A stretch of DNA of 64,000 nucleotides from Bolinopsis microptera (taxonomy: Eukaryota > Ctenophora > Tentaculata > Lobata > Bolinopsidae), in assembly GCF_026151205.1 (NCBI RefSeq), contig NC_087079.1:17602945-17666944 (forward strand), written 5' to 3'. Made by a program: the position numbers and the translations under genes. A model generated the notes under the pieces. That model ran no database searches, was not told where the DNA came from, and saw nothing but the letters and a program-made list of their open reading frames with translations. Shown here one piece after another: positions 1 to 64,000 of the stretch; the stretch's first letter is position 1, and the number at the start of each line of letters is the position of its first letter.

Positions 1-99
1 AAATATACTATCCCGAGTGAAAAGTTCATTAATCGTAACCTTAGAATAGAAGACGAAAATTGAAAAATAAGAACTTAATTTATACTAAAGCAAGTCCAC

Positions 100-1499
100 T
101 TATTGCTTCTTTGGAGGCACTGGTACAGGTCTGACTTGTTTGTAGCTTTTCAGAGCCTCAGCATACCACTTCAACTCCTTAGCTTGCTTGACCATGTTGG
201 CCTTCACTCTGTCGTCTGTTAAGTTGCCTTCTTCATCAAACATTGAGCCTACCGACATGACGGTACACGACGCTGGTACCGGTACCATTCCCAGTTCTGT
301 CACGTGAGCTTTCAGGTTTATCTGAATCCGGCATCCTCCAAAAGGACCCACACTGTACGTTAACAGAGCTGAGGAAAGTTTTGATTACAGATGCTATTAG
401 TTATTTATAAAATATATAGAAAATGCTAGATTTATTTTAATTTGAACACCTGATTTTGCTTGATCAGGGGTAAATTTGGTACCATTAGAGTGATGACTGA
501 TGACTTACCAACAGGTCTGTCCTTGTAAGCAGCAGGCGGGTAGTGGTCGAGCATGTTAGTGAGGGCGGGGGGCAGGGCTGAGTTGTACTCAGCAGAACAA
601 ATTATAAAACTGTCAGCTTCCTCCAGCTCTTTCTTCTTGTCGTGCATCCATTGTGGAAAACCGGACTGAAATTGAAATTGATATCTAAGTGTATGTTAAG
701 TGATAGTTCAGTCAGATGCAAAACTCCGGACTTTTCATAAAAAGATTAGATGGTGTAAGTAAATCGACCAATTGATGCTAATTTGCTAAAATAATAAAAC
801 TTCTGAAAACTGAATTGTATAGAAAATATTTCTTACTGCATCTGGAACAAGATGCAGAGGCTGTTCTAGGATTGTGTAGGGACTATCTTTGGGGTCCCAC
901 AGTGACACTTCAAGACCTTCTTCCTCCAGAATCTCCTTCATTGCTTTTCCTACCCTGTAGGGTATTAAAGTATTAACATGAAATTATTGGTATTGAATTT
1001 AACAGCTAAAGGTTTTACCTGCCTTCTGTTTTCTCGGCCATCACTGTTTTTCACTCAAGAACTCTGCGCGCAAACTTTGATATTTCGCAACCGGCTAATC
1101 ATATTCATAGACCATTTTAAAACCTGTTTTTTCTGGATATATTTACTGGGCGGCGCTCATTCTCAGCCTGTCATTCCGCCGTATCTCTATTCTGTTTATG
1201 AACATGATAGCCTGGGGTCCCCAGGTAAGGATATATGAGCATATCACTCGACATAAACAACATAAACAAACTCTTGTGATTTTTCGTTTGACAATTGACT
1301 GGTTTAGATGTTAGAACTAAAAACCGAAATAAATAGATCCTTGGCTTTTGGTAGAACCAATGTTTTCTAGTCTTGGTAGTGGTACAACAAAATTTTTGCC
1401 CCTCAATCTTTACCTGTCGCCCCATGATCCCTCGCCTGTGAAACTAGCACCTTTCCTACAGGATGAAAGGAACAGGATCGTCTTTAGCTTATCAGCCAT
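100..1499 (-). CDS. NAD(P)H-dependent FMN reductase-like flavoprotein, copy 1 (4 exons)
   Basis: Four exons on the minus strand: 1414-1499, 837-954, 509-665 and 100-368. All junctions are GT-AG with matching phases, giving 630 nt including the stop (209 aa). The start ATG (1497-1499) opens MADKLKTILFLSSCRKG, the first beta strand and phosphate-loop region of a flavodoxin-like fold. Exon 2 supplies the GKAMKEILEEQGLEV helix and strand. Exon 3 contains the family signature region SAEYNSALPPALTNMLDHY. Exon 4 holds SVGPFGGCR and a C-terminal helix ending in PPKKQ. The family (NADPH-dependent FMN reductase) uses NAD(P)H to reduce FMN or quinones in the cytosol, and 200 aa is its usual size. A near-identical paralogue lies at 15342-16435. 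Intron 1 here is 459 bp against 167 bp in the paralogue, because it holds repeat DNA. Substrate cannot be told from sequence. Confidence 0.85.
1150..1230. repeat. Short dispersed repeat with perfect 15-bp palindrome
   Basis: A segment beginning near TCATTCCGCC and ending with the palindrome CCTGGGGTCCCCAGG (1211-1225) sits in intron 1 of the first FMN reductase gene. Related copies are at 16488-16600 (palindrome 16581-16595) and, more diverged, at 18520-18590. The element is absent from intron 1 of the second gene copy, so it was mobile or was lost after the duplication. Confidence 0.6.
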
Positions 1500-3010
1500 C
1501 TTTTATCTGTGTATTAGAAAAAGTTTATTAATAAACATTCTAGCAATCATTTTACCTTTTCAACAAAGCTGCAACAAATCTGAACCAATCATAACAACAA
1601 ATCAATACTGCAGCAGTGCAGCAGCAAAGTTAGATCTTGAAAGGCTGAGCCGTGAGCGTTAGTTGTAGTTCTAGTTTTTAACATTGTATGTTCAGTACAC
1701 AGTAAGGAGCATCACGGCTCTCGACAGGCAAAATGAAACAAGGCAAAATGAAACAAGGCAAAATGAAACAAGGCAAATGACTTGAAAACTAAATGAAAAT
1801 GAGTGTCAAAACGTGTACTAAATTAAAATACTAAACACTAACAACAAACACAAAATGTAAAGCAACAGAGTGCTAACTGGGAGGTATTAACCAAATGATT
1901 ATGCTAATTTTCATAATTATAACTATGAATTAAACAGGAATTAAACTTGAAATGACCAAGGAGAACACTAACGAACTTGTCTTGGTAATACAACAATTCA
2001 TAAAGATGATCACAACTGTACAAAATCGACAGAAAGCTATAAAAAATGAGATCTTAAAAATTAACCGCGTTACACTTCACACTTACAACTTTACATTTAC
2101 AATTCACGAAAGAGAAACAAAATCAAATATATAATAATTTAAATGTGTAAAACTGATTTAACGGAGGGGCCGGGGGTTTAAAAATTGTCTAAAAAGTGAT
2201 TACGTAGTATGTGAACGACCCCATAATAGTTTTGTCATTCGTCTAGTGAGGAGTATTTCACCAGTATTCAACTATTAAAACCCTACACTAGAGTCAGTAA
2301 AACAAACGTTAAACTACAGAGAGAGCAATGTGAGTGTGTGTGTAAAGTGTAAACGGATCTATGTTTAACATTCCTGACCAGCATAGCTTTATATTTGAAT
2401 GTACAACTGCACAGAGGCGGCTCTGCAATTCTACATACATAAAGTCACACACACACACTGCATTGACAGTTGATACACGTTGTAGGTCCCGGCGTGCACG
2501 AGATCAGAGAGGCCTACAAGTACAACTTGTAGTAAACACTGCACAGTCACTTACATGATCTCCAATCTCAGTCACACACAGCATTTATTTCGAAGAAAAT
2601 GTAAATAATTGAATCAGATTAAGTGCGGTTTAAGCTGAATAAACGATAAAGTAGAGTTATGTCATCTCGTTTAACTTTTAAAACTGAAACTAGTTTTTGA
2701 ATACTGACTTTAAAATCAAATTAAAAGGGTAGGAATAATTACCCGCTGAGTCAAAACCCGCATTAGGTGACCCAATAGTATCTTAAACAATAATCTCATA
2801 ATCAGTTCTTTCTCGTGGATAATTAAGTCATTATTAGCCATTAGGCACCACATTCCATGGTCATAAGGTCTAAACAGTGAACACCGACTATTACACCTCA
2901 TCACTCCCGTCTTGAACCGCTTTTCATTTTTATTTAAATCGTTATATTACAAACAGACAGACAGACAGACAGAAAACACAAATTCTGGGATTATTAAGGT
3001 GATTATTAGT
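1500..3010. other. Non-coding sequence upstream of FMN reductase copy 1
   Basis: No convincing coding region. It holds three tandem copies of a 16-bp unit (CAAGGCAAAATGAAA, 1733-1776), a segment at 2150-2235 with the dispersed motif GTATGTGAACGACCCC, and a GACA microsatellite near 2954-2972. The equivalent interval upstream of gene copy 2 is only about 0.33 kb, so roughly 1.2 kb here was inserted after, or lost from the other copy since, the duplication. Confidence 0.5.
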
Positions 3011-3178
3011 GTAATTTTGGAAAATTGAAGCTTCGCCACTTTGGTCGTCATAAGCATAATAATATTAATATATTATTATTAGGCGCTCAAATTCCTACAT
3101 GTTTAATATAAGTTCAATTGTTCATTTGAGAAAACTTTATAAATAGGAATGAATCCAAAGTGAAATGAGCCACATCTG
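3010..3178. repeat. Distal part of the FMN reductase duplication block
   Basis: The segment GAAGCTTCGCCACTTTGG through GAATGAATCCAAAGTGAAAT is repeated with small changes at 16806-16948. Each copy lies upstream of an FMN reductase gene in the same relative orientation, so the duplicated block spans about 1-3178 and 15244-16948 with different internal insertions. Confidence 0.6.
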
Positions 3179-3494
3179 AAAGAATTTTCAGTTTTAAGAA
3201 TTTTGAGTTTAATGAGATAGCCATAATGTTGCCAAATGTGATCCTTTGTTCCTCTATTTTTGAAGTTTCTGACTGTTTGATTTGACCTTAAAATTCTCCA
3301 AACTGAAAACTTAACTTAATCTCCCTGCTAAGTGTTCTCGTTCATCTCGTTGGACTGTTCTCTAGTTTCCTTTGCACCCGTGCGATATTCTTCCCAGACA
3401 GTACAGATTTTGGTAATCGTACGAGTGTTCTTTACCAAGGTACGATCAGTTTCTAGCTTTTTTAACAAAAAGTCTTATTATCCTATGATCAAGT

Positions 3495-3690
3495 TTACAG
3501 AAAGAACTCGTTAGCCTTGTCCATGTCTTCAGAAATTAATGCTATGTCGTCTGCAAAGTCATGAAAAGAGAGTCTGGACTTAGATGGCCCACAGAACGAT
3601 AGCATGAGGATTCTCTGCCTGCCTCTGGGGTACAGCGCCGGAGTTATCTGTTTGGAGATGATGGAGGTGAGTGGCAAGTGAAATGAAGGG
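3495..3690 (-). pseudogene. Reverse transcriptase fragment (FADD box) of a non-LTR element
   Basis: The minus-strand translation contains FADDIALISEDMDKANEFF, which matches the catalytic YADD-box block and following helix of LINE reverse transcriptases of the RTE/L1-like type. Only about 60 codons remain, upstream residues match poorly and no other RT block is joined in frame. It is a short dead fragment, not the same lineage as the intact LINE at 51-59 kb, which has WADD at this position. Confidence 0.6.
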
Positions 3691-3889
3691 GAATGGGATT
3701 TAGTACCAAATGGATGATAACCAGAAATAATGAGTTACTAGACAACATGAGAGTAGTGAGTATAGTCCTTTTGTGTCTAGGTCATTCCAGTCTGGTCCAG
3801 TTCCTCAGGTACGATTAGGCGTTTAGTGTGAAGTTGAATATAGTGGTGATGTAACTCGTTTGAACTTCTTTGCACTGTGCTCTGTTTCA

Positions 3890-4375
3890 GTCGCCCTGAT
3901 CCATATACTGCAGCAGTAGGTTACATCACGTGGGGCTGACATGTGAAGGATGCCGTAGCTTTTGTGGTTATATTGATAATATGTTCGTTGAACTTACGTA
4001 TGCTGTCCAAGGTCACTTCTAGAAATTAAGCTGATTTGGACAGACTTACAGTAGTGTTGCCCACTATTATATGTCTTAGAGTATACTTTCTATTCCAGGT
4101 GAACATGACCAATGACTATCTGAGTTTTAAGGGCGCTGATAGATAGTTCTTTGGTTTTGCACCATTTCTCTATCGTGTTGATACAAGTTTTGGATGTTCT
4201 GTTCCAGAAGATATCTGAATCATTCCCTTCCGCTTGAGAGGCCAGATCATCTGCAAAATCTTGCAGGTAATCTGTTATGTCTTTCGCAGTATAGGCAAGA
4301 ATATCATCGAGTTGTAGGTTCCATAGGAATGGGGAGAGTATGCCTCATTGTCGGGTCCAGCAGCCTTCAAAGTCA
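3890..4375 (-). pseudogene. Degraded reverse transcriptase fragment, I/Jockey/R1-type LINE
   Basis: The minus strand reads GILSPFLWNLQLDDILAYT, then DYLQDFADDLASQAEGNDSD, then INTIEKWCKTKELSISALKT. These are consecutive RT blocks 4 to 6 of a non-LTR element. A stop codon replaces a residue just before GILSP, and the downstream part (FLEVTLDSIRKFNEHI, near 3990-4030) is separated by further stops. It looks like a molecular fossil. Residues FADDLAS and the KWCKTKELSI block resemble the RNase H-bearing LINE clade whose remnant is at 38.9-39.5 kb. Confidence 0.7.
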
Positions 4376-4539
4376 TACGCGTGTGTATATACGAGTAGTA
4401 TAAATAATAATAAAACATCATCTTAGTGTTTTAGTTTGATAGTTGGTGACAAAGTGAGAGTTTTATTGTTTTACTATAAATATAACATTATGCTCATAAT
4501 ATATATTAACATTTTTGCACCTTTTATTGGAATAAAAAG

Positions 4540-5640
4540 CTTTTAGTTGTTGAAGTCATGAAAATCGTAGATAAAATAGTCATATGCTTTTTCGCACCTC
4601 TTTACAAATATTTCCTATAAATGCCTAATTGAAAACTATCACTATCAGTCATACTGTCAAACCGCAAAAAATCGTTCGAGATGAAATTATTTTATGCTGC
4701 TTGTATCTTTCATCGCATATGGTTGATGATATTGATAATTCAGTTTGGTTCTATGGGTACGGCTAAAACGAACAATGAATATTACCACAATAGTAAGTAC
4801 AACTACAATAGTTCAATAACTACCCATTTTTTCATATCTGGTACAGTTGAACATTTTTTACTTTATTTTAATCAAAAACAGTACAAAATATAACTTCAAG
4901 TTGGAAATAAACTCAAAATTGTGCTAATTTTCAATTTTGTTGGTTTTTATTTCATCGCACAGTCAGAACATGGGAGATATAGGCAAACATACACTATGAA
5001 GATTACAGTATAAAAAGTATGCTGGGCTGATAAACGGCTGGAATACCCAAAAATGTTTTTAGAGTCCACCGAACGTTCAAGTGGACGGGATTATACAAAA
5101 ATCGGCCTTTTTTTAAAAAAAGCGACCTAAAATTCGGGGAAATGCAGCCTCTTTTCGACTAAAAATGTTTTTAAAGACTTTTATAGAAGTTCAAGTCATA
5201 TATATGTTATTTTGATACCTTAAAAACTTCATATGTATATGTAAAATCGTAGCATATAGGCATAGCTTAGTTTCGTAATGCTATAAATTTTAGATTTTGT
5301 TGAATCAAAAAGCTTTTAGCTTTTGAACTCTCAGTCATGAAAATCGAAGAAATGTCCTTTCAATGTAAACAATTGGGGTGTAAAAATGGCAAATGGTAAA
5401 ATGGGTTTTAGCCGTTGAAATCATGAAAATCGAATACGCGTCCTTTCTCGGTAGATATATGGCAGATGCAGTGGCCTTATAGTCATATATAATCAAACCG
5501 TATAAACAATGTTGGTGATGAAAACCTATCGTATTGCTGTTTATATCCTCCATTGCATTCGCTTGGTACGATTGATAACCCAGTTTGGTTCTATGAGTAT
5601 GGTTTCAACGAACAATGATTACATTCAGAATAGTTAGTCT
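4540..5640. repeat. Two diverged direct copies of a ~260-330 bp repeat
   Basis: The interval 4540-4800 (AAAAAGCTTTTAGTTGTTG to the CAATGAATATTACC region) is repeated in diverged form at 5305-5640. Shared landmarks are GCTTTTAG, TCATGAAAATCG, ATTGATAA-CAGTTTGGTTC and AACGAACAATGA. No ORF is conserved between them. The sequence between and around them (4400-4540, 4800-5305) is AT-rich with no gene seen. Confidence 0.5.
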
Positions 5641-6560
5641 ATAAATAGTTCGATAATTGAATAGTTTTCATATGAATACTAACAGTAATTATACAAATAG
5701 CTTATAATTTTACTCAAGTCAACTTGAAGTTGAAAGTAAAAACTCCGGTTATGTGTTTTATGGAGTGAAGATTTTCAATCTACAATTTTGTTATGTGTTA
5801 AGTTTAAAATAGTTAAATTACATGTCGATTACATGTGATGAACTACATTTTTGTAACTTCGTAGGACCTTAAATGTGGGATTTCTACCCACTCAGATGAC
5901 TGATATACATATTATTTGTTTGTTTGGATATCATTTATAGCGAGGGTTTAATACAACGATTGGTTTCTGAGCGATTACAGCAAATCACATTCACATGTAG
6001 GTATATGACTCTTTATAAACTCTTAGTCACTTAGTATAACTATAATATTTTAAATATCAAGTAAACAATTCACTAGTTCGAAGTCAAATTCTTCCAGGTA
6101 GTCTTACTCCAACTTGCGAGATTCAAAATAATAGAGGCTTTCTCAAGTACGTCTGCGAAGAACTAGCGAACTCAACGTCAGGTCCTCTTGGGCATCATGG
6201 TTTCCACAAATGTGTTAACTCATCACTATTCTATAATTCCTTCATCGCCAGAAGAGCCAGGTATTATTAATATATATTTTTTCTTTCTCCTTCTCCGTGT
6301 CCTTCTCCCTTTACTGATTAACGATTATAATTTATCAAACAACCAATGGTTTAACAAGAATTGCGCCGGTTAGCGGACGCTAGATTTCCATCGCCCGTAA
6401 TTAATTACAATTAACAATCGTTTCATATTTGTTAAATTACCAAATTTCTTTGGGGCGTTACAGAGAACAAAATGGAGGGGTTGCCGTTGTCAATTATTTG
6501 AATCGAAAGTTAAACGACCGGACAACCGTAGCGCAGCCTGTGCAGTGATATGCATGATGC
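5640..6560. other. AT-rich non-coding interval
   Basis: No coding region, RNA gene or clear repeat could be supported here. Short ORFs present lack any recognisable motif. Confidence 0.5.
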
Positions 6561-6564
6561 AGTT

Positions 6565-7108
6565 AAAAGGACATCTGTCCGACAGCGACTCTTGTCCGAC
6601 TCAATATGTTACCAGAAAAAAAAAGACATCTGTCCGAAATTGTGATCTAATTGCAATACGACACATTTCCATTTTCCAATTAGAGACATGATCTGAACTG
6701 AGATATGACCTGAGCTGAACTCTACCATAGTTTATTTTCATTTGATGTCAAAAATTGGACAATAGTTTAAATGATATATAAATAACTGATCTCCATACCG
6801 CTCTCCTGTGTGTAATGTAGGCTGTGATGTGATTGGCAGCTTGTTACAGCTTGTTAGTGTACGGCTAGCATGATCCTGTCCTCAAATAGTCAATCACGTA
6901 TCGGTGGATCAGATCTCAATGGATCAAATCAGCATTATATTAGGACTGTAGGAGCAACGTCACAAGATTACACGTGAGCTTGTGAAATACGAACGTGATC
7001 CGAAATTGCAAATGTGATCCGAAAGTTGGAAAGATGTCGCCAAAAACGACTCCTATCTGACAGCGACTCTTGTCCGAAACCGGTAATTCGACTGTCGGAC
7101 AGATGTCA
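6565..7108. mobile_element. Putative non-autonomous TIR element (~540 bp)
   Basis: The 16-bp sequence GACATCTGTCCGACAG near 6569 occurs in inverted orientation as CTGTCGGACAGATGTC near 7089-7104. Inside both ends is a direct copy of GACAGCGACTCTTGTCCGA (about 6581 and 7059), with a further GACATCTGTCCGA at about 6625. No ORF of transposase type is present. The arrangement suggests a MITE with sub-terminal repeats. The exact ends and a target duplication were not resolved. Confidence 0.5.
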
Positions 7109-7269
7109 CCCAATCAAATCTGTGGTAGTTAATACAATGTGAATCATAATAAAATGTATCGTTCATTTCGTCTAAATATAATGAATCAATCTATTGGCAA
7201 TCATGTTCAACATGATAGTCATAACATCATAATTATACAACAACATAACGGATTACTAATATCGGGTTG

Positions 7270-8097
7270 CACCAAGCACCCACAACAAAATGAGAAGTTT
7301 GTATCGCATGAAGTTAACGAAAGCTTAAACGACAAATATCAATGCGAATCAAAATGTATAATAGCGAAAAGAGATATACATGCGCGACGTACACGATTTA
7401 CTAGCTCGATTCTTGGTATAGAGTACACCTTGACAGTTGACATAAAAGCATTGTAAAATGCGCGCGCGACCATCAAGTGATAATTTGTAAAGGAGCACGT
7501 GTTTGCGGAGGTTAATGCATGTTTTGCTTTGTGACACGACGAAAAACCTATACCCACTATACCCATTCTCAAATCCTACCACTTCTAACCATCTATTGCC
7601 TTTTTAGGCGATGGAAAAAATTCTTGGCCTGGCTTGTGTATAACCTTTACCGGCCTAGTGAATAATCCGCGCCCCGATAAAAGCCGTCTGGAGAAACTCC
7701 ACAAACTTTAAGTAAGTTAGGTCTTAATGTTAATGTACGCTGTACATTTTCTAAAAAAGTTTAAGATGGTTTAGTTAGAAGTGGTAGGAATTGAGGATAG
7801 GTAGGGTAGGTAGGTAAGTTTTACGTGTCACGTGTCACAAAAGAAAACATGTGCTCCTTCATATTATCACGCGATGGTTGCGCGTGCGCATCTTACACTG
7901 CTTTTATGTTAAGGTCGTGTACTCTAGTTCTACTATATCACGAATCGAGCTAAATTGTTTGCGTCGCGCGTGTAATGTACTTCTTTCCACTGTTAGTGTT
8001 ATACATTTTGCTACGTATTGATATTTGTCGTTTAAGCTTTTGTATACTTCATGCGATACAAACTTTTTATTTTGTTGTGGGTGCTTGTTGACCATTC
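7270..8097. mobile_element. Foldback element with ~320-bp inverted arms
   Basis: Left arm 7270-7590 starts CAAGCACCCACAACAAAAT. Right arm 7775-8097 ends with its complement ATTTTGTTGTGGGTGCTTG. The arms are diverged but match along their length (landmarks: TTTGTATCGCATGAAG, the CGACAAATATCAATG block, the GAGCACATG block). The central 180 bp is unique. The overlapping short ORFs on both strands reflect the inverted arms and have no protein signature. Confidence 0.6.
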
Positions 8098-8112
8098 AAT
8101 TGTTAATGGTAG

Positions 8113-8720
8113 GAGGTGCACGATAAAAATAAACTTGCTCGGATTTTAAAAATTTTTGTACCACTGTTTTCTAGAGATTGTGAGAATTTCCACAATACCA
8201 AATTTGTCATACCTTTTTGGAAAGATCAGTGAGTTTCGCCTAGGTGCCATATTTGATGGTGCGCGGCTTTTGGAGCAAAAGTAGCTATAAAAGTCGCGTA
8301 ATTTGACCAAATTCGTCCAAATTTGACCATTTTTGTCGTATTATTCGGATTTATCTTCAGTTCCTTAAATGAGATCATTCTGGAAATTGGCGACGACCTT
8401 CCAATAGGGCTTTCACAACTGTCCGAAAAATTTGGTGGATATCGGAGTTGATATAGTGATCAAAATGGGGCAAAATACGCTACTTTTAGCTGTAACATAA
8501 TGTCTGATGGTTGGATATGCTTTAAATTTTTCGGACACTTTCCTTGTAAGTCTTTAAGTAAGCTTACCAATTTTTGTTGCAATTGGAGGTCGGGAAGGAT
8601 ACTCAATATCTATTTGTTTGAAGAAAATTGTGCTGGCCGAAATTTTAATTAGCGCTAAAAAACCATCCTACAGTCGGCACGCGCGGCTCACTGTCGATGG
8701 CGCACTACCTATTAATGGTC
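8113..8720 (+). repeat. Dispersed ~600-bp repeat, copy 1
   Basis: A long stretch from AATAAACTTGCTCGG to TCGATGGCGCACTA is present in reverse orientation at 34672-35262 with roughly 90% identity by eye, including small indels. It has no conserved ORF. Its right border runs directly into another repeat (8720-8830) that is found inverted at 23900-24025, so the family may be modular. Confidence 0.7.
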
Positions 8721-8835
8721 TGGCCCGGCGCACGCTACTTCGTAGCACTCGCCATCGGGAATATTTCGAGAAGAAAGCGGCGCGCGCTACTTCGAAGAAA
8801 TTTAGACTAGTAACATCCGTCAATACAAGGTGCCT
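8720..8835 (+). repeat. GC-rich dispersed repeat (copy inverted at 23.9 kb)
   Basis: Contains CCCGGCGCACGCTACTTCG and AGAAAGCGGCGCGCGCTAC and ends near TAACATCCGTCAA. The reverse complement lies at 23900-24025 with few differences. Not coding. Confidence 0.55.
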
Positions 8836-9290
8836 GGTGCTACCAAAGACTTGGTTCCCGATATTAGTATATAAATCCGTTATATTGTTGCATAAATTAT
8901 AATGTTGATGTTATACTTATGTTAGGTGAGAATTTGGCTCATTTGTTATTTCGGATCAATTCCTTCCCACGAAATTTAAATGGCATTGCATTATATATGA
9001 ATTTAATGCCGACTTGATTTAGTAAAAAGTTGATACATGTTTCACGCGCGAAAAGTGGCATGCAACGTATGTCAAGTAAAAAGTGCCATTACATATTCAG
9101 TCAGTTATCGACGGATATTGGATATGCCTACATAAACACAAGGAAATTATTTCAAATGTTAAATTTCGAAATCGTTGAAATTACTAATAATTAATATTTT
9201 ATTATTAATGAAGTTATGAGTTTACATTTCGACTTTGTAAAGTACCCTGACGTTATGACCAAAAGAAATAATATATGACCGGCCAACCCA
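8835..9290. other. Non-coding interval
   Basis: AT-rich sequence. No gene, RNA or repeat could be supported apart from small hairpins such as TTAATATTTTATTATTAA near 9192. Confidence 0.4.
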
Positions 9291-9859
9291 TGACCAAAAC
9301 CCATAATCATGGGTAGAGTGGACCCAGTGGCGTAACGTTGCCTGTTGGCGCTCCCCCCGCCGAAAAAGCGCCCCCCTGTTGGCGCCCCCTCCCCTTTTGG
9401 TGCCCCTCCCTAAAATTGAACAAATTAGGTGATTTTAGACTTAGAGGATACGCCGGTAAAATCTCTAAAAAAGTGTGTATCTAGAGCAAAACGCGCAGTT
9501 TTGCTAGTACTTTAGTTAAGTTTTCGAAATCGTCCCACATTCAAACGACGATTGCCCCCCCCCCCCCCCCCACTAAGACGGCGCCCCAAACCCCCCCCCC
9601 CCCCGCACTGCACAGCGGGGTCAGCGGGGCCCTTCGTTACGCCACTGAGTTGACCGCTGCCAGTTTCTCTCTTCCCCAAACAAAAGGCAATGATATCAAT
9701 TTGAATGACCGTAATCAAATGCAAAATGATACCGAGAATGAAATCGGTCGCTCGCTTTTCCCATTCATCCACGGCTTACGAATTGTAATAAGTTTCGATT
9801 TATAACATGTAATCTATTAATATTACAATTGTAAATACCATGATTATGGGTTTTGGTCA
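9291..9859. mobile_element. TIR element with 22-bp termini, interrupted by a hAT-type insertion
   Basis: The left terminus TGACCAAAACCCATAATC (9291) and right terminus GATTATGGGTTTTGGTCA (ending 9859) are perfect inverted repeats. With the nested insertion removed the element is about 240 bp, too small to code. Part of the same family, with the left terminus, is at 31344-31530, and inverted internal fragments lie at 20873-20950 and 31700-31760. Shared internal landmark: GATACCGAGAATGAAATCGG. Confidence 0.75.
9325..9647. mobile_element. hAT-type MITE (323 bp) nested in the TIR element
   Basis: Ends are CAGTGGCGTAACG and CGTTACGCCACTG, an inverted pair of the hAT type. Flanks 9317-9324 (AGTGGACC) and 9648-9655 (AGTTGACC) form an 8-bp target duplication with one mismatch. 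The uninterrupted relative at 31344 lacks this insert, which confirms the insertion site. The interior is rich in C runs (9554-9604), with no transposase. A second family member is at 40019-40311. Confidence 0.85.
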
Positions 9860-10367
9860 AATCACATCTACAAAGCTGCCATATAGCCTGACTGACAATT
9901 TTCTCGACTGACTGACAATGTTTCTTCTTTTCCCCATTTAGAATACAAAGATTAGTATATTTTAGCTTATGATTAATATTATATTTTTACCTATAGTTTA
10001 CCTAGATTATTGATATTTATCTAACGTTCGGATTCAGGAACTATTTAAAAATAGAACGCCAATTTCAACCGTCATAGTACCTTAGTTTTATTCATTTAGT
10101 AGTATAATGACGTCCCAATTCCATTTTGTATTTTCCATACTGATCTCATATACAGCTAGAATGAAAAAAGAAATATTAAAACCAATTAGCCTTAGCACTT
10201 AGAAACATCACGGAGGAGTTTATAACACACTACACGCTAAAGCACGTCGGTGTTATTTTCATAACGATCCCACGTGCTTCGCACTCGAAAGTATTATTAA
10301 CTTTTAAATATAATCCCTGTGCGTGCAGGCGTTATGTGTGTTATAACTGTCTGTGTTATATTTTCAG
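9860..10367. other. Non-coding sequence before the GPCR exons
   Basis: Upstream exons encoding the start and signal peptide of the GPCR should lie here or further left but were not identified. An inverted pair TTATAACACAC (about 10220) and GTGTGTTATAA (about 10336) encloses about 110 bp and ends close to the first recognised splice acceptor. Confidence 0.35.
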
Positions 10368-13300
10368 CATTATCTACGCTTCAGTTGATGAACTATGCAA
10401 AAATGATTTACATCACTACCAAGCCTGTGGAATAGAATCAGTCAGGATTCGTCAAATCAACCCATTTTCTAGTTTTGCAACCAGTTCGATGGCAGGTAAT
10501 GATTTTATCATCATATGAAATTAGTTAATATAATAAATCAATATATGTAGTTCACTATTACAACTTGAACTAACAGTAACAGTAGATGCCCAACTTAGAG
10601 AGTGTCGGATATGATTGATGTTGTGGTACATATTAAGGGTTTTTTTACATCTTTGGTAATTTTAATTCGTTTAATTCTGTTTACCTAATTTTCTCAAACC
10701 AGGTGAATACCCATGTGGATATCTCTGCCTCCCAAGACTGTCACAGATGAATACATTTACACATATTATTCACATGGCTGATATCTACACTGACGGAATT
10801 TTTGGGGTTCGTTCCTGCGATGGGAAGAATGACTGCCTTAACACAAACCTTGATGAAGCTTTCTGTGAAGATCAAAAAGACTCTGAACTGTGTGATCTTA
10901 TTTGCTCCCCATATGGTGATTGCACGGACGAACAGTTTTGTAATGGTTTTGAGTACGGTGTTCAGTGTGGAGAGTTTTTGGACAACAATCTGATGCACCA
11001 AACTTGGTATTTTACTGCAAACTTTGTGTGTGACGGGGTAAAAGACTGTAAAGATGGGAGCGATGAAAAGGATTGTGTGATTAATGAAATGACAACAACG
11101 TGCCTCAATTTAAGAAAAGGGGTTATAGTACCGCTTCATAATTATACCCGATGTGCCGCAAGAGTTCGCAGCAGAATGAAATGGAATTACCCAGACGAAA
11201 TCATACTATTTTGTGACGATTACAGCGACCAAACCAACTGCTCGGACCCATCTAGAGTGGGTATAGAATGCCCAGTTCGTGGATACAACACCACTGTTGC
11301 CAAGCAGATCATCTGCCTGAAATCATTACACGTCCAAACCATTCCCATCAACTCCATACCACAAATATGTGACGATGGGATCGATAAGGCGTGCGTTGAA
11401 AGCAGTGGCTCCTGTTTTATACACAAACACCTTTTGTGTGATGGTCACCCAGATTGCGGTGATAGTAGTGACGAACGTCTAGACCTATGCCAAATTATGA
11501 CCACAAAGAAATGTACGAGAAGGTATCTTTCCCAGGTTATGGATGACATTGTCTTTCCTTTTGCATGGGTGCATGACGGACTGGTCGACTGCACGAATGG
11601 TGAAGATGAAAAGGTGCATTGGCCAACTTGTGGAAAGGGGTCAACATTCCGCCTTGTTAGTCACGATGAAACTGAATGTGACGAGGTATTCATATGTGCA
11701 TACAACTCGGACCTAAAGTTTGTTAGCTTTTCCAACCTATGTGATAGGAAAGAATCTTGCAGTAATGAAATTGAGATTTGCAGTGTGTCGAGAATTCAAA
11801 CTATACCTTTTGCAAGAGCTACAAGAGATAGCAAGATGAAAATACGAATGCAACATTGCCTAAAAGGAATTATTGAAATATCAAATCTTACCAACCAATA
11901 TTGTTCAAGAGTAAGTTTCCTTTTCCCTGACACAGACATCTTTGGACGGAACAAAACTACTGAGATAATTTTACCCGACGCAAAGAAGACTGCAGATACT
12001 TTTTTGGAGAGTATTACGTTTTTGCAAGCTGTTTGGGACGTTGCATGAATGCAACTTGCCCACTAAGAAGATCGATTAGGTGGGACTCTTGCAGTGGACA
12101 ATTCGATAGGGATAAGATATTCACCCCAGACAAAGAAGGTCAACTTACTTTCCTGATCAAAGATTTCAAAACAGGAAAACTCGGCAATGATTTATTCCTT
12201 TGTGAAAACGGCAAATGTATCACTTATGACAAAGTATGCGACCTGGCTGATGATTGTGGAGATAGTTCAGATGAGTCAGGGTGCACTAACCACTTTAAGT
12301 GCCATAAATCTGGGGTGTACCTTCCAATCACCCAGAAATGTGATAAAACTGTTCACTGCTCCGATATTTCAGACGAATGCAATGAAAGTTGTGGACAAGA
12401 AATCGTTAACAGCAGTTTCCTTAAGCTTGTTGGTTGGACCATTGGAGTGTTAGCTCTCATCTTAAATTGTGTGTCAGTATTTAAGAACATCTCTAGTATC
12501 AGAGCTACAAAATCAGAAGCTGCACTTCTCAACAAGAGCTTGGTTTTTCTAATCAGCATGGGTGACCTCATGATTGGTATCTACCTTACCATGATCTCGG
12601 TTTACAATACTTATCACAGTAAAACGTACTGCTCGATTCAACTAAACTGGCTTTCTAGTAACATCTGTGTCGCTTTAGGCATCATAAGCACTACCGGCTC
12701 CCAAGTATCTTTGCTATCCATGACTGCTCTGGGCTTACTGAGAGCTTTCGGTGTATATACAAATTTAATGATACCTAAGGAAGTCACAAACAAAAGTTTG
12801 ATAAAAGTGGTCGTAATATTTTTCACTATCTTGATGGTATCATCAGTTATTTCTTGGCTGCCTTTAGTTGAAGAACTCGAAGATTTCTTTGTGAATGGTA
12901 TGAAATACGAAAATTCAAACTCACTGTTTATTGGCTGTCCGGATAAATATGTACACCGAGAAATACTTCAGAAGTATTATGGCAGGATAGCAGCCGAGGA
13001 CCTCACTTGGGCTCAAATAAAGGTTCTTGTAGACGCTATTTTCTCCAATGACTACGGAGGGATTTCTCGTTACAAACTTTCGTTCTATGGTAACGCACCT
13101 GTCTGCTTATTTAAGTATTATGTCAAAATGAATGATCCTCAACAGGGCTTTGTTTTCTTGATCATTTGCATTAATTTCGCGTGTTTTGTCACTATAGCAG
13201 TTTCTTATATGGCAATAGTGATTAAGGTAAAGAAATCTGCAAGAAAGCTGGACAAAATCGCTACAAAACAGACAAAGAAAAAAAATATCAAACTGCAAAA

Positions 13301-14381
13301 AGTTACTCAATGGATTATCTTTACGGATTTTGCATGCTGGGTACCTTTTATCATTACTTGTTGCTTTCATTATGCCGACATTTTAGATGCAACGCCGTGG
13401 TATCCCTTATTTTCAATTCTTGTTTTACCAATAAATTCGGTGATTAACCCTCTTCTATACGACATATCTCTGAGAACATCACTTTATTCCATGTTTAACA
13501 AACTTAAACGAAAAGTAGTCGCTTTCTTTTATTTTACAGCAGCAGCAGCAGCAGCAGCTGAAACAACAGCAGCTGAAACACCAGCAGCTAAAACACCAGC
13601 AACAGCAGCAGCTGAAACACCAGCAGCTGAAACACCAGCAGCTGAAACACCAACAACAGCAGCAGCTGAAACACCAGCAGCTGAAACACCAGCAGCTGAA
13701 ACACCGGCAGCTGAAACACCAGCAGCTGAAACACCAGCAACACCAGCAGCTGAAACACCAGCAGCTGAAACACCAGCAGCTGAAACACCAGCAGCTAAAA
13801 CACCATCAGCTGAAACAGCAACAGCTGAAACAACAGCAGCTGAAACATCAACAGCTGAAACACCAGCAGCTGAAACAGCAGCAGCTGAAACAGCAGCAGC
13901 TGAAACACCAGCAGCTGAAACACCAGCAGCTGAAACACCAGCAGCTGAAACACCAGCAGTTGAAACACCAGCAGCTGAAACACCAGCAGCTGAAACACCA
14001 GCAGCTGAAACACCAGCAGCTGAAACACCAGCAGCTGAAACACCAGCAGCTGAAACACCAGCAGCTGAAACACCGGCAGCTGAAACACCAGCAGCTGAAA
14101 CATCAACAGCAAAAGCAGTAGCAGCATCAGTAGCAGAAGAAATGGTAGTAGAAACAGAAACAAAGACAGCATCAGTATCATTATCAGTACCAGCATCAAT
14201 ATCACCATTAGCAGCAGTACTAATAGCAGTAGAAACAGTAGCAATAGTAGCAGAAACAGTGTCAGCATCAGCATCAGCAGAAACAGCAGTAGACGAAATA
14301 AAACCAGCTGAAACAGAAGAAATAGTAGCAGCAGACGAAACAGCAGCAGTAGCAGTAGAAACAGCAAAAGGGCAAACATAA
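10368..14381 (+). CDS. LDLa-repeat rhodopsin-class GPCR with PAAET-repeat cytoplasmic tail (5' end missing)
   Basis: Three exons join in phase: 10368-10495, 10703-11910 and 12012-14381, about 1,234 codons. Acceptors are TATATTTTCAG and TCTCAAACCAG; the last intron (GTAAGT at 11911, AG at 12010-12011) removes a frame change. The extracellular part has LDL-receptor class A modules, for example CDGVKDCKDGSDEKDC (11029-), CDGHPDCGDSSDE (11438-) and CDLADDCGDSSDESGC (12238-). Seven membrane helices follow from about 12420 to 13465: GDLMIG in TM2 and SVINPLLYD (NPxxY) in TM7 mark a class A receptor. The E/DRY triplet reads LRA, so the acidic residue is absent. No leucine-rich repeats are seen, unlike LGR or GRL101-type receptors. 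After helix 8 (NKLKRKVVAFF) the tail becomes about 280 residues of AAETP repeats and acidic alanine-rich sequence. It likely acts at the plasma membrane; ligand unknown. The first exon begins in phase 2, so at least one upstream exon is missing. Confidence 0.8.
13539..14105 (+). repeat. In-frame 15-bp minisatellite coding PAAET repeats
   Basis: The unit CCAGCAGCTGAAACA repeats about 35 times with point variants (ACA/CCA/TCA). Because 15 is a multiple of three the GPCR frame stays open, as do complementary frames, so the minus-strand ORF of 288 aa over the same place is a shadow. The array starts directly after a CT-rich run ending TTTTACAG, which looks like a splice acceptor. Confidence 0.85.
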
Positions 14382-14679
14382 GGATCTAAGATCAATTTGA
14401 TTTTTGATTCCGTAAAAATGAATCAGGGAACCACTTTTGAGAACATTATCTCCTGCTCATTTATTTATTATTTGGTCACAGTTAGACACCATACAAATAG
14501 GTCGCACATTGTTTTTACCCGTCATGAACCAACTCTGGCGAATACCGCTGGTTATTTTAAATCTATTAAATATTAAGTTTTGTTAACAATTATTAAATAT
14601 TTTTAAGTAATTTTTGAGCTGAGATAAAGTTTCATTTGTTTAGTACAATTGAGCCTGTTGAGTAAAACTTATGTTCTAA

Positions 14680-14685
14680 AATAAA
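14680..14685 (+). promoter_or_regulatory. Candidate polyadenylation signal for the GPCR
   Basis: AATAAA about 300 bp after the GPCR stop codon (14379-14381). It is the first canonical hexamer seen downstream. Confidence 0.4.
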
Positions 14686-14689
14686 AGCC

Positions 14690-15243
14690 TAAGCCTGGCT
14701 GGATGGATTAAGACTGATAACGAATAAAACCTATAATTATTAAGGATACTGTCAAATGCACCCCATGGAGCACTGAGTAAGAGTTCGACCCCACACAAAT
14801 TGAAATATGATGACAACTACATTTAGATTGTAGTACAATCTAAATGTAGTTGTACAATGTACAATTTGTACAACTAAGCACTTTTTAGAAACGAGAAACA
14901 TTTATTTGCATGATCGAGTGAACGAAATTATAAATTTGTGTACCAAACATTAACCAATATGCGTGCAACATGGGTGCGCGGCATTTTGGAGACATCATTG
15001 ATATTAACAGAAACCCGTCTAACCCCAAAGTGGTGTCAAGAGACAACAATATTTATCTATTTAGTGATTTCAACACCAATAAATTAATTTAGTACTCAGA
15101 TCTTGGGAATTGAGAGAAATATAACCCGCCGCGATCTTTTGGTATGGTAATGTTGGTAATTTGCATGACTCTGGAATCTGTGATATAAAAAGAAATAAAA
15201 AACGTCGTTCTCAATATTTTGTTATCAAATCATAATAAATAAA
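14690..15243. other. Non-coding interval between GPCR and FMN reductase copy 2
   Basis: No gene seen. Contains a small palindromic cluster around GATTGTAGTACAATC (14826-14840) and a phrase (CCCCAAAGTGGTGTCAAGAG, near 15023) that recurs in similar form near 25835. Confidence 0.4.
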
Positions 15244-15341
15244 AAATATACTATCCCGAGTGAAAAGTTCATTAATCGTAACCTTAGAATAGAAGATGAA
15301 AATTGAAAAATAAGAACTTAATTTATACTAAACAAGTCCAC

Positions 15342-16435
15342 TTATTGCTTCTTTGGAGGCACTGGTACAGGCCTGACTTGTTTGTAGCTTTTCAGAGCCT
15401 CAGCATACCACTTCAACTCCTTAGCTTGCTTGACCATGTTGGCCTTCACTCTGTCGTCTGTTAAGTTGCCTTCTTCATCAAACATTGAGCCTACCGACAT
15501 GACGGTACACGACGCTGGTACCGGTACCATTCCCAGTTCTGTCACATGAGCTTTCAGGTTTATTTGAATCCGACATCCTCCAAAAGGACCCACACTGTAC
15601 GTTAACAGAGCTGAGGAAAGTTTTGATTACAGATGCTATTAGTTATTTATAAAATATATAGAAAATGCTAGATTTATTTTAATTTGAACACCTGATTTTG
15701 CTTGATCAGGGGTAAATTTGGTACCATTACAGTGATGAATGATGACTTACCAACAGGTCTGTCCTTGTAAGCAGCAGGCGGGTAGTGGTCGAGCATGTTA
15801 GTGAGGGCGGGGGGCAGGGCTGAGTTGTACTCAGCGGAACAAATTATAAAACTGTCAGCTTCCTCCAGCTCTTTCTTCTTGTCGTGCATCCATTGTGGAA
15901 ACCCCGACTGAAATGAAATTGATATCTATATAAGTGTATGTTAAGTGATAGTTCAGTCAGATGCAAAACTTTTCATAAAACGATTAGATGGTGTAAGTAA
16001 ATCGACCAATTGATGCTAATTTGCTTGAATAATAAAACTGAATTGTATAGAAAATATTTCTTACTGCATCTGGAACAAGATGCAGAGGCTGTTCTAGGAT
16101 TGTGTAGGGACTATCTTTGGGGTCCCACAGTGATACTTCAAGACCTTGCTCCTCCAGAATCTCCTTCATTGCTTTTCCTACCCTGTAGGGTATTAATGTT
16201 AAATAAATATAATTTATTCCCACTTTATAATCTGTTAGTGTAACTGTAGCTATAGTATAAGTAAGGTATAACTCAATCCTGTCACAACAACACACTAGGT
16301 ACGATCTAACAATGGTAATTTCAAAATTGCTGCCCCGCTCAATCTTTACCTGTCGCCCCATGATCCCTCGCCTGTGAAACTAGCACCTTTCCTACAGGAT
16401 GAGAGGAACAGAATCGTCTTTAGCTTAGCAGCCAT
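15342..16435 (-). CDS. NAD(P)H-dependent FMN reductase-like flavoprotein, copy 2 (4 exons)
   Basis: Same four-exon structure as the gene at 100-1499: exons 16350-16435, 16065-16182, 15751-15907 and 15342-15610, identical exon lengths (86, 118, 157, 269 nt) and matching phases, giving 209 aa. The start opens MAAKLKTILFLSSCRKG, so residue 3 is A instead of D; the rest seen is almost identical, with the YNSALPPALTNMLDHY and SVGPFGGCR motifs intact. The flanking block from 15244 also matches window position 1 onward (AAATATACTATCCCGAG). Both copies look functional: no stop or frameshift, and splice sites are conserved. The two genes face the same way with the GPCR, on the opposite strand, between them. 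Confidence 0.87.
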
Positions 16436-17500
16436 TTTTTATCTGTGTATTAGAAAAAGTTTATTCACGAACATTCTATCAAACGACGCTCAGTCTGTCA
16501 TTCCGCCGCATCTACAATATGTTTAGGGGTCGTTCACATATTACGTAATCAGCATCAACAATATGTTTATGAAAATTAAGCCTGGGGTCCCCAGGTAAAA
16601 ACAAAGCTGTAACAAGTCGACAACAAACTTAGTCATAGAACAATGTGAATGAGAAAAGATCATATTTTAAGAAAAGACAATTTAAATATGGGAGTTATAT
16701 CAACCAAGCGCTATGTTGATAAAAGAAAATGCCTGGCCTTACAATTCCTTATAATTATATGGGAGTATCTATTCGTTGTTAAGACATGCTCATGTAAATT
16801 GTAAAATTTGTGTAATTTTGGGGAAGCTTCATCCCTTTGGTCGTCATAAGTTTGGCATAAGGCGCTCAAATTCCTGCATGTTTAACTTTAAGTACAGTTT
16901 TCAATTTGTGAAAAAACTTTAAAGTGGAATGAATCTAAAATGAAATTAAAGTTAAAAATAACGTAAGTCCAATTCATGAGTGGCACTAAAATATTATACC
17001 ACAACTTGACGATATAAGGATATAATATAAACTTTAAGCATTTATAAAGCCACGAGTCGAAAATATAGTCACGTACTGTATGACTAAATCAGTTTATATT
17101 CGTTTAATCTTTAAAGCTTTAAGTTACGTCTAATCTTATCAGTGCATTGATAAAATTCAACTTAATATGAATATATGAATAATGAATATGAATATTATAA
17201 TGTTTAAAATTTACTGATTTAACGACGTGACTAATGAGCTTAACTGCAGTATTATCCGTTATCAGGGAAATTAAAGTATCGCAGCTGCCGACTCTTGTTG
17301 AATTGCTCGACCAAATACACTAGACTATCACGTGACCAAATGTCTAACGGGTTGTTAAATTATTTTCCAGGCAATTCAATTTGCTTTAGAATTAGAACAT
17401 TTATTCATAGCGGGAATCGCACTGTAAAATTTCCAGATCGTCACATTCATGATTCAGATCATGTGCCTTAGTTAACCACTTGTATGTTTATAGGTTATAT
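16436..17500. other. Non-coding sequence upstream of FMN reductase copy 2
   Basis: Holds the palindromic repeat copy 16488-16600, inside which a segment with GGGGTCGTTCACATATTACG is bracketed by two CAATATGTTTA copies, and the duplicated block 16806-16948. From 16950 to 17500 the sequence is AT-rich with no gene. ACTAGACTATCACGTGAC near 17321 recurs near 21039. Confidence 0.45.
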
Positions 17501-17507
17501 TTCCCCA

Positions 17508-17808
17508 ACCGTGCGTTAACCGTGCGTTAACCGTGCCTTAAGCGACCATAATGGTTGCTTATGTGCAGTTTGTGCGTTAACCGTGCGTTAACCGTGCGTT
17601 AACCGTGCGTTAACCGTGCGTTAACCGTGCGTTAACCGTGCGTTAACCGTGCGTTAACCGTGCGTTAACCGTGCGTTAACCGTGCGTTAACCGTGCCTTA
17701 AGTGACCGTGCCTCAACCGTGCCTTATGTAACCCTTGTGCCTTAACCGTGCGTTAACCGTGCCTTAACTGTGCTTTAACCGTGCCTTAACCGTGTCTTAA
17801 CCGTGCGT
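17508..17808. repeat. 11-bp minisatellite (ACCGTGCGTTA)
   Basis: About 25 copies of ACCGTGCGTTA, homogeneous in the middle (17570-17690) and degenerate at both edges (CCTTA, CTTTA variants). Each unit contains GTTAAC with one change, so the array is full of near-palindromes. Confidence 0.9.
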
Positions 17809-18129
17809 AGCTACATTACCGAATTGTCCACAAACCCGACCTAATTATAAAAAACTAATTCAGCTCACTACACAGCTTACACCATCAAAAGGAGTATGTA
17901 GTAAAGGGGAAAATCAGAAGATTTCTCCATGTTACCCTTTATTTACAGCATTCTTATGAAGTACCAGGTACGTGTACTTTATTTCAGTTTAATAGAACTT
18001 TTGGTGTAAATTATATTTGGGCTACTTTAAATGACCGTCAGGGGTTTCCGGGTAAAGCTGTTACGGTTTAAACTTTCCCGCAGTTGTTATATTGGAGAAC
18101 AGAGAAGTTTATTTCGTTTTACACACTTT

Positions 18130-18590
18130 TAGTGTAACTCGGTTAGCTGTCAGACCAACTGTCAGAGAGGAGCCGTCCGCTCACTTTGCACCTGACTTAT
18201 AGCCAGGCCTGTGGTTGGTCCTCGCGGCCACAGGGTGACTGCTAGTGGACTAGTGGAGTGCTCATTGGCGAGACTGCGAGTCACGCGGTACAAGCAGATC
18301 CGTTGTACCGTCACGCATCCTGGCGTGACAAGGTTTTGACAGCATACCCGGAGAGGCGGAAGTGAAGAGCTCACTTTTAGTTTGCAGTTTGCACCTTCAT
18401 CTTTAATTTGAAGGGATCATGTCATATTCTGCTCGCGGGCTGTATCAGCAGCCCTACCGGGTACAAAAATAAAGTGAACCTCTTATCCTGTCTCCGGGCT
18501 ATATCGCTACTCCGGGCTATATCGCTGTCATCCCGCCAAATCTCTATGATTATGAACATAAATATATTAGTTTGAGGTCCAAATAGTAAT
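18130..18590. repeat. Diverged hairpin-rich relative of the 756-bp element
   Basis: 18417-18475 (ATCATGTCATATTCTGCTCG, AGCAGCCCTACCGGGTAC, AAAAATAAA) matches 28092-28146 of the 756-bp element. 18492-18530 repeats CTCCGGGCTATATCGCTA twice and matches 28221-28240. Upstream there are several stem-loops, such as GTCACGC-GCGTGAC (18311-18330) and GCGGTACAA-TTGTACCG (18276-18312). It has no coding content and seems to be a distant or rearranged family member. Confidence 0.55.
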
Positions 18591-19055
18591 AGTAAAGGTA
18601 TGTTTATGGTGGGTAATTTCCTAACGGCTGAGTTGAAAACTGAACTGTTTCAGATTTAATTAAAATTGAAAATTAAAAATTTCTAACTGATCTACACTTT
18701 ACTGTTAAATAACTGATATAACAGCAGATCAAACAAAAAAGTAACTGGGAACTGGGGTGAAAATCATTCCTACACCCCTGCTGGAAAGAACCACTGAAGT
18801 TATATTGGTTTAACGGGTAGTAGGAGCAAATGAGATACATAAACCATCACCCATTCAAATTGATACGTGGACCCTGATTGACCTTTCAATTCGTGGAATT
18901 GGTAACATGTTATTCAGCTCTTAAATGTTAAATATTTTCACGGTCAGATCGCCTATTTAATCATTTATCTATTTATATCTGACCGCCGTATTTTAGTATT
19001 TTACAGGATGAGTTTCAATTACAGTTATTCTTGTTCCAATGTTTTGCACGTTGTG
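18590..19055. other. Non-coding interval before the 11-bp G-rich array
   Basis: No gene or RNA could be supported. AT-rich sequence. Confidence 0.4.
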
Positions 19056-19057
19056 AG

Positions 19058-20632
19058 CGGTGGTAGGAGGGTGGCAGGAGGGTGGCAGGAGGGTGGCAGG
19101 AGGGTGACAGGAGGGTGGCAGGAGGGTGGCAGCAGGGTGGAAGGAGGGTGGCAGGAGGGTGGCAGGAGGGTGGCAGGAGGGTGACAGGAGGGTGGCAGCA
19201 GGGTGGCAGCAGGGTGGCAGGAGGGTGGCAGGAGGGTGGCAGCAGGGTGGCAGGAGGGTGGCAGGAGGGTGGCAGGAGGGTGGCAGGAGGGTGGCAGGAG
19301 GGTGGCAGGAGGGTGGCAGGAGGGTGGCAGGAGGGTGGAAGGAGGGTGGCAGGAGGGTGGCAGGAGGGTGGCAGGAGGGTGGCAGGAGGGTGGCAGGAGG
19401 GTGGCAGCAGGGTGGCAGCAGGGTGGCAGCAGGGTGGAAGGAGGGTGGCAGGAGGGTGGCAGGAGGGTGGCAGGAGGGTGGCAGGAGGGTGGCAGGAGGG
19501 TGGCAGGAGGGTGGCAGGAGGGTGGCAGGAGGGTGGCAGGAGGGTGGCAGGAGGGTGGCAGGAGGGTGGCAGGAGGGTGGCAGGAGGGTGGCAGGAGGGT
19601 GGCAGGAGGGTGGCAGGAGGGTGGCAGGAGGGTGGCAGGAGGGTGGCAGGAGGGTGGCAGGAGGGTGGCAGGAGGGTGGCAGGAGGGTGGTAGGAGGGTG
19701 GCAGGAGGGTGGCAGGAGGGTGGCAGGAGGGTGGCAGGAGGGTGGCAGGAGGGTGGCAGGAGGGTGGCAGGAGGGTTGCAGGAGGGTGGCAGGAGGGTGG
19801 CAGGAGGGTGGCAGGAGGGTGGCAGGAGGGTGGCAGGAGGGTGGCAGGAGGGTGGCAGGAGGGTGGCAGGAGGGTGGCAGGAGGGTGGCAGGAGGGTGGC
19901 AGGAGGGTGGCAGGAGGGTGGCAGGAGGGTGGCAGCAGGGTGGCAGGAGGGTGGAAGGAGGGTGGTAGGAGGGTGGCAGGAGGGTGGCAGGAGGGTGGCA
20001 GCAGGGTGGCAGGAGGGTGGAAGGAGGGTGGCAGGAGGGTGGCAGGAGGGTGGCAGGAAGGTGGCAGGAGGGTGGCAGGAGGGTGGCAGGAGGGTGGCAG
20101 GAGGGTGGCAGGAGGGTGGCAGCAGGGTGGCAGCAGGGTGGCAGGAGGGTGGCAGGAGGGTGGCAGCAGGGTGGCAGCATGGTGGCAGCAGGGTGGCAGG
20201 AGGGTCGTAGGAGGGTGGCAGGAGGGTGGCAGAAGGGTGGCAGGAGGGTGGCAGGAGGGTGGCAGGAGGGTGGCAGGAGGGTGGCAGGAGGGTGGCAGGA
20301 GGGTGGAAGGAGGGTGGCAGGAGGGTGGCAGGAGGGTGGCAGGAGGGTGGCAGGAGGGTGGCAGGAGGGTGGAAGGAGGGTGGCAGGAGGGTGGCAGGAG
20401 GGTGGCAGGAAGGTGGCAGGAGGGTGGCAGGAGGGTGGCAGGAGGGTGGTAGGAGGGTGGCAGGAGGGTGGCAGGAGGGTGGCAGGAGGGTGGCAGGAGG
20501 GTGGCAGGAGGGTGGCAGCAGGGTGGCAGCAGGGTGGCAGGAGGGTGGCAGGAGGGTGGCAGGAGGGTGGCAGGAGGGTGGCAGGAGGGTGGCAGGAGGG
20601 TGGCAGGAGGGTAGTAGGGGGTGGTAGGAGGG
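19058..20632. repeat. 11-bp G-rich minisatellite (GGGTGGCAGGA), ~140 copies
   Basis: About 1.57 kb of GGGTGGCAGGA with scattered variants (GGCAGCA, GGAAGGA, GGTAGGA, GACAGGA). Because the unit is 11 bp and lacks stop triplets on either strand, long reading frames are open in all six frames; the 539-559 aa minus-strand and 200-335 aa plus-strand ORFs are by-products. The plus strand has a GGG and a GG run per unit, so G-quadruplex formation is plausible. Confidence 0.95.
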
Positions 20633-20639
20633 TGGAAGT

Positions 20640-21545
20640 GGCACGCACCAAAATCAGAAGCTAGAATTTCCCATACTGTATATTCTGGAATCAAGATAAT
20701 TTTATTTTAAAAATCAACGCTTATTATTATACAACTAGAATTGGAGGTTCTTATCTCCTAGTTTCCCAGCCTATTCGTTAATGAACGTAGGAAAGCTTAA
20801 AATAAACTTATTTTCAGTTATAACGGGCGGACTTTAAAATTTGATATAACTTATTACATCAAATGTAAAACTGAAAGAATGGGAATAAAGCGAGCGACCG
20901 ATTTTATTCTCATTTCTCGGTGTCATACTTATTTGGGAACGGTCATTCATTAGTAAATATTTATTTTTTGGGGAACACCTACCTCATCCACTAAATATAA
21001 TGGGTCAATAATGATAAATCACTAAATATACAGTTACACTAGACTATCACGTGACTAACTTTAATCACAGTGCTAGCTGGCAAGCATTACCGTTGCCATG
21101 CCCTTATACCACCATATAATACTACATATTATATCCCCTTTACTGTTCATTCAGGCATTAAGGCTCATTGGAAGTCGTTCAGCAGGCATATTTAAGTTCA
21201 AACATTCTCATTCGATGTCAAAGATGACAGAAATAAGAAATAGTTATGTGGAGGTTTTTAAGAAATTTGCGCAAAATACGCGCCAGCACTGTTGTACGAA
21301 ATTCGGTTAAAAAACCCAAAATCGACATATTCAGTAGGGACTACGGGTAGAAGATGAATAATAATATGAAGATTAAAATTCCAACAGCATCTTGTTCCCT
21401 TCATTGTGCTGATTCCGGGAAGCATTCTGTTTACGCTCTCATCATTCTGTAGAATGAGATATCGTTCATTTAAAATTGGGTAATTATAGGCCTGTCAAGG
21501 ATTGCAACCCAATTAAGAGCTGATCAATTGCAGCTCCTTGTGCCA
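20640..21545. other. Non-coding interval with small repeat fragments
   Basis: Contains an inverted fragment of the 9291 TIR family (20873-20950, GAGCGACCGATTTTATTCTC) and at 21205-21340 a segment (TTATGTGGAGG, AAGAAATTTGCG, CCAGCACTGTTGT) that is repeated at 31050-31165. No gene. Confidence 0.5.
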
Positions 21546-21559
21546 TATAAGGGATAACT

Positions 21560-21765
21560 GAGGTCACGTGACAGTCGTCCCTATCACGTGACCTTGATTC
21601 GTAAATCCTCGAGCACGTGATCACATTCGTAACGTGTCGTATGCCGACTTTCTCAGAACTTTCTCAGAACTTTCTCAGAAAGTTCCTCCCAGCTTGCCAA
21701 AACGGAACTCGAACAAATAAACCCTGTTTACAACGAGATAACATCACGTGATCGAATCACGTGTT
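21560..21765. promoter_or_regulatory. Cluster of five CACGTG E-box palindromes
   Basis: CACGTG occurs at 21565, 21585, 21614, 21745 and 21758, several within TCACGTGA. Between them is a triplicate of TTTCTCAGAAC (21650-21680). Five copies of a 6-bp site in 200 bp is far above chance. CACGTG is the core of bHLH and bHLH-Zip (MITF/USF/Myc-type) sites. No adjacent gene was found, so a regulatory role is inference. Confidence 0.35.
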
Positions 21766-21985
21766 TTGATAAAAAAGCAAGAGACTAAGGGGTATGGAGC
21801 ACACTGCTTTTCATGTGTTTTATACACTGACCATGAGTTCCTTCAGACAAATTTTATTAAAGATTATCTTTTGTGGGGACCGAGGGTTCATCGTCCGAGT
21901 ATTAAGCAGACACTCCTCATCACTATGTTCGTAGAAATATTTCCTTTACCCTCATGAGCTGTTGTCCATATAGATTGTTTTAACA
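21712..21985 (+). repeat. ~270-bp repeat, copy 1 (copy 2 at 24979-25257)
   Basis: From AACAAATAAACCCTGTTTAC to the TATAGATTGTTTTAA region it is almost identical to 24979-25257. It ends at the start of the 45-bp satellite region in this copy, and at a LINE fragment in the other. Confidence 0.8.
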
Positions 21986-22104
21986 ATTGATCAATGTTTC
22001 TCATGTGTTTTATACACTGACCATGAGCTCCTTTACACAAATTGTACACCCTTTGACGAATCATGGAACCGACCGGACAATAGTGGCGCAGACGACTAAA
22101 CACC

Positions 22105-23347
22105 TCTATCACGCACACAATACCCTCGTACACTTCTATCACGCACATTACAGCATAGTTTATACTACCCTCGTACACTTCTATCACGCACATTACAGCA
22201 TAGTTTATACTACCCCCGTACACTTCTATCACGCACATTACAGCATAGTTTATACTACCCTCCTACACTTCTATCACGCACATTACAGCATAGTTTATAC
22301 TACCCTCCTACACTTCTATCACGCACATTAAAGCATAGTTTATACTACCCTCGTACACTTCTATCACGCACATTACAGCATAGTTTATACTACCCTCGTA
22401 CACTTCTATCACGCACATTGCAGCATACTTTATACTACCCTCGTACACTTCTATCACGCACATTACAGCATAGTTTATACTACCCTCGTACACTTCTATC
22501 ACGCACATTACAGCATAGTTTATACTACCCCCGTACACTTCTATCACGCACATTAAAGCATAGTTTATACTACCCTCGTACACTTCTATCACGCACATTA
22601 CAGCATAGTTTATACTACCCTCGTACACTTCTATCACGCACATTGCAGCATACTTTATACTACCCTCGTACACTTCTATCACGCACATTGCAGCATACTT
22701 TATACTACCCTCGTACACTTCTATCACGCACATTACAGCATAGTTTATACTACCCTCGTACACTTCTATCACGCACATTGCAGCATACTTTATACTACCC
22801 TCGTACACTTCTATCACGCACATTACAGCATAGTTTATACTACCCTCGTACACTTCTATCACGCACATTACAGCATAGTTTATACTACCCTCGTACACTT
22901 CTATCACGCACATTACAGCATAGTTTATACTACCCTCGTACACTTCTATCACGCACATTACAGCATAGTTTATACTACCCTCGTACACTTCTATCACACA
23001 CATTACAGCATAGTTTATACTACCCTCGTACACTTCTATCACGCACATTACAGCATAGTTTATACTACCCTCGTACACTTCTATCACGCACATTACAGCA
23101 TAGTTTATACTACCCTCGTACACTTCTATCACGCACATTACAGCATAGTTTATACTACCCTCGTACACTTCTATCACGCACATTACAGCATAGTTTATAC
23201 TACCCTCGTACACTTCTATCACGCACATTACAGCATAGTTTATATTACCCTCGTACACTTCTATCACGCACATTACAGCATAGTTTATACTACCCTCGTA
23301 CACTTCTATCACGCACATTACAGCATAGTTTATACTACCCTCGTACA
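22105..23347. repeat. 45-bp satellite array, ~27 copies
   Basis: Unit begins TACACTTCTATCACGCACAT and ends TATACTACCCTCG. Copies are highly homogeneous with a few shared variants (TTGCAGCATAC, TTAAAGCATAG) that recur in several units, a sign of unequal exchange or conversion. Since 45 is a multiple of three, long ORFs (408 aa minus, 313 aa plus) are open on both strands and are not considered genes. Confidence 0.95.
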
Positions 23348-23349
23348 GT

Positions 23350-24975
23350 TGTAAACTAAGAACTAATGATACTGGATAACTAATAATAAATAATCGTGCA
23401 CTTGGCCGGGGGAGTTCCGGACATTTTACCCAACATTTTTTGTCAGGTTGGCATGTAGAGATACCAGTTGGTAGTACTACACATACCAGTTGGTAGTACT
23501 TAATAATTTTTTTCCCTACTCTTGCCGAAGGCAAAAAGATCGTAGGGAATAAGTAATCGGGTTTGGATATATGAGGTGGCCCGATGGACCTGCGATGATG
23601 ACAAAAGTCTGCTCCTTCGAAATATAGACCACTCCCCTATAATTAAGTGTATAGGAAGCGTCTGTTATGCTGAGCGCGACGCTAGCCGTGTGTTAATTAA
23701 TTACAGTGAAATTCCTCCTTCGCAAAGTTATTTTCCGCAATTTTCTGGATTCATTTATTGTTGATGTGCGGCGCTGCATTGGTCAAATAAATCGTCAATT
23801 TTTACCAGGCACGAATCCCACTCATTTATAAAAAACATAGTTTTAGTATGTAAATATGGTGCACTTTTATTTCCAGTCACACTTTTCACTTAAAAGAATT
23901 AATGTTGACGGATGTTACTCGTCTAAATTTCTTCGAAGTAGCGCACGCCGCTTTCTTCTCGAAATGGCCCGATGGCACGAGCTACGAAGTAGCGCGCGCC
24001 GGGCCATGGCCAGATCATTAACAATGGTCAAGAATTAATGGTACAAGTACATGGTAGGGAAAATTGATCGTGCGTGGTTTAACCGCGGCGAAATTCTTGT
24101 TTTTTGTGAAACTTGGTTTCGACATAGCAGTTGACCCAACTAATTTGAGAGGGTCTCGGACCCCAACCGCCAAATGGTACCTGCAGGGCGGCCACGCCCA
24201 TATTTGGTCCAAATTAGGCCCAATTTAGCTTGTAGCGCGATGCGTTACTGTGCGTTACTGTTACCTGGCTAGATCGGCGAGATGCGCTACTGTGCCGCGC
24301 CGAGCTGCCATGAATTGACATCGTCAATTAAAATTTAGCCAAATACCCTGAACATGGCCAAAACCCAAGTTTTAGTTTTACTTGTAGCTAGTGGTCCCCT
24401 GAACTCGTATATGAATTTTCATTAAAATTGGACAAACAATGACTAGGCTATGTGAGTATGAGCTAAAACCTATACGCCCGCGCCATATTTGGGCATATGC
24501 GCCTAATTTGATCGATTTTTGCCCATAAATTGATCAAATATCAATATTTTTGAATGAAACCAACTTTATATAAAAGGTAAGCCTAAACTACACATTCTCT
24601 ACGATTATAAGCTCAATATCTACCTAACTTTGGATTCTGTATTCAAATAATCGTAAACAATGAACAAAATCGCCCATATCTCAGTTTGCGATATTTGCAT
24701 TGCAAAACTGATTTCGCTCAAAACATGCACAATAGAACTCAATAGGGTTTCAATTTTCTTTCATGAAATTTTCAGAATCAACGTAGAATTGCATTTCTGT
24801 ATTCAGATCAGTACCTTACAGTAGTAGATCAGTTGCTGAGAGCGGGCTCCTCGTTTATATGGAGCACTCTCTGAGCAACTAATGTGATATCAATTCTGCT
24901 TTCCCGCCAAATTTGGCTCGAAAGTGTAATAATATTAGTTAACTTGTGTTAATACCTTACCATACGTCTACACGT
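23350..24975. other. Non-coding interval with dispersed GC-rich repeats
   Basis: Includes a tandem of ATACCAGTTGGTAGTACT (about 23460 and 23481), the inverted copy of the 8720 repeat (23900-24025), and at 24232-24330 a member of a GC-rich family with GATCGGCGAGATGCG, GCCGCGCCGAGCTGC and GACATCGTCAATT, also seen near 33980-34125, 36625-36800 and 37385-37495. No gene supported. Confidence 0.5.
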
Positions 24976-24978
24976 AAT

Positions 24979-25257
24979 CAAACAAATAAACCCTGTTTAC
25001 AATGAGATAACATGACGTGATCGAATCACGTGTTTTGATAAAAAAGCAAGAAACTGAGGGGTATGGAGCACACTGCTTTTCATGTGTTTTATACACTGAC
25101 CATGAGTTCCTTCAGACAAATTTTATTAAAGATTATCTTTTGTGGGAACCGAGGGTTCATCGTCCGAGTATTAAACAGACACTCCTCATCACTATGTTCG
25201 TAGAAATATTTCCTTTACCCTCATGAGCTGTTGTCCATATAGATTGTTTTAATAATT
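24979..25257 (+). repeat. ~270-bp repeat, copy 2
   Basis: Near-identical to 21712-21985 and includes two of the CACGTG-like sites (one altered to GACGTG). Its right border coincides with the 3' border of a LINE fragment at 25249-25790. Confidence 0.8.
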
Positions 25258-25790
25258 CATCTTGATATGACCCTCTGATTTACTGTACATGTCTTTGATG
25301 ATGTCGTAGTAGCCGCCGTTGACGCCATAGCAGGCTAGTTTGAACAGGAGGGCTTGTCTGCACACTAGATCAAACGCTTTTCGGAGATCAATGAACACTG
25401 CATATATTTTACTTTTCACTTTCTTGTATTTTTCGATTGTGGACATCAGCGTGAATATATGGTCATTACATTGACTTCCTTTGGTAAAGCCTGCTTGATT
25501 AGGTGGATCTGGATGAGAGATTTGGCGGTGAGTGACAAGCCGAGATAGCAGCATCGTGGAGAGCAGTTTCCCAATACAGCTACATACTGCTATTGCTCTA
25601 TAGTTGTCAGGGTTCCTGATGCACCCTTTTTTGTGAATCGGTGTGATCACACTTTAGCTCCAGAGGTAGGTTCCTGTCTCAAGGCACAGATTGAAGAGTT
25701 TAAGGAGGAGGGACCTCATTTTCACGTTCAAACCCTTGAGCATTTCATTGCTTATGTGGTCAAAAGCAGATGCTTTGCCACATTGATTGT
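25249..25790 (-). pseudogene. Reverse transcriptase fragment, same clade as the intact LINE
   Basis: The minus strand reads GKASAFDHISNEMLKGL, then VITPIHKKGCIRNPDNYRAI, then YAVFIDLRKAFDLVCRQALL, ending SEGHIKMNY. These align in order with ORF2 of the LINE at 55090-58851 (ITPLHKKGDKDNPDNYRAV, YAVFVDFRKAFDSVCREALF). An in-frame stop lies just before VITPIHKK, and both EN and the WADD block are absent. It is a truncated, diverged relative about 180 codons long. Confidence 0.85.
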
Positions 25791-26135
25791 GGTGTCTAGT
25801 GGTTAAGTTTACTAGCAGGAACCCTTATTACCCTAAAATGGTGTCAAGACTCAAGAGACTAAAATAATTATTACCTATTTAATTCGCGTTTTTGACACCA
25901 CTTGGGGGTCCAAATTTTGGGCTCTAAAATCACTAATTCTTGGCCAATTTTTTATTTTTTCATGCTGAATTGGAGGCCATTAAAGCATTTGACCCAGTCA
26001 AAAAAGTTTCAGTTCTATATCTTTTACGGTTTTTGCGGAAATTCGCTTTAAAGTTGATGCCGTGGTGTCAGTAAAATGGCACGGATAAATAAATATATAT
26101 ATATATCGTCTCGCTTTATATATAGTAAGATAAGA
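25790..26135. other. Non-coding interval
   Basis: No gene seen. It includes GACACCACTTGGGGGTCC near 25890 and an AT dinucleotide run (26096-26106). Confidence 0.4.
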
Positions 26136-26137
26136 TA

Positions 26138-26275
26138 TTCATTATAATACAAATGCGACCAGCACGAGGTACGTACAAAAACTTAAGGAACAAAAGTCTT
26201 GAAAACAAGCTGCTGTAACACCGGATAACGACAATTTGTCGTTAGCTTGTAGTTGTAGATGCAACAGATTGTTTC
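26138..26275 (+). repeat. ~130-bp dispersed repeat, copy 1
   Basis: ATAATACAAATGCGACCAGC through TTAGCTTGTAGTTGTAGATG is repeated almost exactly at 28557-28690, just upstream of the pentraxin-like gene. It contains a small stem, CGACAATTTGTCG. Confidence 0.75.
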
Positions 26276-26334
26276 ATAGTTTTTCTTGGGCAACTCCAAA
26301 TGATTACGCTACTGTAATTTTGACACAAAAGCTA

Positions 26335-26892
26335 TGTTTAAAACTGATTACAGAGGGGGAAGGTAGTTACAAATTGGCCAGAAGTGATGTGTGAACGGCC
26401 CCTAACGGTACGTGGATTTCTATGATGTATCTGAATAACTAATGAACATACATGGATTTTGCAGGCAGAATATCCAGCGAAAACTTTTATTTTAGATATG
26501 TAGAGAAGAAATGATCAGATGCTCATTTGAAATAATAACAGCAAAATAATTTAATCAATGAGGCCGCGCAAAATCCATGGATATTCATTATTTATCACTT
26601 ATCAGTATCTTAATCAGGTTAGTTATAGTTTTGGTGACTGTGATACCGCTGGATAAGGATTCAGATACACCTTGTCATACGTTGTATGACCCGCCGCGCA
26701 CGAGTGCGCGGCTCCCCCTGTATCGTACAAACTCTACAGTTTCACTATAGTGAAACGACGATGGGTGTCACGACGTGATACAAGATACACCTTAGAAATC
26801 CACATACCGTTAGGGACCGTTCACACATCACTTCTGGCCAATTTTTAACCCCCTTCTCCCTCTTAGTCTTATCTGTAACCAGTTTTAAAGGG
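26335..26892. mobile_element. Putative MITE with ~90-bp inverted termini
   Basis: Left arm 26338-26424 (TTAAAACTGATTACAG, GGCCAGAAGTGATGTGTG, CCCCTAACGGTACGTGG) is inverted at 26796-26892 with a few changes. The interior (about 370 bp) contains nested palindromes including GTTTCACTATAGTGAAAC. Arm sequence GATGTGTGAACGGCCCC resembles motifs at 2205-2222 and 16525-16550, which suggests a widespread terminal family. Flanking TSD not resolved. Confidence 0.6.
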
Positions 26893-27065
26893 ACATACTG
26901 AAATATTGATAATTTAGTCATTTTAAAATATTTTTAGCTGATGTTTTTACAGAACATTACTTACAATCCGTAGAAGAAGCCCTTTAAAGAATTATATAAT
27001 CAAACAATAAATGACGAAGTTACAAACCGAACAAGGTCGAGAGAAGCAAAATTGAAATTTTTGGG

Positions 27066-27165
27066 TTCCCGTACTGTAGTGCGACACGTACCCTAGTGCG
27101 AAACATACCCTAGTGCGAAACCTTCAAGATCGACACTGTCGCACTACAGTACGCTACCTGGAATG
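27066..27165. repeat. Inverted repeat hairpin
   Basis: CGTACTGTAGTGCGACA (27069) pairs with TGTCGCACTACAGTACG (ending about 27162). Between and after them CCCTAGTGCGAAAC and variants recur. It lies downstream of the MULE-like fragment and could be the terminus or sub-terminal region of that transposon, but this is inference. Confidence 0.5.
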
Positions 27166-27319
27166 TACTGCGACACGAACTAAAGTGCGACAAAAAACTA
27201 CACATTCAATAAAATTTGAAATTACAATACAATGTTTTTAAGTTTTAATGACAAGAGTGTAGTCGTGTATGAGTATTGCATTGGGGTTAAATATTAAATC
27301 AAAAATATTTCATTAAATA

Positions 27320-27603
27320 TTACACTTCAAATAGTCCATTCTGTGTTCCAACACACTTCAAATAGTCCATTCTGTCATAATCATCGTAGCAATCAATCTC
27401 AGCGTTCAGGTGACGGTCGTAATCGATCCACTTCTTCAGTCGGGGAGGAGGTGGTTGTCTGAGCATCTTCTGGTTGATCTTCCACTGGGTTAGATCCTGC
27501 TCCTTCTTCAGGACGTCGATAAATCGCCAGATAGTAGGGTTGGTGCAGCCCATCAAGGATCGAAAACCGTTGTACCAACCCTCAGCAATGTAGAATTTAA
27601 GAT
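27320..27603 (-). pseudogene. MULE-type transposase C-terminal fragment
   Basis: On the minus strand the coding part reads AEGWYNGFRSLMGCTNPTIW, then RFIDVLKKEQDLTQWKI. This resembles the conserved block (VEGWHN, HPxIWxFI, LKxEQ) near the C-terminus of MULE transposases common beside FLYWCH domains in invertebrate genomes. About 94 codons remain. The 5' side is cut exactly where the 756-bp element (27604-28359) begins. The 3' end contains a 23-bp direct duplication (ACTTCAAATAGTCCATTCTG at about 27325 and 27356). Confidence 0.65.
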
Positions 27604-28359
27604 ATATATACATATCACCGGAGACTCGCGGGCGGAACAAAATATTGCACGCGCACGCGCGTGCAATATTTCATATGTCCCCGAGGGCGCTAGCCCGAGG
27701 AGGACATATTTTCGTATAGCACGGAGGGCCCATCGGGCCCGAGTGCTATACGATTTTTCCGCCCGCGGGTCGAGGTGATGTGGATTATATCCACCAGCGG
27801 GCGTATTACAGTTAATATATAATTTTATAAATAAACAATGGAGCTTGTATAAAAGTCAACTCTAGAAAAGGTCGCCACTAATAGTTGTAACCATGGTAAC
27901 ACGTCACGTGTTCAATGTAAGCCAATCATAAAGGGCTGTGTCGTATATAGGGGCTGGAGATGCACTGCATTCCTGGGCCGTGGGAATAATGAATGTAATG
28001 TCAGTGACGATGAATATCAATAATATAGGGGGATTATAGTGCTGATGTGTATTATGTAGTGTGTTATAATAACTTTGATATAAATCAAAGTATCATGTCA
28101 TCTGCTCACGAGCTGCATGAGCAGCCCTACCGGACACAAAAATAAAATGTATATATTATAGTCAGTGTATTAAGGAATTTCACATGGAGACGATACAGAA
28201 ACTGAAAATATTTTAGAGAACTCCGGGCTATATTGCTACTGGTCAAATTAAATGTCACTTGTTAGCGGGCTATATCATGAGCGGGCTGTAGAGATATCGG
28301 GTCCTTTGACAGCGGGCTGGTGAGAGCCCGCTATGCGAAAAAGCGCACGCTGGTGGATA
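27604..28359 (+). mobile_element. 756-bp hairpin-headed element, copy A
   Basis: Same length as, and by eye essentially identical to, the reverse complement of 29211-29966. The head, 27627-27767, has a perfect 11-bp outer stem (CGCGGGCGGAA with TTCCGCCCGCG) enclosing three stem-loops at 27641-27670, 27673-27709 and 27713-27752, a cloverleaf layout. The tail end GCGCACGCTGGTGGATA (ending 28359) reappears inverted inside as TATATCCACCAGCGGGCG at 27787, so an inner inverted repeat encloses about 570 bp. More stem-loops occur near the tail (AGCGGGCT-AGCCCGCT at about 28302). No coding capacity. No clean target duplication at this copy. Its left edge truncates the MULE-like fragment. Confidence 0.85.
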
Positions 28360-28556
28360 TAATATAATTTAGTTACCATGTATTTTTGGAGCCGAACAGC
28401 ATAAGTATATTGTGAAGTCATGTACACTGTCACATTGCAAGCTGTTATATGTTTTATGTGGTAAATGGAAATTCATAAAACGGAGTACGCATACACTTGA
28501 AGACTTGAAGACTCAATCAGCTGATCAGTGATCACCTCATATTATTTATTATATTT
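28360..28556. other. Spacer between copy A and the 130-bp repeat
   Basis: AT-rich, no gene. Translating it on the minus strand does not continue the MULE-like fragment. Confidence 0.35.
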
Positions 28557-28690
28557 ATAATTATTATAATACAAATGCGAACAGCACGAGGTACGTACAA
28601 AAACTTATGGAACAAAAGTCTTGAAAACAAGCTGCTGTAACACCGGATAACGACAATTTGTCGTTAGCTTGTTATAGTTGTAGATGCAAT
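28557..28690 (+). repeat. ~130-bp dispersed repeat, copy 2
   Basis: Near-identical to 26138-26275. It ends about 210 bp before the pentraxin-like start codon. Confidence 0.75.
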
Positions 28691-28903
28691 TCAATACGGA
28701 AAGTTTAAGTTGCAATTACTTGATAAGATAATAAACCGGATGATGTACCAGATGATACAAGTTTGATTGAGCAATTTGACGACATAATCAGATGTTAACC
28801 AAAGAATGTAGTCCCATCATTGAACGACGTGCAGGTATACAAGCAGCAAATCTTTAACTGACCCTGGGAACTAGCTGAGCTCACTTATCTTTTTCACAAT
28901 CTA

Positions 28904-30828
28904 ATGATGATCTCTCTGACAATTCTACTCGCAGTGGTGGGACTAGCCGCCAGTGGCACCGCCAGGGACACCAGCTACAACAAGATCATCAACTTCCCCG
29001 CTGCTAGCAACGCCAACTACATCAGCTTCAACCCTGAACTTCCTGCCCTGACTGGATTAACTGTGTGTGCTTGGAAGCAGGACAAGGACAATGGACGAGC
29101 CAGATACTGGTTCAGCTACGCAGTTCCTGGAAACGATAACGAGCTCATCTTGGGAGACGCAAATGGTATGCACAAATTTTATGTGAAGAGAACCGTGACT
29201 CAATCTTATATATCCACCAGCGTGCGCTTTTTCGCATAGCGGGCTCTCACCAGCCCGCTGTCAAAGGACCCGATATCTCTACAGCCCGCTCATGATATAG
29301 CCCGCTAACAAGTGACATTTAATTTGACCAGTAGCAATATAGCCCGGAGTTCTCTAAAATATTTTCAGTTTCTGTATCGTCTCCATGTGAAATTCCTTAA
29401 TACACTGACTATAATATATACATTTTATTTTTGTGTCCGGTAGGGCTGCTCATGCAGCTCGTGAGCAGATGACATGATACTTTGATTTATATCAAAGTTA
29501 TTATAACACACTACATAATACACATCAGCACTATAATCCCCCTATATTATTGATATTCATCGTCACTGACATTACATTCATTATTCCCACGGCCCAGGAA
29601 TGCAGTGCATCTCCAGCCCCTATATACGACACAGCCCTTTATGATTGGCTTACATTGAACACGTGACGTGTTACCATGGTTACAACTATTAGTGGCGACC
29701 TTTTCTAGAGTTGACTTTTATACAAGCTCCATTGTTTATTTATAAAATTATATATTAACTGTAATACGCCCGCTGGTGGATATAATCCACATCACCTCGA
29801 CCCGCGGGCGGAAAAATCGTATAGCACTCGGGCCCGATGGGCCCTCCGTGCTATACGAAAATATGTCCTCCTCGGGCTAGCGCCCTCGGGGACATATGAA
29901 ATATTGCACGCGCGTGCGCGTGCAATATTTTGTTCCGCCCGCGAGTCTCCGGTGATATGTATATATATCTTATACCAAGATAATTAAGGTCAAGTGGATC
30001 CACGTGTGTGGTGCCTGGGACTCAGAGACTGGAAATGCCGTCATCAGTATCAACGGAAAAGCAGTAAATACTGTCGTGGTCAAGAAAGGAGAGGCTTTGA
30101 GAGCAGGAGGTAATCTGGTTATCGGCCAGGAGCAGGACACTGTAGGAGGAGGGTTCGACTCTAACCAAGCATACATTGGAAACCTCTACAACATCAACAT
30201 GTGGGACAGAGCTCTCACTCAAGCTGAAATTGCTTCTATGTTCAATGAAGGTATGTGTGGGATCTTCTTTGCTGGTTTGAGTGGTTCGGAACCAATCATC
30301 TCTTACGCTGATATTCTGGCCAAAGAAATGCATGGAGACGTATCCGTCGTTGATGGGGAGTGCGATGTTGTCGAATGCCCCCCGGTTGTCGAATGCCCGG
30401 TTGTCGAATGCCCGGTTGTTGAATGCCCTGCTCTTTTCTGCCCTGAAAAAGAATGCCCTGTAACAGAATGCCCTGCTGTCACATGCCCTGAAAAAGAATG
30501 CCCTGCTGTCAAGGAATGCCCTGTTGTCGAAGAAATAGAATGCCCTGCAAAAGAAGAATGTTCTCTGCCTGCTAGAGATTGCCCCGGTATCGAACCTCAC
30601 CAACCAGCCTGCTGGAAGCCTCTAGAGGAAACCAGGTTCAAGGGAGGTGTGAGCATTGGTTACATTGAAGGAGACATAAACGCAGCCAAGGCTGTGTGTT
30701 ACGCCAGTGGAACATGCTTAGCTATATCTTGTGCGGAGAAAAAAGGAGCAGTTTCATGTCAACTGTTGACTTCATTCGGAAAAGAAAAGAAAGGCAAAGG
30801 TATGACATCATTTGTTTACACATGTTAA
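28904..30828 (+). pseudogene. Secreted pentraxin/LamG-like protein with Cys-Pro repeats and PAN-like tail, exon split by element copy B
   Basis: The ATG at 28904 opens a signal peptide (ISLTILLAVVGLAASGTA). A pentraxin/LamG-type lectin fold follows: LPALTGLTVCAWKQD, NELILGD, KWIHVCGAWDSETG, AYIGNLYNINMWDRALT, and HGDVSVVDGEC, in the order found in pentraxins. Next comes about 65 residues rich in (V)VECP units, then a C-terminal Cys-rich module (KPLEETRF, AKAVCYASGTCLAISC, SFVYTC) like a PAN/apple domain, stop at 30826-30828. The frame is continuous on both sides except for 29211-29974: the 756-bp insertion plus one copy of the 8-bp duplication. Left reading runs into the element and stops at 29239; 764 extra bases also shift the frame. 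No splice pair removing it in frame was found. As sequenced the gene is broken; removing the insert conceptually leaves one uninterrupted exon of about 386 codons. Confidence 0.85.
29211..29966 (-). mobile_element. 756-bp hairpin-headed element, copy B, inserted in a coding exon
   Basis: Reverse complement of copy A. Flanked by direct 8-bp repeats ATCTTATA at 29203-29210 and 29967-29974, the expected target duplication. The codon frame on each side (CAA TCT TAT / TCT TAT ACC) shows that the target was coding DNA. Because the borders are AT-rich, the exact cut between target and element could shift by a few bases. The cloverleaf head lies at the right end (about 29803-29943). Confidence 0.88.
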
Positions 30829-30848
30829 GCAGTGCCAGAAGTAGGTGA

Positions 30849-30854
30849 AATAAA
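30849..30854 (+). promoter_or_regulatory. Candidate polyadenylation signal of the pentraxin-like gene
   Basis: AATAAA 20 bp after the stop codon at 30828, a normal position for a short 3' UTR. Confidence 0.6.
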
Positions 30855-31044
30855 GAACAATTAAATTAGAAGACGGTAGTTTCAAAATTGTGTTCAGTTC
30901 TTTTTTGTTCTTGATATTATTGTAAAACGTTCAAAACTTTAAAAAAGAATGCAATTTTGATAAAATTCACGTAGTTTCATTTTTGAAAAGACAAATTTAA
31001 CGACCATTGAATGAGTACATTTTTTTAAGCTACAAAAATGAAAC

Positions 31045-31320
31045 ATCGGGTGACAGGAATAAAAAATAGTTGTGTGGAGGTCTTGAAGAAATTTGCGAAA
31101 AATACGCACCAGCACTGTTATAAAAGATTCGGTAAAAAATCCAAAATCGCCATATTCAGGTGCCTTAAAAACATGTTAAAATTAAGTTAGAGATCTGAAA
31201 CTTTGCAGGGCGTCTAGACGTTGACCAAATCGATTGTACAAAAAGTTTCAAGTTTCAGGAGTATCGGGAAGTGGGTTTTCTGGAACCCCTGTTTTACAAC
31301 AGATTGTCGTGAAGTATTAT
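31045..31320 (+). repeat. Dispersed repeat related to 21205-21340 and 33708-33868
   Basis: The first half (TTGTGTGGAGGTC, CCAGCACTGTTA) matches 21240-21340. The second half (TTGCAGGGCGTCTAGACG, AGTATCGGGAAGTGGG, CAACAGATTGTCGTGAAG) matches 33755-33868. It appears to be one longer family of which the other places hold parts. Confidence 0.65.
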
Positions 31321-31343
31321 ATCTATCTATTTATATATCTATT

Positions 31344-31530
31344 TGACCAAAACCCATAATCATGGGTAGAATGGACCGCTGCCAGTGTCTCTCTTTCCCA
31401 AAAAAAGGAAATGATATTAATTTGAATAACTGTCCGCAATATGCAAAATGATACCGAGAATGAAATCGGTCGCTCACTTTTCCCATTCATTCACGGCTTA
31501 AGAATTGTAATAAGTTTCGATTAATTATAT
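31344..31530. mobile_element. Partial copy of the 9291 TIR element
   Basis: Begins with the 22-bp left terminus TGACCAAAACCCATAATC and follows the 9291 element through GATACCGAGAATGAAATCGG to AATAAGTTTCGATT, but lacks the right terminus. It represents the empty site for the hAT insertion at 9325-9647. An inverted internal scrap follows at 31700-31760. Confidence 0.7.
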
Positions 31531-32720
31531 CCATGACATGCTGTACAAATTTCTTTGGGTTGCTTTCGGGTCGATACCTAGTATTTCGGGATGAGGGTGG
31601 TAGTTAGTGTACAATTATAGCTGTTGTTTATCGAATCTGTATTGCCGAGTACTGCAGCTCTGCCTTCGGGTAGTTCTTCTTAATCTATTACAATTTTATA
31701 TGAATGGGAAAAGCGAGCAACCGATTTCATTCTCGGCATCATTTTGCATTTGCAGACGGTTTAGGGCCTGTCGTGATATCATGGATCGCTTAGGTTCCAC
31801 TGCGGCCTCTATGTATCGCCAGAGCTTGTTCTCCGAGCTCAAGCTGCTTGATCAGGCCTTATATGGAATAATATAGTGTATCGCGTGTAATTGGATCCAA
31901 TTATAGGAGCTGCGTAATTATCGCAGCATATTGGTCTGGTATCACATGCTGAAACCCAGCATGCAGCTGGGCTAGATATTTTAGAAATAGAAGGATTGTT
32001 AATGAAAATCGAAGCGAAAATCATGTAACCCTAAGAGTATGTTTTCGAGGACTCTAAATGTAAGATTCAGTAAAACTCCGGTAGATTTACGTCATAAACC
32101 CCTAAATATATAACATGGTTAATCATCAATCATAAATATAATAATAAGTATATAACACCCTTCCAAGTTAATCGTAAAAGTCAACGTGAATTTAATGCCT
32201 CCTTAATTGCACATAAACTAAAAGAAGAACTCGCGTGCGCTGAAATATCTCAAAAGATGGTTTAGTCATTTTATCTACGAAACAATAACGCTTCCGCGCG
32301 TTAAGTAAAAACACATTCAAATCGTGACAGGTGAATTGCCCCACCGCAATTTTGAAAACTCAGGCAGTTAAACCAAAACTCGCGAATTTGAAAACGGGCA
32401 GTCACGAGATTAAAACACGAATTTCTACCTCATCTTCCCTTCCAAAATGGAAACTTCATATCTTCTTCAAAAAAAATCTCCCATAACTCGCAAATAGAGC
32501 ATTATTTCACAATATAGCTGCAATAATAAATCACAAAATTTCCAATATAAATAGTTAATCACGTTCTGAACATCAAAAGAATAAATTAGCCCAACCTATA
32601 AAAATATAGTCGAAATGGCAAATTTATGGTAAATGTTAAAATGTCAAAATACACGGCGTAAAATCCGGTAACACTAATACACGGCTCAAATCACTTTATT
32701 CTACGAGAAACAACCAACTT
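31530..32720. other. Non-coding interval downstream of the Gypsy remnant
   Basis: AT-rich. No gene seen. Some of it, close to 32720, may be 3' non-coding or LTR sequence of the Gypsy remnant, but no LTR pair could be recognised. Confidence 0.35.
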
Positions 32721-32724
32721 AAAC

Positions 32725-33685
32725 TCATCCTCCCTTCTGGCTATAGTTTAACCTATCAATAGGCTTGGTTACTCGACTGCTTGACCGGGTAAGTATTGCT
32801 ATTAGTGGTGGTTTTGCTATGCTTTTAGAAGGACTGGGTTCAGCCACTGGATGCTCGTTAATAATCGCATGCTGGTCATGCTCATCATTATAAGGCTTGC
32901 TAAGACTAGGTGCTGGCGGACATTTACTAACATCAGATTCAATAGCAATGGGTAGGCGACTGTTATCAGTCTCAGATTGTGCTGGTTGTGCAGGTTGTAG
33001 CTGTACTGTATATCTCGTCTTGAGCTGGTTTATATGTTTATCAACTACACCGTTCTCTCCCAATATCCTGTACACCTTGCTTCCTTGTCTAGCTTGCACG
33101 GTACCAACTTGCCAACTTTGCTTCCTGATATCCTTATAACAGACCGGATCTCCTACCTTAAACTCTCTGAATAAACCCTGCTCTATAACCTCCTGTTCCT
33201 GTCGAGTATATAAGGGTTTACACGGATAAAGTAAAGATAATCTGGTGCGCGTGAGTCGTCCGAACATCAGAGCACTGGGACATTGCTTTGACACGTAGTA
33301 GTGTGGAGTATTCCGATACGTGAGTAACCAAGCTGCAAGATTCTTGTTGTAGTCTGGATCGGTAGCTTGCATCTTCTTTAGAGCTTTCTTAAATGTTTGC
33401 ACCATACGCTCTGCAAGTCCGTTGCAATACGGAGTAGCAGGTGGAACTGAAATGTGATCAATTCCGTTACTCTCTAAGAATTCCTCCATTTCACTGGAGA
33501 CTAACTGTGGTCCTCTGTCTGACACGACTAATCTCGGCAATCCGTAGCTCTTTAATTGTCGCTTGCTGTATGAATCGACGACTACGAACCATTGCCTGTC
33601 GAATAGCTGTGCAAATTCGATATGAATCCTCTCCCAAGCTCTTGTAGCCGGGATCCACGGATGTGGGGTCGTCTTCTGAGATTAT
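32725..33685 (-). pseudogene. Ty3/Gypsy retrotransposon integrase, 3' end of pol (truncated)
   Basis: Minus-strand reading opens near TTPHPWIPATRAWERIHIEF and contains the integrase core: VVVDSYSK (first Asp), LPRLVVSDRGPQLVSSEM (second Asp), and CNGLAERMVQTFKKAL (Glu), then the C-terminal chromatin/GPY-like region (FKVGDPVCYKD) and a Pro/Ser-rich tail. About 20 residues normally found between the first Asp strand and the second are missing: DSYSK runs directly into RQLKSYGLPRL. A stop precedes the fragment, and protease, RT and RNase H are absent. The element is therefore dead. Parts of 33700-33870 are an unrelated dispersed repeat. Confidence 0.85.
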
Positions 33686-33707
33686 TTTGATTCATCTGGC
33701 ATGTGAT

Positions 33708-33868
33708 ATTCAGGTGCCTCAAAAATCATCTTAAAATTGAGTCAGAGATTTGGTATTTTGCAGGGCGTCTAGACGTTGACCAAATCGACAGCAAAATAGT
33801 TTCAAGTTTCAGGAGTATCGGGAAGTGGGTTTACTGGAACCCCTGTTTTACAACAGATTGTCGTGAAG
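33708..33868 (+). repeat. Dispersed repeat, copy of 31158-31318
   Basis: TTCAGGTGCCT through CAACAGATTGTCGTGAAG matches 31158-31318 at high identity. It abuts the broken 5' side of the Gypsy fragment. Confidence 0.7.
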
Positions 33869-33977
33869 TATATAATATATAATTATATATATTCTTTCAA
33901 CACGTACTACTATATAACAAATATTTGAGGATGACTGTAAAGGTATATTTTACCGAATTTGAAGTCAAGGCGTTGTT

Positions 33978-34152
33978 TTATTGTAGCGCAATGCACTACT
34001 GGGCCGCGCCGCGCATCAAATAATTCTTCTCGCAATAATTCTCAAATAATTCTTCTCGGTAGATCGGCGAGATGCACCACTAGCTGTGCCTCACCGAGCT
34101 GCGAAGGATTGACATCGTGAATCAATTGTTTTACTGACAGTTGTGGCTGACT

Positions 34153-34191
<39 letters not shown>

Positions 34192-34672
34192 ATTATATAT
34201 GTATGTACAAGAAAAACGGCGATTCTACAAACTTAAAGTTTCATGTTGCTCTATCCAGAGCCCTTGCGCTTGCAGTGGCGCGCGCCCGCCTCACGACTTG
34301 TGAAACAAGCGCGCCCGCAGTGGCGCGAAAGAACATTATGGTTAGGTGAAGTTTCATGCAAACGCAATCATCAGTGTCAGATTCGAATAACTTATTATTA
34401 CTAAATCCATATTTTCCTTACAGTTACAAGCTCATTCATAAAATTAACTGAACTAAATCAAAAACTAAATCAAAATCAAAACGAAACGAAACGAACCAAA
34501 AAAAAAAAAAACAATATTCCTAGAAGCATTTCTTTTGTAGGTTTACAACCTACCAGGATGCGCGCCGAGTTGGACTCGTCGACGGTTCTGTATGGAACAA
34601 ATATTTTACGAGTATCACCCGTTAACATTTCTTGAGCATAAATTTATTGGTGTGCCTACATTTGCTAATAAT
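33978..34672. repeat. Cluster of dispersed GC-rich repeats and an AT microsatellite
   Basis: 33978-34130 belongs to the GATCGGCGAGATGC / GACATCGT family. 34157-34185 is a TA dinucleotide run. 34258-34330 (AGAGCCCTTGCGCTTGCAG, GGCGCGCGCCCGCCTC) is repeated at 36975-37045. None codes for protein. Confidence 0.55.
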
Positions 34673-35262
34673 AGGTAGTGCGCCATCGACAGTGAGCCGC
34701 GCGTGCCGACTGTAGGATGGTTTTTTAGCGCTAATTTCGGCCAGCACAATTTTCTTCAAACAAATAAATATTGAGTATCCTTCCCGACCTCCGATTGCAA
34801 CAAAAATTGGTAAGCTTACTCATAGACTTACAAGGAAAGTGTCCGAAAAATTTAAAACATATCCAACCATCAAACATTATGTTACAGCTAAAAGCAGCGT
34901 ATTTTACCCCATTTTGATCACTATATCAACTCCGATATCCACCAAATTTTTGGGACAGTTGTAAAAGCCCTATTGGAAGGTCGTCGCCAATTTTCAGAAT
35001 GATCCCATTCAAGGAACTAAAGATATATCCAAATAATACGACAAAAATCAACGAATTTGGTCGAATTTGGTCAAATTACGCGACTTTTACAGCTACTTTT
35101 GCTCCAAAAGCCGCGCACCATCAAATATGGCACCTAGGCGAAATTCACTGATCTTTCCAAAAAGGTATGACAAATTTGGTATTGTGAAAATTCTCACAGT
35201 CTCTAGAAAACAATGGTACAAAAATTTTTAAAAACCGAGCAAGTTTATTTTTATCGTGCACC
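34672..35262 (-). repeat. Dispersed ~600-bp repeat, copy 2 (inverted)
   Basis: Reverse-complement match of 8113-8720 over nearly the full length, ending at the TTTATTTTTATCGTGCAC segment. Confidence 0.7.
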
Positions 35263-36300
35263 CCCTACTAATAAGTTCTTTCCTCCTATTTAGTAGATGG
35301 CGCACGTTATATCTCCGCCAAAAGCACATCCAATTTGATACGTATGCAATGTGTCTATAACTTTCTTGATTATGCACTAAGTTGGCGTTCCACAACCAAA
35401 ATTGAACGGGGAATACTTTAAGATCAATTTCGAGGCACCTCGACAAAAGCTTCTTACGCTATTGTGCTTTTTATGGAGAAATACGTCAGTAGCGTTTTTG
35501 AGCTTGTTATTCTCTTTCAAAAGTATTCCGAGTGATTTGTATAAGTGCATATATTAACTCTGATTACATTGCAAAATAATTTGTCTCGATTCATGAAGTT
35601 TGAAAGAAGTTACAGCAATGCGCGCAATTTGGGGAGTGTGCTTTTTGCGGAGATATAAGTATAACCTGCGCCTTAGTAGATTGTCATTTTTATTTAAAAT
35701 AATATAAAGTTTTTCAGCAAGGCAGAGATGACAATTTTTCGTACTTCCCTTATATACGGATGAGCAATAAATCCATTAATGAATTATGATATGCAAGTTC
35801 TAATTTTTAAAGTTTTGGTTTTTTATGAATGAACGATGGGGGTTGCATCGTAATTTTCAATTCTTATATTCACGTACAGCGTATATCATATATTAAATAA
35901 AATTATATTTTTATGTATTATATGATTTTGTAAACATTGGCCGGTGTACCAAAAACCGGTCCCCAAACAAAAAGCATGTTGGATTATTTTCCAAAATTTT
36001 TTATACGAGGTTTGTTTATCTTTCAACACTTATATTTTCTTAAACAGCTCCGTCTGGTTTCGCAGCTTCTCCGTCTCGAGTTTGATCAAAGAGCTTGTAC
36101 GTATGTGAACTGAAACGGGTATAAAAAATACAAAATATTTGTGCTCTTTCTTTTCCTTTTCTACTAGCTGCAACCGTTGCTTCATATTATATCACTGCAG
36201 TTTCCAAGCATTGTCCTTTCAGTGGGCACATTTCCGGCTTCCTGCAAGTGCATTTGCACGATTCAATTATAAAATCCCAAAAAACCTTACTGGCTGGAGC
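35262..36300. other. AT-rich non-coding interval
   Basis: No gene supported. Short ORFs at 35228-35446 and 36139-36561 have no motif, and the latter includes a MITE. Confidence 0.4.
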
Positions 36301-36312
36301 CTATCTCCAAAA

Positions 36313-36461
36313 CAGGGACAAAAGGATTTCGCGATTATTTTGGCCAAATTTCGCGGTACCGCGAAATTTAACAGGCTGTACATTAAACTACACATAAAAT
36401 TTGTCGCGGAGAATGGGAAATTTCGCGATTTCGTACATGCCGCGAAATCCTTTTGTCCCTG
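36313..36461. mobile_element. hAT-type MITE, 149 bp
   Basis: Perfect inverted ends, CAGGGACAAAAGGATTTC and its complement, flanked by an exact 8-bp duplication CTCCAAAA (36305-36312 and 36462-36469). The interior holds the palindromic string AAATTTCGCGGTACCGCG. No coding capacity. Confidence 0.85.
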
Positions 36462-36527
36462 CTCCAAAAGTAAAATAAATAAAAACTTTCGTCGGTTTTT
36501 TGGGCCGAATAAAATGGCGCGCGCGCG

Positions 36528-36600
36528 ACAGCAGCAGTTAGCAGCAGTCATCAGCAGTTAGTAGCAGTTAGCAGCAGTTAGCAACAGTCAGCAGCAGTTT
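36528..36600. repeat. Short tandem GCAGCAGTTA-type repeat
   Basis: About eight degenerate copies of a 9-12 bp unit (AGCAGCAGT, TAGCAGTTAGC). Confidence 0.7.
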
Positions 36601-36619
36601 TTTGCACTAGAGTCCCCCT

Positions 36620-37870
36620 GTGATCGTAGCTCGATGCGTTACTGAGCCGCGCATCGCATCCAATATTTTTTGTTCTCGCAACCACTTTCTCGCAACTACT
36701 TCGTTAAATTAAATCGGCGACATGCGCTAATGCGTTACTTTCTACTGGGCCTCGCCGATGGGCCTTGACGATGTCAAGAATTGACATCGTCAATTATTGG
36801 AGGACTTCGCCGCTTCGACGCGCCGCGCGAATTAGCATTCTTGCTTCGCAGAGCAACGATCTGGAAGGGTCGACATTACATCGTCAATCAATGTCAATTA
36901 ATGCATCTCACAATTACTATAAATTTATTGATACACATTATATATTACTAACGTTAACATTAGTGTATTACTTTATCCAGAGCCCTTGCGCTTGCAGTGG
37001 CGCGCGCCCGCCTCTTAACTTGTGAAACAATCGCGTCTGCAGTGGCGATTTATTGTATTTGATTTAGGAAGTGATTCATGTAGCTCACACGTACGTTTTT
37101 TCCGCCCCAAATCTGAACGGGAAATATAATTCTCGATGGGTCAGTAACTGTAAATAATAAAATTATCCATCAGCCATGGTAGTGATTTACAGTATGACCA
37201 ATGACACCGAAACCTCGTGTCTCGGTATCCCTTTAAATGGCAGTTTGTGGCATGGTGTCCAGGCTAGACTCCTCTGATTACTGATATCGATTAATATGTT
37301 TATAATAATAAATCAACTTTGATACCAGTTATTATTAGCGTGGCTGACATGAATTCAAAATCAATTTTTGTGATAGCAATTTTCATCGCAGCTCAGCGCG
37401 GCACAGTAGTGCATTTCGCCGATCTAGCGAGGAGAAGCCTCATTGAGTGCACGGCGCGGCACAGTAACGCATCGCGCTACAATAGCAGCTCAGCTGCTAA
37501 GCAGCTGACCAACGAATTTTGGCCTGTGACTGCGAGCGTGCTAAATCACTCTACAGTCGATCTTTGAGATTGTTCTAAAAGGGCCCTCAACGGTTGTAAC
37601 CAACTTCCATCGATGTATTTTCGAACGCTGATTCCGAATCACCCCCCATGATATAGGGTTAAAATGCTCACCTGACGAGATATTGGCGTTTTCCTTAAAA
37701 AGTTTTCCTTAAAAATTTTGCTTTCATTAATATTTGATCATCTCTAGACATCTCCCTTCATGAATTATAATGTTGAGAGCATTGTTTACGGTACAGGCTA
37801 GATCCGATTAAATTATCAAGATATTTTTATGAAAATTTTTGATGATCTTATATATTATATAATTATGTTT
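36620..37870. repeat. Dispersed GC-rich repeats, no gene
   Basis: 36625-36900 and 37385-37500 (inverted relative to each other) carry the GATCTAGC/GATCGGCGA and GGCGCGGCACAGTA motifs of the family also at 24.2 and 34.0 kb. 36975-37045 is the second copy of the 34258 repeat. Nothing coding is recognised. Confidence 0.45.
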
Positions 37871-38440
37871 TGATTCGATTTTCTGGGTCACGAAATCCTC
37901 TCCGAACCTCCACGTGGTGTGGCCTGGTTGGCACTAACGGGTGGTGTGCTCTCTTGTTGAGTACAAAGGTTGGGACTTGCCAACTCAAAGTTCCCATAGG
38001 AACCAGGAAGTCAACACTAACAGCTACCAAGCACCAGGAAATTTTTCTTTCAGATATCAGGTTACAAGATAGTACACACACAAACGACGATACGTTAGAC
38101 ACAGATACATAGCTCTAAGAGCTATTAAATCACCAGGAAATTCTCTTTCAGCTTTCAGGTCCCATCGAAGTCACCCACCACAGAGCTAGGGATCCCAATT
38201 CGCTCATCCTGACTACAAGGACACACTGATAATGAGTAGTCTTGGCACTTCTCCCTCCAGTAACCACTTTTCAGGTCTTTTCAGTTAAGACAGCTAATGC
38301 GTTGGGGCTGACACACGCTAGACACAGGCTCGTGATAAGACAGTGTTAGGGATGTCAACTCTGACTACGAGGACACACTGATAGCGAGAATTCCTGGCAC
38401 TTCTTCCTCCAGTAACCACTTTTCAGGGGACCGGGTTAGC
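37870..38440. repeat. Tandemly duplicated ~90-bp segments
   Basis: 38187-38277 and 38347-38437 are diverged copies sharing CTACAAGGACACACTGATA / CTACGAGGACACACTGATA and CTCCAGTAACCACTTTTCAG. An imperfect inverted pair (CCGGGTTAGCTTTGC at about 38440, GCAAAGCTAACCGGACC at about 38704) follows and encloses about 265 bp. The nature is unknown. Confidence 0.4.
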
Positions 38441-38924
38441 TTTGCCACACTCTTTATTGATGTGTGACTGGACGCTCTACAATCATCTAGTAGCCAGCAG
38501 TGTTTGAATGACACCCCTACTGCAACTGGTTCTATTCAGTTCTACAGCGGAAGTTCTCAACACTCGAAAACAGTTCATCTCGGACATCCTGCAGAGATGC
38601 TTTTTCACAGCCTGCCCCATTACACGGGGAACCCTTAGATCTACAGTACCCTGGTGAACAGCATAGCTCACTAAAGCATAGTGGACTTCTTTAGTTCTGT
38701 GACGCAAAGCTAACCGGACCAGGAATAAACATCATTGCAATGCTTAGGGGATGCAAATAGGACATACAACGTTTAACGATTTACTCGAACTTTTGATTCA
38801 TTTTTTAGCTCGACGATACATGGTATCATTTCAGGACAGATATTCCTTCTTCAGGTTCATTGAGGAAATTGTACCCGCTATTTGCGTTATACATGGCAAG
38901 TATCTGGACTAATGATAACTTAGG

Positions 38925-39500
38925 ATCTCAGATTCCCAGGCTGCATTTAAAGCGCTTAACAGCACCAGTTTTAACTCCAGGTTTGTTCTGAACATCTCAG
39001 ACCAACTCAACTCACTAGGTATTCTCATCGAGTAGAACTCCAGGACATGAAGGAGTATACGGTAAAGAACTAGCGGACGAATTCGCAAGGGACGATCAAT
39101 CCAACAACATCCCCATAGGACCAGAACCCTTCCTCCCAATTAGGCCACACTCAGTGACAAAGGAACATTCCACTTGAGATGTTCCTCCACAAATATAAAT
39201 ACAGGAACTTTAATTTTTCTGGAACTCACATCAGATGGCTTACATGGTCGCTTTCAGGATAGGTCACAGCCCACTAGTTTATTTTCAGAACGTGGCAAAC
39301 AACGTCAACTTCGAGACGCAAGATTGTGAACACTTTTCAGGAGAAGCAGAAACATCCCAGCACCTCCTCTGCAAGTGCATCCAGATCATGACGTTCAGAA
39401 TGAGGATAATTGGTAAACTCTACCTTAAAAACAGTAAACTACAATCATATCTTCAAATTTGTGGAACAGTCGACAAGACTGGATAGGGAAAACCCTTTTG
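38925..39500 (+). pseudogene. Degraded LINE ORF2 3' end: RNase H and Cys-His tail
   Basis: In shifting plus-strand frames the sequence reads SDSQAAFKALNSTSFNSRFV, then TPGHEGVYGKELADEFARDD, then FSGTHIRW, then GHSPLVYFQNVANN and AETSQHLLCKC. These are the RNase H domain (SDSQAA, GxELAD) and the terminal Cys-His motif typical of I/Jockey/R1-group LINEs. Frameshifts and stops break it into at least three pieces, so it is not functional. It probably belongs to the same clade as the fragment at 3890-4375. Confidence 0.75.
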
Positions 39501-40018
39501 GGTAACCTCCTAGGATTCTTCGCCAGGAACTTTCGCTAAATCCCATACTAGGAACTCAACCTAGGCCCATCTCTGCATAGAGACATATCTCCCAGGCTTT
39601 GACCTTGCTCGGAAGTCCCTTGTCTGCCCGCAGAAGTACTACAACGGAAGTGGGTTTGCTCTGAGACAGGTAGTGACAGCTTCAAGACTCCAGGGGTCTG
39701 TTGCATTGATATTTATTATTTTATGATTTCGTATATACTTTGGGAGTCCTGGCGTGCAGCTAGCAGGAGTTGCATTCTGTGGGCACGGTGAGAAGGCCTC
39801 CATCTTTTAGTAAGAGGCCAGAAACCGTTGACCAGAACAGAGAGAGAGAGAGAGAGATTCGATTTTCTGATTTGTATCACCTAGTCTAGGGTGTGAGCTA
39901 ACGATTCCATTGGATCTTTGCAAAATTACACATCCGTGTAAAATCTCGTCTATTATCTCAGACGAACGGTCAGGAAGATATTTCTCTCAAAGATCAAGTA
40001 TCTTCTTAGGATACCCCT

Positions 40019-40311
40019 CAGTGGCGTAACGTTGCCTGTTGAATCGTTGATGCCCCCTGCTGAAAAAGTGCCCCACCTGTTGGCGTTCCCTCTCCTTTTG
40101 GCGCCCCTCCCTAAAATTAAACAAATTAGATGCTTTTAGAGGATACACTGGTAAAATCTCTAAAAATTTGTGTTTCTAGAGCAAAACATGCAGTTTTGCT
40201 TGTACTGTAGTTAAGTTTTTCAAAATTGTCCCACATTCAAACGACGATTTGGCGCCCCCTAAGATGGTGCCCCCCCCCCACACAGTCGGGGGGCCCTTCA
40301 TTACGCCACTG
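40019..40311. mobile_element. hAT-type MITE, 293 bp, with perfect TSD
   Basis: Ends CAGTGGCGTAACG and ATTACGCCACTG with exact 8-bp duplications ATACCCCT at 40011-40018 and 40312-40319. The interior resembles the element at 9325-9647 (CCTGTTG, CCCCTCCCTAAAATT, AGCAAAAC, GCAGTTTTGCT), so both are one family. It lies about 100 bp before the PARG start codon. Confidence 0.9.
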
Positions 40312-40409
40312 ATACCCCTTCAATACATTACATAAATGCGCACTGTAAACAAAGCACTATACTATTCTATTTAAGATTTATTGACTATGAATATTCCTTT
40401 AGGAAAAAA

Positions 40410-41798
40410 ATGGGTACACGGCTCATTCTGCCTCATGAAGTTCCCAATCATTGGGATAAAGTGTTAGATGTTCTGTGTCATGTGAAATGGTCTCCTATGG
40501 ATCTCATCTCTGCTATTGACAATATCAGAAAATACTCCTACAAACAAGTTAAAGAAATGCCGGCTGCGAGTCGGTTTTCAGGATTTTTAGGTTTTTTGAA
40601 GGATGCCAGTTGTGTTGGGGGGAATCCTGACCTGTTTTGGGGAGACTGTGGTTTTTCACATCATAATCCAGATTCATTTGTAAAAGGATGGTTTTTAGCT
40701 CACACTGTTCCATTTATTGCTCAGCTTGTTATGGACATGCCTCAAACCTTCCCATCTGGACTATCAACTTTGAATACAGCAGATGATCATATCCAAATGA
40801 CATGCCTTACCAAACACCAGTGTGCTTCATTGTTAGCCTGCTCATTTTTCTCTGCATTTCATCATAGTGCCGCTCCAAAGAAGACAACAATAAACTTTGA
40901 CGGCATATTTATAACTCTCAATCAGAAATGTCCTCAAAACGTTGCTAAACTCTGTATGATAATGAACTATTTTGAGAGATGTAGGTTGAAAATGTATAAT
41001 GCATCTCAAGCATTGATAATCAATAGGCTACACAATATATCACCTTATACAGCTAGTAAATGGGCTTCAATCACATCACCTCTATCTGAGTTCACAGTTG
41101 ATGAAAATGGATCCATCAATGATGCAGGTCCGGAGTCACTTCATGCTGACTTTGCAAATAGGTGGATTGGTGGTGGGGTTTTGAAACGGGGTTCAGTTCA
41201 AGAAGAGATAATGTTCTCTATTTGTACTGAGCTGCTCACTACAATACATATCTGTGACATGATGAATGACAATGAAGCAATTGTGATCACTGGTGCTGAG
41301 GACTTTTCTTTACACAAGGGATACAGCAGAGACCTCAAGTTTATTGGAAATGCTCCCACGTCTCAAGATGTGGTGAGCAGAGTGGCTATGGACGCAACAC
41401 GTTTCAGAGGAGACAAGGATCACATGAGACAATACAGTGAAGCTGTTATTTTGAGAGAGCTCAACAAAGCTCATGTTGCTTTTAATCATGAGTATCCAGC
41501 TCCTGGTGCACCTGTTGCTACAGGTAATTGGGGCTGTGGAGCGTTTGGGGGCCACATTCAGTTGAAGTCTATGTTACAGTGGATTGCTGCCAGTGCCTGC
41601 TCGAGACCTGTTACCTACTTTACCTTCAAGGACCCAAACTGCAGTGGAATGGGAGAGATGACGAGGTTCCTGAAAGAGAAGAACTTGACTGTAGGAAGGT
41701 TGTTTGAGGAGGTGAGATTATTTGCTGCTCAGATTGAGCCTCAAGACAAACCTAAAGATGAATTGTTTCAACACTTGTGGGCTACCTTTAAAGATTAA
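40410..41798 (+). CDS. PARG: Poly(ADP-ribose) glycohydrolase, catalytic domain protein
   Basis: A single open exon of 462 codons. The PARG signature is complete: IGGGVLKRGSVQEEIMF (residues about 253-269) has the GGG loop that binds ADP-ribose and the catalytic Gln-Glu-Glu (264-266). Downstream, GNWGCGAFGGHIQLKS (about 371-386) is the second conserved macrodomain loop, and PVTYFTF closes the core. PARG hydrolyses ribose-ribose bonds in poly(ADP-ribose) in the nucleus and cytosol during DNA-damage signalling. The length fits the accessory-plus-catalytic domains alone, without the long regulatory N-terminus of vertebrate PARG. The ATG chosen follows a likely splice acceptor (TCCTTTAG at about 40402), so a 5' UTR or short upstream exon may exist. 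A truncated duplicate follows at 42273. Confidence 0.9.
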   Translation: MGTRLILPHEVPNHWDKVLDVLCHVKWSPMDLISAIDNIRKYSYKQVKEMPAASRFSGFLGFLKDASCVGGNPDLFWGDCGFSHHNPDSFVKGWFLAHTVPFIAQLVMDMPQTFPSGLSTLNTADDHIQMTCLTKHQCASLLACSFFSAFHHSAAPKKTTINFDGIFITLNQKCPQNVAKLCMIMNYFERCRLKMYNASQALIINRLHNISPYTASKWASITSPLSEFTVDENGSINDAGPESLHADFANRWIGGGVLKRGSVQEEIMFSICTELLTTIHICDMMNDNEAIVITGAEDFSLHKGYSRDLKFIGNAPTSQDVVSRVAMDATRFRGDKDHMRQYSEAVILRELNKAHVAFNHEYPAPGAPVATGNWGCGAFGGHIQLKSMLQWIAASACSRPVTYFTFKDPNCSGMGEMTRFLKEKNLTVGRLFEEVRLFAAQIEPQDKPKDELFQHLWATFKD

Positions 41799-42234
41799 AT
41801 GCACAAAGGCTTTGGGATTAAGAGCAGGAAAAACAGTGATTTTTTGCTTGTTTTTTTTTGTTTTATACCATGCTTGATTAAAAATTAAGTTTAGATAATA
41901 TTCAGAAGTAATTGAGAGATTATGATATCTAGATAATTTGTTGCCTGTTTCATATTTAATTAAGTTCAGTTTTTTGATATTATCTATGTTTTGATTTTGA
42001 TGCTTTTAATTACTTTACATTACGAGGACATATTTACAGTTTATTAGTTGGTGTTTTTATGTTCGAAAAATGCTGATATTAGAATTCAATTTTAGGCAAT
42101 ATTTGTAACGTTATTTGTGTACACCTTCACACTGCATGCATTCCAGTCTACTTAAAACTATTAACACTATACTTTATATCCAATTGTACCACAGAACCAG
42201 GGCATTTTAAAAAGCAATACATGAAATGTTTTTA

Positions 42235-42520
42235 AGATTTATTGACAATAAATATTTGTTTCTAGGAAGAATATGGGTAAGCGGCTCATTCTGCCTCATG
42301 AGGTTCCTAATCAATGGGATAAAGTGTTAGATGTTCTGTGTCATGTGAAATGGTCTCCTATGGATCTCATCTCTGCTATTGACAATATCAGAAAATACTC
42401 CTACAAACAAGTTAAAGAAATGCCGGCTGCGAGTCGGTTTTCAGGATTTTTAGGTTTTTTGAAGGATGCCAGTTGTGTTGGGGGGAATCCTAACCTGTTT
42501 TGGGGAGACTGTGGTTTTTC
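42235..42520 (+). pseudogene. Truncated tandem duplicate of the PARG 5' end
   Basis: 42273 onward reads MGKRLILPHEVPNQWDKVL and stays nearly identical to PARG for about 82 residues, to FWGDCGFS; the upstream TTTAAGATTTATTGAC and TCTAGGA acceptor-like sequence is copied too. Homology stops at a 21-bp near-palindrome CAGTATTGCT-GAGCAATACTG (42520-42540), after which 36 unrelated codons run to a stop at 42632. It lacks the GGG-QEE active site and cannot be a glycohydrolase. It could still supply a 5' exon to the gene that follows, but no donor site was convincing. Confidence 0.8.
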
Positions 42521-42680
42521 AGTATTGCTGAGCAATACTGAAAAGGAGATACGCACCTCAGGCCATCCCAACTTGTTGGAGAGACCTGCCCTTGTATCTT
42601 GTTGTGTATATAAAATTCATTGCAAATACTAAGTTAAGTATACTAAGTAAAAATACTAAGTTAAATATAGAACTACACAG

Positions 42681-43292
42681 TAAATGATGAGATCAGGAAG
42701 GTGATGGTATACACAAGGAAGACGAAACTGTTCAACCTTCCTGGAGCTGATATAATTACACTCACCAATCATCTGGATGTGGCTCCCGAGACACGGGGAT
42801 GGAAGAAAGTTGTGCAGTTTCTCAACCTTAAGATCGGTAACAAGCCTTCTTATTTCATTTATATCTGATCTTTAAAAAACCACTATGTCCCCCCCCCCAC
42901 TACTCACTACTATACTAAAGCCCCCCCCCCCCCCACTACTATACTATGTCCCCCCCTCAGTCCCCACTACTATACTATGTCCCCCCCCAGGTGAGGTGAG
43001 GAGATGTGAAGTTGCTGGGGGTGCAGCCCCGGTTGTGGAGCTGCTTTGTCAGAGGGGCTGGAATGTTGGTATGTTATATTCAATATCATAATTATAGTAC
43101 TGATACTCATTAACAAAGTGCTTTTATTATTTACCCATGCTTAGAATGTCTTCAAAGTTATCAGTACAAAATATAAAGTCTACCCTTCTAGGTAAAGTGC
43201 TGGACATGCTGAATAAGATTGGCAACCAAGAGGCGGTATCCTCCTTACTGGACATCATTAGTGATAACAAGATATCATCCACTCCTGGTTAG
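42681..43292 (+). CDS. Death-domain protein, 3' terminal three exons
   Basis: Exons 42681-42836, 42991-43068 and 43192-43292 join with GT-AG sites, all in phase 1, to a stop at 43290-43292. The product includes TKLFNLPGADIITLTNHLDV, TRGWKKVVQFLNLK, EVRRCEVAGGAAPVVELLCQ, RGWNVGKVLDMLNKIGNQEA and VSSLLDII. This is the six-helix death-domain pattern (W at helix 2, DVRRCE-like helix 3, LL..W/CQ..NVG..LD.L..I). The LFNLP start resembles IRAK/Pelle/MyD88-type death domains, but the fold alone does not name the protein. Such domains mediate oligomeric signalling (Toll/NF-kB or apoptosis). Upstream exons are missing; intron 1 is low-complexity (C runs with ACTACTATACTATGT). Confidence 0.75.
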
Positions 43293-43295
43293 GAT

Positions 43296-43484
43296 AGGAC
43301 ACGTGACAGATACTTTGACACGTGACAGATACTTTGACACGTGACAGATACTTTGACACGTGACAGATACTTTGACACGTGACAGATACTTTGACACGTG
43401 ACAGATACTTTGACACGTGACAGATACTTTGACACGTGACAGATACTTTGACACGTGACAGATACTTTGACACGTGACAGATAC
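43296..43484. repeat. 19-bp minisatellite (ACACGTGACAGATACTTTG), 10 copies
   Basis: Ten near-perfect copies immediately after the death-domain stop codon, each with a CACGTG palindrome, so it also forms an ordered E-box array. Confidence 0.95.
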
Positions 43485-43489
43485 TTACT

Positions 43490-44960
43490 ATGTTACCCTG
43501 ACAACTGACAGACCCTGATGTATGTATTCCGTGAAGTATTCTGGAATTTTAGGTTTTATTGAAATGTAGAGATTTGACCAAAAGACGTTATGTTATAACA
43601 TAATATAAATCAAGAGGCTTGCATATAATGAACATATTGACACGGATGCAGAGTTGAGTCTGTACGGAACCTAGTAGTTTCAGATCCTTGTTTAACTTGC
43701 CGTACAACAGTATGTCATAACTCTTGTTGTTGTCCAGACTACTGGATTTAAACAAACAACACTTGTTCAAGAAGTGAGACATGTTGAACAATAAAGTAAC
43801 GGTTAACATACAGTAACACTTGAGCCAACATTGAAATCATGTTACCACACTTACCAGTCAGTAACATGTTTTAACATTAATTCTGACCTGAACTGAAAGT
43901 GAATACTAAGGTTGTTGGGCATATATTACTTTACAGTCCCCTCTAGCCAAAAGGGGATTGTCGTACCTCATACAGTCATCTATCAATCGTATACATGGTC
44001 TTGTGGGTCTTGTTAGGCGAACTTTAACTTTTAGGCTGTTTAATCTGTTTAATCTGAAATTTCAACATTAATCATTTTCGGCAGACAAACAAATATATGA
44101 AAGTTACGAAACATGTTAAATGTCAAAAACTAATTGATGTCACCAGTAGTCTAGTCAATTTCGTGGGATTCTTTCAATTTTGTGACACATTTGTCCGTAA
44201 CCTTCTCTCCAAATCTCCAGTATTTATTGGTATTGGTGACAATTATCTTGTCATCAAGATGTCATTTGGTTCATTAATTCTTTAATTAATCTCCCTACTT
44301 CCCTCCTTGCCTGATGATTTTACCGTTTATTTAATTATACCATTTATTCTAATTCGGCAGATTATTTCCCAACCATTTTGTCTTGTTAACAATTCCTATA
44401 TAATATATATATAATCTACCTCCAGTGTGATATTCTTAATTTTGTAGAGTATCTACAAATCAGCATAGTTGTGATTAGCATGCAGCGCCGGTTAGTTATC
44501 TGTTTATCCATAAGATTATCATTGATCCTATAGAGAACTGTAATATAATGTAACTTAATAATATTAAGTAGCCAATTATAATTATTGGTTGTAAATTAAG
44601 GATTCCATTCTATGAGATTCTCTTCTTATGTTGTAATTAGTGTACCATTTGTTGCGCATGGATGGTATTAAAGGGGGGGGGGGGGGGGGGGGGTTATTAA
44701 GATCCCATTTAATCATCAACATGTTAATACTTTCCATGTTACATTCACTAACAACTTTACTGTTCAAGTGTTCAACCTTGTGCGTCCCTTCGCAAGATCA
44801 CTCGATAAGTTAATACTTTATAATTCTGCTGTTTTTTCAGTAACGTAGTGCCAGTATATATATATATTTGAATATTATACCGTCTAGACACGTCTGTTTA
44901 TTCCATTTATCTCTTTTTATCTGTTATTCAATCTATTTTACATTTTACGTAACCATTACG
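43490..44960. other. Non-coding interval
   Basis: No gene seen. Contains an 18-20 base G run (44674-44693) and a TA run (44400-44413). Short ORFs lack motifs. Confidence 0.45.
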
Positions 44961-44964
44961 TAAC

Positions 44965-45620
44965 CATTTTACGTAACGGCAAACATTGTTGATCAAAATA
45001 TATTTTTGGATTTAAAAAAAAAAACTTATTATCTAATTAATTAATTATCTAATCCAAAGGTTGTCCGATCGAAATTTGTTTTCTTTTATGTTTTGAACAC
45101 ATTGGTTCAATCTAGAACCTTCTACGACATTCAGAAGTTGTTTTATTAGCGGAGGTTTAATGTGGTAAAAAAAAGGTAAATAGTGGTTATTCTTTAAATC
45201 TCAAAAAACATACTACAACTACTACAAGAGTAATCCCGATAACACTCTTCAGTCTTCACACAGACAAGAAGATGACGATCAGACCTCGTTATTCTTTAAA
45301 AACGTCGAGATTTGTAAAAGTCCAAAATATTGAAAGTGAAAATGTTCAAACATTTTATATAAATTAGTTCATCATACGTTTTACGTAATTGTGAACATTT
45401 TTGTCCGAAATGTATTTTTGAAATTTCTGAAAATTTACTTATTATTTAATTAATTATTTAATTGATTATTTTATCAAAAAGTTGCCGTATAAAAATGTGT
45501 TCCCCTTTATTTTTAAACATACTGGTTTAAACTAAAATCTTCTAGGATATTCAGAAGTCGACTTATTTGCGGAAAACCAATGTGGTAAAAAGGTGGTTAA
45601 AAAAGTGGTAATTGTGGATT
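44965..45620. repeat. Diverged direct duplication (~240 bp, two copies)
   Basis: 44965-45190 and 45375-45620 share TTACGTAA, TTATTATCTAATTAATTA-like, TTCTACGACATTCAGAAG / TTCTAGGATATTCAGAAG and AATGTGGTAAAAA in the same order. About 70% similar by eye. Not coding. Confidence 0.5.
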
Positions 45621-46948
45621 TTGCTGACGTCAGAAATTTTGGGAACTCTCTGGAATGATTCCTGGGACCTGTCCCGACCATTTCCCGTTGAAATCGATTT
45701 GTTGCGAATTATGTCCGACAAATGCTTAAATTAGGACGCATGGTGCTCTGGACAGCTCATTAGCTGTTTAGTTGTCTTATAATAAATACCGTATCTTATG
45801 AACGGCTCTCAGACTGGAGTTATGACTTCCAGAGGCAAACTGCCGTTTATATTAACCATTGTAACCCCCACTAGTCACTGCCCCCACTACCCCAACTACC
45901 CCCACTACCCCCACTACCCCCGCTACCCCCACTACCCATTACCTCGTGGTTCTTGAAAGCTCCACCTTTATTGAATAATCATATGTCACAGAGTCGTGAC
46001 AATGATATTAATCTGTTTTTGTTATTATAATTAATAGTTTCAATATTCATTGTTAATCTCCGACTTGGTGCCGCCCATCCTGACTATCGTTATATTGATA
46101 GCGAGGGAGTGTGTGTAAGATATAAAGGAGGATGTGCTGGCAAACTGAATACTTAACACTCATGTACCTGTCGTTGCGTTGTGAAAATCAGGATAATTCT
46201 CAGTTTAACCCATCTCCTCCCATCTCCTCCTCAGTTTTAGACAGCAATTATCAGTCTTGAACCTTTTTAAACGTAATTAGAACAAAGTATCAGTAGTACT
46301 GTGTTAACAAAGAGGTCGCTATATCACCTGAGACTGCTTTGTGGACTGGTCTGCTTCTTCTTATTGTTTTAAGCCCGGGCTCACATTTTTAAGTTCACCT
46401 TTTTAACTGACACTCGAATATTTCGTATGCCGCTTGTGTTCATCAAAGTCTAATACTACAAACACTTACATCATGCTGTAAACGACTCTGTTTGCTTCAT
46501 TCTTTTCTGCGAACGTGAATTAAGCGCATGGTCACCCCCCCCCCCCCCCTCCCCCCTCCCCGACCCTGCTCCACCAAACGTCATCGTATTCTATAAAGCT
46601 ATTTTTAGAAAAAAAGTTACTAAAAGACTGATTATTATCGGAGCACCATCGACGTTCATTTAACAGCCGCACATCTTTAATGAAGCGTAATTAAACTGCC
46701 AGTAAACACGTGGTAATGACACGTGTATTTTCAAGATACCCTAGAGATCCGGACTTAGTCTAGACAAGGTAACACCGGTAGTTCTACCTCTGGAATGTAG
46801 AGTAATACCTGGTACCGGCAAAGTAATGACTTGTGGAGAGGGTGGGGTTTCGGTCTAAATCTTTATTTGACTTGGCTAAGTAATGTAGGGGTGTTTTTGA
46901 TTTAGCTTGTACGTGGTTTTAACCACGTTTAAAAAGGAAGGTACGTGT
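45620..46948. other. Non-coding interval with C-rich microsatellites
   Basis: 45880-45945 is a CCCCCACTA-type 9-bp repeat and 46533-46562 a C-rich run. TCTAGACAAGG-type short palindromes occur. No gene supported. Confidence 0.45.
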
Positions 46949-46950
46949 TC

Positions 46951-49286
46951 ATATTAACTCTGATAACTGCTATTAACTCTGATAACTACTATTAACTCTG
47001 ATAACTACTATTAACTCTGATAACTACTATTAACTCTGATAACTACTATTAACTCTGATAACTACTATTAACTCTGATAACTACTATTAACTCTGATAAC
47101 TACTATTAACTCTGATAACTACTATTAACTCTGATAACTACTATTAACTCTGATAACTACTATTAACTCTGATAACTACTATTAACTCTGATAACTGCTA
47201 TTAACTCTGATAACTACTATTAACTCTGATAACTACTATTAACTCTGATAACTACTATTAACTCTGATAACTACTATTAACTCTGATAACTACTATTAAC
47301 TCTGATAACTACTATTAACTCTGATAACTACTATTAACTCTGATAACTACTATTAACTCTGATAACTACTATTAACTCAATACTACTATTAACTCTGATA
47401 ACTACTATTAACTCTGATAACTGCTATTAACTCTGATAACTACTATTAACTCTGATAACTACTATTAACTCTGATAACTGCTATTAACTCTGATAACTGC
47501 TATTAACTCTGATAACTACTATTAACTCTGATAACTACTATTAACTCTGATAACTACTATTAACTCTGATAACTACTATTAACTCTGATAACTACTATTA
47601 ACTCTGATAACTACTATTAACTCTGATAACTACTATTAACTCTGATAACTACTATTAACTCTGATAACTACTATTAACTCTGATAACTACTATTAACTCT
47701 GATAACTACTATTAACTCTGATAACTACTATTAACTCTGATAACTACTATTAACTCTGATAACTACTATTAACTCTGATAACTACTATTAACTCTGATAA
47801 CTACTATTAACTCTGATAACTACTATTAACTCTGATAACTACTATTAACTCTGATAACTACTATTAACTCTGATAACTACTATTAACTCTGATAACTGCT
47901 ATTAACTCTGATAACTGCTATTAACTCTGATAACTACTATTAACTCTGATAACTACTATTAACTCTGATAACTACTATTAACTCTGATAACTACTATTAA
48001 CTCTGATAACTACTATTAACTCTGATAACTACTATTAACTCTGATAACTACTATTAACTCTGATAACTACTATTAACTCTGATAACTACTATTAACTCTG
48101 ATAACTACTATTAACTCTGATAACTACTATTAACTCTGATAACTACTATTAACTCTGATAACTACTATTAACTCTGATAACTACTATTAACTCTGATAAC
48201 TACTATTAACTCTGATAACTACTATTAACTCTGATAACTACTATTAACTCTGATAACTACTATTAACTCTGATAACTACTATTAACTCTGATAACTACTA
48301 TTAACTCTGATAACTACTATTAACTCTGATAACTACTATTAACTCTGATAACTACTATTAACTCTGATAACTACTATTAACTCTGATAACTACTATTAAC
48401 TCTGATAACTACTATTAACTCTGATAACTACTATTAACTCTGATAACTACTATTAACTCTGATAACTACTATTAACTCTGATAACTACTATTAACTCTGA
48501 TAACTACTATTAACTCTGATAACTACTATTAACTCTGATAACTACTATTAACTCTGATAACTACTATTAACTCTGATAACTACTATTAACTCTGATAACT
48601 ACTATTAACTCTGATAACTACTATTAACTCAGATAACTACTATTAACTCTGATAACTACTATTAACTCTGATAACTACTATTAACTCTGATAACTACTAT
48701 TAACTCACAAACTACTATTAACTCTGATAACTACTATTAACTCACAAACTACTATTAACTCTGATAACTACTATTAACTCTGATAACTACTATTAACTCT
48801 GATAACTACTATTAACTCTGATAACTACTATTAACTCTGATAACTACTATTAACTCTGATAACTACTATTAACTCTGATAACTACTATTAACTCTGATAA
48901 CTACTATTAACTCTGATAACTACTATTAACTCTGATAACTACTATTAACTCTGATAACTACTATTAACTCTGATAACTACTATTAACTCTGATAACTACT
49001 ATTAACTCTGATAACTACTATTAACTCTGATAACTACTATTAACTCTGATAACTACTATTAACTCTGATAACTACTATTAACTCTGATAACTACTATTAA
49101 CTCACAAACTACTATTAACTCTGATAACTACTATTAACTCTGATAACTACTATTAACTCACAAACTACTATTAACTCTGATAACTACTATTAACTCACAA
49201 ACTACTATTAACTCTGATAACTACTATTAACTCACAAACTACTATTAACTCACAAACTACTATTAACTCTGATACTCTGATAACTA
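46951..49286. repeat. 19-bp satellite array (ACTCTGATAACTACTATTA), ~122 copies
   Basis: About 2.3 kb of a 19-bp unit, extremely homogeneous. Variants are clustered: ACTGCTATTA near 46970, 47200, 47420-47510 and 47895-47920; a shortened ACTCACAAACTACTATTA form occurs only towards the 3' end (48704-49260). No ORF of note because the unit contains TGATAA. Confidence 0.97.
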
Positions 49287-49289
49287 CAT

Positions 49290-50350
49290 GATATAATATA
49301 CATTTCTCTCCGCTCAATACCTCACCTTCCAATGGTTGAAATGATAAAATTGTAGTAGTTTTTTGTTGCAGTGCTGTTAAGTTGCAGTGTTTCCGAATTA
49401 TAGGCTAAAGGGGACCCCTAATAGGGGACCCCTAATTATGAGGAGCTCCCTGGTTTCATCTGGATCACTACTAGATTAATTACTGTAGATCGTATCAGCT
49501 AATGACTGCGTGTACTAACGAGCAGTGCCACTAACTAATAGTAGAGTAACTAATGGCGCCTGCTAACGAGCAGTGCCACTAACTAATGGCGCCTGCTAAC
49601 CTGCTCGCACCTTGTTTAGATTAAAACAGTGGAGGGTACTGTGACATTATCCCTCAGCATTGTTCTTTAGTTCCTCTGCTGTTTTAGTTATAGTTCAGAG
49701 GTCATTGTTAGAATTAGTCATCTATTAAGGAGCCAATCTTAATAATATGATCTCACCATTTTATAACTTTTACCTTTGATGTCTTGAAATATTTCTTATT
49801 TTAGGCCGTTAAAAACTTGTCTAATAAAATCTATATTCCGTTAATTCACGAATTTATCACCTGGTAATGTCAGAACAACTCGTGAAATATATTTTAATTA
49901 ACAGATCAGGTGTACTTAATTGATATTATTAGTTAACATGCCTAACCTTCACATATTAGTGTAGTAGTAGTAGTATCCAGATATTATTAGAAGCCTCGCC
50001 TGGCAAATTCCATCCTCTAATTCGGAATTGCTTCCATATAATAGTGCGGAGTGCGGGCCATAATAAACTTAATATTTACTAGTGTAGATGCTGCCTATTA
50101 TAGAGCTGGTGGCAGACATATTATACTCCGCTCTTAAGGATGGCTCCTAACTGCTCACTCTCCCGGAATATTAGATCCAAAATACTTACCTTGTTAATTT
50201 ATATTTAATATTTAACCTCGCTTTTAAGGTTTACTGAGCGTCCAATAGAATACTAAACCTAGCTTAACGTCTGCAATTGCTTAAACAAGGTATCTCTTAC
50301 TTAGTTACTTCAGGCAACCGTAATAAAGTGCTAATAACCTTTGCCAAAGT
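49290..50350. other. Non-coding interval between satellites
   Basis: No gene. Contains GGGGACCCCTAATA twice (49410-49436) and a direct duplication of CTAACGAGCAGTGCCACTAA (about 49513 and 49563). Confidence 0.45.
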
Positions 50351-50351
50351 G

Positions 50352-50902
50352 TGGAGCTATTTTGTGGTGGGATAGCGGACCAATACCTTCTAGTTTATTG
50401 AGCTATTTTGTGGTGGGATAGCGGACCAATACCTTCTAGTTTATTGAGCTATTTTGTGGTGAGATAGCGGACCAACACCTTCTAGTTTATTGAGCTATTT
50501 AGTGGTGGGATAGCGGACCAATACCTTCTAGTTTATTGAGCTATTTAGTGGTGGGATAGCGGACCAATACCTTCTAGTTTATTGAGCTATTTTGTGGTGG
50601 GATAGCGGACCAATACCTTCTAGTTTATTGAGCTATTTTGTGGTGGGATAGCGGACCAACACCTTCTAGTTTATTGAGCTATTTTGTGGTGGGATAGCGG
50701 ACCAACACCTTCTAGTTTATTGAGCTATTTTGTGGTGGGATAGCGGACCAACACCTTCTAGTTTATTGAGCTATTTTGTGGTGAGATAGCGGACCAACAC
50801 CTTCTAGTTTATTGAGCTATTTAGTGGTGGGATAGCGGACCAACACCTTCTAGTTTATTGAGCTATTTTGTGGTGGGATAGCGGACCAACACCTTCTAGT
50901 TT
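50352..50902. repeat. 46-bp satellite array, left part (~12 copies)
   Basis: Unit starts GAGCTATTTTGTGGTGGGAT and ends CCTTCTAGTTTATT. The left part is cut within a unit by the hAT-type segment at 50903; the right part resumes at 59951 in the same orientation and register after the 8-bp duplication. Confidence 0.97.
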
Positions 50903-51331
50903 CAGAGGCACATATTATGTGCGGTAAAAAAATCGAAATTATGCGGTACCGCACCCGACTATAAAGGTAAAATGTGCGGTAAGGTGCGGTAAATTTTTAC
51001 CAATTATGCGGCAAATGTGCGACGATTTTTTCGAAATTTGTGCGGGAATTGTGCGGTTTTCTTTTGCATTTTCTGAAGGACTTTGGAAATTCTAAACGTA
51101 TAACCGCCGCTCTTATCAAAAGTAGGTCTGTTTATGTGTTACTGAGGGTTTAGTTCTTTACTAAGACCATGATTGAACCTATATTGAGATTCAGTTATCT
51201 GAGAACAGTGACTTGATCTGGTAGAGATCAGGAGACTTTACTTGTACACGTTGATTTGGTTTGATTTTAATGCGCGTTGATTCGAAAAAGCCACGTCAGC
51301 AACAATATTTTCAACAATCGCCCTGGCGGCC

Positions 51332-54300
51332 ATGCTGGCCAGCCAGGGCACAGTCCCGATCGCTCCTGATCCACCCCTTGGTCTAACTTATGGTCTAACT
51401 TATGGTCCTGGCACAGTCCCGACTGCTACCGCTCCTGTACTTAGTCTAACGTACGATCCTGGCAGCAACATCTCAGATGGCGGAAAAGATTGGAACTGCA
51501 ACACTAAACAGAACAGAAACTCAACAAACATCGAACAGACACCGAACACTTTATACTACTCTAGAAATGGTTTGGACACTTTAAATGATTGCTGTAATGG
51601 CCCTTATCAGTCGTACAAAGAGATAAGGACAACTATTTGTAAAAGTACATTACACGCAATAGAACACATTAGAATTGTAATTGTACATTGCACAAGACTT
51701 TTCGAGCTAATATTCCTGGAGTTATTGCAGTCCTGCTTTAAAGCATTGATGAATATTGTAGGAACGTGCATGTATTATTTTGATGTATGGGGTAGACAAG
51801 GACATGACTTTATAGTGTGGTTTTGGAATGTGAGTTATAGTTTCGAGCGTTTAAACAGCAATTTGATTTATAACATATGCAGCAGATATATCTCTAATTT
51901 TATGAATGAACTTAATGACGGTTTTATGACGAGTATGTTACGGTCCTCTTGCTCAGCCATGTCACTGCTGCATGCCTCTTCTAGGTTTCGTTCCGCGCCC
52001 GCTGGTCTTTCCCAGCCAGAGCCCACCAGTAGAGCTCCGCCTCCTCGCGCCTTGTCTCCGCATGCGTCGCGAACCGCGTCTCAACTGAGTGTACTTGTCC
52101 TTCAGCATAGCAACTCCCCCACATACACTCCTCACAATCCCACTCACAGTGCACAGTGTGACAGATTAGGTAGTGACCGGTCTTTGCGAGCTGGGGACTG
52201 GTTTCAGATAGCTGTAGTTGTCCTTCTGAGCCTCTGCTTCCTTGTTGCGACGCTCATAGCCGTTACTTTGCTGCTTTTACTTAGGGAACTCAGAAGCAGA
52301 CCACTGGCCCCTACCGTTCCTGTTTACGTCAGTGAAGAAGTAGAAAACCAATGTCTTAGTTCTAGTAAAACCTCGTGTAAACAGATCTCTCAACCCGGTT
52401 GTTTTTCCAACTCAATTTTCGATTTCTCTGCTTTGAAACTTGGTAGTTTGTTTCCACCACCTTGGCTGACTAATGCAACAGTGATGATGGCGAACGGCTC
52501 TGGGAAAACAGACGAGGCTAAAGAATCAAGTGAAACAGAGGATAACGACACTGATATTACTGAAGTAAGTGCCACTGAAGGTCTCCTGAAGCCAACCAAC
52601 AATGTGCTATCATCTTGCCAGGAAACTCCCGCCAAGAAGCTCAACAGACGTCTAAGTAACGTGAGCTGGGGTAACACTGAAACAAGTGATGATGCTGGAT
52701 CTGAGTCAAGTCTTTCAGGTTCACAGACAAAGAGTGATACAAACAGGCGGAGCACAGTGTGGATCAGAGATGACGGTGAGATATTTCTTGACAAAGGGAA
52801 GTCCTGCAAGCTTGGTTACATAAGCGACTACATCAGTACTGAGAGCAATGCTAACCTTTGTGCAGAACTCACTGCTACTGTTGGGAAACTCTGCACACCA
52901 AGCAACAAAGATAGGTACAAAGTCGTCCTCAAACATGGTGTGGAGACCAAACTGACAGATGTTGATCTAAAAAAGGGGGCAAAGAAGCTTAAGAAGACCG
53001 CAACCCCTAAAATGTCTGAACTATCCGTAAACCTGGACGAACCGTCTGAACTTTGCTCTTTTGTCAAATGCCACCAGGATCGTATCAACAAAACGGTTGA
53101 GGACGTTTTTCAGTTGGATGTTAAGTTTGACAAGACCACTATTTATCGGATGAGTGACCCCTCACACAGTATTCCATACGGCAACACTAGCCAGGAAAAC
53201 AGCAATTTCTCTCCAGTAGTTGCAGTGTTGGCACTTGGTCTGAAGGATCCACGCCCCATGTACACCAAGACCCAAGCTGGGAGTCAAGTAACCCACAAAG
53301 CGGCCCTTATGTCTGGCACGTTGTGCGTACTCAGTGGCAAGACAGAGTTGAGATACAAACGCTCGATACCTAGAGGTTGGGGAAAAGTAGAAGAACAGTA
53401 CTTCCTGATATTTGAACAGAAATGTCCAACAGAAACTGACAGCGCCCTCAAAGGTCCGCAGAAGAACCCTCAGTCAGACATCACCACGGAACAGGCTGAA
53501 GAAATGAACTTCCCCCTCCTTAAGACTCCCCCCACTGTTGTTCGAGTAACGTCTGTAGCAGACAACCTGGATTATGAAGCAGATGGAGGACTCCTGCTTG
53601 CATCAACGATCAGTGCAGTTGTAGGGAAGATGGATGAGGGAACGGTAGATAAGGAGCTCATAAGAAGTCAAGTCTCAACTGCAGGATCTTTATCTGAAAA
53701 GCGGACAAGACTTCAGAACAAAATGTGCATGTCAATCGGGGAACTTTCCATGTCAGCAGCCAATAACTCGATGTCTCACGGCATGAACTTCTCTCGATGT
53801 GACTCCCCGAGGATCGAAGACGTGGAAATGAAAGATGACATTGCATCAGTGCGTAATGCTCAAAAATGTGTGGAGAACTCTCTAAAGCATGTTGTGGATT
53901 CCATCGTATCTGTCAAGGCGAATGTAGCAACTCTCCAGGAAGCGACCAAACAACAAACTCAAAAAGACATCTCGCCTCACCCAACCAGCAACACCGACGT
54001 TTTGGATGCGATAAGTGATTTGAAAAGTGCAGTGAGTGATTGCAACAACAGAATCGACAATCTGAGCAAGACAAATGTGTTTACACAAACGATAAAGGAG
54101 TGCAATGGTAAAATTGATGACCTTGTGGAGAACATAAACGGCACAAAAGATGACCTTCAGTCAATGAGGAAGATTCTGAACGACCTTAGTCAAAATGGAG
54201 TAGATATCATGAAGAAATCGGTGGAAGACATGGGGAGCTACTACAATAGTGTCTTCTGCGATGAAACAAGGGAGCACATTAAAGACATCCACGCGTATGT

Positions 54301-55039
54301 AACACACCAAATGTGCGAGGTCGCAATTCAAACTGACCCTTTGATAAAAGAAATAGCAGCGTTAGGAGACCAACCGAACCTAGCCTCGCCTTCGCCCAAA
54401 TTTGGTTTCCCCGATCCAATAAAGCCCTCCCTGAAAGTCTTGGTCGAAAGTGGGCAACCCATCAACGTTTGGCTTGTTACCGATTCAATTATGAGACACA
54501 TTGATGAGTCATGCTTGGAATTTAGGAAATATAGGTTGAATTTCAAAAGAATTGACTTTACATGTAGTGAATCACTGACCGGTGAATACATGATGGGGAG
54601 CAAAATACCAACAGAGAAGCCTCAACTAATATATGTACATCTCGGCATCAATGATATACACAAAGGAGAGGACATTACCAAAATCATCGACAACTTCAAG
54701 ATCTTTAATGAAATGCTAGAACTAGTATCTCCCACCACCAGACTGGTCATCTCTTGCCCCCTACTGAACGGAAACACCTACCAGAACCGACACGTCTTTT
54801 CCTTGAGGAGATCCCTGTCCTTATTGGTCAATCAGCAGCAAGACGAGGACCCTAAAACAAAAAGGATTTTCCTTCAGAGAAATGATAAGTTCTTCATTAA
54901 CACTCAGTCCACTTCTAAGCAGAACTTGATGTACTTCCGCGATAATCTCCATCTATCAGAAAGAGGAATGCATGCAATCACCAACACCATGAGAGACACC
55001 CTCGACAAGATCTTCAGGGAGTTTGAGCTTCCAGTCTAA
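51332..55039 (+). CDS. LINE ORF1 protein with transmembrane segment, coiled coil and SGNH esterase-like domain
   Basis: 1,235 codons. Residues 1-45 hold an internal GTVP...LTY duplication. About 292-315 is a strong hydrophobic helix (AVVVLLSLCFLVATLIAVTL) followed by LRELRSR, a typical stop-transfer pattern. The middle (370-830) is Ser/Thr-rich with no fold recognised. About 855-970 looks like coiled coil (DLKSAVSDCNNRIDNL, IDDLVENINGTKDDLQSM). Residues 1046-1230 match SGNH/GDSL hydrolases: VWLVTDSI (block I), YVHLGINDIHKG (block III, Gly-x-Asn-Asp), and DNLHLSERG (block V, Asp-x-x-His). Esterase domains are known in ORF1 of CR1/L2-group LINEs; a membrane helix is not usual. ORF1 ends 50 bp before ORF2 starts. 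The first ATG is used; an internal start would remove the helix. Confidence 0.85.
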   Translation: MLASQGTVPIAPDPPLGLTYGLTYGPGTVPTATAPVLSLTYDPGSNISDGGKDWNCNTKQNRNSTNIEQTPNTLYYSRNGLDTLNDCCNGPYQSYKEIRTTICKSTLHAIEHIRIVIVHCTRLFELIFLELLQSCFKALMNIVGTCMYYFDVWGRQGHDFIVWFWNVSYSFERLNSNLIYNICSRYISNFMNELNDGFMTSMLRSSCSAMSLLHASSRFRSAPAGLSQPEPTSRAPPPRALSPHASRTASQLSVLVLQHSNSPTYTPHNPTHSAQCDRLGSDRSLRAGDWFQIAVVVLLSLCFLVATLIAVTLLLLLRELRSRPLAPTVPVYVSEEVENQCLSSSKTSCKQISQPGCFSNSIFDFSALKLGSLFPPPWLTNATVMMANGSGKTDEAKESSETEDNDTDITEVSATEGLLKPTNNVLSSCQETPAKKLNRRLSNVSWGNTETSDDAGSESSLSGSQTKSDTNRRSTVWIRDDGEIFLDKGKSCKLGYISDYISTESNANLCAELTATVGKLCTPSNKDRYKVVLKHGVETKLTDVDLKKGAKKLKKTATPKMSELSVNLDEPSELCSFVKCHQDRINKTVEDVFQLDVKFDKTTIYRMSDPSHSIPYGNTSQENSNFSPVVAVLALGLKDPRPMYTKTQAGSQVTHKAALMSGTLCVLSGKTELRYKRSIPRGWGKVEEQYFLIFEQKCPTETDSALKGPQKNPQSDITTEQAEEMNFPLLKTPPTVVRVTSVADNLDYEADGGLLLASTISAVVGKMDEGTVDKELIRSQVSTAGSLSEKRTRLQNKMCMSIGELSMSAANNSMSHGMNFSRCDSPRIEDVEMKDDIASVRNAQKCVENSLKHVVDSIVSVKANVATLQEATKQQTQKDISPHPTSNTDVLDAISDLKSAVSDCNNRIDNLSKTNVFTQTIKECNGKIDDLVENINGTKDDLQSMRKILNDLSQNGVDIMKKSVEDMGSYYNSVFCDETREHIKDIHAYVTHQMCEVAIQTDPLIKEIAALGDQPNLASPSPKFGFPDPIKPSLKVLVESGQPINVWLVTDSIMRHIDESCLEFRKYRLNFKRIDFTCSESLTGEYMMGSKIPTEKPQLIYVHLGINDIHKGEDITKIIDNFKIFNEMLELVSPTTRLVISCPLLNGNTYQNRHVFSLRRSLSLLVNQQQDEDPKTKRIFLQRNDKFFINTQSTSKQNLMYFRDNLHLSERGMHAITNTMRDTLDKIFREFELPV

Positions 55040-55089
55040 ATTTTAGTCTTCAAATCATGACCACCAACCCAACCTCTTGAAAAAATACT

Positions 55090-58000
55090 ATGAATTTACA
55101 ATCCAAAATTATAAGCTGGAACATCCAATCAACAAATACAACTTTTGGCTCTAAGTTTGATGACCCTCAATTTTGTGCCGTCTTTGACAAGTTTCCTATT
55201 GTCTGCCTTCAAGAAATAAGACAACCTGTCAAACACTCGGGTTACAGGTCCTTCAATAAAACCCGCCGGGACAAAAAACATGGTGGCGTATGCATAATGG
55301 TCCAAAACGAAATATCCAAAGGCGTTAAACTTGAAAAATCCACAATTGAAGATGTTGTTGCCTGTAAACTTGACAAAAATTACTTTGGCGTAGATAATGA
55401 TATATTCATTGTTAACTCATACATTAAGCCAGCTAACACTTCCTCTAAAAACTCAAATATTTCGGGCTTTGACACCATCCGTGAACTGGACCAATTTCTC
55501 AATGTTCTTTTAAGTAAAGGTGATGTCATTACTTGTGGTGACTTCAACTCGCGTATCGGCCATGACATCGACTTTATCAAAGAGGACAAATGTGGCTACG
55601 AGAGCTTCATTCCCCTGCCAGAAGACTACACTCCACAAGAACTTCCAACCAGGAACTCAAAGGACAAAAAGTCGAACAATTACAAAAGACCCTTTCTAGA
55701 AATGCTTGTCAATAATGAACTCCATATTCTCAATGGGAGAACTTTAGGAGACTCATATGGTGACTTCACTTGTATTCAGACCAGCGGTGCCAGCGTTGTT
55801 GACTACTTTATTATATCCCCAAACTGCAGTAAGTATCTAAGTCATATGACAATCCAGCCGTTCACTTGCTTTTCTGATCATAAACCACTACTCCTGGCAC
55901 TCAACTTCTCTCCTTCCAACACTCTTGTAAACACAAAGGCACTCCATGAAACTTACGCTCGAGCCCCACTTCGTTACAAAATAACTCCTGATAGCCTTTC
56001 AAGCTTACGGGATACAATGATGGACCCACTTGTGGAAGAATGTTCCAAAAGCCTCTTAGAAACAGATTATCCCGAAGATCTCATAGGTACATACAAATTA
56101 AACGAAGATATCACAGTACACTTGAACAAAATAGCAGACAAATGTCTCCAAAAGACCAAACATCCCAAAATAACCAAAAAGGGATCAATAAATAAACAAC
56201 CCTGGTTCACACAAGCCACCAGAGAAGCTAAAATATCTTGTACTCGTGCAGCTCAAATTGTTTCTGATTTCCCCAATAGCGATTATCTTCGAAAAAATTT
56301 TTACCAGGTAAAAAATACGTACAAAAGTTTAATTGACCGTACAAAAAACAAATATCTTGACAAACTGAATACAGATATTGAATCTGGTAAAATTCTAAAC
56401 TGGAAACAATTCAAAAAACTGAAAAAATTTAAAGGAAGAGTTGACAAATTTGATTGCCATGACATGGACAACTTTCAAAAATTCTTTGGTAAACTTTATG
56501 CCAATGCACATAGCACCATAACTGTAGAGAATAAGGAAAAAATGCTTCAAAATGCAGAGGCTATTAACAATAATTTCCAACCATCCCCTGCACAATCAAT
56601 ACTCAATGGCCAGATCTCTGTGGACGAAATATCTACTGCGATCTCTTCACTCAAAAACGGCAAAAGTTCCTCGGAGGATATGATATGTAATGAAATACTG
56701 AAGACCTTGTCCACAACAAACACACAACTCCTTTGCAAAGTCTTTAACTGCTGTTTGGACACTGGAACTTACCCATGGAACAACAGCATTATTACACCCC
56801 TACACAAAAAAGGCGACAAAGATAATCCAGACAATTACAGAGCAGTTGCTGTGAGTAGTACAATCGGAAAATTATTTTCGACCATCATGTTAAACAGGAT
56901 AATCAAGTTCAAAAATGAATACAACCCGGACCCCATAAATCAACTTGGCTTCGCTAAAGGAGCTCAAACATATGACCACATACTCACACTCAACACAATT
57001 ACGTCTAAATACAAAAAGCTCAAGGTTCCCGTCTATGCTGTTTTTGTGGACTTCCGGAAGGCCTTCGACTCTGTTTGCCGTGAAGCTCTTTTCTTAAAAT
57101 TAGCTAAACTAGGTATCACTGGCAAAACATTTAATGTTCTTAAACATATGTATAAAAATTCCACTGGCCAGATAAAACTATCTGGATTTGTCAGCGAAAA
57201 ATTTGATATCAATAAAGGAACTGAACAGGGTCATCCACTTTCCCCTGATCTATTTAAGATATACATCAGAGATCTTTCCCCTCGACTAGAATATGATAAC
57301 TGTCCGAAACTAATGAACCAACTTATCAGTCACTTACTATGGGCAGATGATCTGATACTCTTGGCACTGGACCCCAAAACCCTCCAAAAGCAACTCGATG
57401 CTTTGAACAATTTCTGCTTGGAATGGGGCGTCGAAATTAATGCAGATAAAACTAAACTCATGAAATTTAATGCCCGTTTTGATACTTATCAGCCGGTTCC
57501 CCTCAAAATTGGTGATCACTTGTTAGAAGAAGTCGAGTCATACTGCTATCTAGGAATCGAAATACACAAATCCGGCACATTCACAAATGCCCGAACTGAG
57601 CTCAAAAAGAAAGCCATGCGTGCACTTTATGCCATGAAAAGCTCAGTAAACAAATCCAAATTATCATTCCGCTCTCTAACAACACTCTTTGATGGTCTTA
57701 TTAAACCTATCGTTCTTTACGGAGCGCCTATTTACACACCTAACATGGCTATCACAAAACACATAACAAAACAAGTCGATCTCAATATGGATGCCGACAC
57801 AAAAACAAAATTTCAAACTAGTATCCTCAAGAAAGTTAGCCTTCTGAACAGCGAAAAAGTTCACCTTCACTTTCTTAAATGGTCACTGGGGGTAAATCGT
57901 AAAGCCAGCAACGCAGGCGTCTGGGGTGAGTCAGGCCGCTACCCATTAATCTATGAATGTATTAACCTCACTCTCAAATATAGCCAACGTTTGAAAAATC

Positions 58001-58851
58001 TCAAAGATAACTCCCTTGTCTCCTTAGCTTTCAAAGAACAGATGAACATGAAATTGGACTGGTACAGGGGTTTGGAGCCTGTCCTCGCGCTAGACCCATG
58101 TTTCTCTACCGATCATGTCACAGCCTACCGCACACTCAAAAACAATCACTCCAAGTTACTTTTCGAAAGAAACCCGAGTATCGCAAAACCACCAAAAGAA
58201 GACTTTCTTATTCACAACGGTTTCAAGAAACGAATTCCTCCTCAATCAACACAACCCATCGGGAGTAAAATATTCACACCACACGTCATTACTAAAACTT
58301 TGAAATGTAACTTTAGAGAATATTGGGGGTCCTGTATCAACACTTCTCGGAAATTAGAATTCTATCGTGACCTAAAATCCAAATTTAACAAAGAGTATTA
58401 CCTAGATAGTGTCATTAAATATGAAGACCGTGCTAATATCACAAGACTGCGGATCAGTGCACATCGACTCGAAATTGAACTTGGCCGATATAATCAAACT
58501 CCTCGTGACGAGCGAATATGCTCCTGGTGCAATATAGTCTTAGGTTCTGGTATTATTGAGAATGAAGATCACTTCCTTAACCATTGTGATCTTAACGCTG
58601 CATCGAGGCGAAAAGTCCTAGACAAGATCCAGTCACTCATATCAAATCCAATCATACCGTCTGCGACATCTTATTCTGTTCACAATGTCATCCCTGGAGC
58701 AAACGTCCTCAAATTCATCAGCAACAACAGTGAAATCATTGAACTTATCACGAACGAAAGTCAAGTCCACCTCACGAGAGTCGTTGCTAGGTTTGCCACT
58801 ACGTGTTTTAACAACCGCAAGAAATTTGTTGACTCTCTGGCCAGTACATGA
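55090..58851 (+). CDS. LINE ORF2: AP-type endonuclease and reverse transcriptase
   Basis: 1,253 codons, uninterrupted. Endonuclease/exonuclease/phosphatase domain: SWNIQS (start), VCLQEIRQP, ITCGDFNSRIG, VVDYFIIS and FSDHKPLLLAL carry the expected catalytic Asn, Glu, Asp-Phe-Asn and Ser-Asp-His. Reverse transcriptase (about 555-800): ITPLHKKGDKDNPDNYRAV, YAVFVDFRKAFDSV (first Asp), EQGHPLSPDLF, LLWADDLILLAL (Trp-Ala-Asp-Asp catalytic box), NADKTKLMKF. The C-terminal region has CSWCNIVLG and HFLNHC, a Cys-Cys-His-Cys knuckle. It nicks target DNA and copies its RNA there. The SGNH-bearing ORF1, lack of RNase H and short-repeat 3' tail fit the CR1/L2 group. All key residues are present, so the copy may be active. 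Confidence 0.93.
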   Translation: MNLQSKIISWNIQSTNTTFGSKFDDPQFCAVFDKFPIVCLQEIRQPVKHSGYRSFNKTRRDKKHGGVCIMVQNEISKGVKLEKSTIEDVVACKLDKNYFGVDNDIFIVNSYIKPANTSSKNSNISGFDTIRELDQFLNVLLSKGDVITCGDFNSRIGHDIDFIKEDKCGYESFIPLPEDYTPQELPTRNSKDKKSNNYKRPFLEMLVNNELHILNGRTLGDSYGDFTCIQTSGASVVDYFIISPNCSKYLSHMTIQPFTCFSDHKPLLLALNFSPSNTLVNTKALHETYARAPLRYKITPDSLSSLRDTMMDPLVEECSKSLLETDYPEDLIGTYKLNEDITVHLNKIADKCLQKTKHPKITKKGSINKQPWFTQATREAKISCTRAAQIVSDFPNSDYLRKNFYQVKNTYKSLIDRTKNKYLDKLNTDIESGKILNWKQFKKLKKFKGRVDKFDCHDMDNFQKFFGKLYANAHSTITVENKEKMLQNAEAINNNFQPSPAQSILNGQISVDEISTAISSLKNGKSSSEDMICNEILKTLSTTNTQLLCKVFNCCLDTGTYPWNNSIITPLHKKGDKDNPDNYRAVAVSSTIGKLFSTIMLNRIIKFKNEYNPDPINQLGFAKGAQTYDHILTLNTITSKYKKLKVPVYAVFVDFRKAFDSVCREALFLKLAKLGITGKTFNVLKHMYKNSTGQIKLSGFVSEKFDINKGTEQGHPLSPDLFKIYIRDLSPRLEYDNCPKLMNQLISHLLWADDLILLALDPKTLQKQLDALNNFCLEWGVEINADKTKLMKFNARFDTYQPVPLKIGDHLLEEVESYCYLGIEIHKSGTFTNARTELKKKAMRALYAMKSSVNKSKLSFRSLTTLFDGLIKPIVLYGAPIYTPNMAITKHITKQVDLNMDADTKTKFQTSILKKVSLLNSEKVHLHFLKWSLGVNRKASNAGVWGESGRYPLIYECINLTLKYSQRLKNLKDNSLVSLAFKEQMNMKLDWYRGLEPVLALDPCFSTDHVTAYRTLKNNHSKLLFERNPSIAKPPKEDFLIHNGFKKRIPPQSTQPIGSKIFTPHVITKTLKCNFREYWGSCINTSRKLEFYRDLKSKFNKEYYLDSVIKYEDRANITRLRISAHRLEIELGRYNQTPRDERICSWCNIVLGSGIIENEDHFLNHCDLNAASRRKVLDKIQSLISNPIIPSATSYSVHNVIPGANVLKFISNNSEIIELITNESQVHLTRVVARFATTCFNNRKKFVDSLAST

Positions 58852-59117
58852 ACAGTGAACACTGAAAATCACTGTACCCGCTTTTGTTTCTTTTCGCGCA
58901 ACGACGAGTGCAAACTGCAAAGTGACCTGGCTCAAGCATTACAGCATTACCAAGGCGACTGAAAACAAAATATTCTATGTCAAATCTTTATTTTTCACTT
59001 TAGTTAAGTTATATTAATATAATAAATTCAAATCTTATGATATTGTTATTATCTTAACAGTTACTATTGTAGCTCAAGATTTTAAATTTGTATTCCTTGT
59101 ATTCCTTGTATTCCTTG
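58852..59117 (+). other. LINE 3' UTR and short-repeat 3' terminus
   Basis: After the ORF2 stop, about 240 bp of non-coding sequence ends in three tandem copies of TATTCCTTG (59091-59117). A short tandem repeat in place of poly(A) is characteristic of CR1/L2-like LINE ends. Sequence after 59117 would then belong to the hAT host element. No LINE target duplication was recognised. Confidence 0.6.
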
Positions 59118-59334
59118 GAGACAGTTATTTGAAGACGCCTCTTGATAGAGTCGATCAGATCCCATGCGTGATCGCAAATATGTGACACGCTTGTTGGCAT
59201 TGATCGTCAGTACTTGTAAACCATTTGATCCAAGATCCATTAAGCCCACTATAAAGCCAACGCTACAACGAATAGAGCTCATTACCCGATAAAAAGGGCT
59301 GCAGGTATTATCGAAGTACGGTAACGACGAGGGT

Positions 59335-59740
59335 TCCATAACGGCCTGGGTCACGGTCCCGAAAGGGCCTGGGTAACGGTCCCGAAAGGGCCTGGGTCAT
59401 GGTCCCGAAAGGGCCTGCGTCACGTGGTAACCGGGTCACGTGGCCTAGGCATGAGTTCCAAAATGGCCTGGGTAACGGTCCCGAAAGGGCCTGGGTCAGG
59501 GTCCCGAAAGGGCCTGGGTCACGTGGTAACTGGGTCACGTGGCCTAGGTATGAGTTCTAAAAGGGCCTGGGTCACGGTCCCGAAAGGGCCTGGGTCAGGG
59601 TCCCGAAAGGGCCTGGGTCACGTGGTAACTGGGTCACGTGGGCTAGGTATGAGTTCCAAAAGGGCCTGGGTCACGGTCCCGAAAGGGCCTGAGTCACGGT
59701 CCTAAAAGGGCCTGAGTCACGGTCCTAAAAGGGCCCGACT
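59335..59740. repeat. GC-rich minisatellite with ~100-bp higher-order units
   Basis: A 23-bp unit (CCTGGGTCACGGTCCCGAAA plus GGG) alternates with GGGTCACGTGGTAACTGGG and CCTAGGTATGAGTTC blocks to make three higher-order copies of about 100 bp. Several CACGTG sites are included. ORFs on both strands are by-products. Confidence 0.85.
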
Positions 59741-59950
59741 TTTAACATATTTTTGTTTTTACACTCGAAAATCTTAACGCGAAAATTTCAAAATTATGCG
59801 AAATTACGCGGAAAATGCTAGATTATGCAGAAATATGCAGAAAATTACAAAATGTGCGGAAGTGTGCGGAAAACAATAAATTATGCGGAAATGTGCGGAA
59901 AACGGTAAATTGTGCGATCCCGCACCCATCGCACCTAATATGTGCCTCTG

Positions 59951-61212
59951 TCTAGTTTATTGAGCTATTTTGTGGTGGGATAGCGGACCAACACCTTCTA
60001 GTTTATTGAGCTATTTTGTGGTGGGATAGCGGACCAACACCTTCTAGTTTATTGTGCTATTTTGTGGTGGGATAGCAGACCAACACCTTCTAGTTTATTG
60101 AGCTATTTAGTGGTGGGATAGCGGACCAACACCTTCTAGTTTATTGAGCTATTTTGTGGTGGGATAGCGGACCAACACCTTCTAGTTTATTGAGCTATTT
60201 TGTGGTGGGATAGCGGACCAACACCTTCTAGTTTATTGAGCTATTTTGTGGTGGGATACCGGACCAACACCTTCTAGTTTATTGAGCTATTTTGTGGTGG
60301 GATAGCGGACCAACACCTTCTAGTTTATTGAGCTATTTTGTGGTGGGATAGCGGACCAACACCTTCTAGTTTATTGAGCTATTTTGTGGTGGGATAGCGG
60401 ACCAACACCTTCTAGTTTATTGAGCTATTTTGTGGTGGGATAGCGGACCAACACCTTCTAGTTTATTGAGCTATTTTGTGGTGGGATAGCGGACCAACAC
60501 CTTCTAGTTTATTGTGCTATTTTGTGGTGGGATAGCGGACCAACACCTTCTAGTTTATTGAGCTATTTAGTGGTGGGATAGCGGACCAACACCTTCTAGT
60601 TTATTGAGCTATTTTGTGGTGGGATAGCGGACCAACACCTTCTAGTTTATTGAGCTATTTTGTGGTGGGATAGCGGACCAACACCTTCTAGTTTATTGTG
60701 CTATTTTGTGGTGGGATAGCGGACCAACACCTTCTAGTTTATTGAGCTATTTTGTGGTGGGATAGCGGACCAACACCTTCTAGTTTATTGAGCTATTTTG
60801 TGGTGGGATAGCGGACCAACACCTTCTAGTTTATTGAGCTATTCAGTGGTGGGATAGCGGACCAACACCTTCTAGTTTATTGAGCTATTTTGTGGTGGGA
60901 TAGCGGACCAACACCTTCTAGTTTATTGAGCTATTTTGTGGTGGGATAGCGGACCAACACCTTCTAGTTTATTAAGCTATTTTGTGGTGGGATAGCGGAC
61001 CAACACCTTCTAGTTTATTGAGCTATTTTGTGGTGGGATACCGGACCAACACCTTCTAGTTTATTGAGCTATTTTGTGGTGGGATACCGGACCAACACCT
61101 TCTAGTTTATTGAGCTATTTTGTGGTGGGATAGCGGACCAACACCTTCTAGTTTATTGAGCTATTTTGTGGTGGGATAGCGGACCAACACCTTCTAGTTT
61201 ATTGACCTATTT
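59951..61212. repeat. 46-bp satellite array, right part (~27 copies)
   Basis: Continuation of the array at 50352-50902. Here nearly all units read CCAACACC, while the far left units read CCAATACC. Variant units (TTTAGTGG, GATACCGG, TTGTGCTA) recur at intervals. The end at TTGACCTATTTTATGC marks loss of homology. Confidence 0.97.
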
Positions 61213-61910
61213 TATGCAGATTGCAGAATCATAGAAGTTATTAATTTTAGGACGAACTTGAGATTTATAATGGCTTTCATTATCTTAAGATTTGTTAACT
61301 ACAGTGAAGGACACGGTTTGTCGGTATGTATTGAAATGCTGACAGCTCCAGCGTTCCGTCTATATACTAGCAGAGTGTAGTGTTTACTAGAGTAATATTA
61401 GTACCAGCCTTGTCTGTTATAACACTTCTTTAGTAAAGGTTTGAGAAATAGAGTGATAATAATCTTTAAAGTTAGGAATGTTGCTGTTTGGTTGTCAAGT
61501 GTTGGTAGAGCGAACCAATTTAACAGATTGTTGAGCTGTTGGTTCTGACTTCTGAGCTACCTTTATAATAGTCGTTGTATCAAAATATTAGTAGATTCAG
61601 CAATCAGTATACTGTTATGTATTTGTTAGATCGTTAGGTTTACTTTTGACTGGCAAGGAACACCAGCGAGAAAGGGTTCTTAAAGCAATAAGTAATTCTT
61701 ATTTTGATAATTACGGAGAACGGAGATATCTGCAGATATATGCACAATGGGATTAGTGACGTAGTGGGATTAATGCACAGTAATCTCACGAAGTCACTAC
61801 CTCATATTCTAATACCATTAGTAATACTTCTGTAGAATCAATATCATAAACGTCATATCTATAATGCTATAATGGGATCAAGTCAAGATAATGAAGACAC
61901 TTTAAGATGA
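61213..61910. other. Non-coding interval
   Basis: AT-rich, no gene, RNA or repeat supported. Confidence 0.4.
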
Positions 61911-61911
61911 G

Positions 61912-62008
61912 TAATATATGTGGAATCTCGTGGGGAGGTGAGACACGTGACCATGATTCTGGAGTTTGATTGGTTAATCACCTCCCCACCAGAATCCACA
62001 TATAATAT
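61912..62008. mobile_element. Small inverted-repeat element (~95 bp)
   Basis: Arms 61912-61941 and 61978-62007 are inverted copies with about four mismatches in 30 (GTGGGGAGGTGA / TCACCTCCCCAC). The loop includes CACGTG. Likely a MITE remnant or a hairpin. Confidence 0.5.
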
Positions 62009-62122
62009 AGCTTTTATTTCCATTAAATTCATCAGACACAGGGACCTTGGACCATTGAAATGGTATTAATTACACTTACAGTCAAGGTGCCAACTTAACG
62101 TCTCCTAAATGGAGGCAGCTGG

Positions 62123-62171
62123 TCGGTAATAGCACCCGTGGTCACTCTTCATGCACGGGTGCTATTACCGA
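62123..62171. other. Perfect 18-bp stem-loop
   Basis: Stem CGGTAATAGCACCCGTG (62124-62140) with its exact complement at 62154-62170, plus one more T-A pair, and a 13-nt loop. It is followed at once by a G-rich tract (62175-62199). Could be a short hairpin RNA source, a MITE, or a fold with no role. Confidence 0.5.
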
Positions 62172-62199
62172 TTACGGGGGGGCCGGGGGGGGGGGGGGT

Positions 62200-63040
62200 A
62201 TTACGTCTCTTGAGTTCTTAAGTGAAAATTGTGTTGGTTCGTGTTAATGAACTAAGTGTTGATTTATAGGGTTACACAATCCCTCGTGACCATTATTTTA
62301 AACCTTCTTCTTTTTTCCCAGCTCTTTTCAATCTCTTCTTCTCTAATTCATAAATAATGTTTTTACTATAAAACTTAATGGACAATAATTATTAATTAGA
62401 CTCTCTTTGTCAAGCAGTTCGGACACTTATTGTTTTATTTCACTGCTACTTCGCTGACGATACGACTAGCTTTTTGGGCATATCTTAATTGTAGGAATTA
62501 TTATGTACTTAGATATTCACCGGTATCGTGGCGCCTTATTGTTACTAAAATTAATATTTTAGGAGAAGGTAGGATCTGTGGTTTTTCCATTTCACCATTT
62601 AAATGTTTAGTTTAGCATTTTCGTATTCATCTACTTGCAGGGTACCTGTATTCATCTACTTGCAGGGTACCTGTATTCATCTACTTGCAAGGTAACTGTA
62701 TCATGAAGTAATGTCTTAATAAACCCTGAGTGTAAGAACAATCGTTTTGAAGTACCTGAGTTAAACTGAAAACCACTAACATGTCTACGTATCTCATGGA
62801 GTTTTGTCAATTTATATCGTTTAGTTCCAAATTCCTCTAACATTGTGAATTGTGAAATGTTGACATGATTGTGAATTGCTTTCTTTTTTTGTCCCATGAG
62901 CATTGAGCAATAGCTGTTGCAGTACAGGCACTTAGCCAGGGGGAGGGGGGCTGTTGCAGTACCTTACTACTTTGGCTCGGTCACTTCGCAAATGTTAAAA
63001 TATCAGTTTTGCCATTAGACTTTAATCGAACTCAATTTCT
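62200..63040. other. Non-coding interval with a 25-bp triplicate
   Basis: 62629-62705 has three copies of a 25-bp unit (TTCATCTACTTGCAGGGTAC). No gene was recognised; the short ORFs lack motifs. Confidence 0.5.
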
Positions 63041-63054
63041 TGATTGAAAATACT

Positions 63055-63226
63055 CAAGGGTCGACTGAGGGCAGGATTTGCGACCGAGGCCGAGGCCGAG
63101 GAAATTTTGCTTTGATTAAACCGAGGCCGAGGACAACCGAAGTTTCATTTTGTTGGCCGAGGCCGAGGAAAAATCGCTATTCCCCGGTAAAACCGAGGCC
63201 GAGGTCGAGGACTCGGTCGACCCTTG
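63055..63226. mobile_element. hAT-type MITE, 172 bp, with perfect TSD
   Basis: Ends CAAGGGTCGACTGAG and CTCGGTCGACCCTTG are near-perfect inverted repeats. Exact 8-bp duplications AAAATACT lie at 63047-63054 and 63227-63234. The inside is a GAGGCC-rich repeat (CCGAGGCCGAGG several times). Confidence 0.88.
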
Positions 63227-63234
63227 AAAATACT

Positions 63235-64000
63235 TAACTTAATTTTCCTGTCAAAAATACAATAATCGTGCACGGCTATTGCCAGTTTCTCTATATTTTT
63301 AGACTCTTTTAATTGTGTCAGTTTTATTTTTAACTGAGTCAGTCTCTATTTTTCAAAGTTTTTTAATTGTTTTATTCGTTGGGTAAACTAGGTGTTAAAT
63401 TCCTATAGCCTAGTAGTAATGAGTTACTATAGTAATGAGTTGTAAAGTTGCAAACAAGGAATGTGATGAAAATATTGTCCGTGTGCCGAAAAAAAATTAT
63501 AGTAAATATCTGCAGCTAACTCTATTAATACTCGAATTGTTGTAAATTTAGTGATCGTTAGGTTTCTTTATTGGTGTTATAATAATATGCAAGACATTGT
63601 TTTACCTTTGTTAAAACTAACCTTGCTTAGTAAAATAAGCGTAGCCAAGCGTGCTGTTATTCTCATCTGAATGATTGGTGAAATCTTGTATCTTATCGAA
63701 AACTGTTGCATCCTGTCTTTCGTTCTTTTGTTATCTCTTATCTGACTTACAGTACAATTATTGTATCGAGTGGTTAGTCTTAAAACGTGACCCCCCCCCC
63801 CGGCCCTTAAAACGTGATATCCTTACATCAAGGGTTATAACTTGCACACATAGCTCTAGTACTCATGAATAAAGGCTGCTTTCTCTCTTCAGTTGCTCAG
63901 CGGTTTTGGGGACTGGTAGATCAGTCTAAATGCTAAATTCTTCTCCTCGCTAAGAGAATAGCTAAGAGAATTATCGCAATCTGAGGTGCTGACTAGAATA
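63235..64000. other. Non-coding interval to the window end
   Basis: AT-rich with a C run at 63791-63800. No gene supported. Confidence 0.4.

Follow-up and report, generated by a model that had tools for sequence, protein, structure and literature searches.

What kind of DNA interrupts a pentraxin-like reading frame on contig 8 of Bolinopsis microptera, and how did it come to lie there? Both questions arise from the window analysed here, a stretch of 64,000 nucleotides in which some 760 bp of hairpin-rich sequence separate two open halves of a single frame. The insert most probably belongs, as a non-autonomous element, to a family of Crypton type, Cryptons being DNA transposons with a tyrosine recombinase gene of their own. 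It would be mobilized by a recombinase through a short core sequence, and a fold in the element may hold its ends; this reading is based on the finding that the same ends bound longer copies, which carry tyrosine recombinase genes.

The interrupted gene and its insert

The preliminary description had placed the insertion within coding DNA of a pentraxin-like gene, and both points are borne out. The closest paralogue, L069 on contig 13, is a single uninterrupted frame of 402 aa that matches Pentaxin in Pfam (3.7e-35), and the 5′ and 3′ halves of the window gene are, respectively, 86 and 90% identical to it in amino-acid sequence, and 93 and 94% in nucleotide sequence; moreover, the frame is open on either side of the insert (Table 1). 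Another close paralogue, L070, carries a TGA and a shifted frame. The claimed frame shift and stop likewise hold: the frame is shifted by 2 and a stop follows at 29237–29239, leaving 111 codons (computed from the frame coordinates), after which the pentraxin-like frame of the window allele would end. When both halves were searched for paralogues (126 of 126 candidates scored for the 5′ half and the best 150 of 246 for the 3′ half), there was no 100% match besides the window itself, and an empty allele was thus not found in the assembly. Beyond the pentraxin domain, the protein has a run of ECP/CP repeats (VECPVVECP...; window 30370–30600, + strand).

Comparison of 52 copies defines the constant element as TATATCC...GTATATATAT, with TATAT at each end. 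A hairpin-rich element of ~760 bp is confirmed, close to the ~756 bp first given, but it is not hairpin-headed, as the main hairpins form a cloverleaf at the 3′ end instead. The direct repeat from which the insertion had been recognized, ATCTTATA, is indeed present at 29203–29210 and again at 29967–29974, but it does not represent a family-wide target-site duplication, as detailed in the next section. The insert adds 755 bases if the TATAT core is kept once, the 764 originally counted belonging to an alternative model; under both, the frame is shifted by the same amount and the empty site is in frame. The earlier account was silent on a second, inverted copy upstream of the gene, identical to the first, and on many other copies elsewhere. 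Adjoining the second copy, a 116-aa frame (27320–27670, − strand) resembles a transposase fragment by eye, and gave no Pfam match up to E 0.01; short repeated motifs of the type TAGTGCGAC/TACTGCGACAC are visible by eye at 27060–27200.

Table 1. Positions of the features discussed (window coordinates unless a locus is named)
Feature	Position	Strand	Basis
5′ half of interrupted pentraxin-like reading frame	28904..29208	+	frame open
3′ half of interrupted pentraxin-like reading frame, including stop	29969..30828	+	frame open
Inserted element, ~755 bp class, family A, TATAT at each end	29209..29968	+	constant part, 52 copies
Left core TATAT, then CCACC	29209..29213	+	junction base composition, 52 copies
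Right core TATAT, end of GTATATATAT	29964..29968	+	junction base composition, 52 copies
Second copy, inverted, upstream of gene	27602..28361	-	sequence comparison
5′ terminal segment pairing with internal complementary region	29209..29222	+	pairing probability 0.71 to 0.999, positions 1-14
Internal complementary region, inverted copy of 5′ terminus	29771..29784	+	element positions 563-576
Cloverleaf, root stem and three hairpin arms	29791..29956	+	DNA fold, two-sided pair changes
Cloverleaf arm 1	29817..29858	+	DNA fold
Cloverleaf arm 2	29861..29897	+	DNA fold; GC to CG change, families A vs B
Cloverleaf arm 3	29899..29930	+	DNA fold; AT to CG change in L012
Recombinase segment with hydrophobic tail, family A	L012:776-1093	-	
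Recombinase segment with hydrophobic tail, family B	L066:3830-4190	+	
Recombinase segment with hydrophobic tail, third lineage	L068:2073-2462	-	

Copies, junctions and arrays

The genome searched comprises 264.65 Mb in 232 contigs, and the genome-wide copy numbers given here are lower bounds or refer to the matches listed. Among PDB sequences, a glutamate receptor frame of this genome (L073) comes closest to chains named ML032222a iGluR (E 1.2e-61), ML standing for the ctenophore Mnemiopsis leidyi, and mammalian kainate receptors rank behind them. A search with 29205–29970 yielded at least 124 match rows (the best 40 of 316 first-look candidates being scored), whereas patterns for the 5′ and 3′ ends, with up to 2 mismatches allowed, gave 146 (72 + 74) and 159 (80 + 79) matches, respectively, each place among the matches listed having 0 mismatches; control patterns for both ends gave 0 matches. 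Pairing of the ends by hand resolved a ~755 bp class, a ~1.6 kb class and pairs that lie 3.4, 4.1, 7.6 and 9.3 kb apart. The 1.6-kb and long copies have up to ~195 bp per end in common with the window element, and their extra length is partly nested DNA, such as the LINE-type reverse-transcriptase frames in L010 and L011. The 56 copies of 700–790 bp have a median pairwise identity of 98.9% (range 84.9–100%) and, judged from such identities, the family is young. Between the window's own two copies identity is 100%, and L003, the nearest to them among the others, reaches 99.87%; a recent mobile-element insertion into coding DNA of the pentraxin-like gene, as proposed from the outset, is therefore well supported. 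An assembly error, which had been named as a possible source of the insert, is unlikely, there being many copies with different flanks.

Different nested insertions occupy nearly the same place (element positions 201–204) in two family A copies, at L011:395-3045 and L013:664-1464: the former is the LINE-type reverse transcriptase frame, and the latter is shorter and has inverted ends, CCTTACTCGGGATT. The interior of the 7.6-kb copy (L009:1-7976) contains large inverted repeats, with the same translated frames on opposite strands. At G000:C4:9095080-9113601 (− strand), a 3′ end and a 5′ end lie in the same orientation 18.5 kb apart, and represent perhaps a much larger element or unrelated ends.

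For the analysis of the junctions, the window and the loci up to L060 were used with five repeat loci dropped, giving 64 distinct copies with both ends; a string filter identified 12 that abut another copy, and the remaining 52 were counted as isolated, including L018, the right side of which adjoins an element of the sister family (see below). Across these 52, the left junction, TATA-TCC, is constant except for one base in one copy (L021), and the right junction, GTATATATAT, is constant except for its last two bases (3 copies) and an inner base (5 copies). Direct repeats of at least 8 bp flank 5 of the 52 copies, against 2.6 expected from re-paired flanks, and those of at least 7 bp flank 7, against 7.8 expected; over 49 registers, matches exceeded the shuffled expectation by at most 1 copy for 8-mers and at most 2.5 for 5-mers. 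An 8-bp target-site duplication is therefore not a property of the family. In one register with zero shuffled expectation there is a lone 8-mer match, which may be that of the window copy, whose repeat is ATCTTATA; for this copy alone, a separate origin, including an 8-bp duplication, is conceivable. Of the 8 bases in the repeat, 4 belong to the invariant AT or TA at the element ends.

The copies lie at a TATA(T) core, and in arrays the core is shared, the junction reading GGTGATATG-TATATATAT-CCACC. Two empty sites, recognized by eye in neighbouring tandem-repeat units, contain the core once: CTTTACTAT-TATA-CCCCC at L027 and AGAT-TATAT-ATTTG at L057. Copies of family A and of the sister family, B, are joined through the common core both ways, an A copy preceding a B copy in L061 and following one in L065, which would be the outcome of a single recombinase acting on the two families. 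Additionally, in L059 and L029, a 3′ end runs into the interior of a further copy, where the join falls on a TATAT at element position 281; this suggests core-like recombination at internal sites. For the window itself, the core model gives an empty site of ...TCTTA-TATAT-CTTATACC and the 8-bp duplication model one of ...TCTTATACC. The paralogues could not pick between them, the stretch being variable: by eye, the window gene would be 1 residue shorter than L069 under the duplication model, or 2 longer under the core model.

Recombinase genes and the structure of the element ends

The coding relatives of the element were recognized through L012, a 4.1-kb copy that has both ends of family A and, between them, parts of a gene for a tyrosine recombinase. 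One of its frames matches Phage_integrase in Pfam (1e-6), two match DUF3504 weakly (0.0035 and 0.072) and the fourth has no Pfam match; the recombinase, which may not be intact, is in separate frames, and no second coding copy of family A was found. A genome search with the C-terminal piece of L012 (17 of 17 candidates scored) yielded 7 matches, of which six are strong (E ≤1.9e-31, including L012 itself) and one is weak (4.7e-4). At five of the six strong loci, a cloverleaf end lies downstream in the same orientation, namely at L012 for family A, and at L065, L066 and two copies in L067 for family B, the 3′ end of which is ~84% identical to that in the window. The matching 5′ end is also present at four of these (L012, L066 and both L067 copies), and no family B 5′ end was found at L065. 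Neither family end was found at the sixth locus, L068, where the lowest z of a fold scan over 22 stretches was −3.5.

The recombinase gene of L066 is predicted to consist of four exons, its introns having been assigned by eye and being of the GT...AG type. The predicted product has 534 aa and matches DUF3504 (9.4e-11; 42.5 bits versus a cut-off of 29.7) and Phage_integrase (1.6e-6), both above cut-off. With the L066 splice pattern, both L067 copies can be read no further than 381 aa. Up to E 1, the sole PDB sequence matched by the predicted L066 protein, and that weakly, is QRICH1 (0.054), which is named as a gene with a Crypton-derived domain (PMC3212892). By eye, the box I Arg, the second Arg and the Tyr of the catalytic site are present, and the His of the HxxR motif reads Arg in all three lineages. 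The 3.4-kb L066 element contains no reverse transcriptase or RT/RNase H frame, its frames of at least 90 aa being the recombinase exons and one antisense frame that overlaps the 5′ end; the reverse-transcriptase frames of L010 and L011 look like nested LINEs. According to Kojima and Jurka, Cryptons match DUF3504 and the recombinases of DIRS and Ngaro do not (PMC3212892); on the basis of that passage and of the DUF3504 match, the recombinase is classed by its sequence as Crypton type. At its C-terminus, it ends in a hydrophobic, membrane-span-like tail, which differs in sequence between L012 (A), L066 (B) and L068 (a third lineage); the best 19-residue mean hydropathies are 2.67, 2.62 and 2.27, at 4, 1 and 11 residues from the C-terminus, respectively. 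The recombinase is therefore predicted, by hydropathy, to be tail-anchored in a membrane.

The cloverleaf consists of a root stem and three hairpin arms. Folded as single-stranded DNA, the 216 bases of 29755–29970 reach −68.1 kcal/mol (z −10.84), with 0 of 200 shuffles as good. A second fold run gave a z of −13.4 for family A; family B, represented by L066, scored −7.0, and L061, which has a third form, scored −8.1. Other stretches starting within the L066 element gave −3.5 to +2.4, and just past its 3′ end the value was −4.4. In an alignment of 13 sequences (12 distinct), 96.2% of cells pair, versus 32–54% in slid controls, a proportion that is favoured by the structure having been drawn from one of the aligned sequences. 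Two-sided changes occur at five pairs. The root stem has three of these (AT/CG, CG/TA and CG/AT), and arms 2 (GC/CG) and 3 (AT/CG) have one each, that of arm 3 in L012 only. The cells with a two-sided change number 21 against 8.6 in shuffled alignments, and the covariation score is 0.076 against 0.030, neither value being reached in any of 500 shuffles; there is no excess in the number of pairs with a two-sided change (5 versus 4.1) or of further pair types (7 versus 7.3). Two pairs are broken in 7 of the 12 sequences, and a few are lost in family B. Given the few lineages, the support from covariation is good but not overwhelming.

The cloverleaf also varies little: among the 56 short copies, diversity is 0.0012–0.0024 over positions 601–749. 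For the first 60 bases the value is 0.0126, and for the body it is 0.026, approximately a ten-fold difference between cloverleaf and body. The copies were collected by short end-pattern matches, which biases the values for those bases and not for most of the cloverleaf. The last 229 bases are identical in the best 40 of 235 candidates, which are the best by selection. A permissive Rfam search of 27000–31000 returned five matches, all below gathering scores, and ARAGORN found no tRNA in 27500–30000.

When the whole strand is folded, the first 14 bases of the element pair with positions 563–576, and six bases on, the root stem of the cloverleaf starts. In all seven elements scanned, this internal complementary region is the best pairing window for the 5′ end, with energies of −28.9 kcal/mol in four long A copies, −20.4 in the window copy and −16.6 in two B copies. 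For the 5′ end of the window copy, pairing would be stronger with the internal region that the long A copies have (−28.3); likewise, B elements have a 5′ end that would pair more strongly with the regions of A (−23.9 and −19.6) than with their own. Such stronger pairing with other copies counts against simple co-evolution of the 5′ end and its internal complement. A second such region faces the 3′ terminus, as the 5′ arm of the root stem pairs with the 3′ end. The termini themselves carry short imperfect inverted repeats. With sequence complementary to the 5′ end lying beside the cloverleaf, both termini could meet in a single strand. The head-to-tail junction that occurs naturally in L059 forms, when folded, a single long duplex that runs through the core (−83.7, versus −68.1 for the 3′ end alone).

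Mobilization of the element and its relatives

A recombinase supplied by a relative would excise the element and join its ends at the core, producing a circle with the junction seen in the arrays; the circle would then recombine its core with a TATA-like site, in this case in the pentraxin-like exon. Such a scheme accounts for the junctions, the arrays and the common ends. The cloverleaf and the internal complementary region would hold both ends together in a single strand, and, in line with what has been proposed for DIRS, the end junction may thereby become a folded duplex on which the recombinase acts or from which the circle forms. We infer both the circles and the single-stranded intermediates; for the circles, the arrays joined through the core are indirect evidence. 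By association with the coding relatives, a tyrosine recombinase acting at the TATA(T) core appears more likely than a mechanism with an 8-bp target-site duplication.

An ordinary cut-and-paste MITE with such a duplication would also explain the 8-bp repeat around the window copy; in a variant of this reading, the transposon duplicates a fixed TATA, which would be indistinguishable from a recombination core. The 52 copies show no excess of duplications, however, a long terminal inverted repeat is absent, and the coding relatives with the same ends carry a tyrosine recombinase, which makes this origin improbable. A structured 3′ end with the 5′ end repeated in inverted form close by, the AT-rich target, the arrays and the want of a target-site duplication would befit a non-autonomous Helitron-like element of the HINE or Helentron type. 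Helentrons and HINEs have subterminal inverted repeats, a 3′ hairpin, no target-site duplication and tandem arrays, and are moved by a Rep/helicase. The present element is like them in its subterminal inverted repeat, 3′ structure, arrays and lack of target-site duplication, but the coding copies with these ends examined here carry a tyrosine recombinase, and a Rep/helicase match is absent among the frames scanned; we regard a Helitron-like origin as highly improbable. It is scarcely credible that the element is a new, introner-like intron, spliced out of an unbroken gene: both frame halves are still open, but this says little, since the two identical copies show that there has been too little time for decay and, by eye, no splice pair at the element ends restores the frame exactly. 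The possibility that ATATCC marks the start of a U12 (AT-AC) intron was rejected separately, as removal between the ends fails to restore the frame (by eye).

A more serious alternative retains the Crypton-type transposon and reinterprets its cloverleaf, either as RNA, such as a stability or packaging signal in a 3′ UTR, or as protein-bound DNA, rather than as a folded single-stranded site. In coding copies, the cloverleaf lies downstream of the gene in the same orientation, and base-pair changes cannot separate DNA from RNA. Against this, the cloverleaf is kept in copies without a recombinase gene, it ends close to the recombination core, and the adjoining 5′-end complement is explained more simply by the joining of ends. 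This alternative is a real possibility, if not the one that we would expect to hold. We lean towards a fold that acts as DNA, because copies that lack a gene retain it and because of its position close to the extremity of the element. The fullest form of our proposal is that a tyrosine recombinase acts on a folded single-stranded attachment site of a eukaryotic DNA transposon, where the cloverleaf and the internal complement would draw the two ends of a strand into a duplex at the TATA core. Such an element would lack a reverse transcriptase and would unite a recombinase of Crypton type with ends like those of DIRS; this is put forward tentatively, and is rather doubtful as it stands. Bacteria offer precedents, in that at integron attC sites and at attP of CTX phage, a tyrosine recombinase acts on a folded single strand. 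The principle would be the same here by analogy, if the recombinase does use a folded single strand.

The element resembles animal Cryptons (CryptonA and CryptonI), as described in PMC3212892, in having a tyrosine recombinase with a DUF3504 match, short non-autonomous copies with the ends of coding copies, no long terminal repeats and short direct repeats as the presumed recombination core. It departs from them in its conserved cloverleaf, in an interior stretch that is the complement of the 5′ end and in the hydrophobic tail of the recombinase; animal Cryptons are reported to be without terminal repeats, the word 'hairpin' is absent from the main text of that study, and excision as a circle is proposed there by analogy with prokaryotic elements (PMC3212892). 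In DIRS1, two internal complementary regions near the 3′ end are complementary to both termini and meet at a circular junction; integration occurs without a target-site duplication, and a circular intermediate is proposed (PMC3266345). The present element is like DIRS1, as portrayed there, in its internal complementary regions near the 3′ end, which face both termini, and in its proposed core recombination, through a circle and without a target-site duplication. It is unlike DIRS1 in that the L066 copy has no reverse transcriptase frame and a DUF3504-type recombinase, the terminal inverted repeats are very short and imperfect, and three hairpin arms lie between the right complementary region and the 3′ end. 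The 3′ structure resembles the ends of a different class of mobile element and, by comparison, would be unusual for a Crypton-type one. At the level of titles and abstracts, the Crypton, DIRS and ctenophore literature yielded no such architecture in a Crypton, and the titles found that pair Crypton with cloverleaf are all on mitochondrial genomes; this provides weak evidence that the architecture is new for a Crypton.

In PMC6681497, Poulter and Butler are cited for the proposal that YR retrotransposons originated from a Crypton and a Gypsy-type RT/RH; DIRS-style complementary regions in an element without reverse transcriptase bear on the order of the steps from the one to the other. If the tentative proposal above is true, this would be an element of the kind expected as ancestor, should DIRS have arisen by a Crypton gaining a reverse transcriptase, and the reaction, with the recombinase anchored by a membrane tail, would take place at a membrane, for example the nuclear envelope. 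With a young, high-copy family that has sharp ends, a defined core and a co-varying structure, excision, circle formation and target choice are directly testable. The window copy provides a concrete case, a recent disrupting insertion in a pentraxin-like gene of Bolinopsis microptera.
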